This document shows positions 1 through 64,000 of a stretch of DNA of 64,000 nucleotides, piece by piece. The DNA is taken from contig NZ_FMUH01000003.1 of NCBI RefSeq assembly GCF_900101025.1, positions 310,001 through 374,000 on the forward strand, in the 5' to 3' direction. A model generated the notes under the pieces. That model was not told the origin of the DNA. It saw only the letters and a program-made list of their open reading frames with translations, and made no database searches. The translations under genes and the position numbers were made by a program. How positions within the stretch are numbered: the first letter of the stretch is position 1; the number at the start of each line of letters is the position of its first letter. Origin of the DNA: Klenkia marina. GTDB taxonomy: Bacteria > Actinomycetota > Actinomycetes > Mycobacteriales > Geodermatophilaceae.

Positions 1-569
1 TCGCCGATCGTCGACCACTCGTTGCCGCCCAGGCGGGCCAGCGGGCGCAGCGCCTCGATGCGGGGCCGGCCGTCGCGCACGGCGTCGGTGTGCGCGCTGA
101 CGTGCACCACCCGGCCGAACACGATCGTCGAGTCGCCCAGCGACAGGGTCGAGTGCAGGGTGCACTCGAGGGTGACCGGGCTGGCCGCGACCCGCTTGAC
201 CCCCACGACGTCGCTGTCCTCGAGGACGACGCCGGTGTGCTCGGCCTCGTCCTGGTCCGGCGGGAAGTCGGTGCTCGTGGCGTTGACCTGCTCGAACAGC
301 TCCTCGGGGGTCACGCCGATGGTGAACTCACCGGTGGCCTCGACGTTGGTCAGGCTGTCCTTGCGGCCCACGCTGGTGAACTGCACGACCGGCGGGTCGA
401 CGCAGGCCACGGTGTAGAAGGAGTGCGGGGCCAGGTTGTGCACGCCCTCGGCCGACCGGGTGCCCACCCAGGCGATCGGCCGGGGGACGACGACGGAGTT
501 CAGCACCCGGTAGAAGGCCTTCGGGTCCATCTCGGCGGGGTCGAAGCTGGTGCGCTCGTGTGCGGTCAC
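1..569 (-). CDS. Flavin reductase family protein, 3' end cut by window edge
   Basis: The 189 codons visible translate to a flavin-reductase-like (FMN-binding split barrel) protein. It begins VTAHERTSFDPAEMDPKAFY, followed by RPIAWVGTRSAEGVHNLAPHS and a PPVVQFTS strand that are typical of the family's FMN-binding region. Such proteins bind FMN and often reduce it with NAD(P)H or act as flavin-dependent oxidoreductases; the substrate cannot be read from sequence. The GTG start at 569 overlaps the TGA of the glycosyltransferase (566-568), so it is probably translationally coupled as the last visible gene of the minus-strand carotenoid operon. The C-terminus lies outside the window. Confidence 0.8.
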   Translation of the reverse strand, partial: MTAHERTSFDPAEMDPKAFYRVLNSVVVPRPIAWVGTRSAEGVHNLAPHSFYTVACVDPPVVQFTSVGRKDSLTNVEATGEFTIGVTPEELFEQVNATSTDFPPDQDEAEHTGVVLEDSDVVGVKRVAASPVTLECTLHSTLSLGDSTIVFGRVVHVSAHTDAVRDGRPRIEALRPLARLGGNEWSTIG

Positions 570-1735
570 CCGGTCAGTGTGCGGCCCCGCCAGTGCAGGG
601 TCCCGCGGTGGTGCCCGAGCACCGAGCGCACCACCAGCCCGTCGAGCACGAGCACACCGAGCGGGTGCGCGAGACTGTCGGGCCACACCCGCCCTCCGGT
701 GCGGGCCGCGGCCACCGCGCGCCCTGCCACCCCCGCCGCGTAGCCCACCAGGCCGGCCCGGCCGCCGGCCAGCGGCGGCAGCACCCAGACGGCGGCCAGC
801 GCGGCCCCGGCGGCCAGGCTGCCCGCGGGGGAGCCACCCAGCGCCGACCACAACGACTTCTCGTAGCCCGCGGACAGCTCGGCCCAGCCGTCGTACATGC
901 GGGTGGTGGCCAGCGCCGACCCGTCGGCCACGACGCCCCGGCCGCCGGCCCGCTTGACCGCCCGCAGCAGAGCGATGTCCTCGAGCACCTCACCGCGCAC
1001 CGACCCGTGGCCGCCGGCGCGCTCGTAGCCCGCCCGTCGCACGGCGAGGAACTGCCCGTTGGCCGCCGCCATCGAGGGACGGCCAGGCCGCTCGGCCAGC
1101 CGCAGCGGCAACGTGGTCGCCCACAGCCACTGCTGCAGCGGCTGCACCAACCGCTCGGCGGGGGTCACCGCCAGCTGTCGGGGCCACGGGGAGACGAGGT
1201 CGAGGTCGTGCGCCTGGAGCAGGGCGACGGCGGCGGCCACCGCGTGCGGGGCGAGCCGGACGTCGGCGTCGACGAAGACCAGGACGTCGACGTCCTCCGC
1301 ACCGGCCGCGCCCTGCGCGCAGGCGTTCGGCTTGCCCAGCCACCCGGGTCGCGGCGGGGCCGCGGTGAGCACCCGGGCGCCGTGCGCCGCGGCCACCTCG
1401 GCGGTGCCGTCGGCGGAGCCGTCGTCGACGACCACGACGTCCAGGTGGGCCACCCCGGTCTGGGCCGCCAGCGCGTCGAGGCAGCCGGGGAGCTGGTGCG
1501 CCTCGTCACGCGCCGGGACGACGACCCGCACCCGCGCCGCGGTGGCCGGCGGGTCGGCCGGCGGCGTGCGCAGCAACTGGGCGTTCAGGACGGCGTGGGC
1601 GGCGCCCGCGACCGAGACGCCGGCGAGCACCCGCACCACCCGCCGTCCGTGGGCGCGCCGCCCCGGCCGCACCCGCCGACCCGTCGGAGGACGCTCAGGA
1701 CCCAGGACGTGGCTCGAACGGGTCCTGGGCGTCAT
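566..1735 (-). CDS. Glycosyltransferase family 2, CruG-like
   Basis: A 389-residue membrane-associated GT2 enzyme. After an Arg-rich N-terminus and a short hydrophobic stretch comes the GT-A fold: VRVVVPARDEAHQLPGCLDA, then VVVVDDGSADGTAEVA and VLVFVDADVR (the D-x-D-like metal/sugar-nucleotide site). Hydrophobic segments near the C-terminus suggest membrane anchoring. The gene overlaps the CruF-like gene upstream (ATGA at 1732-1735) and the flavin reductase downstream (GTGA). CruF/CruG pairs hydrate and glycosylate the acyclic end of carotenoids in cyanobacteria, and that neighbour plus the CrtO/CrtI-type oxidoreductase supports a carotenoid glycosyltransferase role here. The acceptor and sugar are inferred, not shown. 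Confidence 0.75.
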   Translation of the reverse strand: MTPRTRSSHVLGPERPPTGRRVRPGRRAHGRRVVRVLAGVSVAGAAHAVLNAQLLRTPPADPPATAARVRVVVPARDEAHQLPGCLDALAAQTGVAHLDVVVVDDGSADGTAEVAAAHGARVLTAAPPRPGWLGKPNACAQGAAGAEDVDVLVFVDADVRLAPHAVAAAVALLQAHDLDLVSPWPRQLAVTPAERLVQPLQQWLWATTLPLRLAERPGRPSMAAANGQFLAVRRAGYERAGGHGSVRGEVLEDIALLRAVKRAGGRGVVADGSALATTRMYDGWAELSAGYEKSLWSALGGSPAGSLAAGAALAAVWVLPPLAGGRAGLVGYAAGVAGRAVAAARTGGRVWPDSLAHPLGVLVLDGLVVRSVLGHHRGTLHWRGRTLTG

Positions 1736-2502
1736 GAGACTCCTCCGCCTCCGACGCGGGGGCGGGCGCGGGCGCGGGCGGCGAGGGCGGCCAGGACCGG
1801 CAGGCTCAGGACCACCCCCCAGGCCGCGGAGCCGGGCAGCCCCAGCCAGCCGACGTGGGCCAGGGCGCCGCCGAGCACCATCCACGCCAGAGCCACCAGC
1901 GGCGCGTGGTCGGGCAGCGTGGCCGGGCGCCCGGCCACCAGCAGGTCGAGCGCCGTCATGAGCACCAGCCCGGCCAGCAGCCAACCGGCGAGGTTGGTCA
2001 ACGGCACCGTGTCGATGCCCGGGAGCCCCGGGGTGGGGTGCGCCCACGTCCAGTAGCCGGCCTGCACGAGCTGGGGGTCCAGGACGACGTCCCACGCGGC
2101 GAAGACGTAGGCGGCCACCGCGATGCGCCCGGGGCGGGAGCCGGGCACGAGGCGGGTGGCCAGCAGCCAGCTCGGCCAGACCATCATCAGCCAGGCCAGG
2201 GGCACCAGGAACGGGACGCCGAGCAGCGTGGGCCCCAGGGCGTCGCTGTAGGTGTAGCTGCCGTAGGGGAAGCCCGTGGCCAGGCCGACCGACTCGAACA
2301 GCACCGACGCCAGCACGGTGAGGCCGGCGACGGCCAGCCCGGTGCGCCAGCCGCGCGAGAGCCCGGCGTGCACGACGGTCAGGGCCGAGCCCAGCAGCAC
2401 GATCGTCCAGCTGACCGCGTCGCGGGCGCCGCCCCCGGTCAGCGGGTAGGCGATCGCGGTGGCCAGCAGCGCCCCGGTGAGGGCCCAGGGGGCGGACCTC
2501 AT
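1732..2502 (-). CDS. Carotenoid biosynthesis membrane protein, CruF-like
   Basis: A 256-residue polytopic membrane protein with about seven hydrophobic segments. It carries LFESVGLATGFPYGSYTYSD, VPFLVPLAWLMM and AAWDVVLDPQLVQAGYWTW, the Glu/Asp-containing membrane motifs I associate with the carotenoid 1',2'-hydratase CruF family (Caroten_synth). Family members add water to the terminal double bond of gamma-carotene- or lycopene-type pigments. It sits between the FAD oxidoreductase (stop and start overlap ATGA at 2499-2502) and the GT2 gene (ATGA at 1732-1735), which fits stepwise desaturation or ketolation, hydration and glycosylation of a carotenoid tail. Family assignment is good; the exact substrate is inferred. 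Confidence 0.78.
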   Translation of the reverse strand: MRSAPWALTGALLATAIAYPLTGGGARDAVSWTIVLLGSALTVVHAGLSRGWRTGLAVAGLTVLASVLFESVGLATGFPYGSYTYSDALGPTLLGVPFLVPLAWLMMVWPSWLLATRLVPGSRPGRIAVAAYVFAAWDVVLDPQLVQAGYWTWAHPTPGLPGIDTVPLTNLAGWLLAGLVLMTALDLLVAGRPATLPDHAPLVALAWMVLGGALAHVGWLGLPGSAAWGVVLSLPVLAALAARARARPRVGGGGVS

Positions 2503-4112
2503 CGACGCAGCAGGCGGCGCAGCACGCGGGCCCGGCCGCCGCGGTCGGCGAGCACCACACGGGCGGCCGTGCGGCCGCTGTTGCCGCTCACGCCGCCGCC
2601 GGGGTGGGTCGAGGCCCCGGTCAGGTAGAGCCCGGGCAACCCCGGTACGCGGTGGCCCGACAGCTCCGGCGTGGGCCGGAACGCGAACATCGAGGCCAGC
2701 GACATCTCGACGTGCATGACGTTGCCGCGCGGCAGCCGCAGCTCCTGCTCCAGCCTCAGCGGTGTCTGGATGTACAGCCGCTGCACCGAGTCGGCGAACC
2801 CGGGGGCGAAGAGGTCGACCGCGTCGACGAGGCGGGCTGCCTCGGCCTCGGCGATGGTGTCCCAGTCGCGGCCGTCGCCCAGCTCGTAGGGGTACCACTG
2901 GCCCCAGATCGTCACCACGTGCTGGCCGGCCGGGGCCAGGGTGTCGTCGCTGGCCGAGAAGCTCATCGCCAGCGGCACGGGCTCGCGGGGCAGGTCGCCG
3001 GCCTGCCAGTCGCCGTGCGCCCGGGCCAGCACGGCGCGGTCGGTGCAGAGCAGTTGCAGTCCCTGCAACGAGTCGGCCGGGTCGACGCCGGGGTAGGCGG
3101 GCAGCGCGTCGGTGAGGCACCGGACGACGAGGCCGAACCCGTTGCCCAGCGGCGGCGCCGCGTCGCGCAGCGCGGGCGGGGCGTGCTCTCCGGCGATGGC
3201 CCGGGTGGCCCCGACGTGGCAGGCGGCGACGACGGTGTCGGCCTCGATGCGTCGTCCCGACGTCGTGACGACGCCCGCGACCCGGCCGTCGGTGACCAGC
3301 AGCGAGGCCGCGCCGTCGCCGAGGGTGACCCGGCCGCCGTGCGCCTCGAGCTTGCGGCGCAGCGCCGCGGTCAGCCCACCCGAGCCGCCGACCGGGTGCC
3401 CGGGCGGGGTGGTGTGCAGCAGCGCCGCCCAGCCGACCATCGCCGCCGTCCCGGGTTCGGACATGGGCGGGCCCGACTGGGCGCCGAACCAGGCCAGGGC
3501 CGCCTTGAGCCGCTCGCTGGCGAACCACTTGTCGAGCAGGGCGTCGCCCGAGCCGAGGAAGTCGGTGGCCAGCTCGCCGCCGGAGGTGCGGGCACGGCCC
3601 TTCGCCGGCGCGCCCAGCGGCCAGAGGTGCCGGGCCAGCCGGCCGGGGCTCGGGCGGTCGCCGAAGGCCCGCACGATGCGCTCGCTGCGCGGGCCCCACA
3701 CCTCGACGAAGCGCCGGTAGGCAGCGGCGTCGTCCGGGCCGCAAGCCGCCTCGATCGAGGCGCAGGTGGCGTCGAGGTCCACGCTGAACACCAACGGGCG
3801 GCCGTCGGGGCCGTCGCTGCCCGGCGCGGGCGCCGGCGCGAACCCCCACGGGTCGCAGTCGACGTAGCGCAGACCGTGCTCGGCCAGCCCGAGCTCCTCG
3901 ACGATGCCCGAGTGGCGCACGATCACGTGGGCGCTGGAGCCGCGGTCCACCCGGACCCCGGGCCAGCGCTCCACGGTGGAGACGGCGCCACCCAGGACGT
4001 CGTCGGCCTCGACGACCTCGACGGACAGCCCGGCGACGGCCAGGTGACAGGCGGCGACCAGCCCGTTGTGGCCCGAGCCGACGACGACGGCGTCCGTGCC
4101 GACGTCGCTCAC
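2499..4112 (-). CDS. FAD-dependent carotenoid oxidoreductase, CrtO/CrtI/PYROXD2 type
   Basis: A 537-residue flavoprotein with an N-terminal Rossmann dinucleotide site, DAVVVGSGHNGLVAACHLA, followed by the VEADDVLGGAVST stretch, and the C-terminal FAD signature HPGGGVSGNSGRTAARVVL. The GHNGL variant and the length resemble CrtO/PYROXD2-type proteins rather than classic CrtI. CrtI desaturates phytoene and CrtO ketolates cyclic carotenoids; the CruF/CruG-like neighbours support action on a carotenoid. The GTG start at 4112 overlaps the stop of the GNAT gene (GTGA) and its stop overlaps the CruF start, so the four genes are one transcriptional and translational unit. No crtB, crtE or crtY lies in the window. 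Confidence 0.78.
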   Translation of the reverse strand: MSDVGTDAVVVGSGHNGLVAACHLAVAGLSVEVVEADDVLGGAVSTVERWPGVRVDRGSSAHVIVRHSGIVEELGLAEHGLRYVDCDPWGFAPAPAPGSDGPDGRPLVFSVDLDATCASIEAACGPDDAAAYRRFVEVWGPRSERIVRAFGDRPSPGRLARHLWPLGAPAKGRARTSGGELATDFLGSGDALLDKWFASERLKAALAWFGAQSGPPMSEPGTAAMVGWAALLHTTPPGHPVGGSGGLTAALRRKLEAHGGRVTLGDGAASLLVTDGRVAGVVTTSGRRIEADTVVAACHVGATRAIAGEHAPPALRDAAPPLGNGFGLVVRCLTDALPAYPGVDPADSLQGLQLLCTDRAVLARAHGDWQAGDLPREPVPLAMSFSASDDTLAPAGQHVVTIWGQWYPYELGDGRDWDTIAEAEAARLVDAVDLFAPGFADSVQRLYIQTPLRLEQELRLPRGNVMHVEMSLASMFAFRPTPELSGHRVPGLPGLYLTGASTHPGGGVSGNSGRTAARVVLADRGGRARVLRRLLRR

Positions 4113-4675
4113 TCGGACGGGGTCCCGAGCGGGAGGCGGGCGCCCAGGATCGCGAAGGGGCGGGCGTCGCCCGGGAAGTGGTGGTTGCGGGCGAGGTCGA
4201 CGAAGCCGTCGGCGCGGTAGAGCCGGAAGGCCTTGGTGTCGGCGTCGGGGGTCGACAGCAGCGCGGCCGGGTGCGGCAGGTCGCGCACGAGCGCGTGCAG
4301 CAGCTGGCGCCCCAGGCCCTGGCTCTGGTGGTCGGGGTCGACGTGCAGCTCGCACACCTCGAACCCCCCGGGCAGCCAGCGCTTGGCGGTGCGCCGGTCG
4401 AGGGCGTGCTTGACCTGGTCGTGCCACCACTGGCCCGGCGCCACGAGGTAGCCGTAGCCGAACCCGACGAGGTGCTCGCCGTCGGGGCCCTCCGCGAAGG
4501 CACCCACGGCGCGGAACCCGGGCCGGTCGGTGTGCTGCACGGCGTAGCCGTAGCGGCCGGCCACCACCTGCTCGCCGTAGCCCATGGCCCGCCCGTAGAT
4601 GGCCAGCGCCTCGTGCAGGTGCTCACGCATCCATGCGGTGGGCAGCTCGGTGACCCGGGTCGTGGGTGCACTCAT
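4109..4675 (-). CDS. GNAT family N-acetyltransferase
   Basis: A 188-residue protein with the GNAT acetyl-CoA pyrophosphate-binding motif in VCELHVDPDHQSQGLGRQLL (about residues 115-135) and a following beta-bulge region near FRLYRADGFVDLARN. GNAT enzymes move an acetyl group from acetyl-CoA to an amine; the acceptor is unknown. ATG at 4675 was chosen because GGAG lies 8 bases upstream and the protein starts MSAPTTRV. Its stop overlaps the GTG of the carotenoid oxidoreductase, so it heads or shares that operon, although nothing in the sequence ties it to pigment chemistry. Confidence 0.85.
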   Translation of the reverse strand: MSAPTTRVTELPTAWMREHLHEALAIYGRAMGYGEQVVAGRYGYAVQHTDRPGFRAVGAFAEGPDGEHLVGFGYGYLVAPGQWWHDQVKHALDRRTAKRWLPGGFEVCELHVDPDHQSQGLGRQLLHALVRDLPHPAALLSTPDADTKAFRLYRADGFVDLARNHHFPGDARPFAILGARLPLGTPSE

Positions 4676-4731
4676 GCGGCGGGCTCCATGGGGTGATCCT
4701 CCCACCGCTGCGGGCATCCGGTGCGGCGGCG

Positions 4732-5214
4732 TCAGTCGGCGTCGACCTCGGCCGCGGTGCCCGCGGTGATCCGGAGCAGCTCGTCGTAGGTGGTCGGGAA
4801 GACGGTGTGCGGGTGGCCGGCCGCGGCCCACACCTGGTCGTGGCGGGCCAGGGTGATGTCGACCAGGGTGCCGATCGGCTCCGGGTGGCCGACCGGGGCG
4901 ACACCGCCGATGGCCTGCCCGGTGTGCTCGCGGACGAAGGCGGCGCCGGCCTCGGTGAGCTCCGGGACGCCGAGCAGGGCGGCGACCTTGGCGGTGTCGA
5001 CCCGGTGCGTGCCGCTGGTGAGCACCAGCACCGGGTTGCCCAGGACCTCGAACACCAGGCTGTTGGCGATGGCGCCGACCTCGACGCCGAGTGCGTCGGC
5101 GGCCTGCTGCGCGGTGCGGGCGCTCTCGGCCAGGTGCCGCACCTCGCCGCTCACCCCGTGGTCGCGGAGCACCTGCTGCACGTGGACCACCATCGGGTGC
5201 TCGGACGACGTCAC
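4732..5214 (-). CDS. YbaK/EbsC family protein (aminoacyl-tRNA deacylase fold)
   Basis: A 160-residue single-domain protein of the YbaK/ProX editing fold, with AIANSLVFEVLGNPVLVLTS, the AIGGVAPVGH segment and a C-terminal HTVFPTTYDELLRITAG. Related proteins hydrolyse mischarged tRNAs such as Cys-tRNA(Pro). The Lys usual in the YbaK active site is Asn51 here (AIANSL), so deacylation is not assured; this N variant may be a distinct subfamily. The GTG start at 5214 has a GACGAT box 6 bases before it, which suits a leaderless transcript; ATG 5193 is the alternative. It is divergent from fic and shares an 84-bp intergenic region full of repeats. Confidence 0.82.
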   Translation of the reverse strand: MTSSEHPMVVHVQQVLRDHGVSGEVRHLAESARTAQQAADALGVEVGAIANSLVFEVLGNPVLVLTSGTHRVDTAKVAALLGVPELTEAGAAFVREHTGQAIGGVAPVGHPEPIGTLVDITLARHDQVWAAAGHPHTVFPTTYDELLRITAGTAAEVDAD

Positions 5215-5224
5215 CCCGTGATCG

Positions 5225-5292
5225 TCGCACCACCCGGATGTGCGAGGTCGAACGGTCGTCGTTCGCACTTCGCGCACAAGTGCGAATAAGAT
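5225..5292 (+). promoter_or_regulatory. Fic/YbaK divergent promoter with two inverted repeats
   Basis: Two inverted repeats use the same half-site: TCGCAC (5225-5230) with GTGCGA (5240-5245), and TTCGCACTT (5262-5270) with AAGTGCGAA (5278-5286), the latter a perfect 9-bp dyad. A third dyad, CGAACG/CGTTCG (5249-5254 and 5260-5265), lies between. TAAGAT (5287-5292) is a -10 box 6 bases before the fic GTG. The position over the promoter suggests a repressor site, possibly for the winged-helix end of Fic itself. Confidence 0.7.
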
Positions 5293-5298
5293 GCAGGC

Positions 5299-6492
5299 GT
5301 GCTCGTGGATCCGGGACGGTGGCCGGCCCTCGGCAGCCGCGAGGTGGCGTGGCGACCTGGTCTGCCCGACGACGTGGTGCCCCGGGCCGTCCGGCTCCGG
5401 CACTCCGGGCCCTACCGGGCCGCCGTCGTGCCGGCCATCGACGGGCGGACGCCGCAGGTCACCCGCGAGGTGCTGCGCGCGGCGGAGGACGCCGCTGCCG
5501 AGGTGGCCCGCTTCGACACCCGCATGGGGGCCGAGGTCGCCCCGTTCGGCGCCGTCCTGCTGCGCACGGAGTCGGCGTCCTCCTCCCGCATCGAGCAGCT
5601 CACCTCGGGGGCCCGCGCGATCGCGGTCGCCGAGATCGGCTCGCCCTCCACGCGGAACGCCGAGGCCGTGGTGGGCAACGTCGCCGCGATGCAGGCCGCC
5701 CTCGACCTCGCCGACGCACCCACCCCGGCGGCCGTCCTGGCCATGCACCACGCACTGCTCGTCGACACCGAGCCGGCGATCGCCGGGCGCTGGCGCAGCG
5801 AGCAGGTGTGGGTCGGCGGCACCTCCTACGGCCCGCACGAGGCCGAGTACGTGGCCCCGGTGGCGGACGACGTGCCGGCCCTGGTCGCCGACCTCACGCG
5901 CTTCGCGGTGCGCACGGACCTCGCCCCCCTGGTGCTGACCGCCGTGGCGCACGCCCAGTTCGAGACCATCCACCCGTTCCCCGACGGCAACGGCCGCACC
6001 GGCCGCGCGCTGGTGCACTGCCTCCTCCGCCACCACGGGGTGACCCGGGCGGTGACGGTGCCGGTCTCCGCTGGTCTGCTGATCGACGTCGAGGGCTACT
6101 TCGACGCCCTGACCGCCTACCGGCAGGGTGAGCTCGACCCCGTGGTCCAGGCGTTCACCCGGGGCACCCTGGCGGCCATCACGAACGCCACCCAGCTCGT
6201 GGAGCAGCTGCGTGCCGTGCGCGCCGGGTGGGACGACGTCGTCCGTGCGCGCTCCGACGCCGCTGCGTGGCGGCTGGCCGACCTGCTGGTGCGCCAGCCC
6301 GTGGTCGATGCGGGGGTGGTGGTGCGGGAGCTCGGCGTGCCGCCGCAGAACGTGCTGCGGGCCATCGCGCCCCTGGAGCACGCCGGGGTGGTCACCGAGT
6401 TCACCGGCCGCCGCCGCAACCGCATGTGGCAGGCCGGCGAGGTGCTCGACGCGCTCGACGCGTTCGCGGCCCGGGCCGGCCGACGTCGCTGA
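5299..6492 (+). CDS. Fic family protein with C-terminal winged helix (probable AMPylator)
   Basis: A 397-residue Fic protein. The catalytic motif HPFPDGNGRTGR is complete at residues 225-236, including His225, so NMP transfer (usually AMP from ATP onto a protein hydroxyl) is expected. An N-terminal inhibitory-like motif, S95-S-R-I-E99-Q100, resembles the (S/T)xxxE(G/N) helix of class II Fic proteins, with Gln in the last position. The last about 80 residues (LADLLVRQPVVDAGVVVREL onward, ending FTGRRRNRMWQ) form a winged helix, a fusion known in Fic proteins that control their own genes. The GTG start follows a TAAGAT box by 6 bases with no ribosome binding site, so the mRNA is probably leaderless. 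The target protein is unknown, and no antitoxin gene is adjacent. Confidence 0.92.
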   Translation: MLVDPGRWPALGSREVAWRPGLPDDVVPRAVRLRHSGPYRAAVVPAIDGRTPQVTREVLRAAEDAAAEVARFDTRMGAEVAPFGAVLLRTESASSSRIEQLTSGARAIAVAEIGSPSTRNAEAVVGNVAAMQAALDLADAPTPAAVLAMHHALLVDTEPAIAGRWRSEQVWVGGTSYGPHEAEYVAPVADDVPALVADLTRFAVRTDLAPLVLTAVAHAQFETIHPFPDGNGRTGRALVHCLLRHHGVTRAVTVPVSAGLLIDVEGYFDALTAYRQGELDPVVQAFTRGTLAAITNATQLVEQLRAVRAGWDDVVRARSDAAAWRLADLLVRQPVVDAGVVVRELGVPPQNVLRAIAPLEHAGVVTEFTGRRRNRMWQAGEVLDALDAFAARAGRRR

Positions 6493-6501
6493 CCGGACAG
6501 G

Positions 6502-7971
6502 TCAGCGCACGCCGGGCATCAGCCGCCGGATGAAGGGGCTGGCGAGCGCCAGCACGACACCCAGGACGACGGCGACCCCGCCGATCGTCCCGAAGTAGGG
6601 CGCCTGGTCCGCCGGGTCGTACCTCCCCGCGAACACCCCGGCGAGCGAGGTGCCGATCGCCGTCGACAGGAACCACAGCGCGACCATCTGGGTGCGGTAG
6701 GCGGCCGGGGCCAGCTTGGTCGACAGCGACAGCCCGACCGGCGACAGCAGCAGCTCGGCCACGGTGAAGACCAGCAGGATGCCGGCCAGCCCCAGCAGCG
6801 GGGAGGTGCCCGGTGCGTCCCCGGCCATCGGCAGGAAGAGCAGGAAGGCGACGCCCATCGCCGCCGTCCCGGCTGCGAACTTGACCGGGCTGGAGGGCTG
6901 CCGCGGCCCCAGCCGCGTCCACAGGGCAGCGAACGCGCCGGACATCAGGATGATGAAGACCGGGTTGATCGACTGCACCCACGACGCCGGCACGGTCCAG
7001 CCGAGGAGGTCCCGGTCGAGCTGGGAGTCGGCGTAGAGCGCGACGACGGTCGACTGCTGCTGGAACATCGACCAGAACGCCACGCTGGCGATGAACATCG
7101 GCACGAAGGCCAGCACACGCCGCCGCTCGGTGCGGTCGACCCGCGCGCTGCGCAGCAGCACGGTGAAGTAGCCGACCGAGGCCGCCACGCAGACCCAGAC
7201 GACGACCGTCGCGAGCCGTTCGGCCCGCAGCACGCCGGTGAGCGCGAGCCCGACCAGCGCCAGGACGCCGACCACGGCACCGGCGGCCCACCGGCCGCGC
7301 TGGGCCCGCGGCAGCGGAGAGGGCACCTCGCGGCCCACCCCGTGCAGGCCGCGCCGGCCCCAGGCGTACTGGGCCAGGCCCGCGGCCATGCCGACCGCGG
7401 CCAGGCCGAAGCCGAGGTGGAACCCGACCGTCGACTGGGCCAGACCGGTGAGCAGCGGCCCGGCCAGCGCGCCGAGGTTGATGCCCAGGTAGAACACCGA
7501 GAACCCGGCGTCGCGGCGCTCGTCGTCGGCGGCGTAGAGCAGGCCGACCAGCGTGGTGGCGGTGGCCTTGACGCCGCCGCTGCCCAGCGCGACGAGCACC
7601 AGACCGGCGCCGACGCCGGCCAGGCCGGGCAGGACGGCGAGGGCGACGTGCCCGGCCATGACCACGACGGCCGACCAGAACAACACCCGTTCGGGGCCCA
7701 GCACGCGGTCGGCGACCCAGCCGCCCACGATGGTGGAGAGGTACACCGTGCCGCCGTAGGCGCCGACGATGCTGGCCGCCGTCGAGGTCGTGATGCCCAG
7801 GCCGCCGTCGGCCGCCGAGTAGGAGAGGTAGTACAGCAGGATCGCCTGCATGCCGTAGAAGCTGAACCGCTCCCACATCTCCACGCCGAACAGGTGCGCG
7901 AGGCCGCGGGGCTGACCGAGGAAGGTCTTCTCCTCGGCGGACGTCGTCGGGGTCGTGGTTGCCACGGGCAA
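6502..7971 (-). CDS. POT/PTR family proton-dependent peptide transporter
   Basis: A 489-residue, roughly 14-helix major-facilitator protein. The POT signature EMWERFSFYGMQAILLYYL at about residues 31-49 carries the ExxER proton-coupling motif, and the second family signature region near GFSVFYLGINLGALAGP is present. It imports di- and tripeptides with protons. The start is TTG 7971, because GGGGGA lies 6 bases upstream; GTG 7965 is the alternative. It converges with fic, with only 9 bases between the stops, and no obvious terminator hairpin is seen there. Confidence 0.9.
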   Translation of the reverse strand: MPVATTTPTTSAEEKTFLGQPRGLAHLFGVEMWERFSFYGMQAILLYYLSYSAADGGLGITTSTAASIVGAYGGTVYLSTIVGGWVADRVLGPERVLFWSAVVVMAGHVALAVLPGLAGVGAGLVLVALGSGGVKATATTLVGLLYAADDERRDAGFSVFYLGINLGALAGPLLTGLAQSTVGFHLGFGLAAVGMAAGLAQYAWGRRGLHGVGREVPSPLPRAQRGRWAAGAVVGVLALVGLALTGVLRAERLATVVVWVCVAASVGYFTVLLRSARVDRTERRRVLAFVPMFIASVAFWSMFQQQSTVVALYADSQLDRDLLGWTVPASWVQSINPVFIILMSGAFAALWTRLGPRQPSSPVKFAAGTAAMGVAFLLFLPMAGDAPGTSPLLGLAGILLVFTVAELLLSPVGLSLSTKLAPAAYRTQMVALWFLSTAIGTSLAGVFAGRYDPADQAPYFGTIGGVAVVLGVVLALASPFIRRLMPGVR

Positions 7972-8023
7972 CGACTGTCCCCCCGCGGGCCCGCTCGTGC
8001 ACGTCGGGGGAGCGGCCCGGCGA

Positions 8024-8743
8024 TCAGGGGGTGAGCGGCCGGTCCAGGACGGCGAGCACCTCCTGCACCGGGCCGGTCACCGCCAGACGCGGGTCGTCGA
8101 GGCCCACCCGACGCCAGAGGAGCAGCAGGAGGGCCTCGGCGGGACCGTGCACGGCGCCGGCCGCGGGGCCCGCCGGTGGTCCGTCGGCCACCGGGAGCGG
8201 CGCGCCGGTCTCCACCGGGACCACCTCGACCCAGGCGGTGCCCGCGGCGAGCCGTCCCAGCCGCACCTGGCGCGGCAGGAACATGCCGAGCACCTCGTCG
8301 AGGCCGTCCAGCGCGGTGCCGGCCGCGAGCGCGGCCGGGCGGCCGAGTGCGGTCTCGACGTCCCAGCGGTGCAGAGCGGCCTCGTGCGCCTGCCGGCGCC
8401 GCCAGAACGCCGCCGTGCGGTCGGTGCGGTCGAAGGTCCAGCACGCCCGGTCGGCCGGGGTGTCGGCCAGGGCCGACCGGAGATCGGCGGCCGCGGCGGC
8501 GTACCACTCCGGGACGTCGGCGTCGGGCGGGCCCACCGGCGAGCCGCCCGGCGGCTGCGTGGAGCCCAGGGCCGCGCGTGCCCACCGGTGCACGTCGCCG
8601 GTGTGCCGGCCGAGCTCGGCCACCGACCAGCCGGGGCATCCGGGGACGGGTGCGTCGAGCGCGTCGTCGGCGCGGGCGGCCCGCAGGGCGGCCTCCAGCG
8701 CCCGGGTCTCCCGGTCGAGCACGGCGAGGGGGTCGAAGGGCAC
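8024..8743 (-). CDS. Maleylpyruvate isomerase family mycothiol-dependent-type enzyme
   Basis: A 239-residue protein with the DinB-like N-terminal domain of the maleylpyruvate-isomerase family: VPGCPGWSVAELGRHTGDVH, then AFWRRRQAHEAALHRWDVE, where the His residues would bind a divalent metal. Family enzymes use mycothiol, the low-molecular-weight thiol of actinomycetes; the substrate here is unknown. The GTG start at 8743 stands 6 bases after TACCGT (8750-8755 on the minus strand), so it is likely leaderless. It is divergent from the LexA-boxed pair starting at 8920. Confidence 0.8.
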   Translation of the reverse strand: MPFDPLAVLDRETRALEAALRAARADDALDAPVPGCPGWSVAELGRHTGDVHRWARAALGSTQPPGGSPVGPPDADVPEWYAAAAADLRSALADTPADRACWTFDRTDRTAAFWRRRQAHEAALHRWDVETALGRPAALAAGTALDGLDEVLGMFLPRQVRLGRLAAGTAWVEVVPVETGAPLPVADGPPAGPAAGAVHGPAEALLLLLWRRVGLDDPRLAVTGPVQEVLAVLDRPLTP

Positions 8744-8876
8744 GCCGGCACGGTAGGTCCGGCCCGGTCCGGACGGAAGTGTCGGTGGGGCGTGCTCTGC
8801 TGGTCGGCATGCAGGGGGAACAGGTGTTCGAGTGCCGGGTTGACGCGGCGGGCAGGGCATGGTGTTCTCGACGTGT

Positions 8877-8892
8877 TCGAACGCACGTTCGA
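8877..8892. promoter_or_regulatory. SOS box (LexA operator), actinobacterial type
   Basis: TCGAAC-GCAC-GTTCGA is a perfect dyad matching the TCGAAC-N4-GTTCGA LexA site of actinobacteria. It lies 27 bases before the DUF6504-like gene, which points to DNA-damage induction of the 8920-9692 pair. Confidence 0.85.
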
Positions 8893-8919
8893 ACGACCCA
8901 GGGGAGTGGGGATGTGGCG

Positions 8920-9186
8920 ATGAACCGGGTGCTGGTCGGTGCGGGGGGTCGCACGGTGGAGCAGGTGCTGGTCGAGCGGGCAGCGGGCGGTCCGGTGCGC
9001 TTCTGGCGCGGGCAGGGGAGGTACGAGGTGGGTCAGCTGGTCGAGCACCGTGTCGAGGTCGACCGCCAAGTCTGGCGGGTCGAGGCGGTGCGCGCCGGCC
9101 GGTCGCGCACCTCCTTCGCCGGGGTGTTCGACCTGACCTGGGAGCCGTCGGCCGACCGCTGGCTGCTCGTGCGGGTGCACGACTGA
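8920..9186 (+). CDS. DUF6504-like small protein, SOS-regulated
   Basis: An 88-residue protein starting MNRVLVGAGGRTVEQVLVER, with a central PVRFWRGQGRYEVGQL and a C-terminal DLTWEPSADRWLLVRVHD. The F-W-R-G..Y-V pattern and the size resemble DUF6504 proteins, which are often found beside the ImuB/DnaE2 mutasome in actinobacteria. I recognise the pattern but cannot prove family membership. ATG 8920 was chosen; GTG 8914 in the same frame is possible. A perfect LexA box sits 27 bases upstream, and the stop overlaps the next start (TGATG), so the two proteins are made together after DNA damage. Confidence 0.65.
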   Translation: MNRVLVGAGGRTVEQVLVERAAGGPVRFWRGQGRYEVGQLVEHRVEVDRQVWRVEAVRAGRSRTSFAGVFDLTWEPSADRWLLVRVHD

Positions 9187-9692
9187 TGGGCGCCGTCCGG
9201 GTGCTGTCGCCCAGCCAGCTCGAGCTCACCCCGCCGCTGCCGCCCGCGGCGTCGCAGCTGCTCGGCCAGGCCCACCGGGGGCTCGCCGAGGCTGCGGCCA
9301 CCCGGGACGCCGGCTGGCGCTACGCGACCGCGCACCTGGCCGCGCTGCGCGGGGCGGCCGCGGTCCTCGCCGCACGCACCCGCCCCGAGGCCGGGCGTCG
9401 GCGCCCCCGCAGCGCCTGGGTGCTCATCGGCCAGGTGGCCCCCGAGCTGGGGGAGTGGGCGGCGTTCTTCGCAGCCGGGGCGGCCAAGCGTGCGGCGGCC
9501 GAGGCCGGCCTCTCCTCGGCGGTGACCGAGCGCGAGGCCGACGACCTCGTCCGCGACGCCGGCGCGTTCCTGGCCGTCGTCGAGACCACGCTGGGTCGGC
9601 CGGTCTCCGCCGCGGCGGCGGACCCAGCGCCGCCCGTGCAGTCCGGCACCGGCCGGTCGCCGGCGCCGGTGACCCCGCTGCGCCCGGCATGA
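9186..9692 (+). CDS. SAV_6107-type HEPN domain protein
   Basis: A 168-residue all-helical protein. The region from ASQLLGQAHRGLAEAAATRD to FFAAGAAKRAAAEAG fits the SAV_6107-like HEPN domain often seen next to DUF6504 and imuB genes; the catalytic R-x4-6-H of HEPN RNases is not evident. The C-terminal 30 residues are Pro/Ala-rich and probably disordered. ATG 9186 overlaps the preceding stop by one base (TGATG), so it is coupled to the SOS-boxed gene. imuA', imuB and dnaE2 are not in the window. Confidence 0.65.
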   Translation: MGAVRVLSPSQLELTPPLPPAASQLLGQAHRGLAEAAATRDAGWRYATAHLAALRGAAAVLAARTRPEAGRRRPRSAWVLIGQVAPELGEWAAFFAAGAAKRAAAEAGLSSAVTEREADDLVRDAGAFLAVVETTLGRPVSAAAADPAPPVQSGTGRSPAPVTPLRPA

Positions 9693-9746
9693 GCAGGCCC
9701 CGGTCGTCCGGGGGCGCCCCGCCCCCGGGCCGGTGCGTCCGACGTG

Positions 9747-9821
9747 GCTGCGTTCGACCCGGCCGCGTTCGACCCGGCCGCGTTCGACGCGGCCGCGTTC
9801 GACCCGGATGCGTTCGACGCG
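9747..9821 (+). repeat. Five 15-bp repeats encoding A/D-A-F-D-P/A
   Basis: Five tandem 15-bp units, gcCGCGTTCGACccg-like, at 9747, 9762, 9777, 9792 and 9807. In the frame from GTG 9744 they read AAFDP AAFDP AAFDA AAFDP DAFDA and join the methyltransferase frame. The 60 bases after them have untypical codons (aga, ttg), so translation of this stretch is uncertain. Confidence 0.8.
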
Positions 9822-9887
9822 GGGTGGACGTTGCCGATCCGGCACAGAACCTTGCCCCCGGTCCCGTGCAGCACGCAGGGTCGTCGC

Positions 9888-10673
9888 ATGGCCACCCCGC
9901 ACGCCCACGCGCAGCCCCACGACCACGGCTCAGACCACGGCTCAGACCACGGCTCAGACCACGGCTCCGAACACCAGCACCAGCACCAGCACGCACACCA
10001 GCACGGCGCCGAGCAGCCCAACGCCTGGCAGGAGACCGACCCCGCCCTCTGGTTCACCGAGGGGTTCTGGGACGACCGCTACCGCGAACGCCCGATCTGG
10101 TCCGGTGAGGTCAACCAGCGGCTGGCCGAGACCGCGGTCGAGCTGACCCCGGGCCGGGCGCTCGACGTCGGCTGCGGCGAGGGCGGCGACGCGATCTGGT
10201 TGGCCCGCCGGGGCTGGCAGGTCACCGCCTCCGACGTGTCGGCGGTGGCCCTCGAGCGGGCGCGCGCCGCGGCCGAGGCCGCCGGGGTGGCCGCAGCCAT
10301 CACGTGGGAGCAGGCCGACGGCCGCAGCGACTGGGCACCCCCGGCCGGGGCCTTCGACCTGGTGGCCGCCTCCTTCCTGCAGTTCCCGCGGCGCGAGCTC
10401 GTCGCCTTCCACCGCAAGCTGGCCGCCGCCGTCGCGCCGGGCGGCACCCTGCTCGTCACCGCCCACCACGCCGACAGCCACGGCGGCGAGAGCACCCCGT
10501 TCACCGCCGACCTGTTCGCCACGGCCGCCGAGATGGCCGCCGGGCTCGACCTCGACGACACCTGGACGGTCAGCGCCACCGACCCCACCCGCGAGGCCGT
10601 CTTCCCGCCCGGCCCCGACGGCCAGCGCATGACGGTCCGCGACGCGGTGCTGCGGGCGGTGCGCGGGCGCTGA
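9888..10673 (+). CDS. Class I SAM-dependent methyltransferase with His-rich N-terminus
   Basis: A 261-residue protein from ATG 9888; the frame is open back to GTG 9744, which would add 48 residues including AFDP repeats. Residues 1-35 are a His/Asp-rich tract with four H-G-S-D-type repeats and HQHQHQHAHQH, a plausible Zn, Ni or Cu-binding tail. The methyltransferase fold follows: ALDVGCGEGGDAIWLARRGW (motif I), then TASDVSAVALERA and AFDLVAASFLQFP. The arrangement resembles TehB/TPMT-like enzymes that methylate tellurite or thiols, which would suit a metal-binding tail, but the substrate is unproven. CAGGG lies about 9 bases before ATG 9888. It follows the HEPN gene without a clear terminator. 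Confidence 0.8.
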   Translation: MATPHAHAQPHDHGSDHGSDHGSDHGSEHQHQHQHAHQHGAEQPNAWQETDPALWFTEGFWDDRYRERPIWSGEVNQRLAETAVELTPGRALDVGCGEGGDAIWLARRGWQVTASDVSAVALERARAAAEAAGVAAAITWEQADGRSDWAPPAGAFDLVAASFLQFPRRELVAFHRKLAAAVAPGGTLLVTAHHADSHGGESTPFTADLFATAAEMAAGLDLDDTWTVSATDPTREAVFPPGPDGQRMTVRDAVLRAVRGR

Positions 10674-10741
10674 CGGGCCGGCGCCGGCCTGCGGGGCGGT
10701 CCGGGTCGGCGGTGCACCGGTCGCCGTCTAGGGTCGCCAGG

Positions 10742-11524
10742 GTGCCGCTGTCCGAGATCCCGCCCGCCGGCCCGGCCGGTGCCGCCGAGCCACCGGTCCG
10801 CTCCGCCGCCGTGTGGGCCGCCCTCGACCCGCTGGTCGGCGACGGCCCGCTGCAGGTGCTCGACGTCGGCGGCGGCGCCGGGGTGTTCGCCGTCCCGCTG
10901 GCGCAGCTCGGGCACACCGTCACCGTCGTCGACACCTCCGCCGACGCGCTGGCCACCCTCCGCCGCCGGGCCGACCTCGCCGGGGTCGGCGACCTCGTGC
11001 GCGGGGTGCAGGGCGACGCCGACCAGCTCGGCGCCGTGCCCGCCCCGGGCGGGGGGTTCGACCTGGTCCTCGTGCACTCCGTCCTCGAGGTGGTCGACGA
11101 GCCGGCCGTGACCCTCGCCGGCATCGCCGCCGTCCTGCGCCCCGGCGGGCACCTGAGCGTCACCGTCGCCAACCGGGCCGGTGCCGTGCTCGCCCGCGCC
11201 CTGGGTGGCCACCCCGTCGAGGCCCACGCCCTGCTCGGCGACCGCGACCCGGCGCCGGCCCGTTCGCGCACCCGCCCCGGCCGCCGCCGCTTCGGCCCCG
11301 ACGAGCTGCTCGCCCTCGTCGCCGGGGCCGGCCTGACCGCCGGCGACTGGCGCGGGGTGTCGGTGGTCGCCGACCTGCTCGACACCGGCTCCGGCGCCGA
11401 CCCGGCCGCACTGCGCCGGCTCGAGCTCGACCTGGCCGGGGTCTCGCCCTACCGCGACGTGGCCGGCGGTCTGCACGTCATCGCCGTCCGCGGAGCAGCA
11501 GCCACAGGCACCGGGCAACCGTGA
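10742..11524 (+). CDS. Class I SAM-dependent methyltransferase
   Basis: A 260-residue methyltransferase: LQVLDVGGGAGVFAVPLAQL is motif I, VTVVDTSADALATL supplies the acidic ribose-binding residue, and FDLVLVHSVLEVVDEPA follows. The methyl acceptor is unknown. GTG 10742 stands 7 bases after TAGGGT (10729-10734) with no Shine-Dalgarno sequence, so a leaderless mRNA is likely. Its stop overlaps the GTG of the phosphodiesterase gene (GTGA), and a ferredoxin gene follows the same way, making a three-gene operon 10742-13028. Confidence 0.85.
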   Translation: MPLSEIPPAGPAGAAEPPVRSAAVWAALDPLVGDGPLQVLDVGGGAGVFAVPLAQLGHTVTVVDTSADALATLRRRADLAGVGDLVRGVQGDADQLGAVPAPGGGFDLVLVHSVLEVVDEPAVTLAGIAAVLRPGGHLSVTVANRAGAVLARALGGHPVEAHALLGDRDPAPARSRTRPGRRRFGPDELLALVAGAGLTAGDWRGVSVVADLLDTGSGADPAALRRLELDLAGVSPYRDVAGGLHVIAVRGAAATGTGQP

Positions 11525-12669
11525 CCCTGCCGGCCGACCTGCACCGCCCGGAGTACGGGACCCGCACCCTCGCCGACGTCCTGCCCTCGGTGGCCGCGGG
11601 GCTCGGTGCCGGCGGTGCCGACCGGCTCGGGCTGGCCGAGGTGCTGCGCGGGGCCCGCCGGGTCGCCGTCCTGCTCGTCGACGGCCTCGGCGCCGACCTG
11701 CTGCGCGCACATGCCGGCACCGCCCCCACCCTCGCCGCCCTGGCCACCCCGCTGGGTGACCTGCAGGCGCCGTGCCCGAGCACCACGCCGGTCAGCCTCA
11801 CCAGCCTGGGCACCGGCCTGCCGCCGGGCAGCCACGGCGTGCTCGGCTTCGTGACCGACGTGCCCGGCCGCGACCGCCCGGTCACCCACACCCAGTGGAC
11901 CGACGACCCCGACCCCGCCACCTGGCAGGCGCAGGGCACGGTGTTCGAGCAGCTGGCCGCCGCCGACGTCGCCAGCACCGTCGTCGGGCCCTACGCCTAC
12001 GCCACCTCCGGGCTCACCCGGGCCGCCTACCGCGGCGCCCGGTACGCCCCGGCCGTCAGCCCCGGAGACCTCGCGGCCGGTCTCACCCGGTCCCTCGCCG
12101 TCGGCGACCGCGCCCTGGTCTACGGCTACCACGCCGAGCTCGACCTCACCGGGCACGTGCGCGGCGTCGACTCCCCGAGCTGGCGCCAGCAGCTGGCCCA
12201 CGTCGACCTCGTGGTGGCCCAGGTCCTCGACGACCTGCCCGACGACGCCGCCCTGCTCGTGACCGCCGACCACGGCATGCTCGACGTCCCGGCCGGGAAC
12301 CGGCTCGACGTCGACGCCACCCCTGCGCTCGGTGCCGGCGTGCGGCTGCTGGCCGGCGAACCCCGCGCCCGCTACGTGCACGCCCACGCCGGTGCGGCCG
12401 ACGACGTCCTCGCCGCCTGGCGCGCCGAGCTGGACGACCGCGCGTGGGTGGTCGGCCGGGACGAGGCGATCGCCAGCGGCGTCTTCGGTCCCGTCGACCA
12501 CGCCCTGGCCGCCCGCATCGGCGACGTCGTCGCCCTCGCCCGGGGCACCTGGGCGCTCACCGCCACCCGACAGGAGAAGGTGCCCTCGATGCTGGCCGCC
12601 TACCACGGCTCGCTCACCGCCACCGAGCTGGCGATCCCGCTGCTGGTCGCCCGGGGGGCCGCGCTGTGA
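11521..12669 (+). CDS. Alkaline phosphatase-superfamily nucleotide pyrophosphatase/phosphodiesterase
   Basis: A 382-residue protein of the type I phosphodiesterase/nucleotide pyrophosphatase family. VAVLLVDGLGADLL gives the first metal-binding Asp; CPSTTPVSLTSLGTGLPPGS holds the nucleophile Thr or Ser; TADHGMLDVP supplies the second metal Asp-His; and YHGSLTATELAIPLL ends the fold. It would hydrolyse phosphodiester or phosphomonoester bonds with two zinc ions. No signal peptide is visible, so it is predicted cytoplasmic. It is coupled to the methyltransferase upstream and the ferredoxin-like gene downstream by 4-base overlaps. Confidence 0.85.
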   Translation: MTLPADLHRPEYGTRTLADVLPSVAAGLGAGGADRLGLAEVLRGARRVAVLLVDGLGADLLRAHAGTAPTLAALATPLGDLQAPCPSTTPVSLTSLGTGLPPGSHGVLGFVTDVPGRDRPVTHTQWTDDPDPATWQAQGTVFEQLAAADVASTVVGPYAYATSGLTRAAYRGARYAPAVSPGDLAAGLTRSLAVGDRALVYGYHAELDLTGHVRGVDSPSWRQQLAHVDLVVAQVLDDLPDDAALLVTADHGMLDVPAGNRLDVDATPALGAGVRLLAGEPRARYVHAHAGAADDVLAAWRAELDDRAWVVGRDEAIASGVFGPVDHALAARIGDVVALARGTWALTATRQEKVPSMLAAYHGSLTATELAIPLLVARGAAL

Positions 12670-13028
12670 GCGCCGGTCCGGTCCTCACCGTCTGCCGCGG
12701 CTGCTGCTGCGGGCGAGCCGAGAAGCACCCCGAGCTCGACCACCGGGCCCAGCTCGAGGCGTTCCGGCGCGGGGGCGCGAAGGTCCGCGTGGTCGACTGC
12801 CTGGACGCCTGCGAACGGTCCAACGTCGTGGTGGTCAGCCCCACCCCCGAGGGGCGGAAGGCCGGGGCGCGCCCGCAGTGGCTGGGCGGCATCCTCGACG
12901 CCGAGCGCACCGCCGACGTCCTGCAGTGGGTGGCCGACGGCGGCCCCGGGGTCGCCGACCCGCCTGACTTCCTGGACCTGCAGTTCTTCAACCCGTCGCG
13001 CCGCGTGCGCAACGAGGCCGAGCTCTAG
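12666..13028 (+). CDS. Thioredoxin-fold [2Fe-2S] ferredoxin-like protein
   Basis: A 120-residue protein with LTVCRGCCCGRAEKHPEL near the N-terminus and RVVDCLDACERSNVVVVSP in the middle. The four-plus Cys arrangement is that of thioredoxin-like [2Fe-2S] ferredoxins, so an electron-transfer role is likely. The start GTG overlaps the phosphodiesterase stop. Its TAG stop shares the palindrome CTAG (13025-13028) with the TAG of the convergent sucrase/ferredoxin-like gene, which belongs to a related thioredoxin-like ferredoxin fold. Confidence 0.8.
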   Translation: MSAGPVLTVCRGCCCGRAEKHPELDHRAQLEAFRRGGAKVRVVDCLDACERSNVVVVSPTPEGRKAGARPQWLGGILDAERTADVLQWVADGGPGVADPPDFLDLQFFNPSRRVRNEAEL

Positions 13029-14020
13029 GAGCGCACCGAGACCGGGTGCCAGGTGCGGAAGCGCCCCGGACGCAGCGCGGCGCAGGTGAGCAGGCGGGGT
13101 TCGGCGGACAGCCGGCTGTCCAGCAGCACCTCGACCTCGCCGGCGGGTCCGGCCAGGGTCACCGCCCAGTGCTCGGTGCCGTCCTCGGCGCTGCCGCGCG
13201 ACGCGACGCCGGTCACCGGCAGGTCGGCCACGCCCAGCAGGCCGGTCTCGGCCCGGGCGAACTGCTGCGCCGCCTGCGCCGGCGGGGTCAGCCCGGCCCG
13301 GCCGCGCAGGCCCTCGAGCAGCACCTCGCCGCGGCGGTGCGCGTCGACCAGCCCGCCGCCGTCCTCGGGCACCTGCCCGTAGAGGTGGCCGGTGGGCAGC
13401 ACCAGCACGTTCGCGGCGAAGCGGTCACCACCGAGGTGGCTGGTCTCCCAGACGTCGCCGACCAGCGACCGGGCCAGCGGCCGGCCCCGGACCGCGCAGC
13501 ACGCGTCGTGCCCGCCGTGGGTGCACACCAGGAAGGTCGGGGCGTCGGACTGCACGCCGACCGACCCGTCGAGCGGGACGTCGAGCAGCTCGGCGTCGAC
13601 CGTCCGCGTCGACCACCGCACCCACGCCTCGCGGACGTCGGCCACGGCCCACCGTCCGCCGGCGTCGGCCAACCGCTCACCGGGCCGGCGCACCATCTGG
13701 ATCCGCAGCCCGGCCTCGCGGGCGCGCTGGGCCAGCAGCGGCGCGACGACCGCGTCGAAGCGGGACTGCAGCAGCGCATCGCGCCCCCAGGGCCCGGGCT
13801 GCTCCACCAGGAGCCAGCGCCGGGCCGGCGGGGCGGTCGCGACGGGTGAGTCGCCGGCGGCCAGTGCCCGCACCGAGCACCGCCCCTCGTCCAACCGGCC
13901 GACCGGACGGCTGCGGGACGAGGGGGGCGGGGCGGTGTCGGGGTGCTGGCAGTACGGGTCCTCGGGCGCCGGGTCAGGCACCGTGCCCGGGGACCTGCCC
14001 GCTGGCCCGTCGATGCTCAT
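13025..14020 (-). CDS. Sucrase/ferredoxin-like family protein
   Basis: A 331-residue protein of the Suc_Fer-like family (thioredoxin-like [2Fe-2S] ferredoxin domain): RRWLLVEQPGPWGRDALLQS near residue 65, FLVCTHGGHDACCAVRGRPL in the middle with clustered Cys/His residues, and DRFAANVLVLPTGHLYGQV later. A redox role is likely; the family name comes from homology and does not imply sucrase activity. ATG 14020 was chosen (GGGG 4-8 bases upstream); ATG 14029 and GTG 13981 are alternatives. It overlaps the end of the cupin gene by 47 bases, so the two are expressed together. Confidence 0.82.
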   Translation of the reverse strand: MSIDGPAGRSPGTVPDPAPEDPYCQHPDTAPPPSSRSRPVGRLDEGRCSVRALAAGDSPVATAPPARRWLLVEQPGPWGRDALLQSRFDAVVAPLLAQRAREAGLRIQMVRRPGERLADAGGRWAVADVREAWVRWSTRTVDAELLDVPLDGSVGVQSDAPTFLVCTHGGHDACCAVRGRPLARSLVGDVWETSHLGGDRFAANVLVLPTGHLYGQVPEDGGGLVDAHRRGEVLLEGLRGRAGLTPPAQAAQQFARAETGLLGVADLPVTGVASRGSAEDGTEHWAVTLAGPAGEVEVLLDSRLSAEPRLLTCAALRPGRFRTWHPVSVRS

Positions 14021-15248
14021 CGGCCCCATGGTGCGCGGCGTCCGGGACCACCGCCACCGACTCCACCAGGAGCCGGCGGGCGAGGGACTGCTGGTCCTCG
14101 GCGGACAGCCCCGGCAGGTCGGCCACCTTCAGCTCACCGACCGACAGCAGCTCGGCCAGGGCCGGGCGCTGGGCAGCCGGGAACCGGCGGTGCTGCCGGC
14201 CCGTGATCAGTACGACCTCGGCGTCCGGGGACTCGCCCTGGGCGTCGCGCAGCTGCACGCGCAGACGGGGACGCAGCCGCAGCACGGTGTCGGCGGTGAG
14301 CGCGGCGGCCGCGGTGGACTGGGCCAGCGGCGCGACGGGCTCGGGGCGCACCTGCGCCCACGTGCGCGAGCGCAGCCGGTCGGCCACCTCGGCCGGGTCG
14401 ACCCGGTCCAGCGCGGCGTGCAGTCCGGCGAGCACCGCGGCGACGTCGTCGGCCGTGGTGCCGGGGGCCGACAGGTCGGCGCCCAGCGGGAGCGAGGCAC
14501 GCAGCGCGGGGTCGTCGGTGGCCAGCGTGCGCACGAGGTCGAGCGCGGACTCGACCGCACCCCACCGGGTCACGCTGTGCACACCGATGGTCAGGTGCGC
14601 GCTGATCTCACCGAGTGCCACGGCCGAGTGCAGGTAACCGCGCGGCAGGTAGAGCGCGTCACCGGGCCGGAGCACGGCGTCGATGACCGGTTCCTCCTGC
14701 GCCCGCGCGGCCACGGCGTCGGCGCGCTCGCCCCAGGGCTGGGTGCGCAGCGGGTCGGTGAGCACCGGCTCGTGGATGGTCCAGTGCTTCTCGCCGGCGA
14801 CCTGGAGCACGAACACGTCGTGCACGTCGTAGTGCGGGGAGAAGCCCTGCGAGGAGGGCGGGGTGACGTAGGCGTTGACCTGGGTGGGGTGGCCGAGGTC
14901 GGCGGCGAGCTGGTCGGCGAAGGCGATCAGCGGCGGCCAGAGCCGGTGCAGGCCCTGCAGCACGACGGTGGAGCCCTCGCTGAACAGCCGCAGCACCGAG
15001 TCCGAGGAGACCTGGTCGGCCACCTCGGCGCCGGCCCCGCCGGAGCCGGTGAAGCGCTTGGGGTCGACCACCTCGCCGTTGCGGGCGATGCGGAGGAAGG
15101 GGGTGCGCAGGCCGCGGACGCTCAGCAGCTCGTCGACGTCGGCCAGCGTCAGCAGGTCGGAGAAGTCACGACCCAGCTCCGCAGCGCTGGTCAGGAGGGG
15201 GCGGCGCGACCAGTGCTGCTCGGCGAAGACCTGCGGGTCGACGCCCAC
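13974..15248 (-). CDS. JmjC/cupin domain Fe(II) oxygenase, RoxA/NO66-like
   Basis: A 424-residue protein (from GTG 15248) with a cupin/JmjC core. PHYDVHDVFVLQVAGEKHW gives the His139-x-Asp141 iron ligands and YLPRGYLHSAVAL the distal His207, the complete facial triad of 2-oxoglutarate-dependent hydroxylases. Relatives hydroxylate Arg or His in ribosomal proteins. The start is uncertain: similarity to the family seems to begin a few residues before GTG 15248 (PALRRCV), but no ATG/GTG/TTG exists between there and the preceding stop; a CTG at 15314 overlapping that stop is a speculative alternative. It lies just after a three-repeat acidic peptide gene and a perfect hairpin, and overlaps the sucrase/ferredoxin-like gene. 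Confidence 0.82.
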   Translation of the reverse strand: MGVDPQVFAEQHWSRRPLLTSAAELGRDFSDLLTLADVDELLSVRGLRTPFLRIARNGEVVDPKRFTGSGGAGAEVADQVSSDSVLRLFSEGSTVVLQGLHRLWPPLIAFADQLAADLGHPTQVNAYVTPPSSQGFSPHYDVHDVFVLQVAGEKHWTIHEPVLTDPLRTQPWGERADAVAARAQEEPVIDAVLRPGDALYLPRGYLHSAVALGEISAHLTIGVHSVTRWGAVESALDLVRTLATDDPALRASLPLGADLSAPGTTADDVAAVLAGLHAALDRVDPAEVADRLRSRTWAQVRPEPVAPLAQSTAAAALTADTVLRLRPRLRVQLRDAQGESPDAEVVLITGRQHRRFPAAQRPALAELLSVGELKVADLPGLSAEDQQSLARRLLVESVAVVPDAAHHGADEHRRASGQVPGHGA

Positions 15249-15255
15249 GCAGCGC

Positions 15256-15295
15256 CGCAGGGCCGGGCGGAGAGTGCTCTCCGCCCGGCCCTGCG
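15256..15295 (-). terminator. Perfect GC hairpin between repeat peptide and cupin genes
   Basis: A 19-bp perfect inverted repeat (15256-15274 with 15277-15295) around two bases, starting 15 bases after the stop of the repeat peptide gene on the minus strand. No T-run follows. It may be an intrinsic terminator or attenuator lowering expression of the cupin gene relative to the peptide gene. Confidence 0.7.
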
Positions 15296-15310
15296 AGGTC
15301 GGGTTCGCGC

Positions 15311-15562
15311 TCAGGCGGAACCGTCCGCGCCGCCGTCGTGCTGGCCCGGGGTGCCGCCGCCGGCGCCGCTGTCCGCGGGGCCCTCGGCGCCGCCGTCGGC
15401 ACCGCCGTCGTGCTGGCCGGGGGTACCGGCACCGGCGCCGCTGTCCGCGGGGCCCTCGGCGCCGCCGTCGGCACCGCCGTCGTGCTGGCCCGGGGTGCCC
15501 TCGCCGGCACCGCTGTCGGCGGGACCCTCGGTGCTGGTCATGTCGTCGTCGTCGAACGCCAC
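15311..15562 (-). CDS. Small acidic protein of three 24-residue repeats
   Basis: An 83-residue protein made of an 11-residue leader (VAFDDDDMTST) and three consecutive 24-residue units. Each unit starts EGPADSGAG, has one variable residue (E, A or G), then GTPGQHDGGADG; only that position and one G/S near the end change. It has no Cys, Lys, Arg or aromatic residue beyond Phe3, and one His per unit. The GTG start at 15562 is supported by GGAGGA 3 bases upstream; ATG 15541 is the alternative. It precedes a perfect hairpin and the JmjC oxygenase gene on the same strand. Function is not known; a substrate or precursor peptide for the oxygenase is a hypothesis. A disordered acidic protein is the simpler reading. 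Confidence 0.75.
   Translation of the reverse strand: MAFDDDDMTSTEGPADSGAGEGTPGQHDGGADGGAEGPADSGAGAGTPGQHDGGADGGAEGPADSGAGGGTPGQHDGGADGSA
15314..15529 (-). repeat. Three tandem 72-bp coding repeats
   Basis: Three in-frame 72-bp copies, nearly identical at DNA level, fill residues 12-83 of the small acidic protein and end exactly at its stop. The period is clear from GTCCGCGGGG at 15371 and 15443. Such DNA identity suggests recent expansion by slippage or recombination. Confidence 0.88.
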
Positions 15563-15708
15563 GGTTCCTCCATCGGACTCGTCCTGCGACCGCCGGTCGG
15601 CGGTCCCGGGGGAGCTGTACCGCGATGATCGTCGGACTACACATGCCGTCCGCGACCATCGGCGCCCGCCGGATTCGAACCCCTCCGGCCCGGGGTAGCG
15701 GGCGTCGC

Positions 15709-16677
15709 GTGGAACAGTCCGCACGGTGGTCCGACGAGGTCGCCCGCACCGCCGCCGCCTTCTCCGTCCTGCTCGACGGCGGCTGGTCCCCGCCGCTCCC
15801 CGGCGGCGGGTCGACCGCCGCCCGCTGGTCCGCGCTGGCCGAGCTCGGCGCCCGCGACCTGCCGCTGGCCCGGCTCGCCGAGGGCCACGCCGACGCCGTG
15901 GCGGTGCTCGCCGAGCTCGACGGGCCCGAGCCCGGGCCGGGCGCGCGGCTCGGGGTCTGGGCCGCCGAGCCCCCGACCGGGCGGGTCGCGGCCCGCCGGG
16001 TCGACGGGGGCTGGGTGCTGACCGGCACCAAGCAGTGGTGCTCGGGTGCCCGGGCCTGCACCGGCGCCCTGGTGACCGCGCACGCCGACGACGGCCGCCG
16101 GATCTTCCTGGTCGACCTCGCCGCGCCCGGGGTGTCCCCGCGCCCCGGCAGCTGGGCCGCCCCCGGCATGGCCGGCAGCGACACCGTGGACGTCGAGCTG
16201 CGCGACGTGCCGGCGCAGGCCGTGGGCGGGCCGCGGGCCTACCTGGACCGCCCGGGCTTCTGGCACGGCGGCATCGGGGTGGCCGCGGTCTGGGCCGGTG
16301 GCGCCCGGGGGGTCGCCGCGGCGCTCGCCGGCGTGGTGGCCGCGGGACCCGACCCGCACCGGGACGCCGCCTGGGGCTCGGTCGACGTGGCGCTGCACGC
16401 GCTGGACGCCGCGCTCGCGGTCGCCGCCGCCGAGGTCGACGCCGACCCGCACGACGACGCGGGGACGGCGGCCGGGCGCGCCCACCGGGTGCGCGGGCTG
16501 GCCGCCCGCACCGGCCTCGAGGTGCTGGCGACCGTCGGCCGGGCGCTGGGGGCCGGCCCGGCCGCGCACGACGGCGCCCACGCGGCCCGCTGCGCCGACC
16601 TGGAGGTGTACCTGCGCCAGCACCACGGCGACCGCGACCTCGCCGCGCTGGCCGACGACCTGCGGGCCCGCCGGTGA
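15709..16677 (+). CDS. Acyl-CoA dehydrogenase family protein
   Basis: A 322-residue protein with an acyl-CoA dehydrogenase-like layout: an N-terminal helical part, a central FAD-contacting beta part around WVLTGTKQWCSGARACTGAL, and a C-terminal helical part ending YLRQHHGDRDLAALADDL. It is shorter than typical enzymes (about 380 residues) and I cannot identify the catalytic Glu, so oxidase or non-classical activity is possible. GTG 15709 begins the conserved part. It is divergent from the repeat peptide gene and couples (GTGA at 16674) to the PIG-L gene. Four genes, 15709-18699, overlap successively and must act together. Confidence 0.78.
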   Translation: MEQSARWSDEVARTAAAFSVLLDGGWSPPLPGGGSTAARWSALAELGARDLPLARLAEGHADAVAVLAELDGPEPGPGARLGVWAAEPPTGRVAARRVDGGWVLTGTKQWCSGARACTGALVTAHADDGRRIFLVDLAAPGVSPRPGSWAAPGMAGSDTVDVELRDVPAQAVGGPRAYLDRPGFWHGGIGVAAVWAGGARGVAAALAGVVAAGPDPHRDAAWGSVDVALHALDAALAVAAAEVDADPHDDAGTAAGRAHRVRGLAARTGLEVLATVGRALGAGPAAHDGAHAARCADLEVYLRQHHGDRDLAALADDLRARR

Positions 16678-17402
16678 CCGCGCCCGCGGCCGGTCACCGG
16701 CCCGACGCCACCCCCGAGGCGGTCTGGGCGGCCTGGGAACCCGACTGGCCCGCCTGGGTGCCCGACCCGGCCTGGCGGCGCGTCGTGGTCTGCGCCGCGC
16801 ACCCCGACGACGAGGTGCTGGGCGTCGGCGGCACGATGGCCCAGCTCGCCGGGGCGGGGGTCGAGCTGCACCTGGTGGCGGTGACCGACGGCGAGGCCAG
16901 CCACCCGGGCAACCCGGTGCTGGGCCCGCGCGAGCTGGCCGCCGCCCGGGTCGAGGAGAGCGCACACGCGCTCACCGCGCTGGGGGCCGGCCGGGTGCGC
17001 ACCACCCGGCTGGGACTGCCGGACTCCGGCGTGGCCGGCCACGAGGCCGAGCTCGCCGTGTCGCTGCTCCCGCTGCTGGCCGGGGCGGACGCGGTCCTCA
17101 CGACCTGGACCGGGGACGGCCACCCCGACCACGAGGCGGTGGGCCGGGCGACGCTGGCGGCCGCGGGCGACGTCCCGGTGTGGCAGTACCCCGTCTGGAC
17201 CTGGCACTGGGCGGTGCCCGACGACCCCCGGGTGCCGTGGCGGCGGGCGCGGCGGGTGCCGCTGCCGCCGTCGGTGCGGGCGGCCAAGCAGGCCGCGGTC
17301 GCCTGCTTCACCACCCAGGTGCACCCGCTGGGCCCCGACCCCGCCGTCCTGCCGCCCGAGTTCCTGGCCCACGCCGACCGCGACCACGAGGTGCTCTGGT
17401 GA
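16674..17402 (+). CDS. PIG-L family deacetylase
   Basis: A 242-residue LmbE-like zinc deacetylase. VVVCAAHPDDEVLGVGGTMA carries the HPDDE metal and catalytic motif, and TTWTGDGHPDHEAVGRATL the second HPDH motif. Family members remove acetyl groups from GlcNAc-containing lipids or glycosides (GPI precursors, mycothiol and antibiotic intermediates). The neighbours, a dehydrogenase, a methyltransferase and a GT2, suggest tailoring of an unknown glycosylated molecule. Start and stop both overlap the adjoining genes by 4 bases. Confidence 0.88.
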   Translation: MTAPAAGHRPDATPEAVWAAWEPDWPAWVPDPAWRRVVVCAAHPDDEVLGVGGTMAQLAGAGVELHLVAVTDGEASHPGNPVLGPRELAAARVEESAHALTALGAGRVRTTRLGLPDSGVAGHEAELAVSLLPLLAGADAVLTTWTGDGHPDHEAVGRATLAAAGDVPVWQYPVWTWHWAVPDDPRVPWRRARRVPLPPSVRAAKQAAVACFTTQVHPLGPDPAVLPPEFLAHADRDHEVLW

Positions 17403-17998
17403 CCCTCCCGCCCACGTACTTCGACGACCTGTACGCCGCGGCCGAGGACCCGTGGTCGCTGCGCACCCGCTGGTACGAGCGGCGCAAGTACGCGCTCACC
17501 GCGGGGGTGCTGCCCCGCGAGCGCTACGCCGAGGGCCTCGAGGTGGGCTGCTCGGTCGGCGAGCTGACCGCCCACCTCGCCCCCCGCTGCGACCGCTTCA
17601 CCGCCTGGGACGCCAGCACCGCGGCCGTCGCGACGGCCGCCACCCGCAACCCCGGGGTCGCCGTCGAGCGGCGGGTCGTCCCCGTCGACCGGTTGCCGGA
17701 GGTCGACCTGCTCGTGCTGTCGGAGGTCCTCTACTACCTGTCCCCGGCCGACCTCGCGGCCCTGCTCGACCAGGTGCGGACGGCGGTGCGCCCCGGCGGG
17801 ACCCTGCTCGCCGTGCACTGGCGGCACCCGGTGGCCGACTACCCGCAGACCGGCGACGCCGTCCACGCCGCGCTGCGGGCCGCCCTGGACTGGCCGCGGG
17901 TGGCCGGTCACGAGGAACCGGACTTCCTGCTGGAGTGCTGGGTGCGGGGCGACAACGCCCGGGCCGCCTCGGTCGCCGCGGCCGAGGACCTGTGGTGA
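17399..17998 (+). CDS. SAM-dependent methyltransferase, NodS-like
   Basis: A 199-residue methyltransferase whose N-terminus (TYFDDLYAAAEDPWSLRTRW, then YERRKYALT) and motif I (GLEVGCSVGELTAHLAPRC) resemble the NodS family, which N-methylates deacetylated sugar amines. That chemistry would follow directly from the PIG-L deacetylase upstream, a suggestive but unproven order. EVDLLVLSEVLYYLSP is the post-II motif. It is coupled at both ends by GTGA overlaps. Confidence 0.82.
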   Translation: MTLPPTYFDDLYAAAEDPWSLRTRWYERRKYALTAGVLPRERYAEGLEVGCSVGELTAHLAPRCDRFTAWDASTAAVATAATRNPGVAVERRVVPVDRLPEVDLLVLSEVLYYLSPADLAALLDQVRTAVRPGGTLLAVHWRHPVADYPQTGDAVHAALRAALDWPRVAGHEEPDFLLECWVRGDNARAASVAAAEDLW

Positions 17999-18699
17999 CC
18001 CCCGACCTGCTGGGCGTGGTGGTGCCCGCCCGTGACGAGGCCACCGCGCTCCCGGGCTGCCTGGCCTCGCTGGCCCGTGCCACCGCCCACCCCGAGCTGG
18101 CCGGGACGCCGGTGCTGGTCGTGGTGGTCGCCGACCGGTGCACCGACGACACCGCCGACCTCGCCGCCGCGGCGGGTGCCCTGGTGGTCACCGCCACGGG
18201 CGAGACCGTCGGGGATGCCCGGCACGCCGGCGCGCTGGCCGTGCTGGCGCGGGCGCCGCGCCCCGAGCGGGTGTGGCTGGCCAGCACCGACGCCGACAGC
18301 CTGGTGCCCGAGGGCTGGCTGGCGATGCAGCGGGCGGCCGCCGAGTCCGGCGTGCACGCCCTGGTGGGCCTGGTCGAGGTCGCCGACTGGAGCGGTCACC
18401 CGCCGCACGTGGCGGCCGCCTTCACCGACGCGTACGACGACTGGCGCCGGGGCGGTCCGGGCGCGGTGCACCCGCACGTCCACGGGGCCAACCTCGGCGT
18501 CCGCGGGGACGCCTACCTGCGCGCCGGCGGGTTCCCGCCGCTCGCGGTCTCCGAGGACGCCGCGCTGGTGGGCGCGCTCACGCTGTCGGGCGCGACGGTG
18601 CTGCGGACGCCGGGCTGCCCCGTGGCCACCTCGGCGCGCCGGGACCCGCGGGCCCCCGGCGGGTTCGGCACCGACCTGGACCGGCTGGCCGGCGACTGA
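17995..18699 (+). CDS. Glycosyltransferase family 2
   Basis: A 234-residue soluble GT-A glycosyltransferase: LGVVVPARDEATALPGCLAS at the N-terminus, a CTDDTADLAAA segment, then VWLASTDADSLVPEGWL with the D-x-D metal site, and HGANLGVRGDAYLRAGGFPP as the acceptor-side motif. No membrane segment is seen. It is the last of four overlapping genes and ends 18 bases before the dinB start, with the LexA box between. Donor and acceptor are unknown. Confidence 0.85.
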   Translation: MTPDLLGVVVPARDEATALPGCLASLARATAHPELAGTPVLVVVVADRCTDDTADLAAAAGALVVTATGETVGDARHAGALAVLARAPRPERVWLASTDADSLVPEGWLAMQRAAAESGVHALVGLVEVADWSGHPPHVAAAFTDAYDDWRRGGPGAVHPHVHGANLGVRGDAYLRAGGFPPLAVSEDAALVGALTLSGATVLRTPGCPVATSARRDPRAPGGFGTDLDRLAGD

Positions 18700-18704
18700 C
18701 CCGG

Positions 18705-18725
18705 TAGGGTCGAACACGTGTTCGA
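18705..18725 (+). promoter_or_regulatory. dinB promoter with LexA box over the start codon
   Basis: TAGGGT (18705-18710) is a -10 box 7 bases before GTG 18718. TCGAAC-ACGT-GTTCGA (18710-18725) is a perfect actinobacterial LexA site that starts in the -10 box and covers the start codon, so LexA would block initiation of transcription directly. Confidence 0.87.
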
Positions 18726-19974
18726 CGACGCCCGCGCCGAGGGGTGCCGTGTGCTGCACGTCGACATGGATGCGTTCTTCGCCAGCGTCGCGGTGCGCGA
18801 GAACCCCTCGCTGGCCGGGCGGCCGGTCGTCGTCGGGGGCGTGGGCGGCCGGGGCGTGGTCACCTCGGCCACCTACGAGGCGCGGGCCTTCGGCGTGCGC
18901 AGCGCGATGCCCACCGCCCGGGCCCTGCGCCTGTGCCCGCAGGCGGTGGTCGTGCCCATCGACGGGGCGCTGGTCAGCGAGGTCTCCCGCGGCGTCATGG
19001 CCCTCTTCCGCACCATCACCCCGCTGGTCGAGCCGGTCAGCGTCGACGAGGCGTTCCTCGACGTCTCCGGCGCCGGCCGCGGGCTGGGCGACCCGGTCGC
19101 CGTGGCCGAGCTGGTGCGGGCCCGGGTCTTCGACGAGCAGGGCATCACCTGCTCGGTCGGGGTGGCCGCCACCAAGTTCGTGGCGAAGGTGGCCTCGGCC
19201 CACTGCAAGCCCGACGGCCTGCTCGTCGTCCGCCCGGCCGAGGTCGTGGGCTTCCTGCACCCGCTGCCGGTGCGCGCGCTGTGGGGCGTTGGCCCGAAGA
19301 CCGAGGAGTCGTTGCGCACCCTGGGGCTGCGCACCGTGGCCGACCTCGCGCACGTGCCCCTCGACGTCCTCGGGCGCACCGTCGGCCAGGGGGCGGCCCG
19401 GCACCTGCACGAGCTGGCCTGGGGTCGTGACCCCCGCCGCGTCGTCCCCGACGACCCCGAGAAGTCCACCGGCGCCGAGGAGACCTTCGGCACCGACGTG
19501 TCCGACCGCCGGGTGGTGCACCGCGAGCTGCTGCACCTGGCCGAGCGCACGGCGGGCCGGCTGAGGTCGGCGGGGTACCTGGCCCGCACCGTCAGCCTCA
19601 AGGTGCGGTTCGCCGACTTCCGCACCATCACGCGGTCGCGCACCCTCGCCGTGCCCAGCGACGTCGGCCAGGAGGTCTACGACACCGCCCGCGAGCTCTT
19701 CGACGCCCTGGGCGACACCGGCCCGGTCCGGCTCGTCGGTGTCCGGGCCGAGCGGCTCACGCCCGTCGACGAGACCCCCACCCAGCTCGAGCTGGGCGCC
19801 CCCGAGCACGGGCGCCGCGACGCGGAGCTCGCCGCCGACCGGGCGGCCCGCCGCTTCGGCGCCGGCGCGGTCCGGCCGGCCACGCTGCTGCGCCGGGACG
19901 GCCTCACCGGCCGTTCCCAGCCGGCCCCGAGGCCCGACCGGGCCCGCCGCCGACCCACCGGCGACCAGGGGTGA
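18718..19974 (+). CDS. dinB: DNA polymerase IV (Y family)
   Basis: A 418-residue translesion polymerase. VLHVDMDAFFASVAV carries the first catalytic Asp pair, VSVDEAFLDVSG the second acidic pair (DE), and SVGVAATKFVAKVASAHCKP the palm; LWGVGPKTEESLRTLGLRTV is the helix-hairpin-helix thumb; the little-finger domain follows and the tail is basic and disordered. It extends damaged or mismatched primers at low fidelity. GTG 18718 is 7 bases after TAGGGT and overlaps a LexA box, so it is probably leaderless and SOS-induced; GTG 18751, with GAGGGG 6 bases upstream, would also give a complete palm. No C-terminal beta-clamp motif is clearly seen. Confidence 0.93.
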   Translation: MFDDARAEGCRVLHVDMDAFFASVAVRENPSLAGRPVVVGGVGGRGVVTSATYEARAFGVRSAMPTARALRLCPQAVVVPIDGALVSEVSRGVMALFRTITPLVEPVSVDEAFLDVSGAGRGLGDPVAVAELVRARVFDEQGITCSVGVAATKFVAKVASAHCKPDGLLVVRPAEVVGFLHPLPVRALWGVGPKTEESLRTLGLRTVADLAHVPLDVLGRTVGQGAARHLHELAWGRDPRRVVPDDPEKSTGAEETFGTDVSDRRVVHRELLHLAERTAGRLRSAGYLARTVSLKVRFADFRTITRSRTLAVPSDVGQEVYDTARELFDALGDTGPVRLVGVRAERLTPVDETPTQLELGAPEHGRRDAELAADRAARRFGAGAVRPATLLRRDGLTGRSQPAPRPDRARRRPTGDQG

Positions 19975-20174
19975 GCACGCGTGGGGGAGCGGGAACGGCA
20001 CCGGCCGCCGAGGCGTTCCCCGGGTACGCGCATCGCCCGCCCGGGTGGTTCGCGACCGACATGCCGTGTCGGGGGGTGGCTCGCCTTTCGCACCCCGCCG
20101 CGGACTCGTATCCTCGATCGTGCTGCCGGCGACTCGCCACCGGCAGTACCGAAGGTGGACCTCAGGAGGTCGTC

Positions 20175-20573
20175 GTGCCGCTCTCCGAGCACGAGCAGAA
20201 GTTGCTGGAGCAGATCGAGCGCGCGCTCGTCGACGACGACCCGAAGTTCGCCTCGCAGGTGCGCAGCGGCGATCGCCGCAAGGGCGCCCGCCGCAAGCTC
20301 CAGCTCGGTGCGCTGCTCGTCGTCGTCGGGCTCGCCCTGCTCGTCGGCGGGGCCGCGCTCCCGTCGGTCCCGCTGGGTGTCGCCGGCTTCGTCGTCATGC
20401 TGGCCGGTGCCGGGCTCGGGGTGCTGAACTACAAGCACGCCACCGGCGCCGCCCCCGCGGGCCAGGCCCAGGGGGCGGCCGGCAAGCCCGGCGCCCGGGG
20501 TGCGGCCAAGGCGCGCAAGCAGCCGCTGAAGGACCGCCTCGAGGAGCGCTTCCGCCGCCGCTACGACCAGTAG
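20175..20573 (+). CDS. DUF3040 membrane protein
   Basis: A 132-residue actinobacterial DUF3040 protein: cytoplasmic VPLSEHEQKLLEQIERAL at the start, two adjacent membrane segments (LGALLVVVGLALLVGGAALP and VPLGVAGFVVMLAGAGLGVL), and a basic, Lys/Arg-rich C-terminus. Members often lie between dinB and mraZ in actinobacteria, as here. Function unknown. GTG 20175 has AGGAGG 5 bases upstream. Upstream, TATCCT (20109-20114) is a plausible -10 box. Confidence 0.88.
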   Translation: MPLSEHEQKLLEQIERALVDDDPKFASQVRSGDRRKGARRKLQLGALLVVVGLALLVGGAALPSVPLGVAGFVVMLAGAGLGVLNYKHATGAAPAGQAQGAAGKPGARGAAKARKQPLKDRLEERFRRRYDQ

Positions 20574-20608
20574 CAGCGCCGCCCCGCGGCCCCGGGCAGA
20601 CCGCACAC

Positions 20609-20645
20609 CACCGCCGCCCCACCCGCTACGGGTGGGGCGGCGGTG
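20609..20645. terminator. Bidirectional terminator hairpin
   Basis: A perfect 17-bp inverted repeat (20609-20625, 20629-20645) with loop CTA, between the stop of the DUF3040 gene (20573) and the convergent stop of the transglutaminase gene (20667). Confidence 0.85.
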
Positions 20646-20666
20646 CTGTCGGGTGCGGGCGCCCCG

Positions 20667-22970
20667 TCAGGCCGGGTTCGTCGCCCGCGCCGGGCGGTGG
20701 TCGCGCAGCCGACCGGCCGCGTCGGCCAGCAGCGAGGCGGGCAGCAGCCGGGCCCGCACCCGGGCCCGGCGTGGGCGCGACCGCCGCAGCGCCGTCTCCA
20801 CCACCCGCACCGCGGCCGGCAGCCCCGGGGTCGGGTCGGACGATGGCGGGGCGTAGACGTCGGCCTGCAGTGCGTCGGCCAGGGTGCGCACCGCGGACCC
20901 CACCCCGGCCACCCCGGCACGGCCGGTGTGCGCCACCAGGTCGTCGGCCAGTTGCCGCGGCGTGCCGGTCGAGCGCAGCGGGACGTCGAGGTCGACCGCC
21001 AGGGCCAGCAGCTCGTCCCAGGCCGAGGCCGGCCCGCCGGTGGCCAGCCGCCGGCGCCGCTGGGCGGCCCGGAGGACGGCGGGGACGGCGAGCAGCGCCA
21101 GCAATCCCACCGAGCCCCCACCCCAGGCGGCGATGACCGCCCACGGCAGCCCCCGGTCGGTGACCGGCGTGGCGACCGGGACGAACTCGTCGTCCCGGTC
21201 GAGCTGGGCCGACGGGACCGCCGGGGCCGACGTCGGCACGGCCGGCGCCTGGGTCTGCTGGGGCGGGGCGTCGGCCCGCGGTGCCCAGGGGAGCTCGACC
21301 GCGCGGACCCCCGCGATCGGGGTGGGGTCGAACGGCACCCAGCCCAGGCCGTCGTAGAAGACCTCGACCCAGGCGTGCGCGTCGGCGGTGGTCACCAGGC
21401 GGGCGCCGTCGGCCTGCTCCCGGCCCGGGGTGTAGCCGAGCACGACCCGCGCCGGGACCCCGGCGGCCCGCACGAGCACCGCCATGGCCCCGGCGTACTG
21501 CTCGCAGTAGCCCCGCCGCAGCTCGAGGAAGTCGGCGAGGTCGTCGCCGGTGCTGCCCGGTTCGGTGCGCAGGCTGTAGACGAAGCCGTTGGCCCGGTCG
21601 GTGAGGAAGTCGTAGATCGCACGCACCCGCTGGTCGGGGCTCTGCGCGGGGGAGGTCAGCTCGTCGACCAGGTCGGTCACCCGCGGGTCGAGCGCCGGCA
21701 GGGCGGTGAACGCCTGCTGCACCGGGTCGTCGGCGGGCAGGGCCGGGCTGGCTGCCAGCTGGTCGACGGTGGGGAGCGCCTCGCGGGCGGTCTCGGTCCA
21801 CGTGCGCCCGGCGGTGCGGGTGCCGTCGCGGCCGAAGACCGTGCCGCTCGCCACGTCGACCTGCCAGTCCTCGCCGTCGACGTCGTCCACCGCGGCGGTG
21901 CCCACCGAGGCGAACAGAGGCAGGAAGCGGTCGTCGTGGGCGAGGGCGCTGATCGTCGCCTGCACCTCGCGCTGGGGCACGGTGCCGGGCACCGGCACCA
22001 GCTCGCCCGTGGACGCCAGCGACCGGTCGCCGTCCAGGGCGCCGATCTCCCAGCCCTCGTCGGTGTAGCGGTCGAGCGCCACCGCGCGCAGGTAGGCGGG
22101 GTCGCGCACGTCGGCCTCCACCCGCAGCAGGTCCACCGGGGCGGGCTGGGTGAGCTGGCCGCGCAGCGCCGCCTGCGGGTCCAGGGAGGTGCCGGTGCTG
22201 GACACGCCGGATCCGCTGCCGGTGCCCAGGCCCGCGGCGAGGGAGCCCTCCGCGAGGGTGGGCACCACCAGGGGCGCCAGCAGACCGGCCAGGACGGCGA
22301 CGGCACCCAGCCGCAGCGCGGGCAGCGCACCGGTGCCGGCCAGCGCCCCGGGCCCCGAGCGCTGCCGGCCGGCCAGCCGCAGCCGCTGGTCGGCCCACAG
22401 CAGCAGCGCCAGCCCCAGCGCGGGCCCGAGGAACACCAGCAGCGAGACGTCGCCGGTCGTGGTCGCCACCGGCACGCAGCACAGCACCAGCAGGGCGAGC
22501 CCACCGGCGGCCGGTTGGCGGCCGCCCACGGCGACCAGGTCGACGACGAGGGTGAGCGTGCCGACCAGCAGCGCGGCGAGCGACAGCAGCCCGGCCAGGG
22601 GCAGCACGGGGGTGGACTGCTCCCGGATCTGGCCGAACCCGGTCGCGAGCACCTCCAGCAGGTCCGCGGTGCTCGACGGGGTCGGCAGGACGCCGAGCAG
22701 GGCGCGCGCGGGGGCGAACACCCAGGTGAGCAGGGTGAGCAGAGCGGCGATCTGGACGAGGGGGACGACGAGCTCGCCGACGACGGAGTCGGCCCGGCCC
22801 ATCCGCTCGGTCGCCGCCCGCAAGAGCGCCCCCGACGCGGTGACGGTCAGGACGGCGAGGACCGCCGTCGGCAGCCACGCCCCGGTCGCGTAGACCGGGG
22901 TGAGTGCCAGGGACCCCAGGCAGAGCGCCGCGGCGACGGCGAGGACGGTGCCCCACCGGGCGCGGTTCAC
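20667..22970 (-). CDS. DUF3488/transglutaminase-like membrane protein
   Basis: A 767-residue protein with about six N-terminal membrane segments (DUF3488), an extracytoplasmic transglutaminase-like domain, one further membrane segment ([20 protein letters not shown]) and a cytoplasmic DUF4129-like tail. The Cys-His-Asp triad is complete: Cys489 ([10 protein letters not shown]), His532 ([10 protein letters not shown]) and Asp548 (VPFDPTP). Proteins of this kind are fused in operons with MoxR and DUF58 proteins and may crosslink or cleave surface proteins. GTG 22970 overlaps the DUF58 stop (GTGA). Order moxR-DUF58-transglutaminase is the standard one. Confidence 0.9.
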
Positions 22971-24322
22971 GCCGGCACCGCCCGGCTCGCCACGGGCCCG
23001 GACAGCCGCGCCCACACCGTCTCGACCGCGTCGTGCGGGCCGGCCAGGGCCACCCGCCAGCCGGCTGCGGTCAGGGCGGACGCCGCCCGGTCCTGCCGGT
23101 CGGCCAGCTGCGCCCGCACCGAGGGCGCGAGGGCGTGCTTGCGGGGACCACCGCTGCCGACCATCGCCTCGTGCCAGGCGGGGACGTCGACCAGCACCGC
23201 GACGTCGGTGCCCGGCCCCGACCGCGCCCGCACCAGCGCGGCGACCTCGTCGGGCCCGACGGCACCGAGCAGGCACACCAGCGGTCCCTGGTCGGCGCCG
23301 CGGCGCAGGGCCTGCACCGCGCCGTCGAGGTCGGTGGCCCGGGAGGCCGACACCCCGGCCAGCTGCTCACCCAGCCCGGCACGGTCGACCCCGGCACCCC
23401 CGGTCGGCTCGCCGAGGTCGGTGAGCAGCCGCAGGGCGGCCCCCCGGCCGAGCAGGTGGTCGCCGATGCTCGCCGCGGCCTCCACCACCCACTCCAGGGA
23501 GTCCGGTGGGGGAGCGGGGTCGCCGTGCGGGCCGTCGAGCACCGCCCCGCCCAGGGCGTGCGCCCGCTGCCGGGTGTCCACCAGCAGGGTCGCCGAGGAA
23601 CGCCACGGCCTCTCCTCCAGGCGCACCATCAGCTCGCCGGTGCGCGCGGTCGCCCGCCAGTGCACCTTGCGCAGGTCGTCGCCCCGCCGGTACTCGCGCG
23701 TGCTGACGTCGTCCTCGCCGTGGACGGCCAGCGACCGGCGCGCCCCCGCGGCGCCGCCCCCGGGGGCGCCGGAGAGGGTGATCGCCTCCAGCGGGCGCAC
23801 CCGGGGGACGACGGTCATCGTGGCGGTGTCCACCCCCGAGGTGGTGCGCAGCACCAGGCCGAAGGGGTCCACGAGCCGCAGCCGCAGCGGGCCCAGCGGG
23901 AGCCGCCCGCGGCGGGTGCCGTGCACCCGGTAGCGCAGCGCGGTGGTCGCGCCGGCGGGCAGCCGCTCGACGAGGAAGCGTGGTCGGTCGCCGAGGTCGG
24001 GCGGCAGCTGCTCGCTCAGCGCCCACAGGCCGCCGGCCCGGCGGTCGGTGTTGGTGATCTCGAGGAGCACGACGGCGTCCTGGCCCCGGGTCAGCCGGGC
24101 GGGGGTCACCGTGCGCCGGGTGGACAGCCGGAACCGCGCCCGCACCACGCCCACCGCGGCCAGCAGGGGGAGGGCGAGCACGAAGACGGCCACCTGCAGC
24201 AGCGACCGCTCGCCCAGCAGCACGCCCAGCAGCGCCAGGGTGGCCCCGGCGGCGACCAGGCAGCCACCGCGCAGCGTCAGGCTCGAGGTGAGGTCGGCCA
24301 GCCGGCCGGGGCGCCCGGGCAC
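22967..24322 (-). CDS. DUF58 domain protein
   Basis: A 451-residue protein with two adjacent N-terminal membrane segments (about residues 18-60), a middle beta-rich part, and the DUF58 core [19 protein letters not shown] followed by [11 protein letters not shown]. The C-terminal part resembles a von Willebrand A fold. DUF58 proteins work with MoxR ATPases in complexes of unknown purpose, often in protein assembly at the membrane. GTG 24322 lies 5 bases after the moxR stop; its own stop overlaps the transglutaminase start. Confidence 0.88.
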
Positions 24323-24327
24323 GCCGG

Positions 24328-25314
<987 letters not shown>

Positions 25315-25441
25315 GTCCGCCACGGTACGTGCCCCGTCGCCGCCGGCACCCCTCCTCGACCACCGGTGGGCGCTCGTCACTCCTGTCACAGACCCCCATC
25401 TGTGGGGGTCGGAGGAGCGGGAGGGGACACGGGGTGGGAAG

Positions 25442-25486
25442 TGGTGCCCAGTGGGGGCCGGTGGGTTAGTGTGGCGCTCGATGGGG
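25442..25486 (+). promoter_or_regulatory. mraZ promoter with MraZ-type operator array
   Basis: TGG starts at 25442, 25452, 25462, 25472 and 25482, exactly every 10 bp (TGGTG, TGGGG, TGGGT, TGGCG, TGGGG). E. coli MraZ binds TGGGN repeats spaced by 5 bases, i.e. the same 10-bp period. TAGTGT (25467-25472) inside the array is a good -10 box, so MraZ would repress its own promoter. Confidence 0.8.
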
Positions 25487-25548
25487 AGGCAGGGCCTGCA
25501 GGAGGACCTGCCGGGCCCACGGGAAGAGCGGGTGGGGGTGGTGGACCG

Positions 25549-25983
25549 GTGTTCCTCGGCAGCCACTCCCTGCGGCTCGACGAGAAGGGCCGCCTGGCCC
25601 TCCCCGTGCGCTTCCGCGAGCTCGCCTCGGGCGGCGTCGTGCTGACCAAGGGCCAGGAGCGCTGCGTCTACGGGCTCACCCACGAGCGCGTCGCCGAGGT
25701 CCAGCGGGCCCGCGCGGCCGCCATGGCCGCCGACACCTCCCGCGCCCGCGCCGTCAACCGGCTGGGCTTCGGCTCGATGGTCGAGCTCGAGCCCGACAAG
25801 GCCGGCCGCATCACGCTCCCCGCACAGCTGCGCGAGTACGCCGGCCTCGACCGCGACGTCGTCGTGGTCGGTGTCGACACCCGCTTCGAGATCTGGGACT
25901 CCGCCGCCTGGGACGCCTACGTCGCCGAGCAGGAGGCCGCCTACGCGGAGAGCGAGAGCGAGGGGATGCCAACCCTGTCCTGA
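25549..25983 (+). CDS. mraZ: Transcriptional regulator MraZ
   Basis: A 144-residue protein of two AbrB-like repeats: [19 protein letters not shown] (first D-x-K-G-R) and [20 protein letters not shown] (second D-x-x-G-R). Octameric rings of MraZ bind TGGG repeats and repress the dcw operon; RsmH counters it in E. coli. GTG 25549 gives the standard MFLGS start. The promoter 25467-25472 and a five-unit operator array lie upstream, leaving a leader of about 70 bases. It is separated from rsmH by 527 bp, unlike the tight mraZ-rsmH spacing in many bacteria. Confidence 0.95.
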
Positions 25984-26083
25984 GGCCCGGGTGCGACCCC
26001 GGGGCCCCACCGGGCCCCACCCCGCCCACCACGCCCCACTCCGACCCCCCACCCGAGCACCACCGACGCACCACCGCCCCAGC

Positions 26084-26274
26084 CCGAGCCCACTTCCCCG
26101 GGGCTCGGACCCGGACCCCCAGCCGACTTCCCCGCGGCTGGACCCCGGTCGGGGTGACCGCACCGCCCAGCACCGCCCAGCACCGCCCAGCACCGCCCAG
26201 CACGACCTGCTCCCTGACCCGAGCAGCAGCCGCACCCGTGCGGGGCCCAGGCCGGCGAACTTCCCCGTCGCCGG
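26084..26274 (+). ncRNA. Three mraW-type RNA hairpins
   Basis: Three hairpins: stem 26084-26091/26101-26108 (8 bp), stem 26119-26125/26135-26141 (7 bp) and stem 26252-26258/26268-26274 (7 bp). The stem sequences differ completely (CCGAGCCC, CCAGCCG, CCGGCGA) yet pair perfectly, while all three 9-base loops are ACTTCCCCG. The location, upstream of rsmH (mraW) in an actinobacterium, and the CUUCCCC loop fit the mraW RNA motif known from comparative genomics. The ligand or binding protein is unknown to me. Confidence 0.8.
26161..26200 (-). repeat. Four 10-bp repeats, MraZ-like operator on minus strand
   Basis: CACCGCCCAG occurs four times in a row. On the minus strand this reads TGGGCGGTGC repeated, i.e. 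TGGGN at exactly 10-bp period, as in the mraZ promoter array, between RNA hairpins two and three. A second MraZ site is the attractive reading; a simple slippage repeat is the alternative. Confidence 0.65.
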
Positions 26275-26510
26275 ACGGGCCCCGCGGTGGGTGCCGGAGC
26301 ACCGCCCCCCCGATCACCAGGACCCGGGCCGGACCCGGCTCGACGTCGTCCCACCAGCACCACTCGTCACACCCGCACCGCGACCGGACCCCACGGTTCC
26401 GATCCAGCACCACCGAGTGGAGAACGGCCGGCAGCGGCCGAGAACACCACCGCACGACGTCCCACGGCCGGGACGACGCCCCGCAGCACGGACCGCACGA
26501 GGAGGCAGCG

Positions 26511-27494
26511 ATGAGCGAGGACGCCGCACAGGCGCCGCCGGCGCTGCACGTCCCCGTCCTGCTGGACCGGGTGACCGAGTTGCTCGGCCCCGCCTGCGCC
26601 GTCGACGGCGCGGTGCTGGTCGACTGCACCCTCGGCCTGGCCGGCCACTCGCTGGCCCTGCTCGACGCCCACCCCGGCCTGCGGCTCGTGGGCCTGGACC
26701 GCGACCCCGACGCCCGCGCCGAGGCCACCCGCCGCATCGCCGCCGCGGGCCACGCCGACCGCGCCACCGTCGTCCCCGCCGTGTTCGACGAGCTGCCCGA
26801 GGTGCTCGACGACCTCGGTCTCGACGAGGTGCACGCGGTGCTCGCCGACCTCGGCGTCTCCTCCCTGCAGCTGGACCGCCCCGACCGCGGCTTCAGCTAC
26901 GCCCACGACGCCCCGCTGGACATGCGCATGGACCCCAGCGGCCCGCGCACCGCCGCCGACGTGGTCAACACCTACTCCCGCGGCGAGCTCACCCGCGTGC
27001 TCAAGGTCTACGGCGAGGAGCGCTTCGCCGGTCGCATCGCCGCCGCCATCGAGCGCGAACGTGCCCGCGAGCCCTTCACGACCACCGCGCGGCTGGCCGA
27101 GCTCGTCCGCGACGCCATCCCCGCCGCCACCCGCCGCACCGGTGGGCACCCCGCCAAGCGCTCGTTCCAGGCACTGCGCATCGAGGTCAACGACGAGCTC
27201 GGCGTGCTCACCCGGCTGATCCCCGCCGCGCTCGACGCCCTCGCGGTGGGTGGGCGCATCGCCGTCATCACCTTCCACTCCTTGGAGGACCGGATCGTGA
27301 AGCAGGCCCTGGCGCTCGGCGCCACCGACACCACCCCGCCCGGCATGCCGCAGCCGCTGCCCGAGCACGCCCCCGTGCTTCGGCTGCTGACCCGCGGCGG
27401 CGAGGGCCCCGCCGACACCGAGACCGAGGCCAACCCGCGGGCCGCGTCGGCCCGGGTGCGGGCCGCGGAGCGCATCCGGAGGGCCCGCTCGTGA
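26511..27494 (+). CDS. rsmH: 16S rRNA (cytosine1402-N4)-methyltransferase
   Basis: A 327-residue SAM-dependent rRNA methyltransferase (MraW). [30 protein letters not shown] and VGLDRDPDA build the SAM site; [20 protein letters not shown] and [19 protein letters not shown] are family signatures. It methylates N4 of C1402 in the P site of 16S rRNA. ATG 26511 has GGAGG 5 bases upstream. It is the first gene after the structured leader and overlaps ftsL by 4 bases (GTGA at 27491). Confidence 0.96.
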
Positions 27495-28192
27495 GCGCGA
27501 CCGCCCGGGTGCACACCGGGTCGCTGCGCGCCCGCGGCTCCGCCACCGCCCGCACGTCGACCGCCCGCACGTCGAGCGCCCGCACGTCGAGCGCCCGCAC
27601 CTCGAGCGCACGGACGTCGGGTGCCCGCACCTCGAGCCCGCGCACCTCGCCCACCCGCCGCACCGGCCCGGTCCACGTCCGTCCCCAGCTGCGCCTGGTC
27701 ACCGCGCCGGTCGGCACCCCCGCCCGCCAGCGCAGGGTCGCCGCCGCGCGTCCCCGTCGCGCGCCGTTCGTCGTCCTGCTCGTCACGCTCATCGCGGCCA
27801 CGGCCCTCGGGCTGCTGGCGCTGAACACGGCCATCGCGGTCGACTCGCTGCGGGCCAGCCAGCAGCGCACGGCGAACCAGGAGCTCGCCCGCGACGTCGA
27901 GCGCCTGCAGCAGCAGGTGACGCAGGGCCGCACCCCGGCCGAGCTGGCCGCTGCCGCCGCCGCCGCGGGCCTGGTCCCGGCCGGCACCGCCGGTCACCTC
28001 GTGCTCGGCCCCGACGGCACCTCCGTGGTCCGGGGCGCACCGGTGCCCGCGGCCGTCCCGGAGGCCGCGCAGCCCGCCCTCCCGGCGGCGCCCCCCGCCG
28101 AGCAGCCGACCACGCAGCAGCCGACCACCGAGCAGCCCACCACCGAGCAGCCGGCCACCACCGATCCGACCACCCCGACGGCAGGAGGCTGA
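27491..28192 (+). CDS. ftsL: FtsL-like division protein
   Basis: A 233-residue bitopic protein. Residues 20-55 contain about seven ART-S-(S/T)-type pentapeptide repeats (15-bp DNA units from about 27545), then a basic stretch, one membrane segment ([20 protein letters not shown]), a coiled coil ([20 protein letters not shown]) and a Pro/Thr/Gln-rich tail. Membrane topology, the coiled coil and position between rsmH and ftsI identify FtsL, which joins FtsQ and FtsB to activate FtsWI; the sequence itself is poorly conserved. The repeats make it longer than the 100-residue E. coli protein, as in other actinobacteria. Confidence 0.85.
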
Positions 28193-28193
28193 C

Positions 28194-30092
28194 ATGCCGC
28201 AGCGACCGGCCGACCCGAGCCGCCGCCCGGGCCGCGGCAGCACCACCCGGGGCAGCTCCACCCGGGGCAGCACGGCCCGGGGCGGCGCACCCCGGCGCAC
28301 GTCGTCCCACGACGTGCTGCGGCCCCGCCGCGAGCCCGGTACCCGCCGCACCCGCGGCCTGCCCACCGCCGTGCGGGCGCGCCGCAACAAGTGGGGCTTC
28401 ACGGTGCTCGTGGTGCTGCTGGTCGCCGTGGTCACCAAGCTCGTCGTGCTGCAGGGCTTCGACGGCGCCGCCTACGCCCAGGCCGCCGAGACCGACCGCA
28501 TGCGCGTGTACGACATCTCCGCCATCCGCGGCGCCGTGCTCGACCGCGACGGCAACCCGCTGGCCTACACCGTCGAGGCCTCGATGGTCACCGCGGACCC
28601 GAGCGTCGTCGAGGACCCCCAGCGCACCGCGCTGGCGCTGACCACGCTGCTGGACGTGCCGGTGGACGAGCTGGTGGAGAAGCTGTCCGGCGACGGCAAG
28701 TACGCGCTGCTCGCCCGGCAGGTGGACACCGCCACCAGCGACCAGATCACCGACCTCGCGCTGCCGGGCATCGTGCTGCAGGACGACCCTGTGCGGCTGT
28801 ACCCGGCCGGCGTCGTCGGCGGGCAGGTCGTGGGCTTCACCGGCCGCGACGGCGACGGCCTGGCCGGGATCGAGCAGCGCTACGACGACGTGCTGTCGGG
28901 CACCGACGGCGAGCGGCGGGTCGAGGTGGGCGCCGGGGGCATCCCGATCCCCTCGGGCATCGACGCCTCGACGCCGGCCGTGGACGGCTCCGACGTCACG
29001 CTGACCATCGACGAGGACCTGCAGTACACGGTGCAGCAGCGGCTGGCGGAGGAGTGCAGCAACGGCCAGACCACGCGCGGCTCGGCCGTCGTCCAGGAGG
29101 TCGCCACCGGGCGGATCGTGGCCATGGCCACCTGCCCCGGCTACGACCCGTCGCAGGCCGGCAGCACCGATCCGGACCTGCTGGGCAACCCGGCGATCTC
29201 CGACGTGTTCGAGCCCGGCTCGGTCATGAAGGCGGTCACCCTGTCCGCGGCCATCGAGGACGGCTACGCCACCCCCGACACCGTGCTGAGCGTCAACGGC
29301 CACATCCAGGCCGGGGACAAGGTGGTCACCGACGCCCACGACCACGCCCCGATCGACTGGACGGTCACCGGCATCCTGGCCAAGTCCAGCAACGTCGGCA
29401 CGATCATGCTGGCCCGTCAGGTCGGCGACGCCCGGCTCGAGGAGTACATGCGGGCCTTCGGCCTGGGCTCGACCACCGGCATCGAGCTGCCCGGCGAGAG
29501 CGCCGGCATCCTGCAGGACTCCGCCGACTGGACGGCGTCGCGGGCGGCCAACGTGCCGATCGGGCAGGGCGTCTCGGTGACCGCGCTGCAGATGGCGTCG
29601 GTGTACCAGACCATCGCCAACGGCGGGGTGCGCATCCCGCCGCGCATCGTCGAGTCCACGACCGCCCCCGACGGCACCGTCACCCCCGAGGCGCAGCCCG
29701 GCGGCACCCGGGTGATCAGCGAGTCCACCGCGGAGCAGATGGCCTACATGCTCGAGGCGGTCGTGGGGCCCGGCGGCACCGCGCCCAAGGGCGAGGTCGA
29801 CGGCTTCCGGGTGGCCGGCAAGACCGGCACCGCGCAGCGGGCCAACCCCGAGTGCGGCTGCTACGACGGCGGTGGCTACTTCACCACCTTCGTCGGGTTC
29901 GCCCCGGCCGATGCACCGCAGTACGTGATCGCCGTCGACCTCGAGCGCCCCAACTCCGACGCCGAGGGCGGCCAGGTGGCCGCGCCGGTCTTCGCCGACC
30001 TCATGCAGTACGTGCTGACCGCCAACGACGTGGTGCCCTCGGGCACGCCGCGCCCGGACTTCCAGCTCACCGGCACCGAACCGACCAACTGA
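28194..30092 (+). CDS. ftsI: Septal penicillin-binding protein FtsI (PBP3)
   Basis: A 632-residue class B PBP. An Arg/Ser-rich cytoplasmic tail precedes one membrane segment (GFTVLVVLLVAVVTKLVVL), the dimerisation domain and the transpeptidase domain with S343-x-x-K346 (EPGSVMKAV), S398-S-N400 (AKSSNVGT) and K543-T-G-T (AGKTGTAQ). All catalytic motifs are complete; no PASTA domains follow. It crosslinks septal peptidoglycan with FtsW. ATG 28194 has AGGAGG upstream and lies 1 base after the ftsL stop. Beta-lactams would target Ser343. Confidence 0.95.
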   Translation: MPQRPADPSRRPGRGSTTRGSSTRGSTARGGAPRRTSSHDVLRPRREPGTRRTRGLPTAVRARRNKWGFTVLVVLLVAVVTKLVVLQGFDGAAYAQAAETDRMRVYDISAIRGAVLDRDGNPLAYTVEASMVTADPSVVEDPQRTALALTTLLDVPVDELVEKLSGDGKYALLARQVDTATSDQITDLALPGIVLQDDPVRLYPAGVVGGQVVGFTGRDGDGLAGIEQRYDDVLSGTDGERRVEVGAGGIPIPSGIDASTPAVDGSDVTLTIDEDLQYTVQQRLAEECSNGQTTRGSAVVQEVATGRIVAMATCPGYDPSQAGSTDPDLLGNPAISDVFEPGSVMKAVTLSAAIEDGYATPDTVLSVNGHIQAGDKVVTDAHDHAPIDWTVTGILAKSSNVGTIMLARQVGDARLEEYMRAFGLGSTTGIELPGESAGILQDSADWTASRAANVPIGQGVSVTALQMASVYQTIANGGVRIPPRIVESTTAPDGTVTPEAQPGGTRVISESTAEQMAYMLEAVVGPGGTAPKGEVDGFRVAGKTGTAQRANPECGCYDGGGYFTTFVGFAPADAPQYVIAVDLERPNSDAEGGQVAAPVFADLMQYVLTANDVVPSGTPRPDFQLTGTEPTN

Positions 30093-30135
30093 TCGCCGGC
30101 CCGGGTCGATGGCCGGCCCGGGCTCGGCCCGCCGG

Positions 30136-30141
30136 TAGATT
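30136..30141 (+). promoter_or_regulatory. -10 box of a leaderless murE promoter
   Basis: TAGATT 8 bases before GTG 30150, in the 57-bp gap between ftsI and murE, with no Shine-Dalgarno sequence near the GTG. It suggests an internal promoter for the mur genes. Confidence 0.55.
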
Positions 30142-30149
30142 GGACCGAC

Positions 30150-31640
30150 GTGAGCACCGCCCTGTCCGAGCTGGCCGACCTGGTCGATGCCGCTGTCCAG
30201 GGAGACCCGTCGGTGTCGGTGTCCGGCGTGGGCCTGGCGTCCGACCGGGTGGTCCCGGGCCACCTGTTCGCCGCCCTGCCCGGCGCGAAGGCGCACGGCA
30301 TCCGGTTCCTGGCCCAGGCCCGCGAGCGCGGTGCGGTCGCCGTCCTCACCGACCCGGCCGGGGCCGCGCAGGTCGACGACCCCGCCCTCCCCGTGCTGGT
30401 GCACGACGACCCCCGGGCCGTGCTCGGCGAGGTCGCCGCCCACGTGCACGGCCGCCCGGCCGATGCCCTGGCCGTCATCGGCATCACCGGCACCAACGGC
30501 AAGACCACCACCGCCTACCTCGTCGAGGCCGGCCTCGCCGCGGCCGGCTGGTCCAGCGGGCTCATCGGCACCGTGCAGATCCGCACCCGCGGCACCGGCC
30601 CCGACGGCGAGCCCGTCGTCACCGAGCTGTCCAGCGTGCGCACCACGCCCGAGGCCCCCGACCTGCACGCCATGCTCGCCGGCATGCGCGACGCGGGGGT
30701 ACGCGCGGTGGTCATGGAGGTCTCCAGCCACGCCTTGGTGCTCGGCCGGGTCGGCGGCGTGCGCTTCGCCGCGGCGGGCTTCACCAACTTCTCCCGCGAC
30801 CACCTCGACTTCCACGGCGACGAGGAGGGCTACTTCGCCGCCAAGGCCCTGCTCTTCGACGGGCGCGCGGCGGTCGAGGTCGTCGACGTCGACGACGCCC
30901 ACGCCCGGCGGCTGCTGCACGAGGGCACGGTGACCGTGTCGGGGCGGGGGAGCGAGGCGGCCTGGCGGGCCACCGACGTCACCACGAGCCAGGACGGCGG
31001 CTCCGCCTTCACGCTGCACACCCCCGACGGCGCCCAGCACCCGGCCACGCTGCGGCTACCCGGTGCCTTCAACGTCGCCAACGCGGTCATGGCCCTCGCC
31101 CTGCTCGACGCGGTCGGCGTGCCGGTCGACACCGCGCTGGCCGGGATCGCGCAGACCGTCGTCCCCGGACGCATGGAGCCCGTCGACGCCGGTCAGCCGT
31201 TCGTCGCCGTCGTCGACTACGCGCACACCCCCGACGCCGTCGCCACCGCCCTGGCGGCGCTGCGCACCAGCACCACCGGCCGGCTGATCACCGTGCTCGG
31301 CTGCGGCGGTGACCGCGACCCCGGCAAGCGGTCCGGCATGGGCGCCGCGGCCGCGGAGGGCAGCGATCTGCTCGTGGTCACCGACGACAACCCACGCTCG
31401 GAGGACCCGGCCACCGTCCGGGCCGCGATGCTGGCCGGGGTCCCCGCCGACACGACCTGCGAGGTGCGCGAGATCGGCGACCGGCGCGCCGCGATCGAGG
31501 CGGCGGTGCAGGCGGCCCGCCCGGGTGACACGCTGCTCCTGGCCGGCAAGGGCCACGAGAGCGGCCAGGAGGTCGCCGGCATGGTGACCCCCTTCGACGA
31601 CCGGGTGGAACTCCGACGAGCACTGGAGGCACGGGCGTGA
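30150..31640 (+). CDS. murE: UDP-MurNAc-L-Ala-D-Glu:meso-diaminopimelate ligase
   Basis: A 496-residue Mur ligase. ALAVIGITGTNGKTTTAYLV is the ATP site, VVMEVSSHALVLGRV and FTNFSRDHLDFHG the central domain, and VVTDDNPRSEDP the DNPR motif that selects meso-diaminopimelate over lysine. It adds the third stem residue to UDP-MurNAc-Ala-Glu with ATP in the cytoplasm. GTG 30150 follows TAGATT by 8 bases, so part of its transcripts may be leaderless. It overlaps murF (GTGA at 31637). Confidence 0.96.
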   Translation: MSTALSELADLVDAAVQGDPSVSVSGVGLASDRVVPGHLFAALPGAKAHGIRFLAQARERGAVAVLTDPAGAAQVDDPALPVLVHDDPRAVLGEVAAHVHGRPADALAVIGITGTNGKTTTAYLVEAGLAAAGWSSGLIGTVQIRTRGTGPDGEPVVTELSSVRTTPEAPDLHAMLAGMRDAGVRAVVMEVSSHALVLGRVGGVRFAAAGFTNFSRDHLDFHGDEEGYFAAKALLFDGRAAVEVVDVDDAHARRLLHEGTVTVSGRGSEAAWRATDVTTSQDGGSAFTLHTPDGAQHPATLRLPGAFNVANAVMALALLDAVGVPVDTALAGIAQTVVPGRMEPVDAGQPFVAVVDYAHTPDAVATALAALRTSTTGRLITVLGCGGDRDPGKRSGMGAAAAEGSDLLVVTDDNPRSEDPATVRAAMLAGVPADTTCEVREIGDRRAAIEAAVQAARPGDTLLLAGKGHESGQEVAGMVTPFDDRVELRRALEARA

Positions 31641-33010
31641 TCGCACTGGGCCTCACCGAGGTCGCCGAGGCCGTCGGCGGGCAGCTCACCGGCCCCGACG
31701 CCACGGTCACCGGGAAGGTGACCGTCGACTCCCGCACGGTCGACGCCGGCGACCTCTACGTCGCCCTGCCCGGCGAGCGCGTCGACGGGCACGACTTCAT
31801 CGCCGCCGCGACCGCCGCCGGCGCGATCGGGGCGATCAGCACCCGCCCGCACGTGGGCGCGTCCGTCGTGGTCGTCGCCGACCCCGTCGAGGCGCTGGGT
31901 CGGTTGGCCCACGCCGTGCACGAGCGGCTGCCCGACCTGGTCACCGTCGGCATCACCGGCTCGTCGGGCAAGACCTCCACGAAGGACCTCCTCGGCCAGG
32001 TGCTGGGCACCGCCGGTGCCACGGTCAGCCCGCCCGGGTCGTTCAACAACGACATCGGCCTCCCGCTGACCGTGCTCTCCGCCGGCGAGAGCACCCGCTT
32101 CCTCGTGCTCGAGATGGGCGCCCGCGGCATCGGGCACATCGCCCGGCTGTGCGGGGTGGCCCGGCCCGAGGTCGGCGTCGTGCTCAACGTCGGCTCGGCG
32201 CACCTGGGCGAGTTCGGCAGCGCCGACGCCATCGCCACCGCCAAGGGCGAGCTCGCCGAGGCAGCCGTGCGCACCGCCGTCCTCAACGCCGACGACCCCC
32301 GGGTGCGCGGCATGGCCGACCGGGCCACCGCCGCCGTCCTGCTCACCGGCACCGCCCCCGACTCCGACGTCCGGGCCACCGACGTCGCCCTCGACGACGC
32401 CGCCCGGGCCTCGTTCACCCTGCACGCGCAGGGCGAGCAGCACCCGGTGCGGCTGCAGGTGGTCGGCGCCCACCAGGTCGCCAACGCCCTGTCGGCCGCC
32501 GGCGCCGCGCTCGCCGCCGGGCTCACCCCCGCGCAGGCGGCCGCCGGGCTGTCGGCCGCGGTGACCCAGAGCCGCTGGCGCATGGAGGTCACCCGCCGCC
32601 CCGACGGCGTCGTGGTGGTCAACGACGCCTACAACGCCAACCCCGAGTCCATGCGCGCCGCGCTGGCCGCCGTCCAGGGCATGACCGGGACACTCGGCAC
32701 GGCCGGCACCCGCCGGATCGCCGTCCTGGGCGCGATGGGGGAGCTCGGCACCGACGCCGAGTCCGAGCACGCCCGGCTGGGGGTCGACGCCGCCGCGGCG
32801 GTCGACCTGGTCGTGGCCGTGGGACCCGATGCCGCAGCCATCGCCGCGGCACGAGAGGAGTCGGTGCACGTGCCGGACCGGGCCGCCGCCCGCCAGCTGC
32901 TCGCGGAGGTGCTGCGCCCGGGCGACGTCGTCCTGGTCAAGGCCTCCCGCTCCTACGGGCTCGAGCTGCTGGCCGCCGACCTCCTCGCCGACGGCGGTGC
33001 CGCCGCGTGA
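31637..33010 (+). CDS. murF: UDP-MurNAc-tripeptide D-alanyl-D-alanine ligase
   Basis: A 457-residue Mur ligase with LVTVGITGSSGKTSTKDLLG as ATP site, LEMGARGIGHIARLC, and VVVNDAYNANPESMRAAL in the C-terminal domain, all MurF hallmarks. It joins D-Ala-D-Ala to the UDP-MurNAc-tripeptide; the ddl that supplies the dipeptide is not in this window. It overlaps murE and mraY by 4 bases at each end, ensuring matched synthesis. Confidence 0.95.
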   Translation: MIALGLTEVAEAVGGQLTGPDATVTGKVTVDSRTVDAGDLYVALPGERVDGHDFIAAATAAGAIGAISTRPHVGASVVVVADPVEALGRLAHAVHERLPDLVTVGITGSSGKTSTKDLLGQVLGTAGATVSPPGSFNNDIGLPLTVLSAGESTRFLVLEMGARGIGHIARLCGVARPEVGVVLNVGSAHLGEFGSADAIATAKGELAEAAVRTAVLNADDPRVRGMADRATAAVLLTGTAPDSDVRATDVALDDAARASFTLHAQGEQHPVRLQVVGAHQVANALSAAGAALAAGLTPAQAAAGLSAAVTQSRWRMEVTRRPDGVVVVNDAYNANPESMRAALAAVQGMTGTLGTAGTRRIAVLGAMGELGTDAESEHARLGVDAAAAVDLVVAVGPDAAAIAAAREESVHVPDRAAARQLLAEVLRPGDVVLVKASRSYGLELLAADLLADGGAAA

Positions 33011-34083
33011 AGTCGGTCCTCATCGCCGCCGCCGTCGGCCTGATCATCTCGATCCTGATGACCCCGGTGGCCATCAAGACCTTCCGCCGGCAGGGCTTCG
33101 GGCAGGAGATCCGCGACGATGGCCCCGAGAGCCACCTGTCCAAGAAGGGCACGCCCACCATGGGCGGCACGGTCATCGTGCTGGCCACCGTCGTCGGCTA
33201 CTTCGTGGCCCACCTCTTCCTCGTCGGCCAGAACGGCCGCGGCGTCACCAGCACCGGCCTGCTGCTGCTGTTCCTGCTGGTCGGGCTGGGCGTCGTCGGC
33301 TTCCTCGACGACTACCTCAAGATCCGGCACCGCCGCAGCCTCGGGCTGAACAAGACCGCCAAGCTGGTCGGCCAGACCGTGGTGGGCCTCGGGTTCGCGG
33401 TCATGGCCCTCATCGAGTTCGGCGGGCGCGCACCCGTTGCCTCCACCGCCATCTCCTTCGTCCGCGACATCGCCCCACTGACGCTGCCCGTCGTCCTGTT
33501 CCTGGTCTTCGCGCTGCTGTTCATCTCCGGGTTCTCCAACGCCGTCAACCTCACCGACGGCCTCGACGGCCTGGCCGCCGGCTGCTCGGCGATGGTGTTC
33601 GGCGCCTACGTGGTCATCTCGTTCTGGCAGTTCGGCCACGACTGCGGCACCGCCCTGGTCGAGGGCTGCTACACCGTGCGCGACCCGCTCGACGTCACCC
33701 TGGTCGCCGCCGCCGCGATGGGTGCCTGCCTGGGCTTCCTGTGGTGGAACACCTCGCCGGCCCGCATCTTCATGGGCGACACCGGCTCGCTGGCCCTCGG
33801 TGGTCTCATGGCCGGCATCGCCGTGGTCACCCGCACCGAGCTGCTGCTGGTCGTGCTCGGCGGCCTCTTCGTCGCCGTCACCCTCTCGGTCGCCATCCAG
33901 ATCGCCTTCTTCAAGGCCACCCGGCGCCGGGTGTTCCGCATGGCGCCCCTGCACCACCACTTCGAGCTCGCCGGCTGGGCCGAGAACACCGTCATCGTCC
34001 GGTTCTGGCTGGTCACCGGCATGGCGGTCGCCTTCGGCATCGGCGCGTTCTACGCCGACTGGCTCAGCCTCACCGGCCTGTGA
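33007..34083 (+). CDS. mraY: Phospho-MurNAc-pentapeptide transferase
   Basis: A 358-residue, about ten-helix membrane enzyme that moves phospho-MurNAc-pentapeptide from UDP to undecaprenyl phosphate, forming lipid I. PTMGGTVIVLATVVGYF, VGFLDDYLKIRHRRSLGLN (the catalytic Asp pair), ANLTDGLDGLA-type NAVNLTDGLDGLAAG, FMGDTGSLALGG and the APLHHHFELAGW histidine loop are all present. GTG 33007 overlaps murF, and the stop overlaps murD. Confidence 0.97.
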   Translation: MKSVLIAAAVGLIISILMTPVAIKTFRRQGFGQEIRDDGPESHLSKKGTPTMGGTVIVLATVVGYFVAHLFLVGQNGRGVTSTGLLLLFLLVGLGVVGFLDDYLKIRHRRSLGLNKTAKLVGQTVVGLGFAVMALIEFGGRAPVASTAISFVRDIAPLTLPVVLFLVFALLFISGFSNAVNLTDGLDGLAAGCSAMVFGAYVVISFWQFGHDCGTALVEGCYTVRDPLDVTLVAAAAMGACLGFLWWNTSPARIFMGDTGSLALGGLMAGIAVVTRTELLLVVLGGLFVAVTLSVAIQIAFFKATRRRVFRMAPLHHHFELAGWAENTVIVRFWLVTGMAVAFGIGAFYADWLSLTGL

Positions 34084-35489
34084 CCGGCCCGCTCGGTCGC
34101 GTCCTGGTCTGCGGCCTCGGCGTCTCCGGGGCCGCCGCGGCCCGGGTGCTGCTCGCCCGCGGCGACACCGTGCTGCTCGCCGACGCCGGCAACCCGGCCG
34201 CGCGGACCGAGCTGGAGGCCGCGGGCGCGGTCTGGCTCGGCGCGGTCACCGACTGCCCGGACGACGTCGACCTGGTGGTCACCTCGCCCGGCTGGCGCCC
34301 GGACTCCCCGCTGCTGGTGTCCGCGGCCCGGGCCGGCGTCGAGGTCGTCGGGGAGCCCGAGTTGGCCTGGCGGCTGCGGCTGCCCCTGGCCGACGGCGAG
34401 CCCGCGCCCTGGTACGCCGTCACCGGCACCAACGGCAAGACCACCACCGTCACCATGCTCGAGGCGCTGCTGCTCGCCGGCGGCCGGCGGGCCGTCGCCG
34501 CCGGCAACGTGGGCCGCCCGCTGGTCGAGGTGGTCACGGCGGTGGACGTCGACGGCGCCCCCGCGTTCGACGCCGTCGCGGTCGAGCTCAGCTCGTTCCA
34601 GCTGCACTGGTCCAGCTCGGTCACCCCCGCCGCGGCCGCCGTGCTGAACATCGCCGACGACCACGTCGACTGGCACGGCAGCGCCGCCGCCTACCGCGAC
34701 GCCAAGGCGAAGATCCTGCACGGCGCCCCGGTGGCGGTGGCCGACGCCGCCGACCCCGTCGCCTCGGCACTCGTGGCCGGGCACCCGCACCCGGTGACCG
34801 TCACCCTCGGCGAGCCGGGGCCCGGGCAGCTCGGCGTGGTCGACGGGGTGCTGGTCGACCGGGCCCTCGGCGGCGGCGAGCTGCTGCCCGTCGACGCGCT
34901 GCAGGTCACCGGCCCGCACAACGTCATCAACGCACTGGCCGCGGCTGCGCTGGCCCGGGCGGCCGGGGTGTCCGCCGGGGACATCGCCACCGGGCTGGCC
35001 GGCTTCCGCGGCGGGGCCCACCGCACCGTGCAGGTCGCCGTGCGGGACGGCGTCGCGTGGGTCGACGACTCGAAGGCCACCAACCCGCACGCCGCCGCCG
35101 CTTCCCTGACCGCCTACCCCCGGGTGGTCTGGATCGCCGGCGGTCTGCTCAAGGGCGCCGACGTCGAGCCGCTGGTCGCGGCGGTGGCGTCCCGGCTGGC
35201 CGGTGTGGTGCTGCTGGGCCGGGACCGCCAGGTCCTGGCCGACTCGTTGGCGCGACACGCGCCCGCGGTCCCACGGATCGTCGTCCCCAGCGGCGACGAT
35301 GTCGGTGTGGCTGGTGTGACGAACGGGACGGCGGAGGCGGTGATGGTCCAGGTGGTGCGTGCTGCTGCCGAGCTGGCCCGTCCCGGCGACACCGTGCTGC
35401 TCGCGCCGGCTGCCGCGTCCATGGACGTGTTCACCGACTACGCGCACCGGGGCCGGGCCTTCGCCGACGCGGTCCGCGCCCTGCCCTGA
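34080..35489 (+). CDS. murD: UDP-MurNAc-L-alanine:D-glutamate ligase
   Basis: A 469-residue Mur ligase: N-terminal Rossmann-like LVCGLGVSGAAAARVLLARG, ATP site WYAVTGTNGKTTTVTMLEAL, VELSSFQLHWSS, VLNIADDHVDWHG, and the C-terminal VDDSKATNPHAAAASL. It adds D-Glu to UDP-MurNAc-L-Ala. It overlaps mraY by 4 bases; ftsW starts 15 bases later. The order murE-murF-mraY-murD-ftsW-murG-murC is the usual actinobacterial one. Confidence 0.96.
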   Translation: MTGPLGRVLVCGLGVSGAAAARVLLARGDTVLLADAGNPAARTELEAAGAVWLGAVTDCPDDVDLVVTSPGWRPDSPLLVSAARAGVEVVGEPELAWRLRLPLADGEPAPWYAVTGTNGKTTTVTMLEALLLAGGRRAVAAGNVGRPLVEVVTAVDVDGAPAFDAVAVELSSFQLHWSSSVTPAAAAVLNIADDHVDWHGSAAAYRDAKAKILHGAPVAVADAADPVASALVAGHPHPVTVTLGEPGPGQLGVVDGVLVDRALGGGELLPVDALQVTGPHNVINALAAAALARAAGVSAGDIATGLAGFRGGAHRTVQVAVRDGVAWVDDSKATNPHAAAASLTAYPRVVWIAGGLLKGADVEPLVAAVASRLAGVVLLGRDRQVLADSLARHAPAVPRIVVPSGDDVGVAGVTNGTAEAVMVQVVRAAAELARPGDTVLLAPAAASMDVFTDYAHRGRAFADAVRALP

Positions 35490-35504
35490 GACGGGGGTCC
35501 CGGC

Positions 35505-37109
35505 ATGGCCGCCACCACGAGCACGGACCGCCCGACCCGCACCGACCGCACGCCGCGCACGGCGACCTCCGCCCGCGCAGCCGGCCGGGGCCGGGCCGCG
35601 GCGAAGGCTCCGGTGTTCCGGGCCCCCGCGTGGCTCGACGGCCCGCTGACCAGCGCGCACCTGGTGCTCGGCTCGGCCGGGCTGCTGCTGGCCATCGGGC
35701 TGGTGATGGTCTTCTCCGCCTCCAGCGTGCAGGCCGCCCTCGACGGCGTGCCCGCGTGGCTGCCCGGGGTCCGGCAGCTCATGTTCGCCGTCATCGGGCT
35801 CGGCGCGCTGCTGGTCGGGCTGCGGTTGCCGATCGGCCACCTGCGCCGCTACTCCGGCATCGGGCTGCTGGTCGCCACCGTGCTGCTGCTGGCCGTGCTC
35901 GTACCCGGCATCGGCAAGGAGCTCAACGGCGCCCGGCAGTGGATCAGCCTCGGCGTCGCGGACTTCCAGCCCTCCGAACTGGCCAAGCTGGTGCTGGCGC
36001 TGTGGGGCGCGCACGTCATCGCCCTGCGCGAGCGCTGGCTGACCACGAAGTCGCTGCTCGTGCCCGTCGTCCCGGCCTTCCTCGTGCTGGCCGTGCTGCT
36101 GCTGGCCGAGCCCGACATGGGTGCCACCGTCGGGCTCGGGCTGGTGGTGGCCGGCCTGCTCTGGGCCGGTGGCCTGCCCGGTCGGTGGATCGCCGGGCTG
36201 GGGCTCGTCGCCGTGGTCGGCATCGCGATCACCGCGCTGAGCGCGAGCTACCGGGCCGCGCGGCTCTTCTCCTTCCTCGACCCCTTCGCCGACCCCGAGA
36301 ACGGCGGCTTCCAGGCCATCAAGGGGTTCTACGCCCTGGCCACCGGCGGGTTCTGGGGCGTGGGGCTGGGCAACAGCCGCATGAAGTGGAACCTGCTGCC
36401 GCACGCCGAGAGCGACTACATCTTCGCGATCATCGGTGAGGAGCTGGGCTTCCTCGGGTGCCTGGTCGTGATCGGGCTCTACGGCGTGCTGGCCTACGCC
36501 GGCTTCCGCATCGCCCGCCGGGCCACCGACCGGTTCGTGCAGCTGGCCAGCACCGCGATCACCGTCTGGCTGATCGGCCAGGCCTTCATCAACATGGGCT
36601 ACGTCGTCGGTCTCCTCCCGGTCACCGGCGTCACGCTGCCGCTGATCTCGGCCGGCGGCACGTCGCTGGTGCTCACCCTGTTCATCGTCGGGCTGCTGGT
36701 GCGCTTCGCCCGCACCGAGCCCGCCGCCGTCGAGCACCTGCGGGCGCACCGCCAGGCCCACCCGGTGGGCCGGCTGGGCCGGATCGGCCGCTGGCTGGTC
36801 CCGGTCCCGCCGCAGGCGATCGCGCCGCTGCCCACCCTGGGCCGCCGCGCCGCACCCGAGGACGCCGCTCCGCCCCGGCGACCGGCCGGTCGCACCGTGG
36901 CCCGGGTCCGGCGGCACGACCCGCCGCCGCGGCGCCCCGCCCGGGAGGCCGCCGACGCCGCCCGGCCGCCCCGCCGCGAGGCCGGCCCGGTCCGCCAGCC
37001 GGTGGGCGCCGGCGCCGAACGCCGACGTGCGCCCCGCCCCGACACCGCCGCCGACCTCGGCCGCGACGCCCCGCGCCCGCCCCGGGACCGGCCGCGCCGC
37101 CCCCGCTGA
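35505..37109 (+). CDS. ftsW: Septal peptidoglycan polymerase FtsW (SEDS family)
   Basis: A 534-residue SEDS glycosyltransferase with about ten membrane helices. Signatures are [56 protein letters not shown] and [17 protein letters not shown]. It polymerises lipid II together with FtsI. The N-terminal 45 and the C-terminal about 140 residues are basic, Pro/Arg-rich and probably cytoplasmic and disordered, typical extensions in actinobacteria. ATG 35505 has GGGGG upstream. A weak GAGACT box near its end may promote murG. Confidence 0.95.
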
Positions 37110-37134
37110 GCACCGAGCCTGTGAGACTGACCCC

Positions 37135-38280
37135 GTGACCTCCGCTCCACCGCCCCCCGCACGACCGAGCCCCCCCGCCCGCAGCCGTCCGGTCAGCGTC
37201 GTGCTGGCCGGTGGGGGCACCGGTGGGCACATCGAGCCCATGCTGGCCCTCGCCGACGCGCTCGTGCGCCGCACCGACGCCCCCGGCGGCACGCCGCGGG
37301 TCACCTGCCTGGGCACCTCCCGCGGCCTGGAGACCCGGCTGGTGCCCGCCCGCGGCCACGAGCTGCGGCTGATCCCGCCGGTGCCCCTGCCCCGCAAGCC
37401 CACGCCGGACCTGCTGCGGGTACCCGGCCGGGTGCGCCGGGCCGTCGCCGAGACCCGTGCCCTGCTGGCCGAGCTCGAGGCCGACGTCGTCGTCGGGTTC
37501 GGCGGCTACGTGGCGCTGCCGGCCTACCTCGCTGCGCGGCGGGCCGGCGTCCCCGTCGTCGTGCACGAGCAGAACCCGCTGCCCGGGCTGGCCAACCGGG
37601 TCGGCGCCCGGCTGGCCGCCGCGGTCGCCGTCACCGCACCCGGGACCCCGCTGCGCGGCGCGGTGCACACCGGCATGCCGTTGCGCCCGGCGATCACCGG
37701 GCTCGACCGCGCCGCCCTGCGCGCCGAGGCCCGGGCCCACTTCGGCCTGGACGCCGAGCGGCCCACCCTGCTGGTCTTCGGCGGCTCCCAGGGTGCGCGG
37801 TCGCTGAACACCGCCGCCACCGGCGCCGCCGACGCCCTGCGCGCCGCCGGCATCCAGGTGCTGCACGCCCGCGGGCCCAAGAACACCGAGGTCGCCGTGC
37901 CCGCCGGGCAGCCGCCCTACGTGGTGGTCGACTACCTCGAGCGCATGGACCTCGCCTACGCAGCCGCCGACCTCGCCCTGTGCCGGTCGGGGGCGGTGAG
38001 CGTCGCCGAGCTGTCCGCGGTCGGCCTGCCCGGCGCCTTCGTACCGCTGCCGATCGGCAACGGTGAGCAGCGGCGCAACGCCCTCCCCGTCGTCGAGGCC
38101 GGGGGAGGGCTCCTGGTCGACGACGCCGACCTGTCGCCGTCCTGGATCGAGGCCACCCTGGTGCCCGTGCTCACCGACCCCGCCCGGCTCACCGAGCTGA
38201 CCCGGCACGCGGCCGCGGCCGGCGTCCCCGACGCCGACGAGCAGCTGGCCGACCTCACCCTCTCGGTGGTGCGGGCATGA
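37135..38280 (+). CDS. murG: Lipid II synthase MurG (GlcNAc transferase)
   Basis: A 381-residue GT28-fold peripheral membrane enzyme transferring GlcNAc to lipid [21 protein letters not shown] is the Gly-rich lipid-phosphate loop, [16 protein letters not shown] the second, [15 protein letters not shown] the third, and [13 protein letters not shown] with [20 protein letters not shown] the UDP-GlcNAc site. GTG 37135 lies 6 bases after GAGACT and lacks a Shine-Dalgarno sequence; a leaderless start is possible. Its TGA overlaps murC (ATGA). Confidence 0.96.
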
Positions 38281-39716
38281 GCGCCGCCGACGTCGCCGCC
38301 TGGCGCGACCCGGTGCCCGCCCTCGCCGACCTCGGCGCCGTGCACTTCATCGGCATCGGGGGAGCGGGCATGAGCGGCATCGCCCGCATCCTGCTCGCCC
38401 GCGGGGTCACCGTCTCCGGCAGCGACCGGCGCAGCACGCCCACCCTGCTGGCACTGCAGGCGCTGGGCGCCCGCACCGAGGTCGGCCACGACGCCGCCCA
38501 CCTCGGCGACGCGGCCACCGTGGTGGTCTCCACCGCCATCCGACCCGACAACCCCGAGCTGGTCGCCGCCCGCGAGCGGGGCCTGCGGGTGCTGCCCCGG
38601 GCCGTCGCGCTCGCCGCGGTCATGGCCGGCCGGCGCAGCGTCGCCGTCGCCGGCACGCACGGCAAGACGTCGACCACGTCGATGCTCACCGTCGCCGTGC
38701 AGGCGTGCGGCGCCGACCCCTCCTTCGCCATCGGCGGCGACCTCAACGAGAGCGGGTCCAACGCCCACGCGGGCAGCGGCGACGTCTTCGTGGCCGAGGC
38801 CGACGAGAGCGACCGCTCGTTCCTGCTGCTGGCCCCCTTCGCCGGCATCGTGACCAACGTCGAGGCCGACCACCTCGACAACTACGGCGACCTGGCGGCG
38901 GTCGAGGCCGCCTTCGACCGCTTCCTCACCACCGTGGACCCGGCCGGGTTCGTCGTGCTGTGCGCCGACGACCCGGGTTCGGCCCGGCTGCGCGACGTGC
39001 CGACCGGGGGCGCCCGGGTGCTGACCTACGGCACCTCCGACGGCGTCGACCTGCAGCTGCGCGACGTCGTCGTCGGGGCCGACGCCACCAGCTGGACGGC
39101 GGTGCACCGCGGGGCCGAGATCGGCCGCGTGACCCTGCAGCTGCCCGGTGAGCACATGGCCCGCAACAGCGCCGCGGCACTGCTGGCCGGGCTCGAGCTC
39201 GGGTTCCCGGCGGCCGGGCTGGTCGCCGGGCTGGCCCGGTTCGGTGGTGTGCACCGCCGGTTCGAGCTCAAGGGCACCGCGGCGGGCGTCCGGGTCTACG
39301 ACGACTACGCCCACCACCCCACCGAGGTCGCCGCCCAGCTGCGCGCCGCCCGGGCGGTGGCGGGCGGGGGCCGGCTCGTCGTGCTCTTCCAGCCGCACCT
39401 GTACAGCCGCACGCAGGAGTTCGCGGCGGGCTTCGGCGAGGCCCTCGGCCTGGCCGACGAGGTCGTGGTCATGGACGTCTACGGCGCCCGCGAGGACCCG
39501 GTGCCGGGGGTGACGGGTGCGCTGGTCGCCGATGCCGTGCCGCTGCCGGCCGGCGCGGTGCACTTCGAGCCGTCGTGGTCGGCGGCGGCCCGTGCGATGG
39601 CCGACCGGGCCCGGCCCGGCGACCTGCTCATGACGATGGGGGCCGGTGACGTCGTCATGGTCGGTCCCGAGATCCTCACCGCGTTGTCCGGCGAGCCCAC
39701 CGACGGGGTGGGCTGA
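38277..39716 (+). CDS. murC: UDP-MurNAc:L-alanine ligase
   Basis: A 479-residue Mur ligase: [20 protein letters not shown] at the N-terminus, [20 protein letters not shown] as ATP site, [12 protein letters not shown], and the C-terminal [19 protein letters not shown]. It adds the first residue of the stem peptide and so starts the Mur series although its gene lies after murG. ATG 38277 overlaps the murG stop; ftsQ begins 3 bases after its own. Confidence 0.96.
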
Positions 39717-39719
39717 GCC

Positions 39720-40532
39720 GTGCCGCGCACCGGGAGCACCACGCGGGACCGCACCCGCGGCCCCCGCCGTGGCGGCCCCGGGAGCGGGTCGGCGAGTGCG
39801 CCGCCCGCGGTCACGAGGCTCCGGCCGCCGCGCCGGCGGCTGGACCCCCGGCGCCGCCGGCTGGTGGTCCTCGGGTCGGTGCTGGTGCTCGCCGCGGTGG
39901 TCGCGTGGGTGGTGCTGGCCAGCCCGCTGCTGGCCGTGCGCACGGTGCAGGTCGACGGCGCGGTCACCCTGACCGCCGACCAGGTGCGCGAGGCCGCCGG
40001 GGTGGCCGAGGGCACCCCGCTGGCCCGGGTGGACACCGCGGCCGCTGCGGCCCGGGTGGCCGCGCTGCCCCAGGTCGCCGACGCCGAGGTCAGCCGGGGC
40101 TGGCCCGACCGGGTGGTGGTCACGCTGCGCGAGCGGGTCGCGGTCGCCGTCGTCGACACCGCGGGCACCCGCACGCTGCTCGACGCCTCGGGCACGCCGT
40201 TCGGCACCGTCACCGGTGACGCCCCGGCCGGGGTGGTGCCCCTCCAGGTCGCCGACCCCGGCCCCGACGACCGGGCCACCCGGGCCGGGCTGGCCGCGGT
40301 CGTGTCGCTGCCGGCCGTGGTGCGCGACCAGGTCACCCAGGTGGCGGCCACCGGCTCCGACGACGTCACCCTCACCCTGGCCGACGGCACCAGCGTGCTG
40401 TGGGGCAGCGCCGCCGACGCCGACCGCAAGGCGCAGGTGCTGGCCGCCGTCCTCGACCAGCTGGCCGCCGGCACGCTGGACCCGGCGATCCAGATCGACG
40501 TCAGCTCGCCCGAGGAGGTCGTGCTGCGCTGA
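39720..40532 (+). CDS. ftsQ: Cell division protein FtsQ
   Basis: A 270-residue bitopic protein: about 45 basic cytoplasmic residues, one membrane segment (LVVLGSVLVLAAVVAWVVLA), then the POTRA domain (LLAVRTVQVDGAVTLTADQV) and the FtsQ beta domain (SRGWPDRVVVTLRERVAVAV). FtsQ links FtsL/FtsB to the ring and regulates FtsWI. GTG 39720 starts 3 bases after murC. In many actinobacteria ftsZ follows directly; here a peroxidase-like gene intervenes. Confidence 0.93.
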   Translation: MPRTGSTTRDRTRGPRRGGPGSGSASAPPAVTRLRPPRRRLDPRRRRLVVLGSVLVLAAVVAWVVLASPLLAVRTVQVDGAVTLTADQVREAAGVAEGTPLARVDTAAAAARVAALPQVADAEVSRGWPDRVVVTLRERVAVAVVDTAGTRTLLDASGTPFGTVTGDAPAGVVPLQVADPGPDDRATRAGLAAVVSLPAVVRDQVTQVAATGSDDVTLTLADGTSVLWGSAADADRKAQVLAAVLDQLAAGTLDPAIQIDVSSPEEVVLR

Positions 40533-40551
40533 GGGGTGCAGGGTGGGGGAC

Positions 40552-41133
40552 ATGACCGCACCCGTCTCCCGGTTCCCCGTGCCCGACCGCGCCGACCTGC
40601 CCGAGGACCTCCGCGAGCGCTACGACGCCGTCGAGGAGAAGTCGGGCTTCCTGCCGAACGTCTTCGCCGCCCTGGCCCACCGGCCGGCCGAGGCCCGGGC
40701 GTTCTTCGCCTTCCACGACGCCCTGATGGACAAGGACACCCCGGGGCTGTCCACCGCCGACCGCGAGCTGGTCGTGGTGGCCACCAGCGCGGCCAACGAC
40801 TGCCTGTACTGCGTCGTCGCGCACGGGGCCATCGCCCGCATCCGGTCGCGCGACCGGTTCCTCGCCGACCAGGTGGCGGTCGACTGGCGCAAGGCACCCC
40901 TCGACGACCGGATGCGCACGGTGCTCGACGTCGCCGTGCGGCTGGCCACCACGCCGGCCGAGGTGACCCCCGACGACCTGGACGCGCTGCGTGCGCAGGG
41001 CCTCGACGAGGAGGACGTCTGGGACGTGGGCGCGATCGTGAGCTTCTTCGCCCTGAGCAACCGGCTGGCGCACTGGTTGGCGATCCCGCCGAACGAGGAG
41101 TTCTACCTCCTGGGCCGGGTGCCGCGCAGCTGA
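40552..41133 (+). CDS. AhpD/carboxymuconolactone decarboxylase-like peroxidase-related enzyme
   Basis: A 193-residue all-helical protein with the AhpD-like active site C84-x-x-C87-x-x-x-H91 (NDCLYCVVAHGA), preceded by GLSTADRELVVVATSAANDC. Such proteins reduce peroxides through the Cys pair; the uncharacterised peroxidase-related subfamily fits the length. It is inserted between ftsQ and ftsZ, an unusual place, in the same direction. ATG 40552 has GGTGGGGGA just upstream. Whether it protects the division machinery or is a chance insertion cannot be decided here. Confidence 0.87.
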   Translation: MTAPVSRFPVPDRADLPEDLRERYDAVEEKSGFLPNVFAALAHRPAEARAFFAFHDALMDKDTPGLSTADRELVVVATSAANDCLYCVVAHGAIARIRSRDRFLADQVAVDWRKAPLDDRMRTVLDVAVRLATTPAEVTPDDLDALRAQGLDEEDVWDVGAIVSFFALSNRLAHWLAIPPNEEFYLLGRVPRS

Positions 41134-41360
41134 TCGCGACACGCCCGGGGCGATTCGCGTCGGCAGAATCTGCGCCACACCCCGCGGGGGCGGTCTCGAC
41201 CCAGGGGTGAGACGCTGGGCGGGCGGGTCGTCACGAGACGTGAGGCCCGTGTGACGCACGGGTCAGCAGGGCTCGATGGGGCACCCGGGACCGACACGCC
41301 GCACCCGCCGAGGGTGCTGGCATCGGGCAACCGGCGCACCTAGCGTCGCCTCCATCGCCC

Positions 41361-41392
41361 TAGTTGACATAACTATAAGGCTTAACCTGAGG
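41361..41392 (+). promoter_or_regulatory. AT-rich ftsZ promoter island
   Basis: An AT-rich stretch, unusual for this genome, within the 285-bp gap before ftsZ: TTGACA (41364-41369), TATAAG, palindrome TAAGGCTTA (41376-41384) and TAACCT (41383-41388). TTGACA with TAACCT gives only a 13-bp spacer, so the true -35/-10 pairing is unclear, and a regulator site is possible. A GGGGAG ribosome binding site precedes ATG 41419. The rest of the gap (41134-41360) shows nothing I recognise. Confidence 0.65.
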
Positions 41393-41418
41393 ATGAGGGT
41401 CCAGTTGGGGAGCGCAGC

Positions 41419-42684
41419 ATGACACCTCCGCACAACTACCTCGCGGTCATCAAGGTCGTCGGCATCGGCGGCGGCGGGGTGAACGCGGTCAACCGCATGA
41501 TCGAGGTCGGCCTCAAGGGGGTCGAGTTCATCGCCATCAACACCGACGCGCAGGCGTTGTTGATGAGCGACGCCGACGTCAAGCTCGACGTCGGTCGCGA
41601 GCTCACCCGCGGCCTGGGCGCTGGCGCCCAGCCCGATGTCGGCCGGCAGGCCGCCGAGGACCACCGCGAGGAGATCGAAGAGGTGCTCAAGGGCGCCGAC
41701 ATGGTCTTCGTCACCGCCGGCGAGGGAGGTGGCACCGGCACCGGTGGCGCGCCCGTCGTGGCGTCCATCGCCCGCAAGCTGGGCGCGCTGACCATCGGCG
41801 TGGTCACCCGTCCGTTCTCCTTCGAGGGCAAGCGGCGGGCCGTGCAGGCCGAGTCGGGCATCGACGAGCTGCGCAACGAGTGCGACACGCTCATCGTCAT
41901 CCCGAACGACCGCCTGCTCCAGCTCGGCGACCGCAACGTGTCGGTCATGGACGCCTTCCGCACCGCCGACCAGGTGCTGCTCTCCGGCGTCCAGGGCATC
42001 ACCGACCTGATCACCACGCCCGGCCTGATCAACCTCGACTTCGCCGACGTCAAGTCGGTCATGTCGGGTGCGGGCTCGGCGCTGATGGGCATCGGCAGTG
42101 CGCGCGGTGACAACCGCGCGCTGCTGGCCGCCGAGCAGGCCATCGCGTCGCCGCTGCTGGAGGCCTCCATGGAGGGCGCCCACGGCGTCCTGCTGTCGAT
42201 CTCCGGCGGCTCCGACCTCGGCCTGTTCGAGATCAACGAGGCCGCCTCGCTGGTGTCCGACGCCGCCCACGCCGACGCCAACATCATCTTCGGTGCCGTC
42301 ATCGACGACGCCCTGGGCGACGAGGTGCGGGTCACGGTGATCGCGGCCGGCTTCGACGGCGGCAAGCCCAGCGGCACCGCCCGCAAGGACGCCGCCCCCG
42401 CCAGCTCGTCGGCGTCCGGGTCGATGCCTGCGCAGGCCCAGCCGCGTCCGGTCCAGCAGGCCCAGCCCGCACCGTCGGCCCCGCGGCAGACCGGTGAGCG
42501 GCTGGTCTCGGGCACCGGTGCGCAGCAGCACTCCGTGCCGCGCACCCCGACCCAGGGTGGGGGCATCTCGGTGCCGCCGCCGCTGCCGCCCATCCCGGGT
42601 CCGGTGCAGGGCGGCCGTCGTCCGCTCTCCTCGGACGACTTCGAGGAGGAGCTCGACATCCCCGAGTTCCTCCGCTCCCAGTAG
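41419..42684 (+). CDS. ftsZ: Cell division GTPase FtsZ
   Basis: A 421-residue tubulin homologue. [20 protein letters not shown] binds nucleotide, [20 protein letters not shown] is the tubulin signature, and [20 protein letters not shown] holds the T7 catalytic loop. A 60-residue Pro/Gln/Ser linker leads to the conserved C-terminal peptide [16 protein letters not shown], which binds SepF (encoded at 44226) and other partners. It forms the Z ring. No ftsA is present, as usual in actinobacteria. It has its own AT-rich promoter region. Confidence 0.98.
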
Positions 42685-42703
42685 ACCTGCGAACCTGGGT
42701 GCG

Positions 42704-43450
42704 ATGACGCACGAACCACCGGCCGCCCCGTCGACCCGGTCCCTCCGCCCCCGGCGGGTGGTGACCGATCGGCGGGGCGGCCGTTCGTCGTCGCCCTACG
42801 ACGCGTTCAACCTGGGCGACCACGTGGGCGACGCCCCGGCCGACGTCGCCGCCAACCGCGAGCGCCTGGCGCGCGAGCTCCGGGTCGACCCGGGGGCGCT
42901 GGTCTGGATGCAGCAGGTGCACGGCACCGGCGTCGCCGTCGTCGACGGCCCGCAGGCGGGCTCGCCGCCGCAGGTCGACGCGCTGGTGACCGCCACCCCC
43001 GGCCTGGTGCTGTGCGTGCTGGTCGCCGACTGCGTGCCCGTGCTGCTGGCCGACCCGGTGGCCGGGGTCGTCGCCGCGGTGCACGCCGGGCGCGAGGGCG
43101 TGCGGCAGGGCGTGGTCACCGCCGCGCTGGCGGCGATGGCAGACCTCGGTGCCCGGCCGCGCGACGTCCAGGCGCTGCTCGGGCCGGCCGTGTGCGGTGC
43201 CGACTACGAGGTGCCCCGGGCCATGCAGGTGCAGGTGGCCCGGGTCGCCCGCGACGCCGCCGTGCGCTCGCGCACCGGGACCCCGGCGCTGGACCTGCGA
43301 GCCGGCCTCACCCAGGTGCTGCGGGCCGCCGGTGTCGGCCAGGTGGTGCAGGACCCGCGGTGCACCGTGGAGGACCGCCGGCTGTTCTCCCACCGTCGCG
43401 ACGGCGTCACCGGTCGGCAGGCCGGCGTGGTCTGGCTGGAGCCGGCGTGA
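42704..43450 (+). CDS. pgeF: Peptidoglycan editing factor/purine nucleoside phosphorylase-like (YfiH)
   Basis: A 248-residue YfiH/multicopper-like protein: QQVHGTGVAVVD, VLVADCVPVLLADPVAGVVA and AAVHAGREGVRQGVV supply the His-Cys-His zinc site. E. coli PgeF removes wrongly made L-Ser-containing precursors of peptidoglycan, and homologues act on purine nucleosides. GAACCT lies 7 bases before ATG 42704, so a leaderless promoter is possible. Its stop overlaps the yggS start (GTGA). Confidence 0.9.
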   Translation: MTHEPPAAPSTRSLRPRRVVTDRRGGRSSSPYDAFNLGDHVGDAPADVAANRERLARELRVDPGALVWMQQVHGTGVAVVDGPQAGSPPQVDALVTATPGLVLCVLVADCVPVLLADPVAGVVAAVHAGREGVRQGVVTAALAAMADLGARPRDVQALLGPAVCGADYEVPRAMQVQVARVARDAAVRSRTGTPALDLRAGLTQVLRAAGVGQVVQDPRCTVEDRRLFSHRRDGVTGRQAGVVWLEPA

Positions 43451-44154
43451 GCTCGCTGGAGGAGAACCTCCGGGTGGTGCGCGAGCGCATCCGGCGGGCC
43501 GCCGAGGCTGCCGGTCGCGACCCGGGCGACGTGACCCTGCTCGCGGTCAGCAAGACCTGGCCGGCCGCCGACGTCGCCGAGCTGGCGGCTCTCGGTCAGC
43601 GGGAGTTCGCCGAGAACAAGGTGCAGGAGCTCGTGGCCAAGGCCGAGGAGCTCGAGCACCTCGACCTCCGCTGGCACCTCGTGGGCCAGCTGCAGCGCAA
43701 CAAGGCCACCGCGGTGGTGGGGGTGGGCGCCGTCGTCCAGTCCGTCGACCGGGTCTCGCTGGTCGAGCGGCTGGCCGGGGTCGCCGAGCGGGCCGGTGCG
43801 GTGACCGAGGTCTTCGTCCAGGTGGACCTCGGCGGGCCCGAGGGCGAGGCGGCCGCGCGCGGGGGAGTGGCGCTCGAGCACGCCGTGGAGCTGGCCGACA
43901 CCGTCGCCGGGTACCCGTCGCTGCGGCTGCGCGGGCTCATGGCGGTCGCCCCGCGCGGGGGCGCGCCGCGGCCGGCCTTCGACCGGTTGGCCTCGTTGGC
44001 CGCCCGGGTGCGGTCGGACCACCCGGGCGCCGGTGACCTGTCGGCGGGCATGAGCGCCGACCTCGAGGACGCCGTCGCCGCGGGCGCCACGCTGGTGCGT
44101 GTCGGAACCGCGCTGTTCGGGTCCCGGCCCCTAGCCTCCGGTTCAGGACCGTAG
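43447..44154 (+). CDS. yggS: YggS/PLPBP family pyridoxal-phosphate homeostasis protein
   Basis: A 235-residue single-domain PLP-binding barrel. VTLLAVSKTWPAADVAELAA contains the PLP Lys, FAENKVQELVAKAEEL and LRWHLVGQLQRNKATAVVGV are family signatures, and LSAGMSADLEDAVAAGATLV binds the phosphate. It has no known catalysis; it balances vitamin B6 and amino acid pools. Its place between ftsZ/pgeF and sepF is conserved in Gram-positive dcw clusters. Confidence 0.93.
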   Translation: MSSLEENLRVVRERIRRAAEAAGRDPGDVTLLAVSKTWPAADVAELAALGQREFAENKVQELVAKAEELEHLDLRWHLVGQLQRNKATAVVGVGAVVQSVDRVSLVERLAGVAERAGAVTEVFVQVDLGGPEGEAAARGGVALEHAVELADTVAGYPSLRLRGLMAVAPRGGAPRPAFDRLASLAARVRSDHPGAGDLSAGMSADLEDAVAAGATLVRVGTALFGSRPLASGSGP

Positions 44155-44225
44155 GACTCACCAGGCACGTCCGTCCCGCGCGTCCCACCAGTCACGGATG
44201 ACGACCAGCAGAGAGGGGCCCTTCG

Positions 44226-44972
44226 ATGGCCGGCGCCATGCGCAAGATGGGCATCTACCTCGGACTCGTGGAGGACGACGACGTGCGGGCCTACGGCCGC
44301 TACGACGCACGCCAGTCCGACTACGACGACCGTGCCGACCGGGCCGACCAGCGGCCCGGCCGCGAGCGGGACCGGTACGGCTACGACAGCGCCTACGACG
44401 ACGGCTACGCCGACTCGGCCTACCCGTCGGTGGAGTACACCTCCGCCGAGGTGCCCGTGGAGGAGCTCGCCGCCCCGGAGCCGGCCCCGCCGCGTCGCAG
44501 CGGCCCGCGTCGGCTCGACCTCGCGGCCCCGGCCACCGTCGGGCCCCGCTCGGGCGGCTCGACGCGCGCCGGCTCCTCGGTCCTGGCCGGCGGCACGGCC
44601 ACCTCCGGCCCGGTCGGCGCGACCGCGGCCGCCCTGGCGACCCCCGAGCCCGCCCCGGCGCCGGCGCCCGCCCCCGTGGCGGCGACCCCTAAGCCCTACC
44701 GCATCTCGAACCTGGTGCCCAAGACCTACAACGAGGCACGCACGATCGGCGAGCGCTTCCGCGACGGCGACGCCGTGCTCATGAACCTGGCCGAGATGGA
44801 CGACGCCGACGCCAAGCGCCTGGTGGACTTCGCCGCGGGGCTCTCGTTCGGCCTGCACGGTAGTATCGAGCGGGTCACGGCCAAGGTGTTCCTGCTCTCC
44901 CCGGCGGGCACCGACGTGACCGCCGAGGACAAGGCCCGCATCCGCGAGGGCGGGTTCCCCGGCCACTCCTGA
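44226..44972 (+). CDS. sepF: Cell division protein SepF
   Basis: A 248-residue protein with an N-terminal amphipathic membrane helix ([20 protein letters not shown]), an Asp/Tyr/Arg-rich linker, an Ala/Pro repeat (APAPAPAPV) and the SepF core ([20 protein letters not shown] to [20 protein letters not shown]). It anchors FtsZ filaments to the membrane in place of FtsA. ATG 44226 was chosen; ATG 44238 (MRKMG) is possible. GAGAGG lies about 10 bases upstream. The core is complete; the linker is longer than in Bacillus. Confidence 0.95.
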
Positions 44973-45026
44973 CCGACCGGCTGATGCCGGGCTCCGCGCC
45001 CGCCCAGCCCCGAACGAGCGAGGACC

Positions 45027-45314
45027 GTGTCCCTTCTCCTGCAGATCGTGTCATCGCTCCTGCTCGTGTTCCTGATCCTGCTGTTCGCCCGCTTCGTGGT
45101 GGACTGGGTGATGGTCCTGGCCCGCAGCTGGCGCCCCTCGGGCGCCGTCGCCGCGGGTCTGGAGGTCGTGTACGCAGCCACCGACCCACCGCTGAAGGCG
45201 GTGCGCAAGGTCATCCCGCCGTTGAACCTGGGCAGCATCAGGTTGGACCTCGGGTTTATGGTGCTCCTGATAGCCGTGTTCATCCTGCGCAGCATCATCG
45301 CTTCGTACGTGTGA
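45027..45314 (+). CDS. YggT family membrane protein
   Basis: A 95-residue protein with two membrane segments (LLLVFLILLFARFVVDWVMV and LGFMVLLIAVFILRSIIAS) flanking the YggT signature TDPPLKAVRKVIPPLNLG. It sits between sepF and divIVA, as is standard in actinobacteria; the role is likely in envelope or division organisation but not established. GTG 45027 follows GAGCGAGGA. The window has 92 bp before divIVA without an obvious terminator. Confidence 0.92.
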   Translation: MSLLLQIVSSLLLVFLILLFARFVVDWVMVLARSWRPSGAVAAGLEVVYAATDPPLKAVRKVIPPLNLGSIRLDLGFMVLLIAVFILRSIIASYV

Positions 45315-45407
45315 CCAGCTCCTGTCCTTGGGGGCCGGTCGGGCGGGCGGTCCACACCGCTGGTCAGACCGTGTCCTTGTTCCTCCCGTCCGACCCGAGG
45401 TGACCCG

Positions 45408-46121
45408 ATGCCACTCACGCCCGCCGACGTGCACAACGTCGTCTTCAAGAAGCCGCCGATCGGCAAGCGTGGCTACGACGAGGACGAGGTCGACGCCTTC
45501 CTCGACGTGGTCGAAGCCGAGCTCGCCCGGCTGATCGAGGAGAACAACGAGCTCCGCAGCAACGGTGGCGGCTCCCGCTCCGAGGAGCGCCCGGCCGAGC
45601 CGGTCGCCGCCACGCCGCCCCCGGCTCCGGTGCAGCAGCCCCGCGAGGACGACGCCGTCCGCGCCTCCCGCATGCTCACCCTGGCCACCGAGACGGCCGA
45701 CCGGTACGTCAACGAGGCCAAGCAGCAGGCCGACCAGCTGGTCGGCAGCGCCAAGGCCAACAGCGACCGCATGCTGACCGAGGCCCGCACCAAGAGCGAG
45801 CAGCAGCTGGCCGAGGCCAAGCAGCGCGCCGACGCGATGGTGGGCGACGCCCGCACCCGCGCCGACACGATGGAGCGCGAGGCCCGCGCCAAGGCCACCG
45901 CCCTCGACCAGGAGGCCGAGCGCAAGCACGTCGAGGTCATGGGTTCGCTGGAGGAGAAGCGCAGCAGCCTGGAGCGCAAGATCGAGGAGCTGCGCACCTT
46001 CGAGCGCGAGTACCGCACCCGGCTCCGCTCCTACCTCGAGTCCCACCTGCGCGACCTCGACAGCCGCGGCTCGGCCGAGCCGGCCTCGAACGCCCGGCAG
46101 AACCAGCACGCCGGCGCCTGA
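45408..46121 (+). CDS. divIVA: Polar growth and septum scaffold DivIVA/Wag31
   Basis: A 237-residue coiled-coil protein. The N-terminal lipid-binding domain reads [20 protein letters not shown], then [20 protein letters not shown]; a disordered Pro-rich hinge follows (about 55-85) and a long coiled coil ([20 protein letters not shown] onward) ends near [10 protein letters not shown]. It marks negatively curved poles and directs apical wall growth in actinobacteria. GAGGTGA precedes the ATG. An 18-bp terminator follows, marking the end of the dcw cluster. Confidence 0.96.
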
Positions 46122-46140
46122 GCCACCCGCTCGGCGCTCG

Positions 46141-46180
46141 ACGGAGCCCCCGCAGACCACCTGGTCTGCGGGGGCTCCGT
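46141..46180 (+). terminator. Rho-independent terminator after divIVA
   Basis: A perfect 18-bp stem (46141-46158 with 46163-46180) and 4-base loop, 19 bases after the divIVA stop, followed by a T/G-rich stretch. It closes the dcw transcription unit before the next gene in the same direction. Confidence 0.9.
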
Positions 46181-46207
46181 CGTGTGTCGTTGGTTACGCT
46201 CCGGGGC

Positions 46208-47296
46208 GTGATCGTGTTGGCGGGCCTCCTGATCCTCGTGGCCGGGGCGCTGCTCGTCGGCGGCCTCGGCAACGGTCAGACCACCATGCTCTGGGGCTCG
46301 GTGGGGGTGAGCGCCCTGGCCGCCGTCGTCCTGGTGCTCGACCGGGTGCGCCGCGCCCGGGCAGCACGGGCGGACGCCGCCGACGACGACGAGCCCCTGG
46401 TGCCCCCCGAGCCGGTGAACGCCGGCGCCCGGGCGGCCTCGGCTGCCCCCGCACGATCCGGGACGACCTCTGGGGCGGCGGCGAGGTCGGGGACTGCAGC
46501 TGGGCCGGGTTCGGCGGCGGGTTCGACCACGGTCGGGTCCGCGGCGGCTGAGGCGGCCACGGCTGGGGGAGAAGCCGTGCCGTCGGCCCCGGTGACCGAG
46601 GCGCCGACGACCGTGCTGCCCACCGCCACCGAGCCTGCCGGCATCGAGCCCGCGGCCGTCGAGCCCGCGGCTACCGAGCCCGCTGCCGTCGAGCCCGCGG
46701 CTACCGAGCCCGCGGCCACCGAGCCTGCGGCCGTCGAGCCCGCGGTCACCAAGCCTGCTGCCACCGCAGGCGCGACGGCATCCGCAGGGGAGACGGCGCC
46801 CGTCGCCGCAAACGCCGACCGGGACGCCGGGGCAGCGGTGGTCCGGTCCGGGCCCGGGTCGGAGGACGCACCGGCCGTTGCGGCACCGGCACCGGCACCT
46901 GAGGTGCCCAGCACGTCGGTGCCCCAGCAGGAGGTCGATCCGGTGGCTGCGGTCTCCGCGCCGGCGGGGGCGGCTCCGCCGGCCGTGCCGGGGCCGACGA
47001 CCGGTTCGCACGCCCCGCGCAGCTCCGCGGCCCTGGGGGAGGACGGCGAGCCCGTGGAGGAGGACGTCGTCGTCACCGACCTGCTGCTCGTCCTGGACCT
47101 GACCGACGAGGTCGAGGTCGTCGACGAGCACCCGCGCTACCACCTCGCCGGGTGCTCGGTGACCGCCGGCGAGGAGGTCTTCGGGCTGCCGCTGAACGAG
47201 GCCAAGCAGGACGGCTTCACCGCGTGCGGCATCTGCCGGCCCGACCGCACCCTGGCCGACGCCGAGCGCAAGCGCCGGGCCGCCGCCAAGGCCTGA
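46208..47296 (+). CDS. Membrane protein with EPAA repeats and C-terminal H-C-C-C site
   Basis: A 362-residue protein I do not recognise. Two N-terminal membrane segments (IVLAGLLILVAGALLVGGLG and MLWGSVGVSALAAVVLVLDR) are followed by about 230 Ala/Pro/Glu/Thr-rich residues with nine E/K-P-A-x-x pentapeptides (15-bp units, 46631-46765). The C-terminal domain has H312-x3-C316-x23-C340-x2-C343 (HLAGC ... ACGIC), like small zinc modules ending nucleases and Ada-type domains, so metal binding is likely. GTG 46208 follows TACGCT by 7 bases (leaderless). It lies between two strong terminators, so it is a single-gene unit. Confidence 0.75.
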   Translation: MIVLAGLLILVAGALLVGGLGNGQTTMLWGSVGVSALAAVVLVLDRVRRARAARADAADDDEPLVPPEPVNAGARAASAAPARSGTTSGAAARSGTAAGPGSAAGSTTVGSAAAEAATAGGEAVPSAPVTEAPTTVLPTATEPAGIEPAAVEPAATEPAAVEPAATEPAATEPAAVEPAVTKPAATAGATASAGETAPVAANADRDAGAAVVRSGPGSEDAPAVAAPAPAPEVPSTSVPQQEVDPVAAVSAPAGAAPPAVPGPTTGSHAPRSSAALGEDGEPVEEDVVVTDLLLVLDLTDEVEVVDEHPRYHLAGCSVTAGEEVFGLPLNEAKQDGFTACGICRPDRTLADAERKRRAAAKA

Positions 47297-47335
47297 GCCG
47301 GGCCCCACACGCCCGCGCGGCGTCCGCCTCCACGC

Positions 47336-47379
47336 GGGTTCGTCCTCCTCCACGAGATCTGCTGGAGGAGGACGAACCC
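47336..47379. terminator. Bidirectional terminator
   Basis: A perfect 17-bp stem (47336-47352 with 47363-47379) and 10-base loop containing AGATCT, between the convergent stops at 47296 and 47414. Confidence 0.9.
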
Positions 47380-47413
47380 CCGTGCACCCCCCTGGTCGGA
47401 GGCGGGGGGACGG

Positions 47414-50400
47414 TCAGGCCTTGGCGACCCAGATGCGGCCGCCGGCGGGGGCCTCGACGCCCTCGCCCTCGCCCGCGATCGCCGGGTGCACGGCGGTGGC
47501 CAGCACCTCGCCGGCCAGCTGCTCCTGCGCCTCGGCGAGGGCCTGGGCCAGTTGCCCGTCGGCGGTCCACCACAGCTGGATGCGGTCGCTGACCTCGAAG
47601 CCGGCGGCCTTGCGGGCGTCCTGCACCAGGCGCACCACCTCGCGGACCAGCCCGGCCCGCTCCAGCTCAGGGGTGAGGGTCAGGTCCAGGGCCACGGTGA
47701 GCCCGCCCGCGGAGGACACGGTCCAGCCCTCGCGCGGGGTCTCGGTGACCACGAGGTCACCGTCCTCGAGCGGCACGTCGGCGCCGTCGACGGTGACCGA
47801 GGCGGTGCCGGCCCGGTAGGCGGCCACGAGCGCGGTGGGGTCCTCGTTGGCGACGGCCTTGGCCACGGCCTGCACCTGCTTGCCCATCCGCCGACCCACG
47901 GCTCGGAAGTCGATCTTGACGCTGACGTCGACCAGGTCGCCACCGGCCTCGGCCACCGGGGCCAGCTCGGCGACGTTGAGCTCCTCGGCCACCTCGGCCA
48001 CCAGGTCGCGGGGCAGGTCCGCCCACCCGGGTGCGGCGACCAGGGCTCGGGCCAGCGGCTGGCGGGTGCGCACCTTGGACGCCGTCCGCGCCGACCGGCC
48101 CAGCTCGACCAGCCGGCGGACGACGTCCATCTGGCCCACCAGGACGTCGTCGCGGGCCGCGGCGTCGACCTCGGGCCACGAGGACAGGTGCACCGAGTCG
48201 GGCGCATCCACGAGCCCCGGGGCGACGACCTCGCGCCACACCCGCTCGGTGACGAACGGGGTGAACGGCGCCATGAGCCGGGTGAGGGCGTGGAGGACCT
48301 CGTGCAGCGTGCCCAGCGCGGCCGGGTCGCCGTCCCAGAAGCGGCGGCGCGAGCGACGGACGTACCAGTTGGAGAGGTCGTCGACGAACTCGGCGAGCAG
48401 CCGACCGGCCGTCTGGGTGTCGAAGGCCTCGAGCGCGTCGGTGACCTGCGCGGTGACCGCGGCGGTCTTCGCCAGGGCCCAGCGGTCGAGCAGCGGCCGC
48501 CCGGCGGGGGCCGGTGCCGGGGAGGCGGTCGGGTCCCAGCCGTTCGTCGAGGCGTACAGGGTGAAGAACGAGGCGGTGTTCCAATAGGTCAGCAGCACCT
48601 TGCGCACGACCTCGGACAGCGTCTCGTGGCCCACCCGGCGGGCCTGCCACGGCGACCCGCCGGCCAGCATGAACCAGCGGACGGCGTCGGCGCCGTGCCG
48701 GTCCATGAGCGGGATGGGCTCGAGGATGTTGCCCAGGTGCTTGCTCATCTTGCGGCCGTCCTCGGCCAGGATGTGGCCCAGGCACAGCACGTCCTCGTAG
48801 GAGGACTTCCCGAACACCAGGGTGCCCACCGCCATGAGCGTGTAGAACCAGCCGCGGGTCTGGTCGATCGCCTCGGCGATGAACTGGGCCGGGTAGGCCG
48901 CCTCGAAGGCCTCCTTGTTGCGGTGCGGGGCGCCCCACTGCGCGAAGGGCATCGAGCCGGAGTCGTACCAGGCGTCGATGACCTGGCGCACCCGGCGGAA
49001 CTCGCCCTCGACCCCGGGCAGGGTGAACGTGACGTCGTCGATGAAGGGCCGGTGCGGGTCGAGGTCGGCCAGGTCGCGGCCGGTCAGCTCGGACAGCTCG
49101 GCCAGCGAGCCGACGGCGACCAGGTGGGCCGGGTCGAGCTCGTTGCGCCAGATCGGCAGCGGGGTGCCCCAGTAGCGGTCACGGGACAGGGCCCAGTCGA
49201 CGTTGTTGTGCAGCCAGTCGCCGTAGCGGCCCCACTGCACGTTCTCGGGGTGCCAGCGGGTGGCCTCGTTCTCGGCCAGCAGCTGGTCCTTGATCGCGCT
49301 GGTGCGGATGTACCAGGACGGCTGGGCGTAGTACATCAGCGGCGTGTGGCAGCGCCAGCAGTGCGGGTAGGGGTGCTCGTAGCGCTGCTCGCGCCACAGC
49401 ACTCCGCGGTCGGCCATGTCCTGCACCAGCGTCGGGTCGGCGGCCTTGAAGAAGTGCCCGCCCACGAGCGGGACGTCGGCGACGAAGTGGCCGGTCGAGT
49501 CGACCGGGTTCACCACGGGCAGCCCGTAGGCCTTGCAGACGGCGAGGTCCTCGGCGCCGAACGCGGGGGACTGGTGCACCAGCCCGGTGCCGGAGTCGGT
49601 GGTGACGTAGTCGGCCAGCAGCACGAAGTGCGCCGGGGCGGGGAACTCGACCAGGTCGAAGGGGCGCTGGTAGGTGACCCGCTCCCAGTCCCGACCGGTG
49701 GTGGTGGCCAGCACCTCGTAGGGCACGTCGGCCCCGAGGACGGCGGACACCAGCGGCTCGGCCACGACGACCGTGCGCTCCCGGCCCCCGTGCTCGGCCC
49801 GCACCACGAGGTAGGTGACGTCGGGGTTCACGGCCACCGCGGTGTTGCTCGGCAGCGTCCAGGGGGTCGTCGTCCAGACCAGCAGGTCGGCCCGGCCGGC
49901 CCACTCGCCGCTGGTGACCGGCAGCGAGACGTAGACCGAGGGGTCGGTGACCGTCTCGTAGCCCTGGGCGACCTCGTGGTCGCTCAGGCCCGTGCCGCAG
50001 CGCGGGCAGTAGGGGGCGACGCGGTGGTCCTCGGTGAGCAGGCCCTTGTCGAAGATGGTCTTCAGCGACCACCACACGCTCTCGACGTACTCGGGGTTCA
50101 TCGTCCAGTAGGCGGTGGACATGTCGACCCAGTAGCCCATGCGGTCGGTGAGCTCGGTGAAGTCGGCGACGTGCCGCTCGACCGACGCACGGCAGCGGGC
50201 GTTGAACTCGGCGATGCCGAAGGCCTCGATGTCGGGCTTGCCGTTGAAGCCCAGCTCCTTCTCCACCGCGATCTCGACCGGCAGGCCGTGGCAGTCCCAG
50301 CCGGCGCGGCGGGGCACCGAGAAGCCCTGCATCGTCTTGAACCGGGGGAACACGTCCTTGAACGCCCGGGCCTCGATGTGGTGCGTGCCGGGCCGCCCGT

Positions 50401-50581
50401 TGGCGGTCGGCGGGCCCTCGTAGAAGGTCCACTGCGGGCGACCCGCGGAGGCCTCCAGCGACCGCGCGAAGACCTTCTCGGCGGCCCACTGGTCGAGGAC
50501 CTCGTGCTCGAGGGCCGGCAGGTCCACCTGGGCGGGGAGGGGGCGGAACGGGGAGGTGGGGCTGCTCACGCGCTCCATCAT
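47414..50581 (-). CDS. ileS: Isoleucyl-tRNA synthetase
   Basis: A 1055-residue class I synthetase. PGTHHIEARAFKDVFPRF gives the HIGH-type motif near residue 65, the editing domain lies in the middle, and GRKMSKHLGNILEPI is the KMSKS loop (about 600-620) with His in place of the last Ser. The anticodon-binding region and a DUF5915-like C-terminal part complete it. The length and the KMSKH variant point to the type 2 IleRS lineage, often less sensitive to mupirocin; that is inference. Two adjacent ATGs (50581, 50578) or GTG 50569 could start it; CACCGT 6 bases before 50581 favours the first. It is divergent from the antiporter gene. Confidence 0.96.
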   Translation of the reverse strand: MMERVSSPTSPFRPLPAQVDLPALEHEVLDQWAAEKVFARSLEASAGRPQWTFYEGPPTANGRPGTHHIEARAFKDVFPRFKTMQGFSVPRRAGWDCHGLPVEIAVEKELGFNGKPDIEAFGIAEFNARCRASVERHVADFTELTDRMGYWVDMSTAYWTMNPEYVESVWWSLKTIFDKGLLTEDHRVAPYCPRCGTGLSDHEVAQGYETVTDPSVYVSLPVTSGEWAGRADLLVWTTTPWTLPSNTAVAVNPDVTYLVVRAEHGGRERTVVVAEPLVSAVLGADVPYEVLATTTGRDWERVTYQRPFDLVEFPAPAHFVLLADYVTTDSGTGLVHQSPAFGAEDLAVCKAYGLPVVNPVDSTGHFVADVPLVGGHFFKAADPTLVQDMADRGVLWREQRYEHPYPHCWRCHTPLMYYAQPSWYIRTSAIKDQLLAENEATRWHPENVQWGRYGDWLHNNVDWALSRDRYWGTPLPIWRNELDPAHLVAVGSLAELSELTGRDLADLDPHRPFIDDVTFTLPGVEGEFRRVRQVIDAWYDSGSMPFAQWGAPHRNKEAFEAAYPAQFIAEAIDQTRGWFYTLMAVGTLVFGKSSYEDVLCLGHILAEDGRKMSKHLGNILEPIPLMDRHGADAVRWFMLAGGSPWQARRVGHETLSEVVRKVLLTYWNTASFFTLYASTNGWDPTASPAPAPAGRPLLDRWALAKTAAVTAQVTDALEAFDTQTAGRLLAEFVDDLSNWYVRRSRRRFWDGDPAALGTLHEVLHALTRLMAPFTPFVTERVWREVVAPGLVDAPDSVHLSSWPEVDAAARDDVLVGQMDVVRRLVELGRSARTASKVRTRQPLARALVAAPGWADLPRDLVAEVAEELNVAELAPVAEAGGDLVDVSVKIDFRAVGRRMGKQVQAVAKAVANEDPTALVAAYRAGTASVTVDGADVPLEDGDLVVTETPREGWTVSSAGGLTVALDLTLTPELERAGLVREVVRLVQDARKAAGFEVSDRIQLWWTADGQLAQALAEAQEQLAGEVLATAVHPAIAGEGEGVEAPAGGRIWVAKA

Positions 50582-50652
50582 CCCAGCACGGTGCAGGAGC
50601 TCCGCCGGGCCGATCCGCCGGTGCGGGAGACTGGTCCCGTGGCGGGGGGCAG

Positions 50653-52164
50653 ATGTCGACGACGGTGACCGTCGCGCTGGCCGTCGGGGCCGTCGTCGTC
50701 CTCACCTCTGCACTGGCCCTGCGGCTGTCGGACAAGCTCGGCCTGCCGGCCCTGCTCATCTACCTGGCCCTCGGGGTCGCGCTCGGCGAGAGCGGCGCCG
50801 GCGTGCAGTTCGAGGACGTCGACCTCACCCAGACCCTCGGCGTCGCGGCCCTCGTCGTCATCCTCGCCGAGGGTGGGCTGACCACCCGGTGGTCCGACGT
50901 CCGCCGGGCCGTCGGGCCCGGGCTCACGCTGGCCACCGTCGGGGTGGTGGTGTCCGTCGGCGTCACCGCGGCCGCCGCGGTCTGGCTGCTCGGCGTCGAC
51001 TGGACGACGGCGCTGCTGCTGGGCGCGGTGGTCAGCTCCACCGACGCCGCCGCGGTCTTCGCCACGCTGCGCCGCCTGCCGTTGCCGCGGCGCATGGCCG
51101 CCTCGCTGGAGATGGAGTCCGGGCTCAACGACGCCCCGGTCATCCTGCTGGTCCTCGTCCTCAGCGAGCGGCTGGTGGGCGGGGAGTCCGCACCCTGGTG
51201 GATCACGCTGGTCGAGGTGGTGGGCGAGCTCGCCGGTGGATCGGTGATCGGGGTGGCGACCGGGTTCGGCGGTGCATGGCTGCTGCGCCGGGCCGCGCTG
51301 CCGCTGGCCGGCTTCTACCCCCTGGCCACGCTGGCGCTGTGCGTGCTGGCCTTCGCCTCGGCCGACCTGGTGCACACCTCGGGCTTCGTGGCGGTCTACC
51401 TGTGCGGTCTCGTGCTCGGCAACGCGCCGCTGCCGCACCGTGCCGGCACCATCGGGTTCGCCGAGGGCATGGCCAGCCTCGCCCAGATCGGCCTGTTCGT
51501 GCTGCTGGGCCTGCTGGCCAGCCCGGGGCGGCTGCTCGAGGTGCTGCCCGACGCGCTGCTGATCGGGGCGGCCCTGCTGCTGGTCGCCCGCCCGCTGTCG
51601 GTGGTGGCCAGCCTGGCCTGGTTCCGCATGCCCTGGGCGCAGCAGGCGTTCATCTCGTGGGCCGGGCTGCGCGGGGCGGTGCCCATCGTGCTGGCCACGT
51701 TCCCGATCGCGGCGGCGGTGCCCGGGGCCACCCGGATCTTCGACATCGTCTTCGTGCTCGTCGTCGTCTTCACGGTCGTGCAGGGCGGCTCGTTGCCGGC
51801 GGTGGCCCGGTGGCTGCGCATCGCCACGCCGGTCACCCCGCGCGACATCGACGTCGAGTCCGCGCCGCTCGACGAGCTGGGCGCCGAGCTGATGCAGCTC
51901 ACGGTGCCGCCGGGCTCGCGGCTGCACGGCGTCTACCTGCCCGAGCTGCGGCTGCCCGACGACGCCGCCGTGGTCCTCGTGGTCCGCGACGGCAAGCCCT
52001 TCGTGCCGGGCCCGGACACCCGGCTCGAGCGGGGCGACCAGGCGCTGCTGGTGTCCGCGCGCGGCTCCCGCGCCGAGGCCGAGCGCCGGCTGCGGGCGGT
52101 CAGCCGCGCCGGTCGACTGGCCGGCTGGCGCGGGGAGGACGGCGCTCCCACCGAGGTCGACTGA
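50653..52164 (+). CDS. CPA1 family K+ or Na+/H+ antiporter with TrkA-C domain
   Basis: A 503-residue protein with about twelve membrane helices: LPALLIYLALGVALGESGAG, LLLGAVVSSTDAAAVFATLR (the TDA motif), LEMESGLNDAPVILLVLVL (Asn-Asp transport site) and ISWAGLRGAVPIVLATFPI. A TrkA-C-like regulatory domain fills the last about 110 residues (QLTVPPGSRLHGVYLPELRL on). The layout is that of NhaP2/CvrA-type potassium/proton antiporters for volume and pH control. ATG 50653 has GGGGGG upstream. Confidence 0.88.
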   Translation: MSTTVTVALAVGAVVVLTSALALRLSDKLGLPALLIYLALGVALGESGAGVQFEDVDLTQTLGVAALVVILAEGGLTTRWSDVRRAVGPGLTLATVGVVVSVGVTAAAAVWLLGVDWTTALLLGAVVSSTDAAAVFATLRRLPLPRRMAASLEMESGLNDAPVILLVLVLSERLVGGESAPWWITLVEVVGELAGGSVIGVATGFGGAWLLRRAALPLAGFYPLATLALCVLAFASADLVHTSGFVAVYLCGLVLGNAPLPHRAGTIGFAEGMASLAQIGLFVLLGLLASPGRLLEVLPDALLIGAALLLVARPLSVVASLAWFRMPWAQQAFISWAGLRGAVPIVLATFPIAAAVPGATRIFDIVFVLVVVFTVVQGGSLPAVARWLRIATPVTPRDIDVESAPLDELGAELMQLTVPPGSRLHGVYLPELRLPDDAAVVLVVRDGKPFVPGPDTRLERGDQALLVSARGSRAEAERRLRAVSRAGRLAGWRGEDGAPTEVD

Positions 52165-52221
52165 GGACCGGACCTGCCGCCCGCCCGACGAGCTCCGCGG
52201 CGGCGGGGCCGGGGGACGTCA

Positions 52222-52788
52222 TCACCCGTGGCGGGGCACCAGGGCCTCGGCGGCGGCCCGGCCGCGGGCGACGGCGTGCTCGGCGCCCGGGCGCAGCCGC
52301 ATCGCCAGCGCCCCGCTGACCACGACGAGCAGGTGCTCGGCGAGCTCGGCGGCGCCCGCTCCGGCGACCGGCCGCGCCAGCTCGGTCAGCCGCGTGCGGA
52401 GCAGGTCGGTGTCGGCGGCCACCGCGGCCGCCCCGATGGGGTCCTCGGGCGGTGCGCCGGCCGCGGCCTCGAGGAACGCGCACCAGCGCGACGGCGCCCC
52501 GGTGCCGGCGAACGCCTCGAGCGCGTCGAACACGGCGAGCAGGCGGCCCCGGTCGTCGGCGGCGGCCTCGACCGCCGCACGCCACACGGCGTCCCAGCGG
52601 GCCAGCCGGGACTCCAGGACGGCGGCCTGCAGGCCGGTCTTGCTGCCGAAGTGGGCGTACAGCGTGGCCGGCGCGACGCCGGCGCGGCCGAGCACCTGGT
52701 CGACGGGGGTCGCCGAGGCCCCCTGCGCGGCGAAGAGCTCCTCGGCGGCCTCGAGCAGGCGCTGCCGTACGTCGGGTCGCGGACTCAC
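52222..52788 (-). CDS. TetR/AcrR family transcriptional regulator
   Basis: A 188-residue regulator: residues 1-55 form the TetR helix-turn-helix (RQRLLEAAEELFAAQGASAT, then QVLGRAGVAPATLYAHFGSK), and the rest an all-helical ligand domain. Divergent from an MFS transporter gene and 24 bases from it, with two AACG-N2-CGTT palindromes over the gap, it most likely represses both genes and releases DNA on binding a compound the transporter exports. Start is GTG 52788. Confidence 0.92.
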   Translation of the reverse strand: MSPRPDVRQRLLEAAEELFAAQGASATPVDQVLGRAGVAPATLYAHFGSKTGLQAAVLESRLARWDAVWRAAVEAAADDRGRLLAVFDALEAFAGTGAPSRWCAFLEAAAGAPPEDPIGAAAVAADTDLLRTRLTELARPVAGAGAAELAEHLLVVVSGALAMRLRPGAEHAVARGRAAAEALVPRHG

Positions 52789-52797
52789 GGGATCACT

Positions 52798-52828
52798 GTA
52801 ACGTCCGTTTCGATGAAACGATCGTTAC
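52798..52828. promoter_or_regulatory. TetR operator pair over MFS start
   Basis: An extended palindrome centred on 52813: GTAACGTCCGTTTC, GAT, GAAACGATCGTTAC (12 of 14 positions match). It contains two 10-bp palindromic sites, AACGTCCGTT and AACGATCGTT, 17 bp apart, a typical TetR dimer spacing. TAACGT (52799-52804) is a -10 box inside it, and the MFS ATG lies at its centre. Confidence 0.85.
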
Positions 52829-53943
52829 GTTCCGCCGCCCTGGTCCTGGCAGGCACCGCGCTGATCGCCTGCACCTACGGTCTGGTCCGCTACGCCTTCG
52901 GCCTGGCGGTGCCCGATGCCCAGCGCGACCTCGGGCTGTCCACCGCTGCTGCGGGCGTGGTCTCCGGCGCCACCTCGGTGGCCTACTGCGTGGCCGCGGG
53001 CCTGGCTTTCGTGACCTGCCAGCGATGGCCCCGCGCCGTGGTGGCCGGCGCCGGTGGCATCGCGGTCATCGGTGCGGTGGGGGTGGCGACGGCGGCGTCG
53101 GTGGGTGTCTTCTCGGTCTCGGTCGTGCTCGGCAGCGCCGGCGCGGGGGCCGCCTCCCCGGGCCTGGTCGTGCTCGTGCGGCGGGCGGTGCCCGGCCCGG
53201 CCGAGGACCGGGCCCAAGCCGTGGTGAACGCGGGCACCGGGCCGGGGCTGGTCGCGGCGGCGCTGCTCGCCCTGCTGCTGGGCGGGGCGTGGCAGACCGC
53301 GTGGTGGGTCGCCGCCGCCCTCACCGCCGCCGTCGCCCTCGCCGTCGTGCTGCTCGCCCCGCGCGGCCCCGCCGACCCCGCCTCCGTCGACGCAGCCCCC
53401 ACCGGGCCCGTGGACGTCGGCCGCGGGTGGGTCGCCCCGCTGGCGGGCGCGGTGCTGCTGGGGGCCGGCAGCGCGGCCGTGTGGACCCACGGACGGTCGG
53501 TGCTGCAGGCGGGCGGGGCGTCCCCGTCGACCGCGGTGTGGGTCTGGGCGGCCCTGGGCGTCGGGGCCACGGGCGCGGCGGTCCTCGCCCCGCGCTGGCT
53601 GCGGGCCGGGGTGCGGCGGGCCTGGCGCTCGGCCCTGCTGCTCACCGCCGTCGGGGTCGTCGGGATGGTCGCCCCGCCCGCGGGCCCGGTGCCCTTCCTC
53701 GCGGCGGCCGCGTTCGGCCTGGGGTTCACGGTCGGGACGACGGTGCTCATCGCCTGGGCAGGTGCGGTCTCCGGCACGCCCGGCCCCGCCGTCTCCGCGT
53801 TCTTCGTCGCGCTGCTGCTCGGCCAGGCCGCGGGTGCACCCCTGGCGTCGGCGCTGCTGGGGGCCGGGCCCCCGGTGGCGTTCGGGGTCGCCGCGGCGGT
53901 GACGGTGGTCGGCGCCGCGGTGCCGGGGCCACGTGGACGGTGA
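52813..53943 (+). CDS. MFS transporter
   Basis: A 376-residue major-facilitator protein with about 12 hydrophobic segments, starting MKRSLRSAALVLAGTALIAC. The SLAS motif-like YGLVRYAFGLAVPDAQRDLG and the central VLVRRAVPGPAEDRAQAVVN place it near YbfB/CynX-like transporters. The substrate is unknown; the divergent TetR regulator suggests an exporter of its inducer. ATG 52813 is 8 bases after TAACGT and at the centre of the operator, so the mRNA is probably leaderless. Confidence 0.85.
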   Translation: MKRSLRSAALVLAGTALIACTYGLVRYAFGLAVPDAQRDLGLSTAAAGVVSGATSVAYCVAAGLAFVTCQRWPRAVVAGAGGIAVIGAVGVATAASVGVFSVSVVLGSAGAGAASPGLVVLVRRAVPGPAEDRAQAVVNAGTGPGLVAAALLALLLGGAWQTAWWVAAALTAAVALAVVLLAPRGPADPASVDAAPTGPVDVGRGWVAPLAGAVLLGAGSAAVWTHGRSVLQAGGASPSTAVWVWAALGVGATGAAVLAPRWLRAGVRRAWRSALLLTAVGVVGMVAPPAGPVPFLAAAAFGLGFTVGTTVLIAWAGAVSGTPGPAVSAFFVALLLGQAAGAPLASALLGAGPPVAFGVAAAVTVVGAAVPGPRGR

Positions 53944-53952
53944 GCGGCGTCG

Positions 53953-54009
53953 GTCGAGCGGGGTCAGTCGAGCGGGGTGGGTCGAGCGGGGTCAGGTGGG
54001 CGGGGTCAG
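53953..54009 (+). repeat. Four degenerate 14-bp tandem repeats
   Basis: Units like GTCGAGCGGGGTCA begin at 53953, 53967, 53981 and about 53995, in the convergent junction between the MFS and methyltransferase genes and overlapping the last codon of the latter. No hairpin is formed, so this is not an obvious terminator. Confidence 0.7.
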
Positions 54010-54863
54010 GCGCGGGTCGCGACCACGGCGTCGACCGGGTGCGGCACCGTGCGGCGACCGTCGTGCTCGGTGCTGATCGCCGCCAGCGCGTCCAGCAGCG
54101 CCCGGCGGGCGTCGTCGTGCAGGGCGGTGCAGTCCGCGCCGACCAGGAAGTCGAGCACCTCGCGGCCGGTCGCGGACGTGGGGTCGGTGCAGGGCGTGAC
54201 GTCCAGCCGGCCGGCCAGCCGGGCCGTCGTCCCGCGCAGGCCCGCCGCGCCCAGCGCCGCGGGCAGGTCGCCGCTCCACCACCGGTGGCTGGCCGAGGCG
54301 ACGGCCTCGGTGAGCTGGCAGAGCTCCTCCAGCGGGGCCAGCAGCACCACGACCGCGCCGCCCGGCGCCAGGCGCGCGGCGGCGTCGGCCACCGCCTCGT
54401 GCAGGTCGGGGACGTAGTAGAGCGAGTGCACCGCTAGGACGACGTCGACCGGGTCGGCGCCGACGGTGCGGCCGACCGTCCCGAAGGGGCCGGTGTGCAG
54501 GACGGCGGACCCGCCGGGACCGACCGCCTCGGCCAGCCGGGCACGGCAGCGATCCCCGACGACCGCGTCCGGCTCGGCGGCCACCCAGGTCAGCGGCCCG
54601 CCGTGCCGGGCCAGCGACCGGGCCAGCGGGGCGTCGACGCTGCCGTCGCCGGGCCCGACGCTGAGCACCGTGCGCGGGCCCGGGCCGACCAGCCGCGCCG
54701 TGAGCACCTCGTCCAGCCAGCCGGCCAGCAGGGCGCGCTGGTCGCTGTGCGCCTCGTAGGTGGCGTGCGCCCGGGCGTAGGCCGCGGGGGTGAGCGGGGG
54801 CAGGGCCGGCCGCCCGGCGAGCGCACCCCTGAGCAGCTGCAGCGGAGCCGTGGTGGTGGTCAC
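54006..54863 (-). CDS. SAM-dependent methyltransferase (HNMT-like fold)
   Basis: A 285-residue methyltransferase. YEAHSDQRALLAGWLDEVL precedes motif I, TVLSVGPGDGSVDAPLARSL; DPVDVVLAVHSLYYVPDLHE and LAPGGAVVVLLAPLEELCQL follow. The N-terminal helix before an SVGPGDG motif resembles histamine-N-methyltransferase-like and OvoA-C-terminal-like enzymes that methylate imidazoles or thiols; this is a fold-level guess. It is divergent, 63 bp away, from a second methyltransferase that is coupled to a PhyH oxygenase, so the three probably share a pathway. Start is GTG 54863. Confidence 0.78.
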   Translation of the reverse strand: MTTTTAPLQLLRGALAGRPALPPLTPAAYARAHATYEAHSDQRALLAGWLDEVLTARLVGPGPRTVLSVGPGDGSVDAPLARSLARHGGPLTWVAAEPDAVVGDRCRARLAEAVGPGGSAVLHTGPFGTVGRTVGADPVDVVLAVHSLYYVPDLHEAVADAAARLAPGGAVVVLLAPLEELCQLTEAVASASHRWWSGDLPAALGAAGLRGTTARLAGRLDVTPCTDPTSATGREVLDFLVGADCTALHDDARRALLDALAAISTEHDGRRTVPHPVDAVVATRA

Positions 54864-54926
54864 CGGGGTGACTGAACCACACGGCCCGCACGTGCCAACT
54901 GCGGAAACGTCGATGAGCACCCCGGG

Positions 54927-55859
54927 GTGGACACCGCCGGGGCCGGGGCGCAGGCTGCCCACGTGCACCCCGTCCCCAGCAGCACCCCGCCCCCGTCCCC
55001 GTCCCCGTCGGCCACGTCGCAGGCGAGCCTCGCGCACTGGTCGGAGGCCGGCCGCCGCGGCATGGAGGCCTTCTACGCCCTGGCCACCGAGGACTACCGC
55101 CAGCTCGCTGCCGCCCGCGACTGGGCCGGCACGTTCCGGTCCCTGGCCGCCGGTCGTGACCGGATCGGCCTGCTCGACGTCGCCTGCGGCAGCGGCAAGT
55201 TCCCCACCGCCCTGCTCGCCACCCCCGACGTCGCGGCACTGGCCGGCGAGCTGGTGGTGCAGACCGACCTGCTCGACCCCTCCCGCTTCAGCCTCGACGA
55301 GGCCCGCGGCACCCTCGCCCCGCCCTTCGAGGGCGCTGCCGACCACGAGTGCACGCTGCAGGACCTCGCGGTGCGGCCCGGTGGCTGGGACCTGGTGTGG
55401 AGCACGCACGGCCTCTACGCGCTGGCCCCCGACGAGGTCGCAGCCGGCATGGCCCGCTTCGTCGACGCGATCGCCCCCGGCGGGCTCGGCGTCGTCGCCC
55501 AGGCCACCACGGCCTCGCACTACCTCGTCGTCGACGACGCCTTCCGGCGTTCGTTCGACCCCGACGGCGCCCGGGTGCCCTACACGTCGGCCGAGCAGGT
55601 GCTGGCCGCCCTCGACGACCTCCCGGTGGTCGTGGAGCGTCAGCCGCTGACCTACCGCACCTCGGTGGCCCGGGACGACCGGGCGACCGCCGAGGGCTTC
55701 CTGCAGCGCTGCGTGTTCGACGACTCGGTGCCGCTGGGGGCGATGGAGGCCGACCCCGTGCTCGGGGCCTACCTCGACTCGTGCGTCGACGGCGACCGCT
55801 GGGTGTTCGACCACCGGGTCGAGCTCATCACGGTGCGCCACGCGGAGGTGGCGGCGTGA
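54927..55859 (+). CDS. SAM-dependent methyltransferase
   Basis: A 310-residue methyltransferase with motif I IGLLDVACGSGKFPTALLAT, FDxxW-like WDLVWSTHGLYALAPDEVAA and a long C-terminal half (FRRSFDPDGARVPYTSAEQV on). Small-molecule N- or O-methylation is likely, with the substrate unknown. GTG 54927 gives a Pro/Ser-rich 35-residue start; GTG 54963 would shorten it. Its stop overlaps the oxygenase GTG (55856-55859). Confidence 0.8.
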   Translation: MDTAGAGAQAAHVHPVPSSTPPPSPSPSATSQASLAHWSEAGRRGMEAFYALATEDYRQLAAARDWAGTFRSLAAGRDRIGLLDVACGSGKFPTALLATPDVAALAGELVVQTDLLDPSRFSLDEARGTLAPPFEGAADHECTLQDLAVRPGGWDLVWSTHGLYALAPDEVAAGMARFVDAIAPGGLGVVAQATTASHYLVVDDAFRRSFDPDGARVPYTSAEQVLAALDDLPVVVERQPLTYRTSVARDDRATAEGFLQRCVFDDSVPLGAMEADPVLGAYLDSCVDGDRWVFDHRVELITVRHAEVAA

Positions 55860-56815
55860 GCGGCAACGTCAGCCAGTCGCACGCCGCCCGCGACGGCCTG
55901 GACACCGCCTGGACCGGGGACAACAACGAGTGGTGGGACTGGTACCTGACGCTCGCCGACGGCGGAGCGGACGACGGCCCGCTGCTCGACCTCGCCGAGC
56001 CCGATGCGCTGCCCGAGCCCCCGGCCGACGAGCTGTCCGCCCTGCTGGCCGAGACCTACCCGGTCAGCGCCGAGCAGCGGGCCGCCTTCGCCCGGGACGG
56101 CTTCGTCAAGCTGCCCGGCGTGCTGCCCCCGGCCGCGGTGTCCCGGCTGCGCCGGCTGCTGGTCGAGCACCTGGCCGCCGAGCAGCGCGACCGCCCCGCT
56201 GGCCGGTTCACCAGCGACGAGCTCATGTGGACCCGGTCCGGCGAGATCGCCCAGTTCGTGCTGGCCCGCCGGCTGGGCCGGCTGGTCGCCGACCTGCTCG
56301 ACGTGGCCGACGTCCGGATCTACCACGACAACGTGCTGGCCAAGGAGCCCGCGTGCGGGCGCACGCCGTGGCACTTCGACGACCACCACTTCCCGATCGA
56401 CAGCCAGCAGGTGGCCACCGTCTGGGTGCCGCTGCAGCAGACCCCACGGGAGATGGGGCCGCTGTCGTTCGCCCGGGGCGTCGACCTGCACCGCCTGGTG
56501 GACGACGTGCCGTTCTCCACCACCGACGCCAGCTACGACCGGGCCGTGTCGCGGGCGTTCGCCGGCGCCGAGGTCTCGGTGGAGGACGGCCCGTTCGAGC
56601 TCGGCGAGGTGTCGGTGCACTCCAGCCTGTGCTTCCACACGGCGGGGCCGAACCGGACGACGGCGCCGCGCATGGTGCTGGCGACGACCTACTTCGCCGA
56701 CGGCGCCGCCGTCGTCCCGCGGCCGACCCTGGTGTCGGGGGAGTGGCAGCAGTTCCTCCCCGGGGCGCAGCCGGGAGAGGTGATCGACACGCCGGTGAAC
56801 CCGGTCGTGAGCTAG
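55856..56815 (+). CDS. Phytanoyl-CoA dioxygenase (PhyH) family oxygenase
   Basis: A 319-residue Fe(II)/2-oxoglutarate oxygenase. H173-F-D175 (TPWHFDDHHF) and H261 (CFHTAGPNRT) form the iron triad; FARDGFVKLPGVLPPAAVSR is the usual N-terminal helix and strand. The oxoglutarate Arg would be in NRTTAPRMV. PhyH proteins hydroxylate small molecules such as ectoine and natural-product intermediates. Coupling to a methyltransferase, with a second one divergent, looks like a small tailoring cluster. A terminator follows at 56822-56876. Confidence 0.85.
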   Translation: MSGNVSQSHAARDGLDTAWTGDNNEWWDWYLTLADGGADDGPLLDLAEPDALPEPPADELSALLAETYPVSAEQRAAFARDGFVKLPGVLPPAAVSRLRRLLVEHLAAEQRDRPAGRFTSDELMWTRSGEIAQFVLARRLGRLVADLLDVADVRIYHDNVLAKEPACGRTPWHFDDHHFPIDSQQVATVWVPLQQTPREMGPLSFARGVDLHRLVDDVPFSTTDASYDRAVSRAFAGAEVSVEDGPFELGEVSVHSSLCFHTAGPNRTTAPRMVLATTYFADGAAVVPRPTLVSGEWQQFLPGAQPGEVIDTPVNPVVS

Positions 56816-56821
56816 GTGGTC

Positions 56822-56876
56822 GGCCCCGGCGCAGGGGCCCGCGGCGAGCTCGCGAGTCGCGGGGTGCGCCGGGGCC
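56822..56876. terminator. Terminator between convergent genes
   Basis: A perfect 12-bp outer stem, GGCCCCGGCGCA (56822-56833) with TGCGCCGGGGCC (56865-56876), and an inner CGCG/CGCG pairing, between the stops of the PhyH gene and mqo. Confidence 0.8.
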
Positions 56877-56882
56877 CTTCCG

Positions 56883-58469
56883 TCAGCGGGCGCCGGCCAG
56901 CTCGACCGGGCCGGTGAGCTCCAGCGTGCGGGTGGTCTCCTCGCGCACCTCGGCGAACAGGGCCGGGTCGCCCGACAGCGGTCGCCCGTAGGAGGGGATG
57001 GCCTCGCGCAGCAGCGGCTCCCACTCGGCGTGCCGGTCGGGGAAGCAACGGCGGAGCAGGTCGAGCATCGCGGCCACGGCCGTGGAGGCACCGGGGGAGG
57101 CGCCCAGCAGGCCGGCGATGCTGCCCTCGCCGCCGACGACCAGCTCGGTGCCGAACTGCAGCACGCCGCGGCCCTTCTCGTCCTGCTTGATGACCTGCAC
57201 GCGCTGGCCGGCGTGGATCATCTCCCAGTCGTCGCCGTCGGCGGTGGGCACGAACTCCTCGAGGGCCTCGAGGCGGTCGGACGGGCGCTGGAGCACCTGG
57301 CCGACGAGGTAGCGGGTGAGCGCGGTCTGGGTGCGGGCGACACCGAGCATCGAGCCGATGTTGCCCAGGCGTACCGAGCGCGGGAGGTCCAGCCACGAGC
57401 CGGACTTCAGGAACTTGGGGGAGAACCCGGCGTAGGGCCCGAACAGCAGCGACTGCTGGCCGTCGATGAGCCGCAGGTCCAGGTGCGGGACCGACATCGG
57501 GGGCGCACCGACGGCCGCCTGGCCGTAGACCTTGGCCTGGTGGCGGGCGGCGAGCTGTTCGTTCTTCGAGCGCAGGAACAGCCCCGACACCGGGAACCCG
57601 CCGAAGCCCTTGATCTCGGGGATCTCGGCCCGCTGCAGCAGCGGCAGCGCACCGCCGCCGGCGCCGACGAACACGAACCCGGCGTTGACCGTGAACTCCT
57701 CGCCCGAGGCGTGGTGCCGGGCGGTGACCTTCCAGCGGCCGTCGGTGGTGCGCTCGAGGTCCTGCACGCTCGTGCCGGTGTGCACCGCCACGCCGCGGCT
57801 GGTGGCCTGGTCGAGCAGGAGCCGGGTCAACGACCCGAAGTCGACGTCGGTGCCGGCGGTGGACCGGGTGGCCGCGACCGGCTGCGCCGGGTCGCGGCCC
57901 TCCATCATCAGCGGCACCCACTGCGCCAGCTCGTCCTGCGAGGTGGTGAGCTCGAGCTCGGCGAACAGCGGGGACGACGTGAGTGCGGCGTGCCGGGCCC
58001 GCATGTACTCCTGGCCCTCGGTGCCGTGCACGAAGCTGATGTGCGGCACGGGGGTGATGAAGTTCTTCGGGGAGCCGGTCAGCCCGCTGCGCACCAGGTG
58101 CGACCAGAACTGGCGCGACAGCTGGAACTGCTCGTTGATCGAGATGGCCTTGGCCGGGTCGACCGAGCCGTCCTTGCCCGCCGGGGTGTAGTTCAGCTCG
58201 CACAGGGCCGAGTGGCCGGTGCCGGCGTTGTTCCAGCCGTCGGAGCTCTCGGCGGCGACCTTGTCGCCGGCCTCGAAGAGGGTGATCGACCAGTGCGGCG
58301 CCACGATGCCCAGCAGGGCGGCCAGCGTCGCGCTCATCACCCCGCCCCCGACCAGGACGACGTCGGGCCGCGACGTGTCCGGGATGACGGGGTGGGCGTA
58401 CTCGCCCGGGGCGGTGTGCCCGCTGGTGGTGTGCTCGGTGCTGGTGGGGCTCGTCACGGGGCTCGTCAC
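56883..58469 (-). CDS. mqo: Malate:quinone oxidoreductase
   Basis: A 528-residue FAD-dependent peripheral membrane enzyme. [20 protein letters not shown] is the dinucleotide fold, [20 protein letters not shown] the MQO signature, and [20 protein letters not shown] with [20 protein letters not shown] complete it. It oxidises malate to oxaloacetate and passes electrons to menaquinone, in the TCA cycle. The start is GTG 58469, with AGGAAAGG upstream; GTG 58455 is possible. It is divergent from lspA over 206 bp. Confidence 0.96.
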
Positions 58470-58675
58470 GGTGCCTTTCCTGAGGTCCCGCGCCGCGGTC
58501 GTTGCGGCGCGCTGCGTGGCAGGGCAGCGGGATCACCGCTGCTCCTGGCCATGGTCGTCCTCCCGCGCCCCGGGCACCTCACCCGGGCGGTGTGACCCTC
58601 GCCATGCTGCCCCCTGCGGGGTGGTCGGCACCGACCGGCCCGGGCGCGGCGGGGCGGCTCGGTACCGTCGTCGCC

Positions 58676-59281
58676 GTGCCCGAGGAGACCGCCCGCCCGT
58701 CCGAGCCCGAGGCGCCGGCCCGCCGGCCGCGCACCGCGCTGCTGCTGGGCCTGGCCGGGGGCATCCTCGCGCTCGACCTGGTGACCAAGCTCGTCGTCGT
58801 CGCCACCCTGTCCGACCGCGAGCCGCTGCGGCTGCTGGGCGGGGTGCTCTACCTCACCGAGGCGCGCAACACCGGCGCGGCGTTCTCCTTCGCCGAGGGC
58901 GCCACCGTGGTCTTCACCCTGATCGCCCTCGTCGTGGTGGTGGTCATCGTGCGGGTGGCCCGCCGGCTGTTCAGCACCGGCTGGGCGGTCGCGCTGGGCC
59001 TGGTGCTCGGCGGCGCGGTCGGCAACCTGGTCGACCGGGTGTTCCGCGACCCCGGTTTCCTCCGCGGCGGGGTGGTCGACTTCCTGTCGCTGTTCGACCC
59101 GTACGGCCGGGTGTGGCCCATCTTCAACGTCGCCGACTCCGCCATCGTGTGCGGCGGCGTCCTGGGCGCGGTGCTCGCCGTGCGCGGCATCGAGTTCGAC
59201 GGCAGCCGGGGCCGGTCCGAGGACGGCACCGACGGGACCGTCGACGAGGAGGCGCCCGCGGCGCCGACCGAGCGCGACTGA
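58676..59281 (+). CDS. lspA: Lipoprotein signal peptidase (signal peptidase II)
   Basis: A 201-residue aspartyl protease with four membrane segments. [31 protein letters not shown] (first catalytic Asp in NLVDR) and [14 protein letters not shown] (second Asp) are all present. It cleaves the signal peptide of diacylated prolipoproteins. GTG 58676 stands 7 bases after TACCGT (58663-58668), a leaderless layout. The C-terminal tail is acidic. lspA-rluD order is standard in actinobacteria. Confidence 0.96.
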
Positions 59282-59301
59282 GCGTCGGTCACAATGGCGG
59301 G

Positions 59302-60234
59302 ATGACCGCCAGCCTGCGCCGTGAGCTCCCGGTGCCCGACGGCCTCGAGGGCCAGCGGGTCGACCAGGCGCTGAGCCGGCTGTTCGGGCTCAGCCGCGGC
59401 GCGGCCGCCGACCTCGCCGACCAGGGCCGGGTGGTCGTCGACGGCCGGGCCCGCGGCAAGGGGGACCGGCTGACCGCCGGGAGCTGGCTGGAGGTGGAGC
59501 TGCCCCCGCCGCCGGGTGAGCCCGCCCCGCCGCGCGAGGTCGTGGGGATGGGCATCGTGCACGACGACGACGACCTGGTGGTGATCGACAAGCCGGTCGG
59601 CGTCGCCGCGCACGGCAGCCCGGGTTGGGACGGCCCGACCGTCGTCGGTGGCCTGGCCGCCGCGGGGTACCGGATCTCCACCAGCGGCGCCGAGGAGCGC
59701 CGCGGCATCGTGCACCGGCTCGACGCCGCGACCACGGGCCTGATGGTGGTGGCCAAGAGCGAGCGGGCATACACGGTGCTCAAGCAGGCGTTCAAGGAGC
59801 GCACCGTCGACAAGGGCTACCACGCGCTGGTGCAGGGGCACCCCGATCCCTCCCGCGGCACGATCGACGCCCCCATCGACCGGCACCCCAAGCACGACTG
59901 GCGCTTCGCCGTCGTCAGCTCCGGGCGGCCCTCGGTCACCCACTACGACACCCTCGAGGCCTTCCGCGCCGCCTCGCTGGTCGACGTCAAGCTCGAGACC
60001 GGGCGCACGCACCAGATCCGGGTGCACTTCTCCGCCCTGCGCCACCCGCTGGTCGGCGACATGGCCTACGGCGCCGACCCCAGCCTGGCCGCCCGGCTGG
60101 GCGTCGGCCGGCAGTGGCTGCACGCGATGCGCCTGGGCTTCGCCCACCCCGCCGACGGCCGCTGGGTCGAGTTCGCCAGCAGCTACCCCGACGACCTCGC
60201 CGGGGCGCTGGACCGGTTGCGCGCCGAGGCCTGA
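59302..60234 (+). CDS. rluD: RluD-type 23S rRNA pseudouridine synthase
   Basis: A 310-residue protein: S4-like RNA-binding domain ([20 protein letters not shown]), then RluA-family catalysis with [18 protein letters not shown] (the HRLD catalytic Asp) and [20 protein letters not shown]. It isomerises uridines in helix 69 or a related site of 23S rRNA; exact site is inferred from family. CACAAT lies 6 bases before ATG 59302, so it may have its own leaderless promoter besides reading through from lspA. Confidence 0.94.
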
Positions 60235-60251
60235 GCGGCCCACCCCACCCC

Positions 60252-61091
60252 GTGACCGGCCTGCCCGACTCCCTCGCCGACTTCGGTCCGGCCGCGCTGG
60301 CCGCGGTCGTGGTCGCGGTCTACCTCGTGGTGGGCGAGCCGTTCGTCGGGCACGTGCTGCACCGCCGCTTCGAGGACCGCATGCGCACCGACGCCGCGGC
60401 CCGCCGGTCGTTCTACGTGCGGCTGCTGATCCTCGAGTGGGGCCTGTCCGGGCTCGTGCTGGTGGTCTTCCTGGCCGCGCCCGACGTCGAGGCCGCCCAG
60501 CTGGGCCTGCGCTGGCCGACGGCGCTGCCGGGGTGGCCGACCTCGTTGGCCTGCCTGCTCCTGGTCGCCTTCGTCGTGGTGTCCACCCGGGCGCTGCGGT
60601 CGGGCGCGCTGGCCGCCGCCCCGCCGCGGGCCCCGCGCCCCGGGGAGGGCCGGCACAGCGAGCCGGCGGTCGCCCCGACCGTCGCGCTGCTGCCGCGCTC
60701 GGGCCCCGAACGCCGCCTGTTCGCAGTCGTGGGGGTCACCGCCGGCGTGTGCGAGGAGTGGCTCTACCGCGGGTTCCTGCTGGCCGTGGTCGCCGCACTG
60801 GCCCCAGGCCTGCCCACCGGCTGGCTGGTGGGCGTGGCCGCGCTGGCGTTCGGCCTGGCGCACGCCTACCAGGGGGTGGGGGGAGTGCTGCTCACCGGCG
60901 TGCTGGGCGGGGTGTTCGCCGCGCTGTACCTGCAGACCGGGTCGCTGCTGCTGCCCGTGCTGCTGCACGCCGCCGTCGACCTGCGGTTCCTGCTCGTGCC
61001 CAGCTCGGCGCTGCCCGCGGCCGGACCGGCGCGACGCGCCCGGTGGGACACGCGGGGAGACCAGCGCGACTCTGTCGGACCCCCCGAGTAG
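60252..61091 (+). CDS. CPBP family intramembrane metalloprotease
   Basis: A 279-residue membrane protein with about seven segments. The CPBP (Abi/Rce1-like) motifs are complete: GVCEEWLYRGFLLAV (EExxxR), AFGLAHAYQGVGGV (FxxxH) and LLHAAVDLRFLLV (HxxxD). Such proteases cleave prenylated or other membrane proteins, and bacterial members act in bacteriocin processing or stress signalling. The substrate is unknown. GTG 60252 starts 17 bases after rluD. Confidence 0.9.
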   Translation: MTGLPDSLADFGPAALAAVVVAVYLVVGEPFVGHVLHRRFEDRMRTDAAARRSFYVRLLILEWGLSGLVLVVFLAAPDVEAAQLGLRWPTALPGWPTSLACLLLVAFVVVSTRALRSGALAAAPPRAPRPGEGRHSEPAVAPTVALLPRSGPERRLFAVVGVTAGVCEEWLYRGFLLAVVAALAPGLPTGWLVGVAALAFGLAHAYQGVGGVLLTGVLGGVFAALYLQTGSLLLPVLLHAAVDLRFLLVPSSALPAAGPARRARWDTRGDQRDSVGPPE

Positions 61092-61203
61092 ACAACCTGC
61101 AGTGCGAAGATCGGTGGTCAGCACCCCCGGTCTGCACCCTCGGCCTTCCCCGCCGGTCAGCACCACCTGCACCTGCACCACCGACCTGTGAGGAGCGCAC
61201 CCC

Positions 61204-64000
61204 GTGCCCAGTGGTTCGAGCGAGAACTTCGTGCACCTGCACGTGCACACCGAGTACTCGATGCTCGACGGCGCGGCCAAGCTGCCCGAGCTGACGAAGG
61301 CCGCCGCGGCCGAGGGCATGCCGGCGCTGGCCATGACCGACCACGGCAACGTGTTCGGCGCGTACGACTTCTACAAGCAGTCGCAGGCCGCCGGGGTCAA
61401 GCCGATCATCGGCATGGAGGGCTACTACACGCCCGGCTCGCGGTTCGACCGTGCCCCGTTCGAGTTCGGTGCGATCGCCGACGAGGACGGCGAGGGCGCG
61501 TCGTCCAAGGGCAAGGCCGCCTACACCCACATGACGCTGCTGGCCCGCACCACCGAGGGCATGCACAACCTGTTCCGGTTGTCGTCGCTGGCCAGCCTCG
61601 AGGGGCAGTACCGCAAGCCCCGCTTCGACCGCGACCTGCTCGAGCAGTACGGCACGGGCCTCATCGCCACCACGGGCTGCCCGTCGGGCGAGGTCAACAT
61701 GTGGCTGCGCGCGGGCAAGGTCGACCGGGCCCGGCAGGCGGCCGCCGACTTCCAGGACATCTTCGGGCGTGAGAACTTCTACGCCGAGGTGATGGACCAC
61801 GGCTTGTCGATCGAGAAGCAGACCAAGCCCGCGCTGCTGGAGATCGCCGAGGACCTCGGCATCCCGCTGCTGGCCACCAACGACCTGCACTACACCCACC
61901 GCGAGGACGCCGACGCCCACGACGCCCTGCTGTGCATCCAGACCGGCTCGCGGCTGAACGAGACCAACCGCTTCCGGTTCAACGGCGACGGCTACTACCT
62001 GAAGACCGCCGCCGAGATGCGCTCGCTGTTCCGCGAGATGCCCGAGGCCTGCGACAACACGCTGCTGGTGGCCGAGCAGTGCGAGGTGACCTTCACCGAG
62101 GGTGCCGACCTCATGCCGCGGTTCCCGCTGCCCGAGGGCGAGGACGAGACCTCCTGGTTCATCAAGGAGGTCGAGCGCGGGCTGCACAAGCGGTGGCCCG
62201 GCGGCATCCCCGACCACGTGCGCAAGCAAGCCGACTACGAGACCGGGATCATCGTCCAGATGGGCTTCCCGGGGTACTTCCTCGTGGTCGCCGACTTCAT
62301 CAACTGGGCCAAGGACAACGGCATCCGGGTCGGCCCGGGTCGTGGTTCGGCCGCCGGGTCGCTGGCCGCGTACGCGATGGGCATCACCGACCTCGACCCG
62401 CTGGCCCACGGCCTGATCTTCGAGCGGTTCCTCAACCCTGAGCGCGTCTCCATGCCCGACGTCGACATCGACTTCGACGAGCGCCGGCGCGGCGAGGTCA
62501 TCAGGTACGTGTCGGAGAAGTACGGCGAGGAGCGGGTCAGCCAGATCGTCACCTACGGCACGATCAAGGCCAAGGCCGCGATCAAGGACGCCGGCCGGGT
62601 GCTCGACCGGCCCTTCTCCGTCGGCGACGAGCTGACCAAGCTCCTGCCGCCCGACGTCATGGGCAAGGGCATCCCGCTGACCGGTGTCTTCGACCCCGCC
62701 CACCCGCGCTACAAGGAGGCCGCCGAGTTCCGGGCCCGCTACGAATCCGACCCCGGCGCCGCCGAGGTGGTCGACCAGGCCCGCAAGCTCGAGGGCCTGA
62801 AGCGGCAGTGGGGCGTGCACGCCGCCGGCGTCATCATCGGGCGGTACCCGCTCATCGACAGCGTGCCGATCATGCGGCGCGAGGCCGACGGCGCGATCAT
62901 CACGCAGTTCGACTACCCGACCTGCGAGACGCTCGGCCTGCTCAAGATGGACTTCCTGGGCCTGCGCAACCTCACCGTCATCGACGACGCGCTGCGCAAC
63001 ATCGAGATCAACGGCAAGCCCGCGATCGACCTCGACGAGCTCAGCAAGGAGCTCACCGACCCCAAGACCTACGAGCTGCTGTCCAAGGGCGAGACCCTGG
63101 GCGTCTTCCAGTTCGACGGCGGGCCCATGCGGTCGCTGCTGCGCCTGATGCGCCCGGACAACTTCGAGGACATCTCCGCCGTCGGTGCGCTCTACCGGCC
63201 CGGCCCGATGGGCGCGAACTCGCACACCAACTACGCGCTGCGCAAGAACGGCCAGCAGGAGATCACCCCGATCCACCCCGAGCTGGCCGAGCCGCTCGAG
63301 GAGATCCTGGGCCAGACCTACGGCCTGATCGTGTACCAGGAGCAGGTCATGGCGATCGCGCAGAAGGTCGCCGGGTACTCCCTCGGCAAGGCCGACCTGC
63401 TGCGCCGGGCCATGGGCAAGAAGAAGAAGTCGGTGCTGGACGCCGAGTTCGTCGGCTTCGAGGCCGGCATGAAGGCCAACGGCTTCTCCGGGGCTGCGGT
63501 CAAGACGCTCTGGGACATCCTGGTCCCCTTCGCCGACTACGCCTTCAACAAGGCGCACTCGGCCGCCTACGGCCTGGTCTCGTACTGGACGGCCTACCTC
63601 AAGGCCAACTACCCGGCCGAGTACATGGCCGGCCTGCTCACCAGCGTGGGCGACGACAAGGACCGCCGCCCGGTCTACCTGGCCGAGTGCCGCCGCATGG
63701 GCATCAAGGTGCTCCCGCCCGACGTCAACCAGTCCTCCTGGGACTTCACCGCCGTCGGCGACGACATCCGCTTCGGTCTGGCGTCGGTGCGCAACGTCGG
63801 CCACAACGTGGTCGCCTCGATCGTGAAGGCCCGCGAGGAGAAGGGCGCGTTCCGCGACTTCGCCGACTTCATGCGCAAGATCGACACGGTGGCCTGCAAC
63901 AAGAAGGTCATCGAGTCCCTGGCCAAGGCCGGCGCCTTCGACTCCCTGGGTCACTCCCGGCAGGGCATCGCGGCCATCCACGCCCAGGCGGTCGACTCGG
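61204..64000 (+). CDS. dnaE: DNA polymerase III alpha subunit, 3' end outside window
   Basis: 932 codons are visible of a protein normally about 1,180 long. The N-terminal PHP domain reads [17 protein letters not shown] and [16 protein letters not shown]; the C-family palm has [17 protein letters not shown] and [19 protein letters not shown] (catalytic Asp residues); [18 protein letters not shown] and [20 protein letters not shown] follow. It is replicative DnaE1 by sequence (full PHP His set present), not the SOS DnaE2. GTG 61204 has GAGGAG 9 bases upstream. The 112 bp before it show no clear promoter. Confidence 0.96.

Follow-up and report, generated by a model that had tools for sequence, protein, structure and literature searches.

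Is the small acidic repeat peptide encoded directly ahead of a JmjC-type oxygenase in Klenkia marina the substrate of that oxygenase and, if so, which of its residues is modified? The locus lies in a 64,000-nt stretch of DNA, here called the window (GCF_900101025.1, contig NZ_FMUH01000003.1, 310,001-374,000), and all coordinates are positions in it. A sequence-only reading had described a repeat peptide, a hairpin, an oxygenase with an iron triad and a sucrase/ferredoxin-like gene, and had proposed a precursor/enzyme pair. Translation, folding and Pfam searches confirmed the described components, as follows.

15565..15571, minus strand: RBS-like GGAGGAA ahead of the peptide GTG start, recognised by eye
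15311..15562, minus strand: Asp/Gly/Ala repeat peptide gene, putative precursor; 83 aa, GTG start, TGA stop at 15311-15313
15530..15562, minus strand: leader-like N-terminus MAFDDDDMTST (VAFDDDDMTST read from GTG), motif D-D-D-[IM]-x-[TS]
15458..15529, minus strand: repeat unit 1, EGPADSGAGEGTPGQHDGGADGGA, six tetrads, from translation and codon comparison
15386..15457, minus strand: repeat unit 2, EGPADSGAGAGTPGQHDGGADGGA, likewise
15314..15385, minus strand: repeat unit 3, EGPADSGAGGGTPGQHDGGADGSA, likewise
15256..15295, minus strand: perfect hairpin between the peptide stop and the conserved Cys codon of the oxygenase, probably within the oxygenase 5' coding end, from folding, recurrence and covariation
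13974..15314, minus strand: JmjC_2 (PF08007) oxygenase; start uncertain, CTG 15314 (preferred), CTG 15260 or GTG 15248
14826..14834, minus strand: H140-Y-D142 of the Fe(II) triad, with the third ligand H208 at 14628-14630, from alignment; numbering starts at the Cys codon at 15251
14040..14318, minus strand: C-terminal winged-helix domain with a predicted fold as in RiPP recognition elements (RREs)
13025..14029, minus strand: Suc_Fer-like (PF06999) protein overlapping the oxygenase end, from a Pfam match

The oxygenase gene ends at position 13974.

The peptide consists of an 11-residue leader-like start and three 24-residue units, each made of six tetrads with the underlying form (D/E)(G/S)(G/P)A; Tandem Repeats Finder reports further periods of 12 and 36 nt in the gene. 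Any pair of units in the window differs by 6 synonymous and 1-2 non-synonymous codons, and since these differences are mostly synonymous the repeat is held at the protein level. For 201 equal-length peptide pairs, compared unfiltered, the median pN/pS was 0.33 and every value was below 1. Nineteen orthologue pairs pre-filtered at 75% identity gave 0.04-0.24, and a tetrad-based comparison gave 0.058, a figure biased low by its restriction to D..A tetrads. The 83-aa peptide is a real gene under purifying selection; codon differences and pN/pS rule out a repeat arising by chance or kept at the DNA level only. A broad leader pattern, defined post hoc, matches 101 of the 124 distinct peptides, a few of which have a doubtful start assignment, and 11 hand-picked peptides with other repeat types have similar leaders. 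With this pattern and the pairing described below, the gene has the features by which a RiPP precursor is recognised, namely a small gene with leader-like and core-like parts beside a candidate modifying enzyme. Pfam and NCBIfam gave no meaningful family match for the peptide, only low-complexity surface-adhesin matches (best E 0.042), and our literature search found no paper discussing the peptide motifs or the peptide/oxygenase pair.

The pairing recurs across genomes. The peptide stands upstream of the oxygenase in 30/30 close loci (the window's own counted). It immediately precedes the oxygenase at 76 of the 80 named loci, and at the other four the contig extends just 4-132 nt further. Of the 58 class genomes with a JmjC match of at least 350 bits (window counted), 56 have it. 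In the reverse direction, a hand count over 394 class genomes found such a JmjC in 33 of 34 genomes with at least three same-strand matches to the DGGADGGA pattern; in the 34th, G279, the matches are split over two contigs. The backward control pattern reached three matches in one of the 394 genomes only (G063). The 12% Asp threshold of our first wider survey had been set post hoc, and the test was repeated by net acidity alone. An acidic short ORF ends within 260 nt upstream at 83 of 90 JmjC loci of the phylum, compared to 1 of 360 control stretches. We grouped the oxygenases as strong, intermediate or distant by bit scores taken from two profiles (L046 and L047 were assigned a nominal 250), and no acidic ORF was in reach at 6/23 distant and 1/8 intermediate loci. 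In two genomes of one genus (L192 and L194; 447 and 442 bits) an acidic non-repetitive ORF takes the place of the repeat peptide. No oxygenase match at all was found in 262 of the 394 class genomes, and the 137 matching records in a plasmid collection all had less than 60% identity. The proposed pairing held in both directions, and neither of the outcomes named beforehand as speaking against it, an oxygenase commonly without the repeat gene or repeats not conserved between species, occurred in the close oxygenase family.

We then asked which residue of the peptides is constant. The sequence-only reading had predicted a variable number of units around a fixed GQHDGG core, with its His as the obvious target. 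The first part stood, with 0-6 [EH]GxAD motifs per peptide among the 124 distinct peptides; the second did not. The position just ahead of DGGADG is occupied by A (209 times), H (185), S (48), Q (45), G (39) and T (18), and His is absent from 15 of the 124 peptides. It is likewise missing from 11/59 acidic upstream ORFs at strong oxygenases and from 19/24 at weaker ones. Cys, Lys, Tyr, Trp and Phe are each missing from at least 112 of the 124. These DGGA-type peptides were located via the string DGG, so that Asp and Gly are present in them by construction; Asp nevertheless exceeds Glu in all 83 acidic upstream ORFs picked by net acidity alone at the 90 JmjC loci of the phylum. By composition, Asp and not His is the constant residue of the upstream peptides. 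Peptides of other types (DGDAT, DADAS, DPAG) precede the JmjC relatives that are more distant within the phylum. Peptides of the SNPEGHDGGADGTA type, which fall outside one repeat search pattern, turned up among the class-genome loci.

The oxygenase matches PF08007 (E 6.6e-28, 97.2 bits, cut-off 22) and also Cupin_8 (E 1.8e-9). As claimed, its iron triad is complete: H140, D142 and H208 (HxD...H) align with NO66 and, like K155, are invariant in 72 aligned sequences. A profile match to NO66 (E 1.9e-35) and the Foldseek comparison (E 1.5e-26) place it, by sequence and predicted structure, in the ribosomal-oxygenase type, with NO66 and MINA53 as nearest solved structures; both are histidyl hydroxylases according to excerpts of PMC4543633. 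PADLOC, which we consulted for an anti-phage defence system, had no model matching the peptide, the oxygenase or the Suc_Fer protein.

The predicted C-terminal domain (structure model m79e79502133d) comprises four strands and then two long helices with a three-residue helix turn between them. It superimposes on MINA53 (Z 12.0, rmsd 2.2, 86 aligned) and NO66 (Z 10.6, residues 312-404). Matches with an RRE-type fold include PqqD (Z 8.0), the TbiB1-leader complex (Z 7.0) and PbtF (Z 6.5), as well as ThcOx, MccB, McbB and LynD; non-RiPP chains occur among them (Rv2067c, Z 8.2; GdmN, Z 7.1), and Z values below 8 can reflect a common arrangement. A Pfam scan of the domain gave one weak RIOX1_C_WH match among 62 members and no consistent family. 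The domain is thus predicted to have an RRE (winged-helix) fold, which lends support to a RiPP-like logic. RRE-like winged helices are also present in NO66, MINA53 and YcfD, and the excerpts of the literature consulted mention no leader for these.

The reported hairpin has 19-bp perfect arms (15256-15274 and 15277-15295) with a 2-nt loop and an MFE of -50.2 kcal/mol (z -5.3), equalled by none of 200 shuffles. It recurs at the same position in relatives and shows covariation in 19 used out of 22 equal-length stretches. The GC hairpin plus T run of an intrinsic terminator or attenuator was not found, as no T run follows on the minus strand; actinobacterial terminators without a T run exist. Rfam gave a single microRNA match, rejected because its 25.8 bits fall short of the gathering score of 70. 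From the peptide stop to the Cys codon at 15251, which is conserved among relatives, no ATG, GTG or TTG occurs in the oxygenase frame. Candidate starts are CTG 15314, overlapping the peptide stop, CTG 15260, and GTG 15248 right after the Cys. Because relatives retain RPALRR in frame ahead of the Cys, the hairpin may lie inside the oxygenase coding sequence. The CTGA overlap seen at 60/79 loci is weak evidence for a CTG start, since a final codon with C in third place, the TGA stop and the frame together produce most of it automatically. Upstream, patterns for SigR, SigE, IdeR, Zur and CRP were not above shuffles.

The next gene is, as described, of the sucrase/ferredoxin type (PF06999, E 1.7e-15), and Suc_Fer lies downstream of the oxygenase in 114/135 loci. 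Among the 16 largest protein clusters within 5 kb at 40 loci, only JmjC (40) and Suc_Fer (29), with antisense shadows, span lineages. No protease, exporter or second modifying enzyme common to lineages was found in that set, which gives no indication of a secreted natural product.

Since the pair recurs across very many actinobacteria, we suggest that the 83-aa peptide is very probably the dedicated substrate of the adjacent oxygenase. Its target is a closer call, with Asp somewhat favoured. The overall reading that we narrowly prefer is of a leader-guided oxygenase that modifies, most likely by hydroxylation, Asp along the repeats. The enzyme would have two parts, an Fe(II)/2-oxoglutarate JmjC domain and a C-terminal RRE-like winged helix that probably binds the short acidic leader DDDDMTST. 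The catalytic domain would then act on one repeat after another, and the most probable modification is C-3 hydroxylation of Asp side chains at several sites. The peptide:enzyme ratio is probably fixed by the overlap or close spacing of the genes together with the recurrent hairpin, and the Suc_Fer protein, a frequent but dispensable partner, perhaps maintains the iron in its reduced state. What results would be an acidic peptide hydroxylated at multiple positions and retained in the cell, perhaps, as a guess at its role, a metal ligand. Against this reading, Asp may owe its constancy to acidity or metal binding and not to being the target, and the nearest characterised relatives hydroxylate His (NO66, MINA53) or Arg (YcfD), not Asp.

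That the His of GQHDGG is hydroxylated instead, as by NO66 and MINA53, would suit the histidyl hydroxylases among the closest solved structures (roles from excerpts of PMC4543633), the single His of each window unit and the frequent H before DGGADG. We consider it unlikely, given the His-free peptides and upstream ORFs counted above and the Q, S or T often found at that position. Another chemistry on the same substrate (cross-link, desaturation or backbone oxidation, whether after an initial hydroxylation or without any) has a precedent in a 2025 title on 2OG-dependent macrocyclisation in RiPPs, cited in the excerpted PMC12710340. However, the characterised members nearest in fold hydroxylate, and the scarcity of Cys, Lys, Tyr, Trp and Phe makes this quite improbable.

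Slighter still is the chance that the peptide, instead of being the substrate of the oxygenase, assists it as a small acidic partner, activator or metal-delivery protein. Its acidity, its constant place beside the enzyme and the lack of a lineage-shared protease or exporter in the clusters surveyed would fit such a role, but we would argue that variable repeat number, a repeat type that shifts while leaders recur, and an RRE-like domain better fit a substrate. A housekeeping ribosomal oxygenase beside an unrelated disordered protein, to which the E. coli L16 arginine hydroxylase in PF08007 and the fold match to YcfD could point, is very unlikely indeed: linkage and co-occurrence strongly disfavour it, and a ribosome-linked housekeeping enzyme would not be expected to lack a match in two-thirds of the class genomes.

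The preferred reading, Asp modification by a leader-guided oxygenase, bears on a widespread actinobacterial gene pair whose peptide lacks a meaningful family match. If true, it would mean that a single enzyme suffices to hydroxylate Asp repeatedly, would assign a defined substrate to a JmjC subfamily whose distant relatives carry no annotation beyond 'cupin domain-containing protein', and would connect bacterial peptide-modifying enzymes with the ribosomal oxygenases of humans in a testable way. A wider and tentative proposal, which we hold to be possible but rather doubtful, is that JmjC oxygenases fused to an RRE form a phylum-wide class in actinobacteria, in which every enzyme has an Asp-repeat peptide of its own and writes 3-hydroxyaspartate into it at a regular interval (four residues in one group, lags of 2-3-5 in others). 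The resulting genetically encoded poly-hydroxyaspartyl chains would be intracellular metal ligands, and the winged-helix tail of NO66 and MINA53 a relic of a leader-binding domain from peptide-modifying ancestors.

The locus shares with RRE-dependent RiPP pathways a leader-plus-core-like precursor, an adjoining enzyme and a predicted RRE fold, but differs from them in that the clusters surveyed include no lineage-shared protease, exporter or further modifying enzyme. In 2010 Iyer et al., in a study of peptide-modifying dioxygenases, reportedly discussed jumonji-type enzymes whose genes neighbour those of bacterial peptides and of glycine-rich proteins, and that work may touch the window family. 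Of enzymes forming 3-hydroxyaspartate, PesHI is a multinuclear iron enzyme. This residue is established in ribosomal peptides through PesHI and SmaO, the latter acting at an N-terminal site as part of a graspetide cluster, and the excerpts of these sources describe no JmjC-RRE enzyme on Asp repeats (PMC13060819, PMC13097080). Corallotide CorC is likewise a 2OG oxygenase hydroxylating repeated motifs of a long precursor, but belongs to PF13640 and acts on the Lys delta-carbon after macrocyclisation (PMC13097080, in excerpt). JmjC-type side-chain hydroxylation of a ribosomal precursor is shared with BipG (a JmjC hydroxylase) and PbsQ (cupin-like) of biphenomycin-type RiPPs; these target ornithine in a multi-enzyme pathway, whereas the window enzyme stands with a many-fold repeated acidic peptide (PMC12707348, PMC12257519, in excerpt). 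Bregman et al. 2025 report that fish and algae have PF08007 proteins with a fused RRE-like fold, and that bacterial homologues lie in 'RiPP-like genomic contexts'; the excerpts mention neither a precursor family nor Asp repeats nor a pairing in actinobacteria (PMC12710340). FIH, which in ankyrin repeats targets Asn as well as Asp and His for hydroxylation (PMC4543633, in excerpt), is eukaryotic, has ankyrin-repeat substrates and is a weak fold match to the window oxygenase (Foldseek E 1.3e-8). Finally, NO66, MINA53 and YcfD have the same domain order, Fe triad and C-terminal winged helix. A stretch containing residues invariant in the window family (R49, P51, F52, G72, G74, A75, D79, Q80) is not conserved in the alignment with NO66, and, unlike these enzymes, the window oxygenase has its own repeat peptide adjoining it, a linkage that points away from a ribosomal substrate.

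The 83-residue Asp-rich peptide is encoded by the first of three consecutive genes:

15311-15562, minus strand: repeat peptide, 83 residues, first gene
ending at 13974, minus strand: JmjC_2 (PF08007) oxygenase, second gene
13025-14029, minus strand: Suc_Fer-like protein, third gene

The peptide consists of MAFDDDDMTST followed by three 24-residue units, each built of six tetrads (EGPA DSGA GEGT PGQH DGGA DGGA), and the 12- and 36-nt periods of its DNA agree with this tetrad structure. Compared pairwise, the three units show 6 synonymous versus 1-2 non-synonymous codon differences, and synonymous codons are likewise mixed in the repeats of other genera. For 201 pairs of equal-length peptides from different loci, taken with no identity filter, median pN/pS was 0.33 (10-90%: 0.07-0.40) and all values were below 1; filtered sets gave lower values, 0.058 for adjacent tetrads and 0.04-0.24 for 19 pairs. 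The 83-residue reading frame is a gene.

By searching related genomes we found that the peptide gene accompanies the oxygenase. The closest named relatives of the window are two Klenkia at 86-87% identity. The oxygenase is matched in 46 of 60 relatives, and the peptide lies directly upstream in 30/30 loci (29 relatives and the window's own). Seventeen of 18 further loci were examined: ten have the peptide, four are cut by a contig end and three were negative by our first pattern. One of these three, L043, comes from a genome that does carry the peptide (at L152), and the other two (L046, L047) carry a different sort of Asp-repeat peptide. When named genomes were scanned with a profile, the best 80 of 562 loci were kept, a selection biased toward close relatives; these loci represent no fewer than ten families (Geodermatophilaceae, Pseudonocardiaceae, Micromonosporaceae, Kribbellaceae, Motilibacteraceae, Frankiaceae, Jatrophihabitantaceae, Cellulomonadaceae, Microbacteriaceae and Dermacoccaceae). 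The peptide is present in 76 of these 80 loci, and the remaining four have 4, 53, 76 and 132 nt of upstream contig.

Across the class, 132 of 394 genomes match the oxygenase profile; 58 reach at least 350 bits, and 56 of these 58 (57 fetched loci plus the window) have the peptide. Both exceptions, L192 and L194, belong to one genus. Here an acidic, non-repetitive ORF ending GPT(V/I)EPGA stands in the peptide's place beside a still close oxygenase (442-447 bits); the two loci may serve as a natural test of the enzyme's requirements. Among the 74 genomes with weaker matches, a DGGA-type peptide was found in none of the 12 examined; a string flagged as such at L201 was rejected, being 819 nt off and non-repetitive. 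In the reverse direction, counting by hand, a strong oxygenase occurs in 33 of 34 genomes with at least three same-strand DGGADGGA matches, and in the 34th these are split over two contigs. The backward control pattern reached three matches in one genome only. This test informs one direction only, because the pattern misses DGGADGSA and DGGADGTA forms.

Other acidic ORFs occupy the peptide's position in loci scored as missing it: DADADST repeats, DGDATDG repeats, DPAGxDPAG and 35-38-residue peptides ending SDGTDSSSDFI. Twenty loci, drawn from 19 of 29 genomes, were read in other classes of the phylum, and 18 have an acidic upstream ORF, mainly of DGDAT or DADAS type and in seven cases with a visible leader such as LTDDDIET; none was found at L227 and L238. 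Selecting on net acidity alone, and leaving out one locus having 157 nt upstream, we find an ORF ending within 260 nt upstream in 83/90 loci versus 1/360 control stretches; by oxygenase score these are 59/59 (at least 350 bits), 7/8 (260-350) and 17/23 (260 or less). Asp exceeds Glu in all 83, and a 12% Asp threshold, chosen post hoc, gives 83/90 versus 0/360. On a quick tree of 54 rows, with several long branches, the DGGA label needs two changes versus a shuffled mean of 13.9. The acidity matches at L200, L202-L204 and L209 are short ORFs of 30-38 residues. Those at L202, L203 and L204, upstream of weak JmjC matches, are very similar 35-38-residue ORFs of type MDPIEVEVEDLGEVTSRDVTAGGDSDGTDSSSDFI that look like short RiPP precursors; the one scanned had no NCBIfam match. 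Nor did the L200 peptide, a 37-residue Cys/Asp sequence (MDEIQVETAPAADPQFLICDPDPSDDCWIVCNPNYCY) preceding a PF08007 oxygenase.

To find constant features we took 138 loci, 132 of which had an ORF containing DGG; 130 of these could be used, giving 124 distinct peptides in which Asp and Gly are universal by construction. Ala is present in all 124, Cys, Trp, Tyr, Phe and Lys are each missing from at least 112, and a broad leader pattern matches 101. His, to which the sequence-only reading had pointed, is missing from 15 of the 124 and from 8 of 11 hand-picked peptides of other types. The spacing of Asp is four residues across 129 DGGA-type peptides, and in those 11 it shows lags of 2, 3 and 5. 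Asp would therefore be the best candidate for the residue modified. In the L095 peptide the DGGA array is broken by a dissimilar stretch, GLIDKVRDKVRDVIGGDK.

At 79 of 132 loci the stop codon of the peptide shares bases with an NTG in the reading frame of the oxygenase (CTGA 60, GTGA 8, TTGA 7, ATGA 4), and the overlap register is preferred (81/132). CTGA lends weak support to a start there because codon and frame largely dictate it; the 19 non-CTGA overlaps and a conserved in-frame RPALRR ahead of a Cys argue for a putative oxygenase start at the peptide stop. The alternative in the window is a GTG directly after the Cys codon. A perfectly paired stem of at least 9 bp is present between the peptide stop and the Cys codon in 73/127 loci (35/43 Geodermatophilaceae, 38/84 others) versus 46/2540 control stretches from within the oxygenase gene. 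Of 22 Geodermatophilaceae sequences equal in length, 19 were compared, and among them 5 of the 19 stem pairs are altered on both sides; 8/500 shuffles reached this double-change count and 0/500 the covariation score, in a kind of test that kinship inflates. Because the stem recurs in position and covaries, the hairpin looks selected, and its most likely role is tuning the peptide-to-enzyme ratio.

Suc_Fer lies downstream of the oxygenase in 114/135 loci. The other 21 comprise L064, with just 71 nt downstream, ten with 1-1.5 kb and ten loci of named genomes with about 5 kb, Micromonosporaceae included. Among the 16 largest clusters of neighbouring proteins (ORFs of at least 90 residues, E 1e-12, 40 loci), only JmjC (40), Suc_Fer (29) and antisense shadows span lineages, the remaining clusters covering 6-7 loci, each from one group. 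No exporter or protease common across lineages is therefore among these clusters as a shared cassette part. LexA-like GAAC-N3..5-GTTC sites occur in 23 of 130 upstream stretches versus 0.9 in shuffles, at Geodermatophilaceae loci (L064-L099) and mainly 190-210 nt upstream of the peptide. The site is probably the SOS box of the DNA polymerase IV gene, since this gene diverges from there in these genera; it is more distant in the window. Also in the window are a divergent gene, acyl-CoA dehydrogenase-like by eye (15709-16677, plus strand), and a protein with a His/Asp-rich head, MATPHAHAQPHDHGSDHGSDHGSDHGSEHQHQHQHAHQHG, whose later part is methyltransferase-like by eye (9888-10673, plus strand).

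The oxygenase model (mean pLDDT 94.7, alignment of 72 sequences) has NO66, MINA53, YcfD and YxbC as its closest solved chains, by profile and by fold. Its iron ligands align with those of NO66, and K155, which we take to be the 2-oxoglutarate-binding lysine, is kept in that alignment. The peptide is likely the oxygenase's substrate, our best guess being that Asp is hydroxylated; a metal-binding role of the peptide would fit its acidity and Asp spacing.

Modelled separately (pLDDT 89.9), the oxygenase's C-terminal domain has its best matches in the winged-helix domains of MINA53 (Z 12.0) and NO66 (Z 10.6). It also matches RiPP recognition elements (RREs), those of PqqD (Z 8.0, rmsd 2.5, 83 aligned), TbiB1 with leader (Z 7.0, rmsd 2.7, 73 aligned), ThcOx, TigE, PbtF, MccB, McbB, LynD and TruD, interspersed with the non-RiPP proteins Rv2067c (Z 8.2) and GdmN (Z 7.1), and Z of 7 to 8 is described as common by the fold-comparison tool. 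RRE-like folds on PF08007 proteins are described independently by Bregman et al. 2025 (PMC12710340). The peptide and oxygenase form a pair that is RiPP-like in logic, the peptide being a candidate RiPP at most.
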